Source: an uncultured Nitrospiraceae bacterium | GTDB taxonomy: Bacteria > Nitrospirota > Thermodesulfovibrionia > Thermodesulfovibrionales > Thermodesulfovibrionaceae | Assembly: GCA_937139565.1 (NCBI GenBank) | Contig: CAKZQH010000044.1 | Coordinates: 1-34,951, forward strand | Reading direction: 5' to 3' | Length of the DNA: 34,951 nucleotides | In this document: positions 1 to 34,951 of the stretch, piece after piece | How positions within the stretch are numbered: position 1 is the first letter of the stretch | Layout: every line of letters begins with the position of its first letter | Made by a program: the position numbers and the translations under genes | Notes under the pieces: model-generated | What the model saw: the letters and a program-made list of their open reading frames with translations, nothing else | Told to the model about the DNA's origin: nothing | Databases searched by the model: none

Positions 1-59
1 CCATTATATTCTGAACATAATTTTTCTGCTGTGACAGCATCACGATAAACAAATGACAT
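1..59 (-). CDS. Possible partial ORF running off the left edge
   Basis: An ATG at 59 opens a minus-strand frame (MSFVYRDAVTAEKLCSEYN) that is open to the window edge, only 19 codons. There is no clear Shine-Dalgarno sequence, and the frame is also open a few codons upstream, so this may equally be an internal fragment. I do not recognise the family. The repeat array begins about 20 bp upstream of this ATG. Confidence 0.2.
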   Translation of the reverse strand, partial: MSFVYRDAVTAEKLCSEYN

Positions 60-80
60 GGATATATGCAGATTGGTGAG

Positions 81-512
81 GAGCTCCCAATGACAGAAAA
101 GGGGTGTCACTGTGAGCCTCTCGATGAGGCGAAGCAGTCTCTAAGTAAGGATAACGGTTTGTAGATCCCTTCGTCGCTTACGCTCCTCGCAATGACATCC
201 TTCTTTTGTCACTGCGAGGCCACGAAGTGGCCGTGGCAGTCTCTCACCCTTCCCATGTGTCACTGCGAGGGACTCGATGTCCCGAAGGGGTCTCTATGTA
301 AAGCCTACTAAAAGGCAACGAAGAGATCCCTTCGCTTCGCTCGCAATGACTCCTCCCCCACCGTCATTCCGAACGAAGTGAGGAATCTCATTTCGTCCAA
401 GTAGGAGGAACTACGAGATCCCTTCGCTTCGCTCGCAATGACAGAAAAGGGAGCTCGCAATGACGGAAAAGGAAGCTCCCAATGACAGAAAAGAGGAGCT
501 CCCAATGACAAA
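81..512. repeat. REP/MITE-like palindromic repeat array, left copy
   Basis: This stretch is a tandem patchwork of short palindromic units. Two complete units lie at 106-196 (91 bp) and 259-350 (92 bp). Each starts with GTCACTGYGAG and ends with CTCGCAATGAC, an 11-bp imperfect terminal inverted repeat. A solo left end lies at 208-243, and several solo right ends (CTCGCAATGAC or CTCCCAATGAC) fill 340-512. Just inside each left end is a small hairpin whose stem differs between units but stays complementary: GCCTC/GAGGC, GGGAC/GTCCC, GGCCAC/GTGGCC. Open frames across it are artefacts of the repeats. No transposase for it is in the window. Confidence 0.85.
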
Positions 513-558
513 TAAGAAAGTAACTGCGATGTCACATCGAGGGAAAAGGAAAAAAGAA

Positions 559-606
559 ACAGTTAGAAGGAAATCGGATAGTTTAAATATAGCTTAGAGG
601 GCATGT
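559..606. repeat. 48-bp dispersed repeat, left copy
   Basis: This 48-bp stretch matches 34331-34378 at 43 of 48 positions without gaps (compared by eye), in the same orientation and again just downstream of a REP/MITE array. It ends with GCATGT in both copies. After that point the two flanks diverge completely; the right copy continues into the insertion sequence. Confidence 0.75.
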
Positions 607-771
607 AAACTAATCTGCAAATGATAACTCATTAATTCACAGAGGTTTTTAAGTTTACGGTGGTGAAGTCAGATTTCATTAATACTTTAAAAGATGACGA
701 GAAGGAGTAACCTCCATCTCGTCGGCTTTACCTAAAACCTACTTTTAAGTCCAGGTGACTCGAAAGAATCC
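607..771. other. Intergenic region downstream of the chemoreceptor gene
   Basis: No gene is visible between the 48-bp repeat and the chemoreceptor stop codon. The only structure I see is the hairpin at 696-723. Confidence 0.5.
696..723 (-). terminator. Probable intrinsic terminator of the chemoreceptor gene
   Basis: GACGAG at 696-701 pairs with CTCGTC at 718-723, with further GGAG/CTCC pairing inside. Read on the minus strand the hairpin is followed by ATCTTTTA, a short U-tract, about 50 bp after the stop codon of the gene at 772. The T-run is short, so efficiency is uncertain. Confidence 0.5.
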
Positions 772-2391
772 CTATACCCTAAATCTTCCAATGGCTGTAT
801 TAAGCTCTCCTCCCAATCTCGCTATATCTGATGCTGTCTGGGCTGACTGGTCCACTGCAAGGGATATCTCCTTTGAACCCTCTGCTATGGTACCTATATC
901 CTGCGTTATGTGGTCTGTTACTGAACTCATCTCTTCTGTTGCACTTGCTATCTGTTGTATCATGCTCTGTAACTCCTGCGCCTTCTTCAGTATCTCATCC
1001 AACATATCTGAGGATTTCTCTGATAGCTCTACTCCACTTGTTACTTTCTTTGTTGCATCATCCATCGCCCTTCCTGCTACTGATACTTCATTCTGTATCC
1101 CACTTATCATCGAGGCTATCTCATCTGTTGCTTTCGCTGTCCTCTCTGCTAATTTCCTTACTTCATCTGCCACTACTGCAAAGCCTCTTCCTTGCTCTCC
1201 TGCCCTTGCTGCCTCTATGGCTGCATTTAGGGCAAGAAGATTTGTCTGGTCTGCTATGTCCTTTATCACTGTTACTATCTCTCCTATCTGACGTGAACGA
1301 TCTCCAAGGTCTGTTACTATTCTTGAAAGATCATTGATGGAACCTTCTATTATCTTTATCTCTTTGGCTGTCTTCTGGGTCATGTCTCTTCCTTCTCTGG
1401 CAACCTGGGCTGTTACATTAGATGCCTCTGCTATTTGTGATGCGTTCTTTGCTATGTCAACTACTGTCTGGCTCATCTCTTCTGCAGAGGTGGCTATCTG
1501 AGAGGCTCTCTCTGTCTGGCTCTTTAGGTTCCTCGATATCTCCTCTGTGGTTGCACTTAACTGCTCTGAAGATGAGGCAAGTGAGCTTGCTATGGTGCGG
1601 GATTGATTAATAAGCACTTTAATCTCTGCCACTGCCTTACCGATAGCATCCATTATCTGACCAAGTTCATCCTTCGTGGTCGCTCTTATTTCAACAGTAA
1701 GATCACCTCTACTAACTCTGTCCATGGCATTTCTAATTAGCTCAACACATCCACGAATTGATTTGGTTAGAAGATAGATTATTAAAACAGCGATTGCTAT
1801 ACTAACTCCAATTGAAACTATTTGTATGACAGTGTCTCTATTTGATGCAGCGATTATATCACCAGTTCTCTTCCTTGCATTTTGGGTTTGAAAGTTTACT
1901 ATTTCATCTAATGAGTTCATTATTTCTCCAATCATAGGGATTATTTGTGTTTCTAAAATAAGAGCAGCTTCATCCTTTTTGCCTTCCATGGCAGCCTCTA
2001 TAATCTTGTTATTTATCTGCCTTCCACGGGTTAAAATATCATCAAGTTTTTTCACTAAAGCTTTACCCTCCTCCGATACCATGGTTTTTTTAAGCTCTTC
2101 CAACTTCTCTAAGTATATACCTCTATACTTTTCAACATCCCTTTTGTATTCTTCCATTTTTTTTGGATCTTTGGTGATGATCAGATAGGATATTTCCAAA
2201 TAGGCAGATAAAACGTTCCTTCTAATAGTAGCTGCTGCGTTTATCTTATCAATTCGTTCATCAACATCTCGAGCATCCTTTGAAGTGTTCATGTAGGATA
2301 AAACATTAAATATACCAACAAGGACCATGATTAAAAGTATTAATCCAAAAGTTAAATAGAGTTTTTTTGCCAAAGACAAATTCTTAAGCAT
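772..2391 (-). CDS. Methyl-accepting chemotaxis protein (transmembrane chemoreceptor)
   Basis: This 539-residue chemoreceptor should sense an extracytoplasmic signal and control CheA/CheW. Membrane helix 1 is at about residues 10-32 and helix 2 at about 187-210. Between them is a helical sensor region of about 150 residues, of four-helix-bundle type by length and heptad character. A HAMP linker follows (about 208-265), then a long signalling coiled coil. The conserved hairpin tip spans about 369-417 ([20 protein letters not shown], then [18 protein letters not shown]). There is no C-terminal CheR-tethering pentapeptide; it ends GRFRV. The start is firm: GGAGG lies 8 bases before the ATG. It stands alone, divergent from the nuclease gene, and no che genes are in the window, so its ligand cannot be inferred. 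Confidence 0.95.
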
Positions 2392-2603
2392 TTTTTAACC
2401 TCCTTTTCGAATTTTTGGTTATTTAATTCAAATTCAATATTACTTGATATAGTTTGTATGTGTGAGGGGGGGGGAGAATTAATTTTTCTAATTGACTAAG
2501 GCAATTCAAATTTAACCCTCCTACCTGAGATATGGTTGACTACATTATACTAAATTTTTTCAAGAACTACAACTTAAAATTAAGTTTATGTTATTATGTG
2601 TGG
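2392..2603. other. Divergent intergenic region with a G9 tract
   Basis: This 212-bp spacer separates the chemoreceptor (-) and nuclease (+) starts. It contains a run of nine G at 2466-2474 (poly-C towards the chemoreceptor). I see no convincing -35/-10 pair for the chemoreceptor. Confidence 0.5.
2589..2597 (+). promoter_or_regulatory. Candidate extended -10 promoter for the nuclease gene
   Basis: TGTTATTAT (extended -10: TG, one base, TATTAT at 2592-2597) lies 6 bases before the ATG at 2604, so transcription would begin at or next to the start codon. No good -35 hexamer is seen at the usual spacing. This would give a leaderless mRNA, which fits the lack of a Shine-Dalgarno sequence. Confidence 0.35.
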
Positions 2604-3932
2604 ATGAAAATTCAGTTTTTCGGTGCTACAAAGACTGTAACAGGTTCTTGCTTCTTGCTATCAATAGACAACAAAAATATTCTCATTGATTGTGGCCTTT
2701 TTCAAGAGGAAGATAAGGATTATCTTAACTATGAGCCCTTTGCCTTTAATCCAAGAAAAATTGATCTGATGATTTTAACCCATGCTCACCTCGATCACTC
2801 AGCCTTAATACCAAAACTAGTAAAAGAAGGCTTTAAAGGAAAAATTATCGCTACATCTGCGACTAAGGACCTTCTTGAAATAATGCTTTTTGATGCATTG
2901 AAAGTTCAAAAAAACGAGGGAAGAGAGCAAATCCTTTACGATGAAGCTCATATTATTAGAGCATTAAAGCTTATTGAACCCCTATCTTATGGGAAAATTT
3001 ACAATTTAAATGGTATTAGACTGAAACTTACGGATGCAGGGCATATTTTAGGTTCAGCCTCGGTAAAGATTGAAAGTAATGGTAAAAGGATTATATTTTC
3101 AGGTGATATTGGAAGAACTGGTTATCCCATATTGAGGGATCCTGAGCCTCCTAATGAAGCGGATTATCTTGTAGTTGAATCTACTTATGGAAATAGACTG
3201 CACAAAAGTCTTGATGAAAGTATAAGGGAATTATTACAGGCAATAAAAGACACCTTCAAACATGGTGGAAATGTTATAATTCCAGCTTTTGCAGTGGGGA
3301 GAACTCAGGATTTACTTTATATTCTTAATCGATCTGTAAGAGAGGGTTTAATAGAGCCTATTAATGTCTATCTGGATAGCCCTCTTGCTGAAGAGGCAAC
3401 AAGAATTTACCTCTCACATCCTGAGGTTTTTGATGATGAGGCTCTCAGAGAAATGAGAAATCATAGAAAGACCTCTATTAAGCTACATTTTATTAAAAGC
3501 GTGGATGAGTCAAAAAAACTAAACAGTATTAAATCTCAAGCAGTTATCATTGCTGGAAGTGGAATGTGCCAGGGTGGAAGAGTTTCTTACCATCTCTATC
3601 ACAATATACATAGAGAAGAATGTAGTGTCATTTTTGTAGGATTTCAGGCTAAAGGCACCCTTGGAAGAAAGATTGTGGACGGTGAAAAGGAAGTTTATCT
3701 TTTAGGCAAAACCGTACAAGTGAAAGCAAAGATATATACAATTGGTGGATTTTCAGCTCATGCAGATCAGGCAGAGCTTTTAAATTGGATAGGAAGGATT
3801 AAAGGACTGCGTGAGGTTTTCCTTGTTCACGGTGAAGAAATTGGGATATCAAGTTTAAAAGAGAGCATTGAGAGCAAATTTAATCTACCTTGCCGTGTTC
3901 CAGAAAGACTTTCAATTTATGAGATTATCTAA
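2604..3932 (+). CDS. Beta-CASP metallo-beta-lactamase-fold nuclease (YSH1/CPSF type)
   Basis: This 442-residue protein is a probable RNA-processing exo/endonuclease of the cytoplasmic beta-CASP family. The zinc motif HAHLDH is at residues 60-65. Further family motifs follow in order: DAGHILGSA, FSGDIGR, VESTYGN, the beta-CASP block AFAVGRTQDLL, SGMCQGGR, and the C-terminal GGFSAHADQ and VHGE. Length is typical of the stand-alone bacterial and archaeal members. I start it at the ATG at 2604, because the protein fold begins directly at MKIQFFGATKTVTGS. An upstream in-frame ATG at 2532 would add 24 residues with no family match. Its 3' end overlaps the next gene by 14 bp, so the two are co-transcribed. 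The substrate is unknown. Confidence 0.9.
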   Translation: MKIQFFGATKTVTGSCFLLSIDNKNILIDCGLFQEEDKDYLNYEPFAFNPRKIDLMILTHAHLDHSALIPKLVKEGFKGKIIATSATKDLLEIMLFDALKVQKNEGREQILYDEAHIIRALKLIEPLSYGKIYNLNGIRLKLTDAGHILGSASVKIESNGKRIIFSGDIGRTGYPILRDPEPPNEADYLVVESTYGNRLHKSLDESIRELLQAIKDTFKHGGNVIIPAFAVGRTQDLLYILNRSVREGLIEPINVYLDSPLAEEATRIYLSHPEVFDDEALREMRNHRKTSIKLHFIKSVDESKKLNSIKSQAVIIAGSGMCQGGRVSYHLYHNIHREECSVIFVGFQAKGTLGRKIVDGEKEVYLLGKTVQVKAKIYTIGGFSAHADQAELLNWIGRIKGLREVFLVHGEEIGISSLKESIESKFNLPCRVPERLSIYEII

Positions 3933-5097
3933 GTACTATCTGAAGGAAAACTTTTTTCTAAAACTCATTGATTTTCCAGCTCTTTATAATGTAAAAACAG
4001 ATGAACTTTATTGTCTTGATGAAAGGGCTTTTAATTTGTTAAGAGCCATTGCTGAGGAAGAAGAAATTTCTTCCTTAGTGAAGAACGATGAAAACATTAC
4101 CCAGTTAATCAACTACTGCTTAGATGAAGGCATACTGACAAAAGAGCCTGTAAATAGAATAAATCCACCGATTCGTCAAGCACCATTTCCATCCCTTCGT
4201 TATCTGGAGCTCCAAATAACAAGAAGATGCAATCTCCGGTGTAAACACTGCTTTGTTGGCGAAGGTCTTTCAGCTGAGCTTCCCTTTGAACTCATCTATA
4301 AGGCTTTGAAAGAATTCGAGGAAATACAAGGATTAAGAGTGCTAATAACAGGAGGCGAGCCTTTGCTTCATAGGGAATTTGAAAAAATAAATGAACTACT
4401 ATCAGAGCTATCTCTTCGAAAGATTCTCTTCACTAACGGATTACTTCTTAGCGATAAGTTTCTTAAGCACTTAAATGTAGAAGAAATACAGATAAGTCTT
4501 GATGGAATGGAACATGGACACAATTCACTTCGAGGGGACAACACATTCAGTAAAACTCTTGAAGGTATTAAAAGAGCCATAGATTATGGTTTTGATGTAT
4601 CCATAGCAACGGTTATCCACAAGGAAAACTTAGAAGAATTTGATGAACTTGAAAAATTAATGAAAAGCATTAAAATTCGAGAATGGACAATTGATGCTAT
4701 TACTCCGAAGGGAAATCTAAAGTTTAATGAAGATTTTGTAGTTCTACCTAATGTAGCAGGAAAAATTATGAGAAAATATGGTTTTTCAAAAGAAGACCAC
4801 CCAAAAGTAGAAGGCTTTGGATGCGGAGCTCATCTTTTAGCCATATTAGCCACTGGAGAAGTGGCCTATTGTTCCTTTTTTGATGAAAATCCTATCGGAC
4901 ATGTGACAGAAGGACTTGAGGTACTTTGGGAGAGAAAAAGACAAATATCACTTGGCGAACTTGAATGTAGCAAAGAAAATTGCCCTTTTATAGCGGAATG
5001 TAGAGGCGGATGTCGCTATAGAGCCTTTGTAATATCAGGACGAAAAACTGCTCCAGATTTGTTTAAATGCTATCAGTTTGAGAAGCCTCTCTCTTAG
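3919..5097 (+). CDS. Radical SAM/SPASM protein with PqqD-like N-terminal domain
   Basis: This 392-residue protein should cleave S-adenosylmethionine to start radical chemistry. Residues about 12-75 (LKLIDFPALYNVKTDELYCL onward) resemble a PqqD/RRE-type peptide-recognition domain. The radical SAM cluster motif CNLRCKHC uses C104, C108 and C111, followed by the GGEP motif (ITGGEPLL). The C-terminal third carries SPASM-type cysteines (CGAH, AYCSF, CSKENC, ECRGGC) for auxiliary iron-sulfur clusters. Such enzymes modify ribosomal peptides, proteins or cofactors; the substrate here is unknown and I see no precursor peptide gene beside it. The ATG at 3919 is preferred over an upstream TTG at 3868. 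It overlaps the nuclease gene by 14 bp, and its 3' end overlaps the convergent radical SAM gene by 35 bp. Confidence 0.88.
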   Translation: MRLSKYYLKENFFLKLIDFPALYNVKTDELYCLDERAFNLLRAIAEEEEISSLVKNDENITQLINYCLDEGILTKEPVNRINPPIRQAPFPSLRYLELQITRRCNLRCKHCFVGEGLSAELPFELIYKALKEFEEIQGLRVLITGGEPLLHREFEKINELLSELSLRKILFTNGLLLSDKFLKHLNVEEIQISLDGMEHGHNSLRGDNTFSKTLEGIKRAIDYGFDVSIATVIHKENLEEFDELEKLMKSIKIREWTIDAITPKGNLKFNEDFVVLPNVAGKIMRKYGFSKEDHPKVEGFGCGAHLLAILATGEVAYCSFFDENPIGHVTEGLEVLWERKRQISLGELECSKENCPFIAECRGGCRYRAFVISGRKTAPDLFKCYQFEKPLS

Positions 5098-6721
5098 CCT
5101 TTTCATACTCTTCCCATAGCCTTTCTTTGCTAACTCCTTCATGCACTATAAAATCCCATGGAAGAAAGTCATTGAATGATCGCGGTTCGTATAATTCATT
5201 CTTAAATTGATCAATTAATCTGGCAAAGTTCTCTCCCTTAAATATTTTTTCTATAACTGTTAAGCCTCGTCTATCAGCTCTTGCAAGATAACCCTGTAAG
5301 TAGGAATATTTAGGAACCTCGTGCAGAACTCTAACACCCTTGATTTTTTCTAAATCTCTTTTTAACTTTTTTAGTCTCTCTTTCACAACATTTTCAGTTT
5401 CCATTTTATGCCATTGAAAAGGAGTAAATGGTTTTGGAACAAAGATGCTTACGCTTGCTGTTAAGCGACGGTGAAAAACATGACGAATTTTGTAAATTAA
5501 CTTTACTATTTCATCAATGTCATCATCTGTCTCAAAGGGAAGTCCTATCATAAAGTAAAGTTTTAGGTTTTCAAGCTCTGTATAGGAGAGCTTCTCTGCA
5601 AGGGATAGCAAATCACTCTCAGTTATTCCCTTTTTTATAACCTTTCTTAATCTCTCAGAGCCTGCCTCTGGCGCTATTGTCAAAGTTTTTCGCCTTCCAA
5701 GTAAATCCAAAACTTCCTGCGTTGCCTTATCGGCCCGAATAGAGGTAAATGAGAGTTCTACATCCTTTTCTTTAATTAGTTTATTCAAATCTCCATATGC
5801 AGTAAGTGAGGGAGCTATTAATCCAACAGTATATTTATTCTTAGAAATTTCATCAATTTTCATACTCAATTTTTCAAGAAAAACCTTTCTTGGTGGATTA
5901 TATACCTGCCCTACAAGGCAGAACCGACAACTGAAGGGACAACCTCTCATAGTTTCGAGCAAAAACATATCTGAAAAAACAGAATGAGGAGAAATAACTT
6001 GAGAATAGCTAATTTTTTCTGATAGGTCTCTACAGTAAACCTTTTTTATCTTGGCTGGAGCATTATGCCACAAAATCTGTCTCTCCTTTATTCTGCCTTT
6101 TACATCATATATCTCTTTGTATGCCTCTGGAATATAAAAACCCTCAACTTCCAATAACTCCTCTTTTAAATTCCTCTTAATCTCCTCTTCATAAGAATTT
6201 TTTTTAACTTCCAAGTAAATATCTATGAATGTATCTATTAACTCCTCTGCCTCTCCGACAAAAATTACATCAAATAAATCTGCAATCGGTTCTGGATTGG
6301 TAAAACATACAACCCCTCCTGCAACTACAAGCGGATATCTATAGTCGCGCTCTTTGGTTAAAGCAGGAATTTTACTTAGTTCAAAAATTTTCATTATATT
6401 TGGATAGTCATTTTCAAAACAAAGACTAAATGCTAAAATATCGAACTCATAGATTGGTTTCTTTGATTCAAAAGAAAACAGTGGATACCCAGATTCATAA
6501 TCTTTAAGTTCATCTATTTGAGGGAGAAAACATCTTTCACAAACTGTATCTCTTCTTTTGTTAAACAATCTGTAAACGGTTTGAAACCCTAAATTACTTA
6601 TGCCAACAGAATAGGTGTTCGGATAGATAAGACATATTTTTATCTTACCACCATGCTCCTTTTTTATTGTTCCTTTTTCTTTTTCAAGATAGGCATCTAT
6701 TTTCTCAAATATTTTTCTCAT
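5063..6721 (-). CDS. B12-binding-like radical SAM protein at the end of the dcw operon
   Basis: This is a 552-residue radical SAM protein. The N-terminal about 170 residues form a Rossmann-like, B12-binding-type segment (ICLIYPNTYSVGISNLG, AGGVVCFTNPEP, FVGEAEE). The radical SAM domain has cluster motif CPFSCRFC with C261, C265 and C268, and later EAGSERLR and MIGLPFETDDD. It matches the N-terminal half of a family often fused to a DUF2344 domain; here no such fusion is present. The start codon lies inside ftsZ (17-bp overlap) with no strong ribosome site, so translation is probably coupled to ftsZ. Its presence behind ftsZ suggests co-regulation with division, but the reaction is unknown. 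RNA or cofactor modification is possible. Confidence 0.85.
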   Translation of the reverse strand: MRKIFEKIDAYLEKEKGTIKKEHGGKIKICLIYPNTYSVGISNLGFQTVYRLFNKRRDTVCERCFLPQIDELKDYESGYPLFSFESKKPIYEFDILAFSLCFENDYPNIMKIFELSKIPALTKERDYRYPLVVAGGVVCFTNPEPIADLFDVIFVGEAEELIDTFIDIYLEVKKNSYEEEIKRNLKEELLEVEGFYIPEAYKEIYDVKGRIKERQILWHNAPAKIKKVYCRDLSEKISYSQVISPHSVFSDMFLLETMRGCPFSCRFCLVGQVYNPPRKVFLEKLSMKIDEISKNKYTVGLIAPSLTAYGDLNKLIKEKDVELSFTSIRADKATQEVLDLLGRRKTLTIAPEAGSERLRKVIKKGITESDLLSLAEKLSYTELENLKLYFMIGLPFETDDDIDEIVKLIYKIRHVFHRRLTASVSIFVPKPFTPFQWHKMETENVVKERLKKLKRDLEKIKGVRVLHEVPKYSYLQGYLARADRRGLTVIEKIFKGENFARLIDQFKNELYEPRSFNDFLPWDFIVHEGVSKERLWEEYEKAKREASQTDSI

Positions 6722-8093
6722 CTAAAATTCGATGCTTTTTCCTCAAGTAAGCAGGTATGTCCAATTCGTCTTCAATATCTTCAGGAACTTCACGAGAGGG
6801 TTCACTAATGTATTTTACTAATTCTTTTTCCCTATCTCTTTCTATTTCTTCCTGTTTTTTTACTTTATGTTCGGAAAGTATATTCTTTTTCTCTACATTT
6901 TCAGCTAATACAGAATCAGTTAAAGAGGAATTCTCCTCCTTCAAAGAACTTTGTGAGCTATCTGAAAGAACCTTCTCTATCTTTTGCTCGACCTTTTCAG
7001 TTTCTTTATTATATATATTTTTAAAAGAGTTAAGAGACCTTATATTTTTTGAAATAATCTTCTTCGTTACCTCTAATGGTACTGTTGTATTTTTTGGTAG
7101 CCAACTATTTGTATCAGGAATCTCAACCTCTTCGTTTTGGTTTTCAAAACCAGTTGCAATTACAGTTACGAAAATTTCGTTTTCAATTTCAGGCTTAATG
7201 ACAGTGCCAAATATTATGTTTGCCTCTTCATGGGCAACATCATAAACAGTTCCAGCAATCTCCTGGACTTCATCAAGTGTTAAATCAAATCCTCCTGTGA
7301 TATTTATAAGAATACGCTTAGCTCCCTCTATAGAGCTTTCTTCAAGAAGAGGATTGTTAATAGCTTTTATTGCAGCTTCCCTTGAACCTTCTTCTTTACG
7401 ACATGTGCCAAGCCCTATTACAGCCTTGCCTGATTTCTCAATTATTGTTTTAACATCTGCAAAGTCTCTATTAATAAAGCCTGGACTTAAAATAAGATCT
7501 GAAATTCCCTGCACTGCTTGCCTCAGAATATCGTTTGCTATAGCAAAAGACTTAACCAATGGTGTTCCTTTTTCAACAACCATATGAATTCTATCGTTAG
7601 GAATAACGATTATAGTATCCACATGTTTCTTTAGTTCCTTTAGTCCAACAATGGCGTTATGGAGTCTTTTTTTACCTTCAAAATAAAAGGGCTTTGTAAC
7701 CACTGCAACAGTGAGTATTCCTAATTCCTTTGCTAAAGAGGCGATAACAGGTGAAGCTCCTGTTCCAGTACCACCTCCCATTCCAGCAGTTATAAATATT
7801 AAATCTGAACCTTCTAAGCAGGAAAGAAGAGTGTCTTTATCTTCAAGGGCAGCCTTTTTACCTTTTTCAGGTTCTGAGCCTGCGCCTAAACCCCTTGTTA
7901 ACTCTTTACCAATCTGAACTTTAACAGGAGCAAGGGAGATATCAAGATGTTGTATGTCAGTATTAACGGCAATAAATTCCACACCGTAAACGCCTGCAGA
8001 AATCATAGTATTTACAGCATTTGTTCCTGCACCTCCTACGCCTATAACTTTTATCTTTGCAATCGGTCTTTCCACTTCCTCAATATCAAACAT
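6705..8093 (-). CDS. ftsZ: Cell division protein FtsZ
   Basis: This tubulin-like GTPase polymerises into the division ring. The 462-residue protein has the GTP-binding glycine segment GVGGAGTNAVN (residues 18-28) and the tubulin signature GGGTGTGAS (106-114). Residues about 320-440 form a long, charged, low-complexity linker. The conserved C-terminal peptide LDIPAYLRKK (about 444-453), which binds FtsA and other partners, is followed by an extra eight residues (RILDEKNI) that are encoded over the start of the next gene. It is longer than many FtsZ proteins, mostly because of the linker. GGGAGG precedes the ATG. An 18-bp gap separates it from ftsA. Confidence 0.98.
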   Translation of the reverse strand: MFDIEEVERPIAKIKVIGVGGAGTNAVNTMISAGVYGVEFIAVNTDIQHLDISLAPVKVQIGKELTRGLGAGSEPEKGKKAALEDKDTLLSCLEGSDLIFITAGMGGGTGTGASPVIASLAKELGILTVAVVTKPFYFEGKKRLHNAIVGLKELKKHVDTIIVIPNDRIHMVVEKGTPLVKSFAIANDILRQAVQGISDLILSPGFINRDFADVKTIIEKSGKAVIGLGTCRKEEGSREAAIKAINNPLLEESSIEGAKRILINITGGFDLTLDEVQEIAGTVYDVAHEEANIIFGTVIKPEIENEIFVTVIATGFENQNEEVEIPDTNSWLPKNTTVPLEVTKKIISKNIRSLNSFKNIYNKETEKVEQKIEKVLSDSSQSSLKEENSSLTDSVLAENVEKKNILSEHKVKKQEEIERDREKELVKYISEPSREVPEDIEDELDIPAYLRKKHRILDEKNI

Positions 8094-8111
8094 TTCTCAA
8101 ACCCTCCCTTT

Positions 8112-9389
8112 TTATATTTTAAGCACCCCTTTAAACCAAGAGGTTATTTTGCTAAATATTCTCTCAATGCCCAAATCCTGACTTGATAAGTCGCCAATCT
8201 TAAGTGCATATATAAGTGTTCCAATTGCCGATGAAAATTCTGGAGAAATCCACTCATGCCATTGCTCGTTCTGGGTTATTAAAGCATCATCCAATCCCAT
8301 TTCTGAACATAAATTCAAAATGCCTGTATCAGGCCTTCCTATTCTTGCTGAGAGAGATAAAATACTCTCAGTAAGCGTATTAAAACCTTTCATCAACGAT
8401 GTTCCACCGGTTAATACTACTGATTGCAAGGGAGTTTGACCCGATATGGAGAGAATTTCTTTTTTTAATATTTCAACCATCTCTTCACATCTGGCATAAA
8501 CTATCTCTTTAACAACACTAATAGGAATTTTCAGAGGTTGTTTATCCATTCCAAGGATTTCTATATCCATGTCCTTTTCCTTAAACTTTAGACTTCCAAA
8601 AGTAATATCTGGAATTGCTACTCCAAACTCTGTTTTAATTCTTTCTGCTTCCCTGAAAGGTATTTTTAAACCAATCGAAAGGTCATTGGTAATGTGATTT
8701 CCTCCTATACCATAATTACTTATGTGCCTTAAATATCCATCATAAAATACGGCTATATTAATACTCCCACCACCTATATCGGCCACAAGAGTTCCCGATT
8801 CTTTTTCATGCTCTGATAAAACAGCTTCTGATGAAGAAACTGCCTGAATTACCACATCTTCTACCTCTATTCCTGCTTTATTGCAACAGGTAGTAAGATT
8901 TTGAATATGCGATGATGACGCGGTTATAATATAAACCTTTGCCTCAAGCCTAACCCCTTTCATTCCAACGGGATCCTTTATGCCATCTATTCCATCAACA
9001 ATAAATTCTACCGGTAAAATGTGAACAATTTGTCTATCTGATGTTATCTGTATGGCTGTAGCTGCATCTATTGCTAAATTTACATCCTCTTCTGTTATTT
9101 CTTTTTTCTTTACCTTAATGGCAGCATCGCTATAAGCTCCCTGAACATCGCTTCCAGAGGAACAAATATAGGCTTTCTTTATCTTTATTTTATGAGTTTC
9201 TTCTATATCCTGAACTGCTTTTCTAATTGAGGATGTGAGGGATTCCATGTCAACTATTCTTCCTCTCTTTAATCCTGCAGAGGGGTAATTTTTCAAAAGA
9301 ATTATATCCAACTTATTCAGATCTAATTGGGCAATTAAAAAAGCTATCTTTGTGGTTCCTATATCAATAACTGTGATAATCTCTCCCAT
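8112..9389 (-). CDS. ftsA: Cell division protein FtsA
   Basis: This actin-like ATPase anchors FtsZ filaments to the inner membrane. The 425-residue protein shows phosphate-1 DIGTTK (residues 9-14), the SHS2/1C subdomain, phosphate-2 VADIGGGSINIAVF, and the adenosine motif GGTSLMKG. A C-terminal amphipathic helix (IFSKITSWFKGVLKI) fits the membrane-targeting sequence of the family. AGGAGA lies before the ATG. Ten bases separate it from the ftsQ stop, and ftsZ follows. Confidence 0.97.
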   Translation of the reverse strand: MGEIITVIDIGTTKIAFLIAQLDLNKLDIILLKNYPSAGLKRGRIVDMESLTSSIRKAVQDIEETHKIKIKKAYICSSGSDVQGAYSDAAIKVKKKEITEEDVNLAIDAATAIQITSDRQIVHILPVEFIVDGIDGIKDPVGMKGVRLEAKVYIITASSSHIQNLTTCCNKAGIEVEDVVIQAVSSSEAVLSEHEKESGTLVADIGGGSINIAVFYDGYLRHISNYGIGGNHITNDLSIGLKIPFREAERIKTEFGVAIPDITFGSLKFKEKDMDIEILGMDKQPLKIPISVVKEIVYARCEEMVEILKKEILSISGQTPLQSVVLTGGTSLMKGFNTLTESILSLSARIGRPDTGILNLCSEMGLDDALITQNEQWHEWISPEFSSAIGTLIYALKIGDLSSQDLGIERIFSKITSWFKGVLKI

Positions 9390-9399
9390 GCACTTTCTC

Positions 9400-10095
9400 C
9401 TATTCTGCAGGTTTCACAATAACTCTATCTGGAAATCTTAGGTCTATATAATGCACATTTAAACCTCTTTTTTGAATTTCATCGTTTACAACAAGATATT
9501 TTGCAAACTTTAATTCAAAATCTCCATTTCCAATAATAATTTTTAAATTATTAAGATGGAGAGTTAAATTATCAGGGTCGCTACCCGTTATTACAATTTC
9601 ATCATTGCTTCTTGTATATCCTTTAGCTGTTAGAAAGTTTATCAGTTCCACAGCAGACTGTAGAGTACTTTTATCCTTAAAAGGATCAATTTCTTTTATA
9701 ATGGGTAAAAAAATCTGCGTGTGTTTCAGTTTTTCTGTAAAATCTTCAAGCACATGGGCTTCATTATCAATTAAATATGCCCTTTCTCCAGCTACGGCAA
9801 TGGCAACAGCAGTTGCTTCTTTAATATAAACTGTGAGTGTTCCATTTAAATCTTTTCTAATAATAGCTTCTTTTACCCATGGGATTTTCTTAAGCCTTTC
9901 ATATAGTTTATGAGCAGATGGATAGATGATTGAATTACCTTCTTTTATCCCTAAAGCATCCTTTATTTCCTTTTCTGCCAAATTCTTATTACCGATTATT
10001 ACTATATGTTTCACTGTTAATACCCTGATAATAAGAAAAATGGATACAATCAGCAAAACTGCAATCGTTATTACAATTAGCTTTTTATTTCTCAT
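9400..10095 (-). CDS. ftsQ: Cell division protein FtsQ/DivIB
   Basis: This bitopic divisome protein links early and late division proteins in the periplasm. It has 231 residues: a short cytoplasmic tail, a membrane helix at about 6-27 ([20 protein letters not shown]), a POTRA domain beginning [17 protein letters not shown], and the FtsQ domain through the C-terminus. Sequence similarity in this family is low, so the call rests on topology, the POTRA pattern and position between ddl and ftsA. It overlaps ddl by 11 bp. Confidence 0.92.
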
Positions 10096-11002
10096 TTTCC
10101 TTCAATGCAAGCTCTAAAATTTCCCTTACGAGTGCCTTAAAATCATAACCTTCAAGTTGCGCTATCTTTGGTAAAAGGGATGTCTCAGTCATACCCGGAA
10201 TTGTATTTACCTCTAATACATAGGGATTATTTTCTTTGTCAAGTATTATATCTACTCGTGTTCCTCCTTTGCATCCCAAAGCCTTGTGAGCCTTAAGCCC
10301 TAATTCTTTTAATTTTTCATAAAGGGATTTATCTATTTCTGGAGGAAGAATATATTCTGTCAAGCCCTTAGTATATTTTGCCTCATAATCATAGAATCCC
10401 TTCTTAGGTTTTACTTCAACTCCTCCAAGAGCTCTGCCTCCAAGTACGCCTATATGAATTTCTCTTCCCTCAATAAACTTTTCTACTATTGCTCTATCTC
10501 CGTATTTGAAAGCCTCTATAAGAGAAATATTCAACTCTTCTTTGTCTCTTGCAATACTTACACCTACAGAAGAACCCTCTTCAGCAGGTTTTACGACACA
10601 GGGAAATGAAATAATTTGCGAAAGAGAGTCTAAAAAAGCCTCTATTTCATCTCTCCTGACTACTTTAAAAGGTGGTACAGGGATTCCATGATATAGAAAG
10701 ATTTTTTTCGTAACTTCCTTATCCATTGCCATTGAGGATGCTAAAATTCCTGAGCCTGTATATGGAATTCCCATGACTTCAAGCATTCCTTGAATACCCC
10801 CATTTTCACCCCACCCACCATGCAAAACCAAAAAGGCTACATCAATCTTTTCCTCTCCTAATCTCTGACAAATATTTCTATCCGCATCTATAAAAACCAC
10901 ATTGTAACCAAGTTCTTTTAATGCATTAAATACTGCTGTGCCACTTCTTAAAGATACTTCTCTTTCTGAGGAAACACCTCCAGCAATTACACCCACTTTC
11001 AT
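10085..11002 (-). CDS. ddl: D-alanine--D-alanine ligase
   Basis: This ATP-grasp enzyme makes D-Ala-D-Ala, the dipeptide that MurF adds. The 305-residue protein contains [14 protein letters not shown] near the N-terminus, [10 protein letters not shown], the ATP-grasp segment [14 protein letters not shown], and the metal/ATP region [26 protein letters not shown] (given in parts: GTRVDIIL and EVNTIPGMT). Length fits the DdlB class. Its ATG lies 1 bp past the murB stop, with GGAGGG inside the end of murB as ribosome site. Confidence 0.97.
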
Positions 11003-11003
11003 T

Positions 11004-11891
11004 CTATCCCTCCAGATATTTTATTTCTGGTTCTAATTCAATGGAAAAAACCTTAAAAACCCTTTCTTTTACCGTATCCATAAGTTTTAAAAAGTCCTCT
11101 GCTTTTCCACATCCTACATTTATAAAATAGTTAGCATGAAGGGAACTAACAACAATATCGCCTATCCTTGTTCCTTTCAATCCTGCTTTATCAATCAGAT
11201 AGCCAGCAGAATGACCGTCGGGATTTTTAAAAACACATCCTGCCGAACGCTCTTTTAGGGGTTGAGATAGCCTTTTCTGAAGCAGAAATTCTTTCATTTT
11301 TGAGACAATATCTATATTCTCTTGTTTAAGCTTAAAACAAGCAGCTGTTATTATAAAATTTTTAGGCAGACCCGAACTTCTATAACTAAAATTAATGTCT
11401 TCTTGTTTCAAAGTTTTATACTCTAATTTTTCATCTATCACCGTTATCTCCTGAAGACAATCCTTAATCTCATAGCCAAAAGATCCAGCGTTTCCATAAA
11501 TTGCTCCGCCTATGGTACCAGGAATTCCAATGAGCCCTTCCATGCCACTTAGTTTTTTCTGAGAGAGAAAAGCTAAAACCTTCTCAAGCATTACTCCAGA
11601 GGAGAGAGTAATCTTGAGGCCTTCCTGTTCAATACGATTCATTTTCCTGGTATTAATTATTACTCCTCTAAAGCCTCTGTCACTAATAAGTAAATTACTT
11701 CCTCCGCCAATTATATAATAAGGAATAGATTCATTTTTTATTACAGCCATTAAATCTCTTAGTGTATCTTCTTCGGGAAATACGATAAGTTTAGAAGAAC
11801 CTCCTATTCGAAGGGTTGTATAATTAGCGAGTGGTTCCTCTTCTTTGTAAAATATTCTCTTTTCCTTGCAAAAATCTTTAATTAACTTCAT
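11004..11891 (-). CDS. murB: UDP-N-acetylenolpyruvoylglucosamine reductase MurB
   Basis: This FAD enzyme reduces enolpyruvyl-UDP-GlcNAc to UDP-MurNAc with NADPH. The 295-residue protein has the FAD-binding motifs LRIGGSS and GGGSNLL, then [15 protein letters not shown], the active-site arginine segment SYRSSGLP, and [10 protein letters not shown]. The proton-donor position of the last motif is cysteine (C219) where E. coli MurB has serine; cysteine occurs in other MurB proteins. The C-terminal glutamate region LEPEI is present. It overlaps murC by 4 bp (ATGA). Confidence 0.97.
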
Positions 11892-13258
11892 AATCTGTCT
11901 CTTACTGCTTCACCAATTTTATAGACATCGCCTGCTCCAATGGTAAATACAATGTCTCCAGGTTTAACTTCCTTTAAAATATCTTCGATCATAGACTCTT
12001 TTTCAGGATTAAATCTTACATTAACTCCTACGGACTTAAGCCTTTCATTTAAAACTTCTCCACTTACGCCTTCAATAGGAGTTTCACTGGCAGGATATAT
12101 GTCCATTAAAAATAAGATATCCCTTTTTCGAAGTATGTCTCTGAAAGTTTTTATAAATTGCTCCATCAGGTCTCTTGTTCTTGTGTACCTGTGAGGTTGA
12201 AATATTACACATAGCCTTTCTGGTTTAAGCCACATGGCTGTTGTAAGCACAGCCTTTATTTCTGTTGGATGGTGTCCGTAGTCGTCATAAAATTTGACTC
12301 CGCCTTTTTCTCCCTTAAATTCAAATCTCCTCCCTATACCTGTAAACTCCTTGAAAGAATCTCTAACTTTCTCGAGCGGAATAGAAAGTTCTCTCGAAAG
12401 AGCTATTACCGAAAGAGCATTTAAAACATTATGTTTGCCCGGTACAGTGAGGGAAAATTCACCAAGTGATTTACCTTTAAATAATGCTTCAAAGGTTACA
12501 TAAGGCGATTTATATTCGATGTGCCGTGCATGAAAGTCAGCTTTATTATCAAATCCATAAGTTAAATATCTTCTGTTCAAAAACGGAATAAGGTCTCTTA
12601 TATGTTTGCATTCTCTGCAAAGTATTGAAATACCATAAAAGGGAACCTTATTTGCAAACTCTAAAAAAGCCTTTTTAATTCTTTTAATATTTTTAAAATA
12701 ATCCAGGTGTTCCCTATCAATGTTGGTTATAACAGAAATGGTAGGAGTTAGTTTTAAAAAACTTCCATCGCTTTCATCTGCTTCAGCAACTAAAAATTCA
12801 CCCTGACCAAGTCTTGCATTGGTTCCAAGAGATTTAAGTTTTCCTCCTACAACAACTGTAGGATCAAAACCAGCATCATTTAATACTGTTGCGATTAATG
12901 ATGTGGTTGTTGTTTTTCCATGTGCTCCAGCTACCAGTATTGAATATTTAAGCCTGCAAAGTTCAGCAAGCATTTCTGCTCTTGGAATTACAGGAATTCC
13001 CATCTCCTTTGCTTTTATAATCTCAGGATTATCTTCTTTTACAGCGGAAGAGAATACAACCACATCCGTATCGTCTATATTTTCTCTACTATGCCCTACA
13101 AAAACTTTTATTCCAAGGCTTCTAAGTCTTTTAACAGTCCCAGATTCTTTTATATCTGAGCCTGTAACAGTATATCCCATATTTTTTAATACTTCTGCAA
13201 TTCCACTCATTCCAATTCCGCCAATCCCAACAAAATGAATCTTCTTAAACTGATACAT
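11888..13258 (-). CDS. murC: UDP-N-acetylmuramate--L-alanine ligase MurC
   Basis: This cytoplasmic Mur ligase adds L-Ala to UDP-MurNAc. The 456-residue protein has the N-terminal Rossmann motif FVGIGGIGMSG, the ATP loop GAHGKTTTTS (residues 111-120), and the C-terminal motif YDDYGHHPTEI. Three Mur-ligase domains are in normal order. Its ATG directly abuts the murG stop codon, with GGAGGAG just upstream. Confidence 0.97.
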   Translation of the reverse strand: MYQFKKIHFVGIGGIGMSGIAEVLKNMGYTVTGSDIKESGTVKRLRSLGIKVFVGHSRENIDDTDVVVFSSAVKEDNPEIIKAKEMGIPVIPRAEMLAELCRLKYSILVAGAHGKTTTTSLIATVLNDAGFDPTVVVGGKLKSLGTNARLGQGEFLVAEADESDGSFLKLTPTISVITNIDREHLDYFKNIKRIKKAFLEFANKVPFYGISILCRECKHIRDLIPFLNRRYLTYGFDNKADFHARHIEYKSPYVTFEALFKGKSLGEFSLTVPGKHNVLNALSVIALSRELSIPLEKVRDSFKEFTGIGRRFEFKGEKGGVKFYDDYGHHPTEIKAVLTTAMWLKPERLCVIFQPHRYTRTRDLMEQFIKTFRDILRKRDILFLMDIYPASETPIEGVSGEVLNERLKSVGVNVRFNPEKESMIEDILKEVKPGDIVFTIGAGDVYKIGEAVRDRL

Positions 13259-14359
13259 CTAAATTCTCCTCCTTATGAGCGATTCTCCTATTTCAACTAT
13301 TTTTTCAGCTGCATTTGTTTTCCCGAAGGCTATAGATGCCATTTCCATCTCTTTTTTTACCACCGGATCACTTAAAATTTTGTTTATTTTTTTTGAAATA
13401 ATCTCTCCATTTAATTCTCTATCAAGAACCATCTCACAGGCACCTCGACTGAGAAGCCTTCTAGCATTCATTTCTTGATGATTGTAAGCAGCATAAGGAT
13501 AGGGTATGAGAATAGAGGCTTTTCCGAGTGCTGTAATTTCAGCAACAGTGGATGCACCTGCTCTGCATATTACTAAATCTGCCACACTATAAGCCTCTGC
13601 CATGTCATATATAAAAGGCAAAACAGTAGCCTTAAAAGGAAGCTTCCGATACTCTGCCATAACCCAATTATAATCTGACTCACCGGTTTGATGTATTATC
13701 TGAATTTTATCCCTTAAAGATAAAAGATAGGGAAGTCCATCAATAATTGCCTTATTTATCTTTCTTGCACCTAGACTTCCTCCAAAAATAAGCACTGTTT
13801 GCCTTTCTCTTTCAAGATTAAAAATATTAATTGCCTTTTGTTTATCTCCAAGTAATATCTCCTTTCTAATAGGTGTTCCTGTAAGATATACTTTTTCTTT
13901 CTGAAAATAATCGATCGTTTCAGGATATGTTACAGCTATTGCATCTACGATTTTTCCTAAAACCTTGTTCGCAAGACCTGGAACTGTGTTTTGCTCGAGA
14001 ATAATAGTTGGAATTTTATTTAATGTAGCCATCAGAACCATAGGAAAAGAGGCATAGCCACCCACTCCAAATACAATATCAGGACAAAAAGACTTTAGTA
14101 TTTTTTTGCATTCAAAAAGAGATTTAACAAGACTTAAAACGGAATTAACCTTATCCTTTGCTGACTTACCTACAAATCCTTTTACTGATATTAGCTTTAA
14201 TTCGTAGCCCGATTTAGGAATTACCTTTGCTTCTAACCCCCTTTCAGTACCAACAAAAACTATTTTTGCTTTAGGATATTTATTATTTATATGTGAAGCA
14301 AGTGAAACACCAGGGAAAAGATGCCCTCCCGTGCCTCCACCTGCTATAATTGCCCTCAT
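13259..14359 (-). CDS. murG: UDP-GlcNAc:undecaprenyl-PP-MurNAc-pentapeptide GlcNAc transferase MurG
   Basis: This peripheral membrane GT28 transferase converts lipid I to lipid II. It has 366 residues from the chosen ATG. The N-terminal glycine-rich loop GGGTGGHLFPG, the second loop FGGSLGA, and the C-terminal sugar-nucleotide motif CRAGASTVAE plus PYPYAAYNHQ are all present. I use the ATG at 14359, which shares one base with the ftsW stop (TGATG), rather than the TTG one codon upstream. AGGAGG lies upstream inside ftsW. Confidence 0.96.
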   Translation of the reverse strand: MRAIIAGGGTGGHLFPGVSLASHINNKYPKAKIVFVGTERGLEAKVIPKSGYELKLISVKGFVGKSAKDKVNSVLSLVKSLFECKKILKSFCPDIVFGVGGYASFPMVLMATLNKIPTIILEQNTVPGLANKVLGKIVDAIAVTYPETIDYFQKEKVYLTGTPIRKEILLGDKQKAINIFNLERERQTVLIFGGSLGARKINKAIIDGLPYLLSLRDKIQIIHQTGESDYNWVMAEYRKLPFKATVLPFIYDMAEAYSVADLVICRAGASTVAEITALGKASILIPYPYAAYNHQEMNARRLLSRGACEMVLDRELNGEIISKKINKILSDPVVKKEMEMASIAFGKTNAAEKIVEIGESLIRRRI

Positions 14360-15534
14360 CAAAGTGTTTTCCTCCTGTAATACATAAATTTCCTTCCCTT
14401 AATTCTTGTTTTTCCATCTAAAAAATTATAAACCACAAAACCAGAGGTGTTCCTTGACAGATTTAGTAAAATTCCAACTGCCATAAGACTCACCACTAAT
14501 GAGGAGCCACCATAACTTATAAATGGCAATGGAAGACCCTTTGTTGGTGCTAACCCAGTAACAACAGCAAAATTAATTAAAGCCTGAACAGTAATCATAA
14601 TAGTAATTCCTGAGGCAAGATAGTAATAAAATGGTTCACTTTGCTCAGTTGCGATCTTAAAACCTCTCAATGCAAGAACGAAAAATAAAATAACCACTGC
14701 ACAGGCTCCAATAAATCCCATTTCTTCTCCAATGTGGGCAAAAATAAAATCCGTATGAATTTCAGGTAAATAGGCCAGTTTTTGTTTGCCCTCTCCCAAT
14801 CCTTGTCCAGTAAGTCCTCCACTTCCAAGAGCAATTAGGGACTGAACAAGCTGAAATCCACTGCCCTGAGGATCAGCCCAGGGATTAAGAAAAGATGTAA
14901 TTCTTTTCCATCTATAAGGCTCTTTGGCAAGATAAAATATTAGAGGAAAAGCAAAGATCAAACTGATTCCTAAAAATTTTAAATTCATTCCTGCAACGAA
15001 AAGCATGGCAAAGGTTATTATTCCTAAAGTCATAACAGCTCCGAAATCAGGCTGCTTTATAAAAATTATCTGAAACACTCCCATTAAAAAAATAGGAATA
15101 ATAAAATAAATAATTTTATTCCCATCATATTTAGGACTGCTTAAAAAACGAGCAAGAAATAAAACCATTGCAAGCTTGACAAGTTCAGAAGGCTGGAAAA
15201 CACTTGGCCAAAGCCTTAGCCATCGTCTTGCTCCACCAGCAGTTACTCCAAGAGGTGAAAAAACAAGAAGAAGAAGAACAAAAGAAACAATTAATAGGGG
15301 AATTACTAGTTTTTTTAGCTTTTCTGATGGAAGAAAAGTTAAAAAAAGCATTAATGAAAACCCTATCAACAGAGTGAATAACTGCTTCTGAAGATATATG
15401 TATCCACCTCTGTCAGCATATTTTGCCTTAACAGAAGCAAGAACGGAAGTAGAGCTATAAACTGAAATAAGTCCTATCACAATTAATATAACAACCACCA
15501 AAATAAGGGTTTTATCAAAGGACTTTTTTGTCAT
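14359..15534 (-). CDS. ftsW: SEDS peptidoglycan polymerase FtsW
   Basis: This integral membrane glycosyltransferase polymerises lipid II at the septum with FtsI. The 391-residue protein has about ten hydrophobic segments. Family motifs are ARRWLRLWPSVFQPSELVK (given in part), KQPDFGAV and GLPLPFISYGGSS. The basic C-terminal tail ends RRKTL. It overlaps murD by 4 bp (ATGA). The location between murD and murG argues for FtsW rather than RodA. Confidence 0.96.
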   Translation of the reverse strand: MTKKSFDKTLILVVVILIVIGLISVYSSTSVLASVKAKYADRGGYIYLQKQLFTLLIGFSLMLFLTFLPSEKLKKLVIPLLIVSFVLLLLVFSPLGVTAGGARRWLRLWPSVFQPSELVKLAMVLFLARFLSSPKYDGNKIIYFIIPIFLMGVFQIIFIKQPDFGAVMTLGIITFAMLFVAGMNLKFLGISLIFAFPLIFYLAKEPYRWKRITSFLNPWADPQGSGFQLVQSLIALGSGGLTGQGLGEGKQKLAYLPEIHTDFIFAHIGEEMGFIGACAVVILFFVLALRGFKIATEQSEPFYYYLASGITIMITVQALINFAVVTGLAPTKGLPLPFISYGGSSLVVSLMAVGILLNLSRNTSGFVVYNFLDGKTRIKGRKFMYYRRKTL

Positions 15535-16979
15535 AGAGAATTAACAATCTCTTTAAATACTTCTCCTCGATGTTCAAAGTTTTTAAACATATCAAAACTC
15601 GCACATCCAGGAGAAAGTAAAACTATGTCACCATTAGTAGAGATTTCTCTTCCTCTTTTCACAGCTTTTTCCATGTCTTCTTCAAAATAATGAGGAACAA
15701 GGTCTCCAACAGCGGATGCTATTTTTGAAGCTGCCTCTCCTATGAGAATTAATGCCTTTACTCTTTTTCTTACTAATTCTCTAAGAGAAGAAAAATCTCC
15801 ATCTTTATCTCTACCTCCTGCGATTAAAATCACATTCCCGCTAAAACTTTCAAGAGATTTTGCAACTGCATCAACATTTGTTCCCTTTGAATCATTGATG
15901 TAGGTTACTCCATCTAATACCCTTACAAGTTCCATCCTATGGGGTAAGCCAGGAAATTCTTGAACTATTTCTGATATACTCTCTCCTCTACATCCTGCTG
16001 AAAATGCAAGAATTGCTGCAGCCATGATATTTTCAATATTGTGAACACCTCTGATTTTAAAAGAATCTATTGATAGAGTGGTGTTTTCCATCTCTCTTCT
16101 TATCGCCTCATCAATCTCTTCTCTTGGACAAAATCTTATCTTATTGTTATCCAGGAAGGCTCCATAAACTTTTTGAGTCCTACTAAAGTAAAATATATGC
16201 GGTAGTTTTCCTCTCTTTAAGTAAACATTCCTCAAATATTCAATTGCTGAAACTGTGTTTTTATCGTCCATATTAAGAACCAAAAAATCTTCGCCACTTT
16301 GATTTTGAAAAATCCTTGCTTTTGCTTCTATATACTCTTTCATGCTTGAATATCTATCCATATGATCAGGTGTAATATTTAGAATTGTGGCAAAATGACA
16401 TTTGAAATTTCTAATGCCTTCAAGTTGAAAGCTTGATAACTCAAGCACCAGATAATCAATTTCTATCTCACCTTTCCATACTCTATTTACCACGTCAGCC
16501 ATAGGTAAACCAATGTTGCCAGCTAAACAAACTTTCTTATTATCCTTTTTCAAAAATTCATAAACTAAAGTTGAGGTAGTTGATTTACCATTAGAACCAG
16601 TAATTCCTATAATCTTCGTTTTCTCCTTAAATAACTGGAGTATCTCCCAACTTAATTCAATCTCACCTATCACTGGGATTCCTTTATAAATTGCAGAAAC
16701 TAAAGCTGGCGTACTTAAAGGCACTCCTGGACTTACAACAACTAAATCCGCTTCCTCAAAAGCATTAGCAGGATGTCCGCCTCCAAATATTTGATAGACC
16801 TCACCACAAGTAGACTGGAGTTCTTTCTCTATCTGCTCCCTCGACTTCTTGTCGTTTACTATGATTTTTGCTTTAAAATTGGAAAGAAGGTTTACTAGTG
16901 CAATGCCGCTTCTGCCAAGTCCCACAATTGCAATTTTTTTATTTTCAAGTTCAGATAGATCTTGAATTAATCTTTGCAT
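15531..16979 (-). CDS. murD: UDP-N-acetylmuramoylalanine--D-glutamate ligase MurD
   Basis: This Mur ligase adds D-Glu to UDP-MurNAc-L-Ala. It has 482 residues from the ATG at 16979. It shows the N-terminal nucleotide fold IAIVGLGRSGIA, the ATP loop ITGSNGKSTT (residues 126-135), and C-terminal NDSKGTN and LLSPGCASFDMF, both typical of MurD. A longer frame begins at a TTG (17012), but the ATG has GAGGG at good distance, so it is preferred. It overlaps the carboxypeptidase gene by 29 bp. Confidence 0.96.
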   Translation of the reverse strand: MQRLIQDLSELENKKIAIVGLGRSGIALVNLLSNFKAKIIVNDKKSREQIEKELQSTCGEVYQIFGGGHPANAFEEADLVVVSPGVPLSTPALVSAIYKGIPVIGEIELSWEILQLFKEKTKIIGITGSNGKSTTSTLVYEFLKKDNKKVCLAGNIGLPMADVVNRVWKGEIEIDYLVLELSSFQLEGIRNFKCHFATILNITPDHMDRYSSMKEYIEAKARIFQNQSGEDFLVLNMDDKNTVSAIEYLRNVYLKRGKLPHIFYFSRTQKVYGAFLDNNKIRFCPREEIDEAIRREMENTTLSIDSFKIRGVHNIENIMAAAILAFSAGCRGESISEIVQEFPGLPHRMELVRVLDGVTYINDSKGTNVDAVAKSLESFSGNVILIAGGRDKDGDFSSLRELVRKRVKALILIGEAASKIASAVGDLVPHYFEEDMEKAVKRGREISTNGDIVLLSPGCASFDMFKNFEHRGEVFKEIVNSL

Positions 16980-17997
16980 TGCTTTCCCTCTTTTGTTGTA
17001 ATTTTTTACCAACTTTTTTCTTTGTATTTATATCTTTTTTTGCAACTATTTTTTTCTTACCTTTTGCCTTATAAACGGATTTATTTTTATCAGAGGCCTT
17101 TACTTTCTTATAGGCTGTTTTAATCACAGGTTTTTCATCGGTCAATTGCACATATGCTTCATTTTTCCCTGATAATACATCTTCAGCCTTGGCAAGAAGT
17201 ATTTCGGTGTCCTTCCAAAGCTTCTCTCTATTAGGAACTCCTAAAAGTGCTGTATAGACAAGTCTATTTTGAATTTTAGAAGCACTTACAAAACAATGTT
17301 TTGCCATTCGTGTATAACCCGTTTTACCACCTATCATGTTATCCTCGGACCATAAAAGTTGATTGGTATTCTGAATGAAATGTTCCTTCCCATCTTCTGA
17401 ACGAACAAGAAATACTCGAGTGTGGATTGCTTCTTTTATAAGTGGATATGAAAGAGCATGGGATATTATTTTGGTTAAATCATAAACAGTTGTATACTGA
17501 TTTTTACCAGGTAAACCAGAGGCATTACTAAACCTGGTATCATTTGCTCCAATTTTTTTTACCTTTTCATTCATTAGTGCTACGAATTTATCTTCTGAGC
17601 CTGCTACAGCTTCTGCAAGAGCTACTGCAGCAGAATTCACAGAACGCATGAGTGCAAGATATATGAGATCATGGACAGTATATACTTCGCCCTCTAAAAG
17701 TTTTGGAGATACACTTTGAGTCTTTGCAGCTTTGCGAGAAATTGTTATATGGTCTTGCGGAGATAGCCTTTCAAGCGCTACAATGGCTGTAACAAGCTTT
17801 GTTGTACTTGCAGGTGGTAACTTTAAATGGGGATTTTTTCCATATAGTATTTTTCCGCTTTGAGCATCCACAACCACAGCGCTTGAAGCGTCAACCTCTT
17901 CTGCTTGAGAATAGGAGCCAAGTAAAAGTAAAAGAAAGATAGCTAAAAAAATCCTCACATTATAAGAAAATCCCTCTCCTCTGACAGTTTTTTTCAT
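16951..17997 (-). CDS. D-alanyl-D-alanine carboxypeptidase (PBP5/DacF-like) with lysine-rich tail
   Basis: This secreted serine peptidase should trim the terminal D-Ala from pentapeptide stems. It has 348 residues: an N-terminal signal peptide (hydrophobic about 15-30, likely cut after SQA), then the penicillin-binding motifs STTK (64-67), SVN (119-121) and KTG (225-227). The usual PBP5 C-terminal domain and membrane-anchor helix are missing. Residues about 290-348 are instead a strongly lysine-rich tail (AKGKKKIVAKK, NTKKKVGKK). The gene lies within the dcw operon between mraY and murD, 4 bp after mraY, with a GAGGTGAT ribosome site. The tail may hold the enzyme to wall or anionic envelope polymers; this is inference. 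Confidence 0.93.
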   Translation of the reverse strand: MKKTVRGEGFSYNVRIFLAIFLLLLLGSYSQAEEVDASSAVVVDAQSGKILYGKNPHLKLPPASTTKLVTAIVALERLSPQDHITISRKAAKTQSVSPKLLEGEVYTVHDLIYLALMRSVNSAAVALAEAVAGSEDKFVALMNEKVKKIGANDTRFSNASGLPGKNQYTTVYDLTKIISHALSYPLIKEAIHTRVFLVRSEDGKEHFIQNTNQLLWSEDNMIGGKTGYTRMAKHCFVSASKIQNRLVYTALLGVPNREKLWKDTEILLAKAEDVLSGKNEAYVQLTDEKPVIKTAYKKVKASDKNKSVYKAKGKKKIVAKKDINTKKKVGKKLQQKRESNAKINSRSI

Positions 17998-18001
17998 GAT
18001 A

Positions 18002-19087
18002 TCACCTCAGTTTTAAAGTTAAAAGACTTAAAAGCGCAAGGATAATGCCTATTATCCAAAATCTTACAATAACTTTTGGTTCAGGCCACTTTTTCAATTC
18101 AAAATGATGATGAAGAGGCGCCATTCGGAAAATCCTTTTACCACCAGAAATTTTAAAATAGGCTACCTGAAGCATTACAGAAAGTGCCTCAACCACAAAG
18201 ATACCACCCACAAGTGCAAGAACTATTTCATGCTTTGTTATAACTGCAAGACTTCCTAAAGCACCACCTAAGCTTAAAGACCCCACATCTCCCATGAAAA
18301 CTTCGGCAGGATAAGCATTATACCACAAAAATCCAAGACATGCTCCTAGCATTGCTCCACAAAAAACGGCAAGCTCACTCGTTCCAGGAATATATAAAAC
18401 ATAAAGATATTTGGCAAATACAGCATGTCCTGAAATATAAAGCAGAACCGCATTCGCAATTGATGCTATACCAACAAGACCTGCAGCCAATCCATCCATT
18501 CCGTCTGTCAGATTCACTGCATTCGATGAACCAACAATAACAAAAATGGCAAAGGGAAGATAAAAAATTCCCAAATCAATAAGCCACTGTTTAAAAAAAG
18601 GTATACTTAGAACTGTAGTATAGGGATCCTTCGGATTAAAATAGAGAAATAGAGTAACTGCTGTGGCTAAAATAAATTGAGCGATTAATTTATATCTACC
18701 AGGAAGTCCTTTATAATTACGCCTTGATATTTTAAGATAATCATCAATAAACCCTATTAGTCCGAAGCCAAGAAAACTCAATATCATAATCCACATGTAA
18801 TGGTTACGTAGATTTCCCCATAACAACACAGAAATTAAAACTGAACCAATAATAATAATTCCTCCCATAGTGGGAGTCCCTTCTTTTTTAAGATGACTCT
18901 TTGGACCATCATCCCTAATGTGTTGGGTTAAACTCATACCTTTCAGCCACCTTATACACGCAGGAGCAATAAGAAAGGTAAAAAAGAAAGAAGTAACTAT
19001 GGCAAGTAAGGTTCTAAATGTAATGTATCGAAAGACATTTAAAAAAGAAAATTGATCACTCAAGCTGTAGAATATTTCGTAAATCAT
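18002..19087 (-). CDS. mraY: Phospho-N-acetylmuramoyl-pentapeptide-transferase MraY
   Basis: This integral membrane enzyme transfers phospho-MurNAc-pentapeptide to undecaprenyl phosphate to make lipid I. The 361-residue protein has about ten membrane segments. It shows KEGTPTMGGI, the aspartate motif FIDDYLK, NLTDGMDGLAAG, EVFMGDVGSLSLGG, and the histidine motif MAPLHHHFE, all as expected for the family. The ATG has GGAG immediately upstream and lies 4 bp after the murF stop. Confidence 0.98.
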   Translation of the reverse strand: MIYEIFYSLSDQFSFLNVFRYITFRTLLAIVTSFFFTFLIAPACIRWLKGMSLTQHIRDDGPKSHLKKEGTPTMGGIIIIGSVLISVLLWGNLRNHYMWIMILSFLGFGLIGFIDDYLKISRRNYKGLPGRYKLIAQFILATAVTLFLYFNPKDPYTTVLSIPFFKQWLIDLGIFYLPFAIFVIVGSSNAVNLTDGMDGLAAGLVGIASIANAVLLYISGHAVFAKYLYVLYIPGTSELAVFCGAMLGACLGFLWYNAYPAEVFMGDVGSLSLGGALGSLAVITKHEIVLALVGGIFVVEALSVMLQVAYFKISGGKRIFRMAPLHHHFELKKWPEPKVIVRFWIIGIILALLSLLTLKLR

Positions 19088-19091
19088 CTCC

Positions 19092-20423
19092 TCATCCTTC
19101 TCCTAAAATATCTATAATCTTTTCCATCTTCATTGACCTTGAACCCTTAATTAAGACAACCTCATTACCCTTTAAATTCTTCTTAAGAAACTCTCCTGCT
19201 TGACAGGCATCATCAAATACAGGACCACTCACATATCTTAAAGCATTTTTAATAAACTTTCCCACCCCAATAAAGCATTCTATCCCCAATTCTTTAAGCA
19301 ATTTACCTAATTCTTCATGGGCATTTTCAGAATATGGGCCAAGTTCCAACATATCTCCTAATACAGCAACAGCAACCCTATTTTTTTTCCTTCTTGCAAG
19401 TTCACTAATAGCTGCTCGCATTGATGAAGGATTAGCATTATAGGCATCGAATAATATTTCTGCATCCCTAATTCGTAATATTTCGCCACGCATCTTGACA
19501 GGAGTAAAAGATTCCAGAGATTGCCTTATCTCCTCCGGAGAAACATCCAGATTCAAAGCTGCAGCTAAAGCAGCCATTGAATTATAAACATTGTGCATTC
19601 CAACAAGAGGACTTCTTACATTGAATCTTGCATTTTTTGAATTAACTGAAAAAGTCACCCCATCATCGCTAAATTCTATATTTTCAGCTCTAAAGTCACA
19701 ATCTCTTCCGCAGCCAAAAGTAATAACACGACCTTTCCAGCCTTTAAGGCCTTCCATAAGGAATTTATCATCTCCATTTACAATAACTGTGCTTACATAA
19801 GGAAGTATTTCGAGCTCTCCCTCTCTTACTCCCTCCAGAGAACCAAATCCTTCTATATGTTCATATCCTATGTTTGTTATTATCGCCCAATTTGGAAAAA
19901 CAATATCGCATAATTCTTTAATATCTCCCTTTCTGTTTGTACCAAGTTCAAGAATCATTATTTCGGTATCTTTTTTAATTTTACTTACACAAAGGGGAAC
20001 ACCAATAGCATTATTTAGGTTTCCCTCTGTTTTTAAAACTCTATACTTTTTTGAGAGAAAAGTAGAGAGTAATTCTTTTGTAGTGGTCTTTCCATTACTT
20101 CCTATTACTGCAATTACCTTTCCACTAAATCTTCCTCTTAAGAGTTTGGCTAATGACTGAAGTGCTAATAGAGTGTCTTTAACTTTTATTACAGTTTTCC
20201 CTGAAAAATCTATGTTTAACTCCTTTGAAATTACCGCACCTGAGGCTATAGTGAGTGCTTCTTTTACAAAATCATGACCATCTCTCCTTGTGCCTTTTAA
20301 AGGAAAAAAAATATCTCCTTTACCTATTGTTCTTGTGTCAATAGAAGCACTAACAAACGTCTCTTCACCTTTGGATAGAATTTCCGATTCTGTCGACTCA
20401 ACTATGTCTGCAAGAGTAAACAT
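19092..20423 (-). CDS. murF: UDP-MurNAc-tripeptide--D-alanyl-D-alanine ligase MurF
   Basis: This Mur ligase adds the D-Ala-D-Ala dipeptide made by Ddl. The 443-residue protein has the N-terminal substrate domain (ASIDTRTIGKGDIFFPLKG), the ATP loop GSNGKTTTKE (residues 108-117), and the C-terminal segment FDAYNANPSSM typical of MurF. It is separated from murE by 3 bp. Confidence 0.97.
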   Translation of the reverse strand: MFTLADIVESTESEILSKGEETFVSASIDTRTIGKGDIFFPLKGTRRDGHDFVKEALTIASGAVISKELNIDFSGKTVIKVKDTLLALQSLAKLLRGRFSGKVIAVIGSNGKTTTKELLSTFLSKKYRVLKTEGNLNNAIGVPLCVSKIKKDTEIMILELGTNRKGDIKELCDIVFPNWAIITNIGYEHIEGFGSLEGVREGELEILPYVSTVIVNGDDKFLMEGLKGWKGRVITFGCGRDCDFRAENIEFSDDGVTFSVNSKNARFNVRSPLVGMHNVYNSMAALAAALNLDVSPEEIRQSLESFTPVKMRGEILRIRDAEILFDAYNANPSSMRAAISELARRKKNRVAVAVLGDMLELGPYSENAHEELGKLLKELGIECFIGVGKFIKNALRYVSGPVFDDACQAGEFLKKNLKGNEVVLIKGSRSMKMEKIIDILGEG

Positions 20424-20426
20424 ATT

Positions 20427-21905
20427 CTATTTTTTCATCTCCTTTAGCATATTTCTTATCGCCTCTCTATCGCTAAAAGGAATTCTTTTACCTTCAATTT
20501 CCTGATAATCTTCATGTCCTTTTCCAGCCACAATGAAAATGTCTCCCTTTTCACAAATGGTCAAACCAACTTTCAAAGCTTCCTTTCTGTCGGGAACTAC
20601 TATATAATTATCCTTTGAAATTCCATCCTCTATATCTCTAATAATATCTCTGGGATTTTCCCACCTTGGATTATCAGAAGTAAGAATCACATAGTCGCTT
20701 AAATCTGTGGCTATTTTACCCATTTGAGGTCTTTTACCTCTGTCTCGGTTTCCACCACAGCCAAAAAGGGTTATAATTCGTCCGGTCTTATGAATTTTTT
20801 CCCTCAATCTGTTAACACTTCCAAGCAATCTTTCAAGAGCATCTGGAGTGTGAGCATAATCTACGAATACAAAAAAGTCCTGTCCTTCGTTAATATTCTC
20901 AAACCTTCCCTCTGGAGCTTTTACACTTAAAAGAGCTTCCTTTATAGTATCCACAGGTATGTGTAAGGCTAAACAAACACCTATTGCACTAAGTGTATTG
21001 TAAATATTAGGTATTCCAATAAGAGGTGTTTTAAAGAAATACTTTTCTCCACTTATTGAAATGTTTAAATCTGTTCCGTCAAATCCTAATCTATAATCGT
21101 TGACATAAATATCTGCTTCACTGTTTTCAACTCCATAGCAAATCTTCTTTTTTTCTAAAGAATTAGCTAATCTTTTTCCGTAGGCATCATCTATGTTGAT
21201 AACTGCGATACCCTCTTCCTTCAAAAGTTCCTTGAAAAGCCTGCATTTAGACTGAAAGTAGTCCTCCATATCTCGATGAAAATCCAGATGATCGCGAGAG
21301 AGATTTGTAAAAACAGCTACTTCAAACTGGGTGTAATCAACTCGCTTTAAGGAAAGAGCATGAGAAGATACCTCTGCAACCACATACTCTACCTCTTTAT
21401 CAAGCATTTCTTTTAAAAGTTTCTGGAATTGTAAAGACTCTGGAGTTGTATGAGGTGCTTTTATCTCCTCAGCGTCTATAAGATATCTTATTGTTCCCAC
21501 AACTCCTGTTTTCTTGCCCAATTTTTTAAGAACATGTCTTATTAAATAAGAAGTGGTTGTTTTTCCATTAGTACCTGTAATTCCAATTAAATGCATTTTC
21601 TTTGATGGATTTCCATAAAAAATACTTGAAAACCAAGCAAGGGCATCTCTTGAATCATCAACTCCTATCCATGTAATTTGAGGATCATTTTTAGGACTGT
21701 AGTATTTTTTCTCATACACTATGCTAACTGCACCTTTCGAGATAGCTTCTTCAATAAAATTATGACCATCACTACTCTGCCCTTTTATAGCTACAAAAAG
21801 ACTTCCTCTTTCAATTTCTTTTGAATTATATGAGATAGAACTAATCTCTTTATTATGATTTCCCTTTACCTCAAAATCTTCTCTTAAAAGATCATAGAGA
21901 ATCAT
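20427..21905 (-). CDS. murE: UDP-MurNAc-L-Ala-D-Glu:meso-diaminopimelate ligase MurE
   Basis: This Mur ligase adds the third stem residue. The 492-residue protein has the ATP loop GITGTNGKTTT (108-118), lysine 220 (QSKCR) at the expected carbamylated position, and FVDYAHTPDAL. The substrate motif DNPR is at 411-414, which in this family marks meso-diaminopimelate rather than lysine. The wall is therefore predicted to be of meso-DAP type. It overlaps ftsI by 4 bp (ATGA). Confidence 0.97.
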   Translation of the reverse strand: MILYDLLREDFEVKGNHNKEISSISYNSKEIERGSLFVAIKGQSSDGHNFIEEAISKGAVSIVYEKKYYSPKNDPQITWIGVDDSRDALAWFSSIFYGNPSKKMHLIGITGTNGKTTTSYLIRHVLKKLGKKTGVVGTIRYLIDAEEIKAPHTTPESLQFQKLLKEMLDKEVEYVVAEVSSHALSLKRVDYTQFEVAVFTNLSRDHLDFHRDMEDYFQSKCRLFKELLKEEGIAVINIDDAYGKRLANSLEKKKICYGVENSEADIYVNDYRLGFDGTDLNISISGEKYFFKTPLIGIPNIYNTLSAIGVCLALHIPVDTIKEALLSVKAPEGRFENINEGQDFFVFVDYAHTPDALERLLGSVNRLREKIHKTGRIITLFGCGGNRDRGKRPQMGKIATDLSDYVILTSDNPRWENPRDIIRDIEDGISKDNYIVVPDRKEALKVGLTICEKGDIFIVAGKGHEDYQEIEGKRIPFSDREAIRNMLKEMKK

Positions 21906-23629
21906 CTTACCGAAACCGCCTTTTTACTTTTTTCATAATAATCCATAACTACAAGTCCCTTTTCTTTTGCATCATCCCTCGGTACTTGAAGATAGGAAAG
22001 TGCTTCATTAGAAATCTCTTTAAAGACAGGAGCAGCCACTACGCCTCCGTAGTGAGCTCCTTTTGGATCGTGAATCACCACAATAAGAGCAATTCGAGGA
22101 TTATCTGCTGGAATAAATCCTACAAAAGAGCTTACAAATTTATCCTTCGAATAAGTTTTTGTCTTTGGATCGTATTTTTGAGCTGTTCCTGTTTTTCCAG
22201 CAACATAATTACCATCAAGTTTTGCTGTAGTTGCAGTTCCTCCTTCTTCAGTTACTTTTTTTAGAATATCACTCACTGTTTTTGCTGTTTTTTCAGATAA
22301 TATTCTTTCTCTCTGAACATAGGATTTATATAAAATATCTCCCTTTGAAGAACGTATTTCAGAAACAATAAAAGGCTTTACAAGGTAACCTCCATTTGCA
22401 ATAGCTGAATAGGCTCTTAAAATTTGAAGTGCCGTTACCCCAACTTCCTGGCCTATAGGAATAGCTCCAATTGATGTACCTGACCACCTCTGGGGTGGTT
22501 TAACATATCCAGCGATTTCTCCTGGCAAATCTATCCCTGTTTTTTCACCAAAACCAAATTTTTTTATATAATTATAAAGTTTTTCCTTTCCAAGCATCAT
22601 AGCCACTTTTATCGTTCCTACATTTGATGACTTTTGAATTACCTCTTCAAAAGTCAGAACACCATGTTTATGGGCATCTTTAATTTTTTTACCCCAAACC
22701 TCTATATAACCCTGAGAACAATCAAATTTTGTATTGGGTGTAACAATTGCTTCTTCTAAAGCTGCTGTGGCTGCAACAATTTTAAAGGTTGAGCCTGGCT
22801 CATATAGGTCTGTGATAGCCCGATTTCTTATTATAGCAAGATTTTTTATAGATTTTAAATTGTTGGGATCATAGGTGGGTCTATTTGCTAATGCAAGGAT
22901 TTCTCCTGTAAAGGGATCCATCATAATTGCTGTTGCTGAAGATGCCTGCCATTTCTTCATGGCATTATCTAAATGCTTTTCTACAATATACTGCAATCCT
23001 TCATCGAGGGTCAAAAATAAATCGTTACCCTTTGTCTCATTTAAGTTTCCATCGGAAAGTTTTTTACCTCTTGCATCTCTTAAAACAATCTTAGAAGCTT
23101 TTTCTGACTTAAGATAATTATCGTATTGTCTTTCAAGCCCTTCAATTCCAACTTCATCTATGTTCACAAAGCCTAAAATATGGGATGCAAGAAATCCCTT
23201 AGGATAATACCTTGCACCTTCAGTAATAAACCCTATTCCTTCAATTTTTAAAGATTTAATTTGCTCGCTTAATCGGGGGTCAATTTTTCTTTCTATCCAT
23301 AGAAATCTTCTATTTTTATCTGAAAGTTGTTCAATTAATTGGGAATCAACTTTTACATACTTTTTAAGGTACTCCACTGATGAGGAGGACTTTAAAAGAT
23401 AGGGATCAACATATAGGGATTCTTTTTCAAGGGAAATGGCAAGCTCTCTTCCTTTTCTGTCATATATATTACCTCGCTTAGGTGTTATCTCCTCCTTAGT
23501 AATCTGTTGAATCTTTGCTCGAGAAAAATAAGCTTCATGCTCGACAAACATTACTAAAATAAGGCGAAAAATAACAATAAGAAAGCCTATAGAGAGAATA
23601 ACTCGAAGAAACAAAAGTCTTTTATGCAT
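21902..23629 (-). CDS. ftsI: Septal transpeptidase FtsI (PBP3)
   Basis: This class B penicillin-binding protein cross-links septal peptidoglycan with FtsW. The 575-residue protein has a membrane helix at about 8-28, the dimerisation domain with RGNIYDRKGRELA, and a transpeptidase domain. Catalytic motifs are STFK (280-283), SSN (334-336) and KTGT (479-482). No PASTA repeats are present, as in the shorter Gram-negative-type members. The start lies 3 bp after ftsL with no evident Shine-Dalgarno sequence, so translation is probably coupled to ftsL. Confidence 0.97.
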   Translation of the reverse strand: MHKRLLFLRVILSIGFLIVIFRLILVMFVEHEAYFSRAKIQQITKEEITPKRGNIYDRKGRELAISLEKESLYVDPYLLKSSSSVEYLKKYVKVDSQLIEQLSDKNRRFLWIERKIDPRLSEQIKSLKIEGIGFITEGARYYPKGFLASHILGFVNIDEVGIEGLERQYDNYLKSEKASKIVLRDARGKKLSDGNLNETKGNDLFLTLDEGLQYIVEKHLDNAMKKWQASSATAIMMDPFTGEILALANRPTYDPNNLKSIKNLAIIRNRAITDLYEPGSTFKIVAATAALEEAIVTPNTKFDCSQGYIEVWGKKIKDAHKHGVLTFEEVIQKSSNVGTIKVAMMLGKEKLYNYIKKFGFGEKTGIDLPGEIAGYVKPPQRWSGTSIGAIPIGQEVGVTALQILRAYSAIANGGYLVKPFIVSEIRSSKGDILYKSYVQRERILSEKTAKTVSDILKKVTEEGGTATTAKLDGNYVAGKTGTAQKYDPKTKTYSKDKFVSSFVGFIPADNPRIALIVVIHDPKGAHYGGVVAAPVFKEISNEALSYLQVPRDDAKEKGLVVMDYYEKSKKAVSVR

Positions 23630-23632
23630 TTT

Positions 23633-23959
23633 TTAATTTGTCTTTTTAAAACTAACTGTCTTAACTAAAAAATCTGGTCGCCCGCTTATATAAATAACCT
23701 TATTTCTGTCTGGAAACACCATTACAGTATTGTTATTATCAATTCTCGCAATTGAAGTCAAAGAGGCTTTTTCTGCAAGAAGCAACTTCTGTTCTTTTAA
23801 CATCTCCTTTTTTTTCTCCTCAAGAGTGCTTAATCGATATTCCACAGCTATAACGTTTGATCTTATCCATAAAATAGAAAATATGGATATTAAGAAAAAA
23901 ACAATTATCCAAATCTGAATTATAGGAAAACTTTTACTAAAAAAATGTATTCTACTCAT
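23633..23959 (-). CDS. ftsL: Cell division protein FtsL
   Basis: This small bitopic divisome protein would form a complex with FtsQ and FtsB. It has 108 residues: a short cytoplasmic tail, a membrane helix at about 13-33, and a periplasmic coiled coil at about 36-68 ([20 protein letters not shown]). FtsL sequences are poorly conserved, so the call rests on size, topology, and position between rsmH and ftsI. It overlaps rsmH by 4 bp, and GGAGGAG precedes the start. Confidence 0.88.
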
Positions 23960-24852
23960 TTTTTCTCTCCTCCCCTCAGTCTTGCACTTCTTGCTGATGG
24001 ATTTTTAGTTACTTCATCAAGCGATGGAAGTAGAGGTTTTTTAGTAAGAACTTCCAGCATTCCTTTTTTTTCCTCTTCCTTGAAAAAATTTTTTACAACT
24101 CTATCCTCACCTGAATGATAAGAAATAACACATATCCGAGCACCAATTTTCATTAAATTGAGAGCCTGCCTCAACGCCTCTCTTAGTTCTTCAATTTCTC
24201 TGTTTACTTCCATTCTTATTGCTTGAAAAACTTGAGTAGCAGGGTGAGTTTTACCTCTTCTTGGAATAATTCTTCTTACTAAATCAGCAAGCTCTTTACA
24301 GGTGGATATTTCTTTTTTTTGTCTCTGTCTCACTATCTCTCTCGCAATCTTTCTTGCAAAGGGTTCATCTCCATAGTCTCTGAAAATTTCTGCTAACCTA
24401 TTCTCAGGATATCTGTTGACCACATCCCAAGCTGTTAATTCAGTGCTTTGGTCCATTCTCATGTCAAGCTTTTTTTCAGAAAAGAAACTAAAACCTCTTG
24501 ATAAATCTTTAAGTTGAAGCATTGAAACACCAAGATCAAATACAATCCCGTCAATTTCTTTAATACCCATTTCAGATAAAATTTCCTGAAGCTCTGAAAA
24601 CTTGCCCTTTTTCAAAACTACCCTGTTGTCTTTTAGAACCTCTCTCGCACATTCGATTGCTTCGTAATCTCTGTCTAAACCTATAACTCTTCCCTGAGCA
24701 CCAATTCTTTTAAGAACTTCAGCTGAATGGCCACCACATCCTACTGTAGCATCAACATAAATACCGTCTTCTTTAAGATTGAGAAGATTAATAATCTCCT
24801 CAACCATCACTGGTATATGAATTTTTTTATAATCCGTATGTTGTAAGGGCAT
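23956..24852 (-). CDS. rsmH: 16S rRNA (cytosine(1402)-N4)-methyltransferase RsmH
   Basis: This SAM-dependent enzyme (formerly MraW) methylates C1402 in the ribosomal P site. The 298-residue protein has HIPVMVEEI near the N-terminus, the SAM-binding motif [10 protein letters not shown] (34-43), [15 protein letters not shown], and the C-terminal ARSARLR segment ([11 protein letters not shown]). The ATG at 24852 lies inside the end of mraZ (26-bp overlap), with AGAGG at good spacing. Confidence 0.97.
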
Positions 24853-25282
24853 TCTGTATCCTCTTTATATCTACTTTCGATGGATCTGTAATGTTGTTCC
24901 ATGTTTCTTTATCCCACATTTCAATCCTGTCAATCTGCCCCACAATAACAACCTCTGAACTAATACCTGCATCCTGCCTTTGTTCATATGGGATAAGAAT
25001 TCTTCCCTGCTTATCGAGTTCACATGGAACTGCAGAAGCTATAACTCTTCTTAAAAAAAACATCACTGCCTCATCAGATTTAGGAAGCTGTCTCATTTTT
25101 TCTTCCAATTTGAGCCATTCTTCAAGAGGATATAGATGTAAAGCCCTATCAAACGGCGCATTGGTAAGATAAAGTTTGCCTGAGGAATATTTATTTGCCA
25201 GAACTTCCCTCAAGGGAGCTGGCATCATTACTCTTCCCTTTTGGTCTAAATTATGGTAATATTTTCCTATAAAAGATATCAT
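24827..25282 (-). CDS. mraZ: Transcriptional regulator MraZ
   Basis: This AbrB-fold DNA-binding protein represses the dcw operon in the bacteria where it has been studied. It has 151 residues from the chosen ATG. Two SpoVT-AbrB-type repeats are visible: [16 protein letters not shown] near residue 10 and [10 protein letters not shown] in the second half. The longer frame, opening with TTG at 25312, is rejected, because those ten extra codons translate the GTGG operator repeats and the family begins at [13 protein letters not shown]. It is the first gene of the cluster. Confidence 0.96.
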
Positions 25283-25285
25283 ATT

Positions 25286-25309
25286 CCACTTTCTACCACT
25301 ATTTACCAC
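25286..25309 (-). promoter_or_regulatory. MraZ operator: three GTGG boxes at 10-bp spacing
   Basis: On the minus strand GTGG occurs at 25309-25306, 25299-25296 and 25289-25286, exactly one helical turn apart (RGTGG with 5-bp spacers). This matches the known architecture of MraZ boxes (short TGGG- or GTGG-containing direct repeats with 10-bp period upstream of mraZ). The boxes lie just downstream of the -10 hexamer and run into the ribosome-binding area of mraZ, which fits autorepression. Confidence 0.85.
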
Positions 25310-25311
25310 CA

Positions 25312-25341
25312 ATAATATATCTATATTAAAAAAAAAGTCAA
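25312..25341 (-). promoter_or_regulatory. Promoter of the dcw operon
   Basis: On the minus strand TTGACT (25341-25336) and TATATT (25319-25314) are separated by 16 bp; TATTAT at 18 bp is an alternative -10. The predicted start near 25307 gives a leader of about 25 nt covering the MraZ boxes. The -35 hexamer lies 5 bp from the edge of the 41-bp repeat that begins at 25347. Confidence 0.8.
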
Positions 25342-25346
25342 GAGGT

Positions 25347-25485
25347 CGCCTTTCCTCAAAAATAATTTCTTTGAAAAAGGATTGTTTTCACACAATAAAC
25401 AAAAAGCTACCATCTTGTAAAACCTTCCAATCCGACATCTAAATTCATCTCTTCGGAGGTTATCAAGATGGTTATCATCAATCTT
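25347..25485. repeat. Mobile-element-like end, copy A (truncated)
   Basis: Positions 25347-25387 match 33277-33317 at 40 of 41 bases in the same orientation. Weaker similarity continues through a shared hairpin: ACCATCTTG (25409-25417) pairs with CAAGATGGT (25464-25472), enclosing AACCT/AGGTT pairing, GGAGG (25455-25459) and ATG (25468). Beyond about 25485 the copy is cut off and joins the IS3-type orfA remnant. I interpret it as the truncated end of an insertion sequence; the family is not recognised. Confidence 0.6.
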
Positions 25486-25491
25486 ATAGAC

Positions 25492-25668
25492 TTCAAGCCT
25501 TTTGGCTTCGGTAGAGGACATACCTTTGAATTTATGTCTCCACCTGTCAAAGATGCTTTTAGAGATGGAGTACTTACGACATATCTTAAGCTTATGAGTT
25601 ACGTTGGAGTATTCGGATTCAGCGAGGATCTGTGCGATTTTCTCATCAGAATACCGTGATCCTTTCAT
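25492..25668 (-). pseudogene. IS3-family transposase OrfA, 3'-truncated remnant
   Basis: The ATG at 25668 has a strong GGGAGGTGA ribosome site and opens MKGSRYSDEKIAQILAE, the classic helix-turn-helix start of IS3-type OrfA proteins. Homology continues through YSISKSIFDRWRHKFKGMSS to EAKRLE (59 residues). It then stops where OrfA should continue into its leucine-rich coiled coil. The frame reads on into the copy A repeat without meaning. No orfB is present, so this is a dead fragment marking past transposition. Confidence 0.75.
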
Positions 25669-26143
25669 TACGCTCACCTCCCATGTAGTTGAAACACATG
25701 GATGGATATTTTCGGATTTCCATGTTCCCAAAGTTAGGATTAGACCAATATGCACTTAGAACAGCTCTTTTTGCTACTGTGCCCGTTACCAGACACTGAC
25801 TGAAATGGAATTTGTTCTCTTAATTTCCACTTACGCAATAAGCACAGCTTTAACCAAAGGCCTCGAAAAATTTTGTTTTGGTGATTAATTCGGGTATGAG
25901 GAATCTTAATTTGAACTCGTGCTTAATTCACCTACATCGTAAAAGACTAGCTTAATTGAGAGATTCTCACACATACATCACTAATCTTAGTGTTTTGTTA
26001 TTTCCGCACTTTTTTCGGAGGGCGGTCTTATCAGCAATGAGGGGAAAATTATAAATTGATTATTTTCAGGGAAATATGGAGATTGACATACTTTTTTTCG
26101 ATGTGATATTCATAAATGAATGTAATGTTTTGGAGGAATAAGA
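25669..26143. other. Intergenic stretch upstream of the secreted protein gene
   Basis: About 475 bp with no supported gene. A 7-bp inverted repeat (ACATGGA/TCCATGT around 25695-25725) may belong to the lost IS3-type end. A TTGACA near 26084-26089 could be a -35 for the next gene, but I find no good -10 at normal distance. Confidence 0.4.
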
Positions 26144-27685
26144 ATGATTAAGAAGTGCTATTACTCACTACTTGTAACCAAGTTACATTATCACCTGATA
26201 TTTCCTTCAAGATCACACTCTAACTCGAGAAAAGCAGATCAAAAAGCATCACTAAGAGAAAGAGTGGTTCATTTAGTTTTTATAATAATGCTTACTTTGA
26301 CCGCCACCTGTGATGTTTATGCACAATCTGAGGAAAAAAGCCTTAGAGAGCAACTCATTGAGTCAGAAAACACCCATGAAGTTTTTGCCATCGATGAATA
26401 CCACACCCACGTGCGACCTGTATTGGTCTTTATAGGAATAAGAGGTGGCGGACCCAGCGATGATTTCTCAAGAGAATTAGCCTCTTACTGCAAGACTCAG
26501 CTTGAAATAGCTCGAGAGGTTACTGATCCGATAACTGGAAAAACTGATAAGATATGGATACCCTATGATGGCAAATCCTACCTTTTTAACTACTTTATGA
26601 AAGATTTCAAAGGTTTTCGGTGCAAAGGAGAGTTCGAAGTCTCAATAGCATTTATTAAGAGATACGAAGTGAAAGATGCTGTTACCTCATTCATTATAAA
26701 ACATGAAAAGCCTCAACCCCATGTTTTTAAAACCGAGTATTTCACAAAAGATTCTGTTTCCATGCCACCGGATGGACCATTTAAGGTGGGGCAGTTCACT
26801 GTATCGGGGTTCTTCAAAGCTCTTGCAGGTATGCCTGCCTCGGTCCCATCTCTGACGTATCAGTATCTATACACATTGTGCAGTAACCATAACGGTACCA
26901 TGAGATTTATCGTTAACAGAACATCCATGTTTGTGCCGGACCCTTATGGTCGTGTCATCAATCCTGCTACCGGAGAAAGGTCAAGAGCAATTGGTGAATT
27001 TGTAGAGGTCGATGCGCTGTCTGCGTATACGTATCTTTGGAATCGAGGTGATGGGTTTGTTTCGATGACTGCATTTATTGCCTGTGAGGGAAACAGACGT
27101 TTTGTATTAAGAGCCAATGAGATCACAGCTCGAGATGGATCAAAAGATTTAGAGACTTACTTTGCCTCTAACAGAGGGCTCGAGGGTATTAGTTATAAAC
27201 CTCTTGCTCCATCGCATAGTATTGTCGCTAGGGAAGCTGATGCTTACAGCCCTTCTGCTCCCGAGAATGTAATTGCTCTTGAGACAGCAATGAAAGGTAG
27301 TAATGTCGTCAAAGTACAAGGCATACATGAGTATGTTGGAATCTACAACGGCAAAGACAAAGAGAATTGTGATCTTGTCACTGTTGAACGAATCTGGCAT
27401 GGAGATCCAAAGAAGCCGGTATCGGATGCCTTAAATTACAGGATTTGCAGAGGCAGGATTTTCCAGGTATCAAGAGGTGAATTTCGTAGCTTACCTGATG
27501 AAATCGATGCATTTGCGATTAAGCTTGCTAAGGTAGCTCAAAGATTGGGGAACGCTGATGGAGAGTTCCAGGGATATACTGTTAAAGCGAGGGCGCTCAG
27601 AGACCGAGATAACTGCTCAGTTGAGGTGAAAATCTTGCAAGGCATAAACCTCGTTGCAAATCGTTTGGTGAATGCATGTCAGTAG
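26144..27685 (+). CDS. Uncharacterised secreted or periplasmic protein, 513 residues
   Basis: I do not recognise this protein. The ATG has GGAGG 7 bases upstream. An unusually long basic N-terminus (about 40 residues) precedes a hydrophobic core (VVHLVFIIMLTLTATC) and a likely signal peptidase site after VYA at residue 60, so the protein is probably exported. The mature part has about eight cysteines (for example CKT, CKG, CSN, CEG, CDL, CRG, CSV and NACQ near the end), which suggests disulfides in an oxidising compartment. It is mixed alpha/beta in look, without repeats or recognised catalytic motifs. It is convergent with the STAND gene (72 bp between stops) and lies inside the repeat-flanked segment. 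A link to that system is possible but unproven. Confidence 0.75.
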   Translation: MIKKCYYSLLVTKLHYHLIFPSRSHSNSRKADQKASLRERVVHLVFIIMLTLTATCDVYAQSEEKSLREQLIESENTHEVFAIDEYHTHVRPVLVFIGIRGGGPSDDFSRELASYCKTQLEIAREVTDPITGKTDKIWIPYDGKSYLFNYFMKDFKGFRCKGEFEVSIAFIKRYEVKDAVTSFIIKHEKPQPHVFKTEYFTKDSVSMPPDGPFKVGQFTVSGFFKALAGMPASVPSLTYQYLYTLCSNHNGTMRFIVNRTSMFVPDPYGRVINPATGERSRAIGEFVEVDALSAYTYLWNRGDGFVSMTAFIACEGNRRFVLRANEITARDGSKDLETYFASNRGLEGISYKPLAPSHSIVAREADAYSPSAPENVIALETAMKGSNVVKVQGIHEYVGIYNGKDKENCDLVTVERIWHGDPKKPVSDALNYRICRGRIFQVSRGEFRSLPDEIDAFAIKLAKVAQRLGNADGEFQGYTVKARALRDRDNCSVEVKILQGINLVANRLVNACQ

Positions 27686-27757
27686 TCCTCTAGACAGGCG
27701 CACAATGCGGTAACGAGCGTATAAGTGAACCTGATCTACATGACAAGCGATATGTGC

Positions 27758-30700
27758 TTAATGTGCGGGCAAATTTATTCCAAAATGATTGAGAGTTTTG
27801 TCGAGCAGTAATTCTGCTATTCGGGCAGCATGATCTGGATAAGCTTTGGCAAGTAGCGCACACATTCTAAAAGCAGAATCTAAGTGATAGGCGCATGGTG
27901 TTATCAATTTCTTAAAATTCTCCATGTCTCTCTCCTCTAAAAGAACCTCAGCAACTTGAGGAAAATATTGATTGTGCCTATAACTTAAGCGTTTAATCAC
28001 TTCAATGGCTTGAGATCCTTTTCCCAGCCTAGACAGAGACTTTGCTATGTAAGGAATTTCGTCATCAAACAAATCAAGAACTTCAATTCTTGAATGCACC
28101 TGTTCTGCAATTTGAGAAGATCGTTCTGAATTTCCAGACTTTGCCAAAGCCTCAGCGATTTTTATTAATGCAACCACATGATCTTTAGTATCACTGATTC
28201 CTTCGATTAGTTGTAGTGCTCTGTCAACTTGACCTTCCATAGCTAATCTCGGGGCTAAAGCTACTAGTGCCTCGGCTCTAGAAACATTATTCTGTATCTC
28301 CTCGTAAACCTGTAGGGCTAAATCAATCTGGCCTTTATCAGCGAGAGCACTCGTGATCTTACCTAACGAAAATGATCTGTTAGGTTCACTTATGACACTT
28401 CGTGCTAACTTCAGAGCGCGGTCATAGTCTCCTAATTCTACAAGCTGCATTAATGTGTTCCCTAAGATCCATCGTTGTTTCCACGAATCGTCATTGATTT
28501 TATTGATTGATTGTAAAACCATGTTCATGGTCTGTATGGCGAACTCACTTTTTCCAGTTCGCCGAAAATGCTCTGAAATTATCAGTAAAGCTATTAATAT
28601 GTTCGAACCGGTTCGCACGTTCTTTACATACTTTAATGCTGCATTGAACATGCCTAACTCTGAAAGTAATTCAATAAAATCGAGAAGTATTGAGTCCTTT
28701 GCCGCTGTGTGTGGGATGCTATCAACCTCAGAGGCGATTTGAGTGATAATTTGCGACACCCACTTATTTTGCTCCTTTTTAGCTAAAGTTCTCACAATAT
28801 TTATTAAGAACTTAACACGAAACGTACGATACTCAAGATCATTGGTTACGTCCAAAGCTTTATTAATAAGCTCCTCTCTGAGCTCAGCTCCATCAATCTT
28901 TATGAAATTTTCCAATAATAGAGTAAATGTCTCTGCACGAGAGTGCTTGTCGCGGCATTTGTCGGCAACCTGAGCTGCCCTGCTTAAAATTGATACAGCC
29001 ATGGATTCTTGATTGTGCTTTACTAACATATCAGTTATACTTCCGAGTGATTTTATCAAAGTGATAATATCAGCGCCTATATCTTCACAACCTGCTAATA
29101 CGTCAAGAAGCCTTTTTGCGCTCTCACTGTCATTTAATCTCGCAAATAACCAGGCAGATTTGATAAGCAAAAATCGAGTAAAGCCAGGGTCTTCAATCGT
29201 CTCGATCAGCTCTAATACCCGCTTTGTCACTTGTAAAGCTTGCTCGTTCTCTCTCCTTTCAATTAACAGATCCGCTATCTTCAGTAGGATTTCTGCCTTT
29301 TGAGCGTCATTGAATGCTTCATTTGCTACTTTAAGAGCCTTATCCTTCCATCCAACTTTTACAAAGACCTCTGCTACACTGTGCAAAATCAGTGACTTCA
29401 GGAGAACAAGGTCTGTGTAGTAATAAAGCGTCATGAGTTGGCGGAGAACAGTTGATACATGCTTTTCTTCACCGCTTTCTATAAGGCCTTTTAAGATACT
29501 CTTTAGAGCGTTTATTTGCTTTGGAATCTTCGATAAATCAACGGGGTCGAATAAGTTCTGGTAAAAGATCCTGTGTGCACGCGTGTATATTCCCATTGCC
29601 TCATCCACCTCTTGTAATCTAATAAACGCATCGACAGCAGTCATTAAAGCCAGTGAACTTTCCACTTTATCACTTACGCTATGCGCCTTATTTAAAGCCT
29701 TTTTAAGGATATCAATGGTACGTTCCCTTAATTTTACTTCCATGAGACGTGGCGCAAAATCACGAATTAGCTCTATCTGCAGGTTCGGATTTTGTATGTT
29801 CTCGACATTCTGTATGGCTTGACTCGCAAGACCTAAATTCAGCAACATGTCAATAATATTCGGCAGAGTTGATTCCTTAATCCATGTATCACCAGCGTCT
29901 TCAACTATCCCGTAGATCTCCTCAACAAAATGAATTGCCCGATCACGATCTCCCGCTTTAGACAAACATATCGCCACCTCACATAATATTTTGATTTTCA
30001 TTACTTGATCATCGGTAGCATAAGCAATTTTATAAACTTCATCGATTATTCGGACAATCCAGGCATTATTACCTACTTCAGAGAGAAAGCTCGATGACTC
30101 GAGCAGTATTTTTATTAGTTTTAGTCGGAGAGTATGATGAATTTCATCAGCCAGTTTCAAAGAACGATCAAGAACTTGTCTGAGTCGTACTGTATCGTTA
30201 GCTCTCAACAACATCTCTGCAATGCTAATTAAGCTCTGCGCCTGAAAATCTGCACTTTCAAAATAATTTACCAGCTGTAAGGCTCTATCAAAATTACCAT
30301 CACGAGCAAGTTGATCGATAACCATTTCCAAAGTTGTATCGCCCAGTAGTGTCTTTGCAAGGGCTGACACCATCCCGTCGTAATTCTCTAGAAAATAGAA
30401 TGGAATCTCAATGGCAATATCGGTACCAGCAGACTTTAAATCTAAGATATTTGTTGACCGAAGCTTATTCACTCTCTCACTAAGCTGCGTCAACTTCTGA
30501 AGTACTTCCTTTACCTCGTCACTTTTCTTGTTATCACGTAACTCCCATGCAAGTAGAAGATGATATATGATCTGCCTATCAAGCGAGTAACTGTTCGCCA
30601 ATTCTAAAGCACTTTTAAGGTTTCCAGATTTTTTTAACTTTTGTAAAGGGCTCTCAAGTCGTCGTAGAGCGTAGATATCGAAAGCATGCTGGAGCATGAA

Positions 30701-33031
30701 CTCTGCAATAATTTCCCCACGATCGAGATCAACTGCAGTCTCGAGAGCCAACATCTTAGTCCTTAAGGGAAGTGTGAGAAGTTCTGGGAGTTTCTCCCGC
30801 TGGACCTGTGCGTAATCTTCATCCCTCGCTAAGATAAAAAGCTCATCATAACGATGAGACTTTCGCAGATGATCAGAATAGTAGCGAAGAGCATATGGAC
30901 TCTTATGCTTCCTCCAGTTTGCACACCAGTTGAGTAATTTTTCCTCAGCCTTCTTTGTCTCCTTGCCAAGGTTTCTCTTGAATGCTTCAGCAAGAAGAGG
31001 ATGAGCAAATGAATATGTACGTTCTCCTTTCGACTCTCCTATTGAGAACCAACGGGTAACAGAGTGTGGTAATGCCTCTAAATCCCATTTAGTTAATTCC
31101 GTTAGTTCCTCAACCTCTGATTCAGTCACTGCTCCAACAGCGACAGTGAGTAAAGAAAACAGCTGTCTGATACCCTGCTCCTTATGAATTGCAGATGCGA
31201 GCAGTTTAATTTGCTTTTCAACATACTCATTGAATCCTTTGGGTGTGTTTTTTAGAACGTTGTTAACATCTCTGTTCTCCTTGTGTGCCAGATACAAATC
31301 ATTTACTAAGAATCGAACAAATAATGGCATTCCTCCTGTAATTTTTAGTATTTGTCGAACAAATGAATTATCATCACCGAACTTGGATAATTCTCCATCT
31401 CCCGCTCTTCTCAACCACTCCCTGATGTCTTCCTCTGACAGAGAATCAAGGAAAATTAATGTTGCAGAGCTAATAAAGGGCGTAAAGTAAGGAGGAACAT
31501 CTCCAAGTCCATCCCAGCGACCGGTGACTATGAAGTAGAGATTATCCGGTATCGGATCCGGCAGGAATGACTCCACCAGTTTCTCACTCTCATCTAAGCC
31601 ATCAAGCACCACCAGGATTTTCCTCTCATCCACACCTTTGTTACAAGCCTCAAGCATCCGCATCAGAGCTCCACGTAATGCTGCCTCTGATTCGTGAAAA
31701 TTAATATCCTGAAGGTTAAGCTTTGCAATGAGCTGAGCTATAAGATGAGCGTAAGCGTTTGCAGGTTCCAGGGATGCATTATCGATCTCTCTGTTAAAGA
31801 AGTGCTTTACTATTACAAAATCAGGATTATCCTCATGATTCAGTAGCCAGTCTGCAATAAGAGTTGTCTTACCGTAACCAGCTGGAGCATAGACTATTGC
31901 GATACCGCTTTTCTGGTCTCCTATGAAATCATTTAGGCGTGAAATCGTACTTTTTTGCCCCACGAACATCTCATGTTGTTTATTTCTAAGCCACCTGTGA
32001 GTTCTTGAAGCCAACAAATAAGCAATATGGTTCTCACTTAACCGGTGTTTGATACGATAGATAACTTCTAAACTCTCACGAACTACGTTTTCAATCTCAT
32101 TAAGTCGTTGTTCTATTGATGGTAATATCGTAAGATACGGAACCAACGTATCGAGCTGATTACGAATTTCCTCAAAATACTCTCTATTCTTCTGCTTTAG
32201 ATCTCCGAGTTCTTTGTGGATCGCATCTAAACGCTGTACAATCAAGTTGCCTTGCTGTTTAAGATAACTGAGAAGGTCATCCAGGCTCACTGAGATTTCC
32301 CCTAACTGCTCGTCACGGATTGATAGCTGATTCAATAGCTCAACCATTAAAATATTGCTGACTCTGCTGTTACTCTTTATCTCCTCATGAAAAAAAGCAC
32401 AAGCAACTTTGAACCAATCTACTCTCTCACCACTACTCTTATCAAGCCAGCCCTCGTGTATGAGTTTTTTGAATCCCTCTGGTGTAGCTTTTTCAAAACC
32501 TGCAGGAGTGGATTTCTTGAATACTGCAAGTGTGCGTTTCAAAAATCCTTCAGATTCAGATGGTTCGCTACAGAGCTTAGAGATAAAGTTGAGGACCTCA
32601 TCTTTCATCTTTTGCTGTATTTTTAAGTCCTCTCTCTCATATCCCTCGATGAGAGGCAGCATGGATCTCACCTGATCACTTGTCAAGTCTAAGGTTGGGA
32701 AGTAATTTTCTCTCGTCAGCCTTCGTAACTCATTTTCGATGCATTCAATTGCCCAGTGTGTCCACTCTCTGTCTTCATGAGACCTCACTGACTCTCCAGT
32801 TCGGCTTGAGCAAGTTGCAGAATACTCCCTCAAAGCAACAAGGGTAGCTTTCATGAGAGATTTATATACGGCACGAAGCAAATCGTGATTAATAGGCGTT
32901 TTCGCTCTGTTTTTCCACTCCTTGTAGTTTTGCCATGCCTTGCACGCAGCACTGTCTGCTCGATTACTAAGAACTCCCGAGATTACATTAGAGAGAAAAG
33001 AAAATGCCAGCGATGCAAGGATTGGTTCCAT
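27758..33031 (-). CDS. Giant STAND/NACHT NTPase with alpha-solenoid repeats
   Basis: This 1757-residue protein has signal-transducing ATPase architecture. Residues 4-21 form a hydrophobic, small-residue-rich tip; about 30-230 are helical with no recognised enzyme domain; about 235-330 look like a coiled coil. The NTPase follows: Walker A APAGYGKTT (382-390), Walker B ILVVLDGLDE (472-481), sensor-like FIVTGRW (500-506), GGMPLF (566-571), and a winged-helix part ending FAHPLLAEAF (about 675-684). Residues about 700-1757 are helical repeats. Three consecutive 33-residue units at about 1534-1632 begin GDYDRALKL, GQIDLALQV and GQVDRALQL. Bacterial STAND proteins of this plan include Avs phage sensors, where the solenoid recognises phage protein; that role here is inference. 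The ribosome site is weak. Confidence 0.9.
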   Translation of the reverse strand: MEPILASLAFSFLSNVISGVLSNRADSAACKAWQNYKEWKNRAKTPINHDLLRAVYKSLMKATLVALREYSATCSSRTGESVRSHEDREWTHWAIECIENELRRLTRENYFPTLDLTSDQVRSMLPLIEGYEREDLKIQQKMKDEVLNFISKLCSEPSESEGFLKRTLAVFKKSTPAGFEKATPEGFKKLIHEGWLDKSSGERVDWFKVACAFFHEEIKSNSRVSNILMVELLNQLSIRDEQLGEISVSLDDLLSYLKQQGNLIVQRLDAIHKELGDLKQKNREYFEEIRNQLDTLVPYLTILPSIEQRLNEIENVVRESLEVIYRIKHRLSENHIAYLLASRTHRWLRNKQHEMFVGQKSTISRLNDFIGDQKSGIAIVYAPAGYGKTTLIADWLLNHEDNPDFVIVKHFFNREIDNASLEPANAYAHLIAQLIAKLNLQDINFHESEAALRGALMRMLEACNKGVDERKILVVLDGLDESEKLVESFLPDPIPDNLYFIVTGRWDGLGDVPPYFTPFISSATLIFLDSLSEEDIREWLRRAGDGELSKFGDDNSFVRQILKITGGMPLFVRFLVNDLYLAHKENRDVNNVLKNTPKGFNEYVEKQIKLLASAIHKEQGIRQLFSLLTVAVGAVTESEVEELTELTKWDLEALPHSVTRWFSIGESKGERTYSFAHPLLAEAFKRNLGKETKKAEEKLLNWCANWRKHKSPYALRYYSDHLRKSHRYDELFILARDEDYAQVQREKLPELLTLPLRTKMLALETAVDLDRGEIIAEFMLQHAFDIYALRRLESPLQKLKKSGNLKSALELANSYSLDRQIIYHLLLAWELRDNKKSDEVKEVLQKLTQLSERVNKLRSTNILDLKSAGTDIAIEIPFYFLENYDGMVSALAKTLLGDTTLEMVIDQLARDGNFDRALQLVNYFESADFQAQSLISIAEMLLRANDTVRLRQVLDRSLKLADEIHHTLRLKLIKILLESSSFLSEVGNNAWIVRIIDEVYKIAYATDDQVMKIKILCEVAICLSKAGDRDRAIHFVEEIYGIVEDAGDTWIKESTLPNIIDMLLNLGLASQAIQNVENIQNPNLQIELIRDFAPRLMEVKLRERTIDILKKALNKAHSVSDKVESSLALMTAVDAFIRLQEVDEAMGIYTRAHRIFYQNLFDPVDLSKIPKQINALKSILKGLIESGEEKHVSTVLRQLMTLYYYTDLVLLKSLILHSVAEVFVKVGWKDKALKVANEAFNDAQKAEILLKIADLLIERRENEQALQVTKRVLELIETIEDPGFTRFLLIKSAWLFARLNDSESAKRLLDVLAGCEDIGADIITLIKSLGSITDMLVKHNQESMAVSILSRAAQVADKCRDKHSRAETFTLLLENFIKIDGAELREELINKALDVTNDLEYRTFRVKFLINIVRTLAKKEQNKWVSQIITQIASEVDSIPHTAAKDSILLDFIELLSELGMFNAALKYVKNVRTGSNILIALLIISEHFRRTGKSEFAIQTMNMVLQSINKINDDSWKQRWILGNTLMQLVELGDYDRALKLARSVISEPNRSFSLGKITSALADKGQIDLALQVYEEIQNNVSRAEALVALAPRLAMEGQVDRALQLIEGISDTKDHVVALIKIAEALAKSGNSERSSQIAEQVHSRIEVLDLFDDEIPYIAKSLSRLGKGSQAIEVIKRLSYRHNQYFPQVAEVLLEERDMENFKKLITPCAYHLDSAFRMCALLAKAYPDHAARIAELLLDKTLNHFGINLPAH

Positions 33032-33235
33032 AGCTATTTACCTAATCTCATATGCAACTATTCAGCCAACGCTTGAAGCTTAAATATGATATGACGCCTC
33101 GCCTCAAGCAAAATTCTATCGACGGGTTACATTGTTCGACTGGCCACCAAAGCAAGAGGAGTGATCGACAGCCGTTTGATGAATCAAGCTTGGTACTATA
33201 ATCACAAGCAATAGCATCATCCTTTTTTTCAAAAT
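33032..33235 (-). other. Long 5' leader of the STAND gene
   Basis: About 200 nt separate the predicted transcription start from the STAND start codon. GCTTGA and TCAAGC arms on the minus strand (about 33107-33069) could form a hairpin. I see no recognised riboswitch and no supported gene here. Confidence 0.4.
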
Positions 33236-33241
33236 TGCGGC

Positions 33242-33271
33242 ATTATATCAGATAGTGCCATATAAAGTCAA
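33242..33271 (-). promoter_or_regulatory. Promoter of the STAND gene
   Basis: On the minus strand TTGACT (33271-33266) and TATAAT (33247-33242, perfect consensus) are 18 bp apart. This is the strongest sigma-70-like site by eye in the accessory region. Its -35 lies 5 bp from the edge of the copy B repeat, the same offset as the dcw promoter from copy A. Confidence 0.75.
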
Positions 33272-33276
33272 TGCCC

Positions 33277-33406
33277 CGCCTTTCCTCAAAAATAATTTCT
33301 TCGAAAAAGGATTGTTTCCTCAAAATTGACAAAAAAGGCAATCATCTTATCAAACCCCTTATTCACAAATTAATTTTCCTAACAGGAGGTTCCCAAGATG
33401 ATTGCC
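33277..33406. repeat. Mobile-element-like end, copy B with start-sequestering hairpin
   Basis: Positions 33277-33317 match copy A (25347-25387) with one mismatch. A 12-bp perfect inverted repeat follows: GGCAATCATCTT (33337-33348) and AAGATGATTGCC (33395-33406). AACC (33353-33356) can also pair with GGTT (33388-33391). The second arm contains the ATG at 33398, and AGGAGG (33384-33389) lies within the loop/stem, so the fold would hide the ribosome site and start codon of the small ORF. Such hairpins are known to block read-through expression of transposases. Confidence 0.6.
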
Positions 33407-33511
33407 GTTATACCAAAGGGAGTATTCAACATGAGTAACAGGTATGTCATCATTAATGAAAATGAAAAGAGAGAAATATCAGAAGTCAGCTTACACCCAC
33501 ACTACACATGA
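33398..33511 (+). CDS. Small ORF (37 residues) behind a strong ribosome site
   Basis: AGGAGG lies 8 bases before the ATG. The product begins MIAVIPKGVFNMSNRY and ends SLHPHYT. It may be the truncated N-terminus of a transposase or other element protein, given the element-like sequence upstream. I do not recognise the family. The start codon is inside the copy B hairpin. Confidence 0.4.
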   Translation: MIAVIPKGVFNMSNRYVIINENEKREISEVSLHPHYT

Positions 33512-33552
33512 ACAGACAGTATCTTGCCTCCCGGCTAAGGGCACTTGTCAAA

Positions 33553-33682
33553 AATATTGTGTCTCATTGTAAAACCTCATATTAAAGAGTTGAAAAAGTT
33601 CATATGCCCTCGCTTTGATGGCAGGTATAGGATTCTTCCATTTTCCCTCCTTCTTTATCTGTTCTATATTAGACACAATATT
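33553..33682. repeat. Short element bounded by a 12-bp perfect inverted repeat
   Basis: AATATTGTGTCT (33553-33564) and AGACACAATATT (33671-33682) are perfect inverse complements enclosing 106 bp with no convincing gene. It could be a small non-autonomous element or an insertion scar. A 99-codon frame overlapping it runs on into the REP array and is not credible. Confidence 0.45.
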
Positions 33683-33705
33683 ATTCTAACTCCCTTTCCT
33701 TTTTT

Positions 33706-34194
33706 GTCACTGCGAGGCCATGAAGTGGCCTTGGCAGTCTCTTTCGGTCACTGTGAGGGACTCGATGTCCCGAAGGGGTCTCTAAGTAAAGCCTACAAAG
33801 AGACAACGACGAGATTGCTTCGCTTCGCTCGCAATGACGTATAATATGAAGGCGCAATGACAGCTTTTTTTTGTCACTGCGAGGAACTGAATGTCCCGAA
33901 GCAGTCTCTGAGACGCCTCAAAGACGAGATCCCTTCGCTGACGCTCGCAATGACGGAAGAGGGAGCTCGCAATGACAGAAAAGAGGAGCTCGCAATGACA
34001 GAAAAGGGGAGATACGAGATTGCGGAGCCTCTTCCGAACGTAGTGAGGAATCCCGCTCCTCGCAATGACATAAAAATAGAAGCCTCGCAATGACGCTCCC
34101 CTTTGTCACTGCGAGGCCATGAAATGGCCGAAGCAGTCTCAAAGACCAACGGAATGAGATCCCTTCGTCGCTTATGCTCCTCGCAATGACAGAA
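33706..34194. repeat. REP/MITE-like palindromic repeat array, right copy
   Basis: This belongs to the same family as 81-512. Complete units are at 33747-33838 (92 bp), 33874-33954 (81 bp) and 34104-34190 (87 bp), each bounded by GTCACTGYGAG and CTCGCAATGAC. Solo ends fill the gaps. The hairpin next to the left end again varies with kept pairing, for example GGCCAT/ATGGCC at about 34115-34130. The frames called in both directions here are repeat artefacts. Confidence 0.85.
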
Positions 34195-34330
34195 AGAGAA
34201 AAGCTTCGCAATTACAGAAGAGGGCGCTCGCTATGAGAGAGAAAGGCGCGTTTCTAATTGCTAGAATAGTGCTGAACGAAGAGAGATAATCAGATTCGCA
34301 AATGAGATAACAAGGCAGGAGGAAATATAG

Positions 34331-34378
34331 ACAGTTAGAGGAAAATCGGATGGTTTAAAAATAGCTTAGAAGGCATGT
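34331..34378. repeat. 48-bp dispersed repeat, right copy, interrupted by the insertion sequence
   Basis: It matches 559-606 at 43 of 48 positions in the same orientation. Homology ends at GCATGT (34378), where sequence belonging to the following insertion sequence begins. Confidence 0.75.
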
Positions 34379-34541
34379 CCCGACTTTGTCAGTTTACTGC
34401 CAAAATTTGCTTCACAATCTCTGCAAGTGGTTGATTTTACTAAATGTCAAATTTTTTCTATCAAATTTTGTGGTATAACTTAATTTTCTACTTTAGCATT
34501 TTTAACTTGACTTTTTTCTTTATTTATGCTATAACATATCC
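34379..34541. mobile_element. Left end of an IS1634/IS4-type insertion sequence
   Basis: The point where the 48-bp repeat stops matching (about 34378) is the best estimate of the element's left border. The stretch up to the transposase start is AT-rich, non-coding, and carries the transposase promoter. The right border lies outside the window, so the terminal inverted repeat could not be confirmed. Confidence 0.5.
34507..34535 (+). promoter_or_regulatory. Promoter of the transposase gene
   Basis: TTGACT (34507-34512) and TATAAC (34530-34535) are separated by 17 bp. The predicted transcription start falls on or next to the GTG at 34542, which would make the mRNA leaderless. Confidence 0.7.
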
Positions 34542-34951
34542 GTGTTCCTAAAAATCACAAAATCTGCTGACAAAACAGACTACATCTATGTTGTTGAAAG
34601 CTATCGTGATGACAAAGGAAGAGTCAGGCACAGATATCTTTTCAGTCTTGGCAAGCTTAAAGACTTTATATCTACCTCGGTGTTCAAAAAGTTAGCTCAA
34701 AAAGCTCTTGCTGTAGACAGTAGTTTTAACAAAGAAGGTGTAGAACTTTCTTGTTTATCAGAAGCAGAGGTATTAAGGTATGGACATCTTGTGCTTAAGC
34801 GTTTATGGGATATGTATGGACTTGATGAGTTTTTTAGTAGGTTTAGGAATAAAAGGAGAAAGTTTGATATATCCAAGGTAGTCTTTTATATGGCCTGTAA
34901 GCATATACTTGAACCACAGAGCAAACTTGGCATGTATGAGAGCTATGCTAA
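34542..34951 (+). CDS. IS1634/IS4-type transposase, 5' part, cut by the window edge
   Basis: The frame starts at GTG (34542) and stays open for 136 codons to the edge. The product begins MFLKITKSADKTDYIYVVES, then RVRHRYLFSLGKL and LKRLWDMYGLDEFF. This pattern (short beta-strand N-terminus, then a helical segment before the DDE catalytic core) is typical of IS1634-type transposases. The DDE residues are beyond the window. No Shine-Dalgarno sequence precedes the GTG and there is no better start nearby, so leaderless initiation is possible. Whether the gene is intact cannot be told. Confidence 0.8.
   Translation, partial: MFLKITKSADKTDYIYVVESYRDDKGRVRHRYLFSLGKLKDFISTSVFKKLAQKALAVDSSFNKEGVELSCLSEAEVLRYGHLVLKRLWDMYGLDEFFSRFRNKRRKFDISKVVFYMACKHILEPQSKLGMYESYA

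Follow-up and report, generated by a model that had tools for sequence, protein, structure and literature searches.

A probable single-protein STAND switch with an undescribed helical N-terminal domain in a foreign block of a Nitrospirota genome

A window of 34,951 nucleotides, meaning the whole stretch of DNA that was analysed, encodes what is probably a STAND (NLR-like) switch that works as a single protein and was acquired by horizontal transfer. Its most likely task would be to sense phages or mobile elements and to drive the cell into death or dormancy. On comparison with its relatives, it is best read as a known type of switch carrying an undescribed, conserved and mobile N-terminal domain, and not as a member of Avs1-Avs5. 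Bacterial STAND proteins are related to the NLR immune receptors of animals and plants, and every new N-terminal output domain found on them shows another cellular answer to infection.

Layout of the gene and its protein

A sequence-only reading of this DNA had described a 1757-residue gene at 27758-33031. The gene is real: frame translation gives a single minus-strand ORF that runs through 1757 codons without interruption, while the plus strand across the interval is closed by many stops. The window is the entire contig C44 of a 2.0 Mb genome listed as 99.97% complete and uncontaminated, and the mraZ-to-ftsZ division cluster lies on the same contig; the gene is therefore not on a stray contig. 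The overall layout (helical N-terminus, coiled coil, NTPase with winged helix, and TPR-like solenoid) is that of a STAND protein. Its parts are as follows.

27758..33031, minus strand: STAND protein gene, 1757 aa (stop included); ATG at 33031, stop at 27758
32306..33031, minus strand: N-terminal helical domain, residues 1 to about 242 (blastp with a protein of another Nitrospirota genome, G335; hhalign with Salinibacter)
32969..33022, minus strand: hydrophobic helix ILASLAFSFLSNVISGVL, residues 4-21 (KD19 maximum; AF2 helix 3-21)
32450..32521, minus strand: local short repeat FKKSTPAG/FEKATPEG/FKKLIHEG, residues 171-194 (sequence inspection; missing from two relatives)
31997..32305, minus strand: coiled-coil linker, residues about 243-345 (102-degree periodicity; long helices in AF2)
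30806..31996, minus strand: NTPase (NPHP3_N/NACHT-like STAND) and winged helix, residues 346-742 (NPHP3_N, STAND_TPR, blastp with Salinibacter)
27761..30805, minus strand: C-terminal TPR-like solenoid, residues 743-1757, presumed sensor (TPR_12, TPR_30, lag-33 score)

Pfam NPHP3_N matches the whole protein at E 1.8e-9 and the NTPase segment alone at 9.8e-9, and the PADLOC STAND_TPR model matches at E 4.1e-22. The Walker A, Walker B, sensor, GxP-type and winged-helix segments claimed earlier were all located in the protein. Motif location places Walker A (APAGYGKTT) at about residues 382-390, Walker B (ILVVLDGLDES) at 472-482, a sensor-like FIVTGR at 500-505 and a GxP-type GGMPLF at 566-571, and the post-winged-helix block YSFAHPLL...YALRYYSDHL spans 675-722 from the start of FAHPLL to its end. 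A winged helix, placed by alignment with relatives, appears to be present, and the features expected of a STAND NTPase are thus found together: a P-loop with Walker A and B, a GxP-type motif, the aligned winged helix after it, and a repeat superstructure. Upstream of the NTPase, heptad-like 102-degree periodicity, as in a coiled coil, runs over about residues 243-345 and backs the coiled coil claimed earlier, at about 240-340, and the AF2 model of residues 1-345 has long helices in this linker at low confidence.

The solenoid extends over about 1000 residues of degenerate, TPR-like repeats (TPR_12 at 6.7e-11 and TPR_30 at 6.8e-9 in Pfam). Its lag-33 repeat score is 115, whereas 200 shuffles reach at most 46, and the 33-residue period at 1523-1621 is real and beyond chance. 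The earlier description of helical repeats over this length stands, but its "three perfect 33-residue units" do not: the units at 1523-1621 are evenly spaced, but they are identical in pairs at only 8, 8 and 12 of 33 positions (28/90 over the offset), and the claim of perfect repeats was dropped.

The N-terminal domain and the exchange of N-termini

The N-terminal domain contains the motifs NRxDxA..AW (residues 23-33), PINHDLxRAV (46-55) and FFxxEIKxN (213-221). The hydrophobic tip reported at residues 4-21 was confirmed as the most hydrophobic 19-residue window of the protein (mean KD 1.78). The doubled TPxGF motif is also present, at 175-179 and 183-187 within the run FKKSTPAG/FEKATPEG/FKKLIHEG, but this run was found in neither of the two relatives in which it was looked for; the doublet is a local repeat without counterpart there, therefore not a functional hallmark, and it was dropped as a functional motif. 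The N-terminus has no convincing match in Pfam, NCBIfam, PADLOC or PHROGs, and a PDB profile search with a three-sequence profile returned nothing below E 0.11, so that the earlier statement of no recognised effector family holds across all these libraries. Neither an EAD nor a nuclease family was found at residues 1-345 by the Pfam scan at E up to 10, a limit at which HMMER filters discard most matches above about 0.1.

Structure prediction with AF2 from the single sequence gave a poor model for residues 1-345 (pLDDT 47) and a moderate one for residues 1-112 (pLDDT 63, pTM 0.55) with four helices (3-21, 28-42, 49-76 and 82-107), and the domain is predicted to be all-helical. Foldseek with the N-terminal model found no match below E 0.96, and VIA-align returned only generic helical bundles (Z up to 9.4), results that are uninformative for helical models. 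HeLo, MLKL and BELL chains were absent among the fold-search matches listed, which excludes nothing.

A 645-residue protein of G335 opens with the same N-terminal domain (blastp 2e-15), sharing NRxDxA, AW, PINHDLxRAV and FFxxEIKxN with the window protein, and continues directly into TPRs without an NTPase. A full relative, composed of N-terminal domain, NTPase-winged helix and TPR-like repeats, is encoded by plasmid pSR56 of Salinibacter ruber M8; its NTPase-winged helix matches that of the window protein at 1e-37 in blastp, and its N-terminus aligns to a profile of the window and G335 sequences with an hhalign probability of 92%, outscoring 1000 shuffled sequences. The Salinibacter protein has the same three parts as the window protein, but its solenoid repeats are much more regular and its coiled-coil linker is shorter. 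The hydrophobic first helix is present in G335 (KD19 1.66) and weaker in Salinibacter (1.27). The Salinibacter gene (L011 5861-8530 joined to L012 1-2679) crosses the start of the circular record and is missing from the PLSDB gene table.

Judged by these alignments, the N-terminal region is a conserved domain that spans Nitrospirota and Rhodothermota and is new to the profile libraries searched. It is also rare: among the Nitrospirota genomes searched (396 and 229, in overlapping sets), it was found only in its own genome and in G335. A second gene with the same domain was searched for in its own genome and not found, phage records gave no tblastn match, and profile-derived pattern scans of genome contigs and viral contigs yielded no confirmed relative, so that its distribution beyond Nitrospirota and plasmids is thinly sampled. 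The occurrence on TPRs without an NTPase in G335 implies that the STAND switch is not always needed, and an adaptor or oligomerisation role is therefore as open as an effector role. A domain found both with and without an NTPase allows a clean test of whether it is the executioner itself or a recruiter.

Related NTPases carry other N-termini. In two Nitrospirota genomes the NTPase-winged helix-repeat backbone is joined to DUF4062 (DUF4062 at 1.3e-18; blastp 6e-19 over residues 356-733), a related NTPase on a plasmid of Streptomyces NBC_01483 has an N-terminal HTH, one in Pseudanabaena has EAD10, and one on an Arthrobacter plasmid is paired with a BELL-like small protein encoded in an overlapping upstream gene. 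As far as domain matches go, these cases show N-termini swapped in modular fashion on one NTPase backbone, which is the usual behaviour of STAND immune sensors. It is mainly because of this swapping that the new domain is read as an output module. A DUF4062-STAND-repeat gene of a Nitrospirota genome (L024) lies between core genes about 2 kb from a tyrosine-recombinase-like gene (the pair at 4087-5085 and 7253-11272). The DUF4062-STAND gene of genome G105 (L025 7963-11952) is interrupted by one in-frame TGA and looks like a broken copy or an error of assembly.

A foreign block between mraZ and bioF

The STAND gene lies in a block of foreign origin (25334-33335) inserted between mraZ and bioF, with the following features around it.

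25321..25755, minus strand: transposase HTH fragment (HTH_Tnp_1, Pfam PF01527 at 9e-9), abutting mraZ
25334..25405, no strand: left direct repeat of the block (72 nt, 85% identity with 33264-33335)
26144..27685, plus strand: 513-aa ORF with signal-peptide-like N-terminus, also within the block and convergent with the STAND gene
33264..33335, no strand: right direct repeat of the block, pairing with 25334-25405
34382..34951, plus strand: left part of an element of the IS1634 family, cut off by the contig end; inverted end 34382-34392, transposase start 34542

In three genus-mates, 41 bp separate mraZ from a divergent bioF-like gene. In the present genome, the transposase fragment and the block come after mraZ, and bioF lies on another contig, C5, 530 bases from its start. 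An 11-base inverted end, GACTTTGTCAG, stands at 34382 and its complement at base 63 of the C5 start (L055), which would fit one IS1634-type element bridging the gap between the two contigs; the transposase match (E 1.9e-9) is below NCBI's curated cut-off, and the gene is partial at the contig end. The repeat bracketing the block has 29 matches genome-wide. GC content rises from about 0.36 to 0.41 in the block, and GC3 is 0.38 in the STAND gene, whereas most core genes of the contig have 0.22-0.27 and mraZ has 0.31. Among 60 relatives, including 15 genus-mates, no full-length copy was found, and at most a short weak match. The mobile context is in this way firmer than the sequence-only reading had claimed, with a GC shift, direct repeats, the mraZ/bioF insertion and a full-length copy in 0 of 15 genus-mates. 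Near the other contig end, a chemoreceptor gene (772-2391, minus strand) also has a raised GC3 (0.35). Upstream of the STAND gene, 550 bp of non-coding DNA (33703-34246) contains several degenerate copies of short interspersed repeats (TTTGTCACTGCGAGG..., GCTCGCAATGAC...).

The only companion in the block is the uncharacterised secreted-type 513-aa ORF, for which Pfam, NCBIfam, PADLOC and PHROGs yielded no family and which shows no sign of belonging to the STAND system, and no defence genes were found adjoining the STAND gene in the window. Upstream of the Salinibacter gene lie a DUF262 gene (PADLOC HEC-05, 1.6e-24) and a gene for an SNc-type nuclease. On the question, raised by the sequence-only reading, of whether homologues sit in defence islands, the Salinibacter relative is thus placed near defence-type genes, and modules that are reported or candidate players in defence are carried by relatives.

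Probable function and relation to known systems

Context and kinship suggest antiphage defence, and we infer this role together with its trigger, oligomerisation and output chemistry. The solenoid would keep the NTPase closed until it recognises an invader protein, and this binding would lead to nucleotide exchange and to oligomerisation via the NTPase and winged helix. Oligomerisation would cluster the N-terminal helical domain with its coiled coil as the output, which might kill or arrest the cell either directly, for example by insertion of the hydrophobic first helix into the membrane, or as a homotypic adaptor. It is only tentatively proposed that the N-terminal domain is an immune output module not described before, a helical bundle that permeabilises membranes or forms polymers and is exchanged across phyla between STAND switches and simple TPR sensors.

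How the N-terminus might act can be pictured in two ways. It is possible, although less than an even prospect, that its helices bring in a separate effector through contacts of homotypic or coiled-coil type, in the manner of effector-associated domains. Its all-helical prediction without a catalytic signature, its presence on both the STAND protein and the NTPase-less TPR protein of G335, and the EAD10 of a related NTPase are consistent with such an adaptor, while the lack of a second gene with the domain in its own genome and of an EAD family match at the N-terminus speaks against it. Somewhat more doubtful is a HeLo/BELL/MLKL-like four-helix bundle, in which oligomerisation would free the hydrophobic first helix to permeabilise the inner membrane. 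The strong hydrophobicity of this helix in the window and G335 proteins, the four helices of the AF2 model and the pairing of the related Arthrobacter NTPase with a BELL-like protein argue for the bundle, BELL being a hypothesised membrane-targeting death domain (PMC7889193). However, the Salinibacter helix is less hydrophobic, the model of residues 1-112 is just moderate in confidence and the fold search gave generic bundles only. The BELL-like pair aligns by hhalign with residues 3-32 only (30 columns, probability 28%), and against the N-terminal profile the BELL-like sequence does not outscore shuffled sequences, in a comparison with two BELL-like sequences whose own BELL status is inferred. 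Kinship with BELL was not supported by sequence. Membrane action is possible but weakly supported, resting on one helix, and of the earlier proposal of a new membrane-acting or adaptor-dependent effector, the adaptor or oligomerisation part is as open as the effector part.

Two readings depart from the immune switch altogether. MalT-type NTPases have the same fold, and a non-defence regulator of transcription or metabolism in the style of MalT or AfsR would find parallels in the N-terminal HTH of the Streptomyces NBC_01483 relative and in the Xre-HTH of the PADLOC STAND_TPR description; this is nevertheless unlikely, with no HTH family or other DNA-binding domain found anywhere in the window protein, and with the gene being foreign, accessory, lineage-specific and without an operon partner. 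It is very improbable that an IS-rich region carries the gene as a passenger that is inert or in decay, since 1757 codons are free of stops and the NTPase motifs are all intact, even though repeats and IS fragments bound the block.

Several known systems come close to the putative immune switch. PADLOC STAND_TPR (PDLC01173), a candidate family linked in Streptomyces to a type I-E system that lacks cas1, shares the NTPase and TPR-like solenoid; its description gives it an Xre-HTH N-terminus, whereas the window protein has a helical domain and a coiled coil. The DUF4062-STAND proteins of Nitrospirota share NTPase, winged helix and solenoid, but their effector is DUF4062, absent from Pfam scans of the window protein though found in its relatives, and the window protein has instead an unrelated domain predicted to be all-helical. 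The Swarozyc system uses DUF4062 as its NADase, and bacterial DUF4062 proteins are reported as antiphage NADases (PMC13174449, preprint). The Avs-like character proposed earlier was not borne out. Avs1-Avs5 (AVAST) have the same three-part plan, an N-terminal effector followed by a STAND NTPase and a repeat sensor, but Avs1-4 have nucleases and Avs5 has a SIR2 domain with nSTAND3 (PF20720) (PMC12931631), whereas the window protein lacks a nuclease and its NTPase is NPHP3_N/NACHT-like; neither SIR2 nor nSTAND3 appeared in its Pfam scans, and no PADLOC Avs model, used without a positive control, matched at E 0.1.

With the BELL/BASS amyloid-signalling NLR pairs the window protein has an N-terminal hydrophobic helix in common, and the related NTPase in Arthrobacter appears to belong to such a pair, but the window protein is a single fusion without detectable sequence relation to the BELL-like pair. 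On plasmid pA58H2 of Arthrobacter sp. ANT_H58 (L013), the overlapping genes at 7430-7861 and 7842-9794 resemble a BELL protein with its NLR partner, of the kind found in BASS amyloid signalling, and their products carry similar GDV-rich motifs, NIQGDVGKLATFAGPVYGDVSF at the C-terminus of one and TVNGDVGTLGIFNDRVRDVHIHG at the N-terminus of the other.
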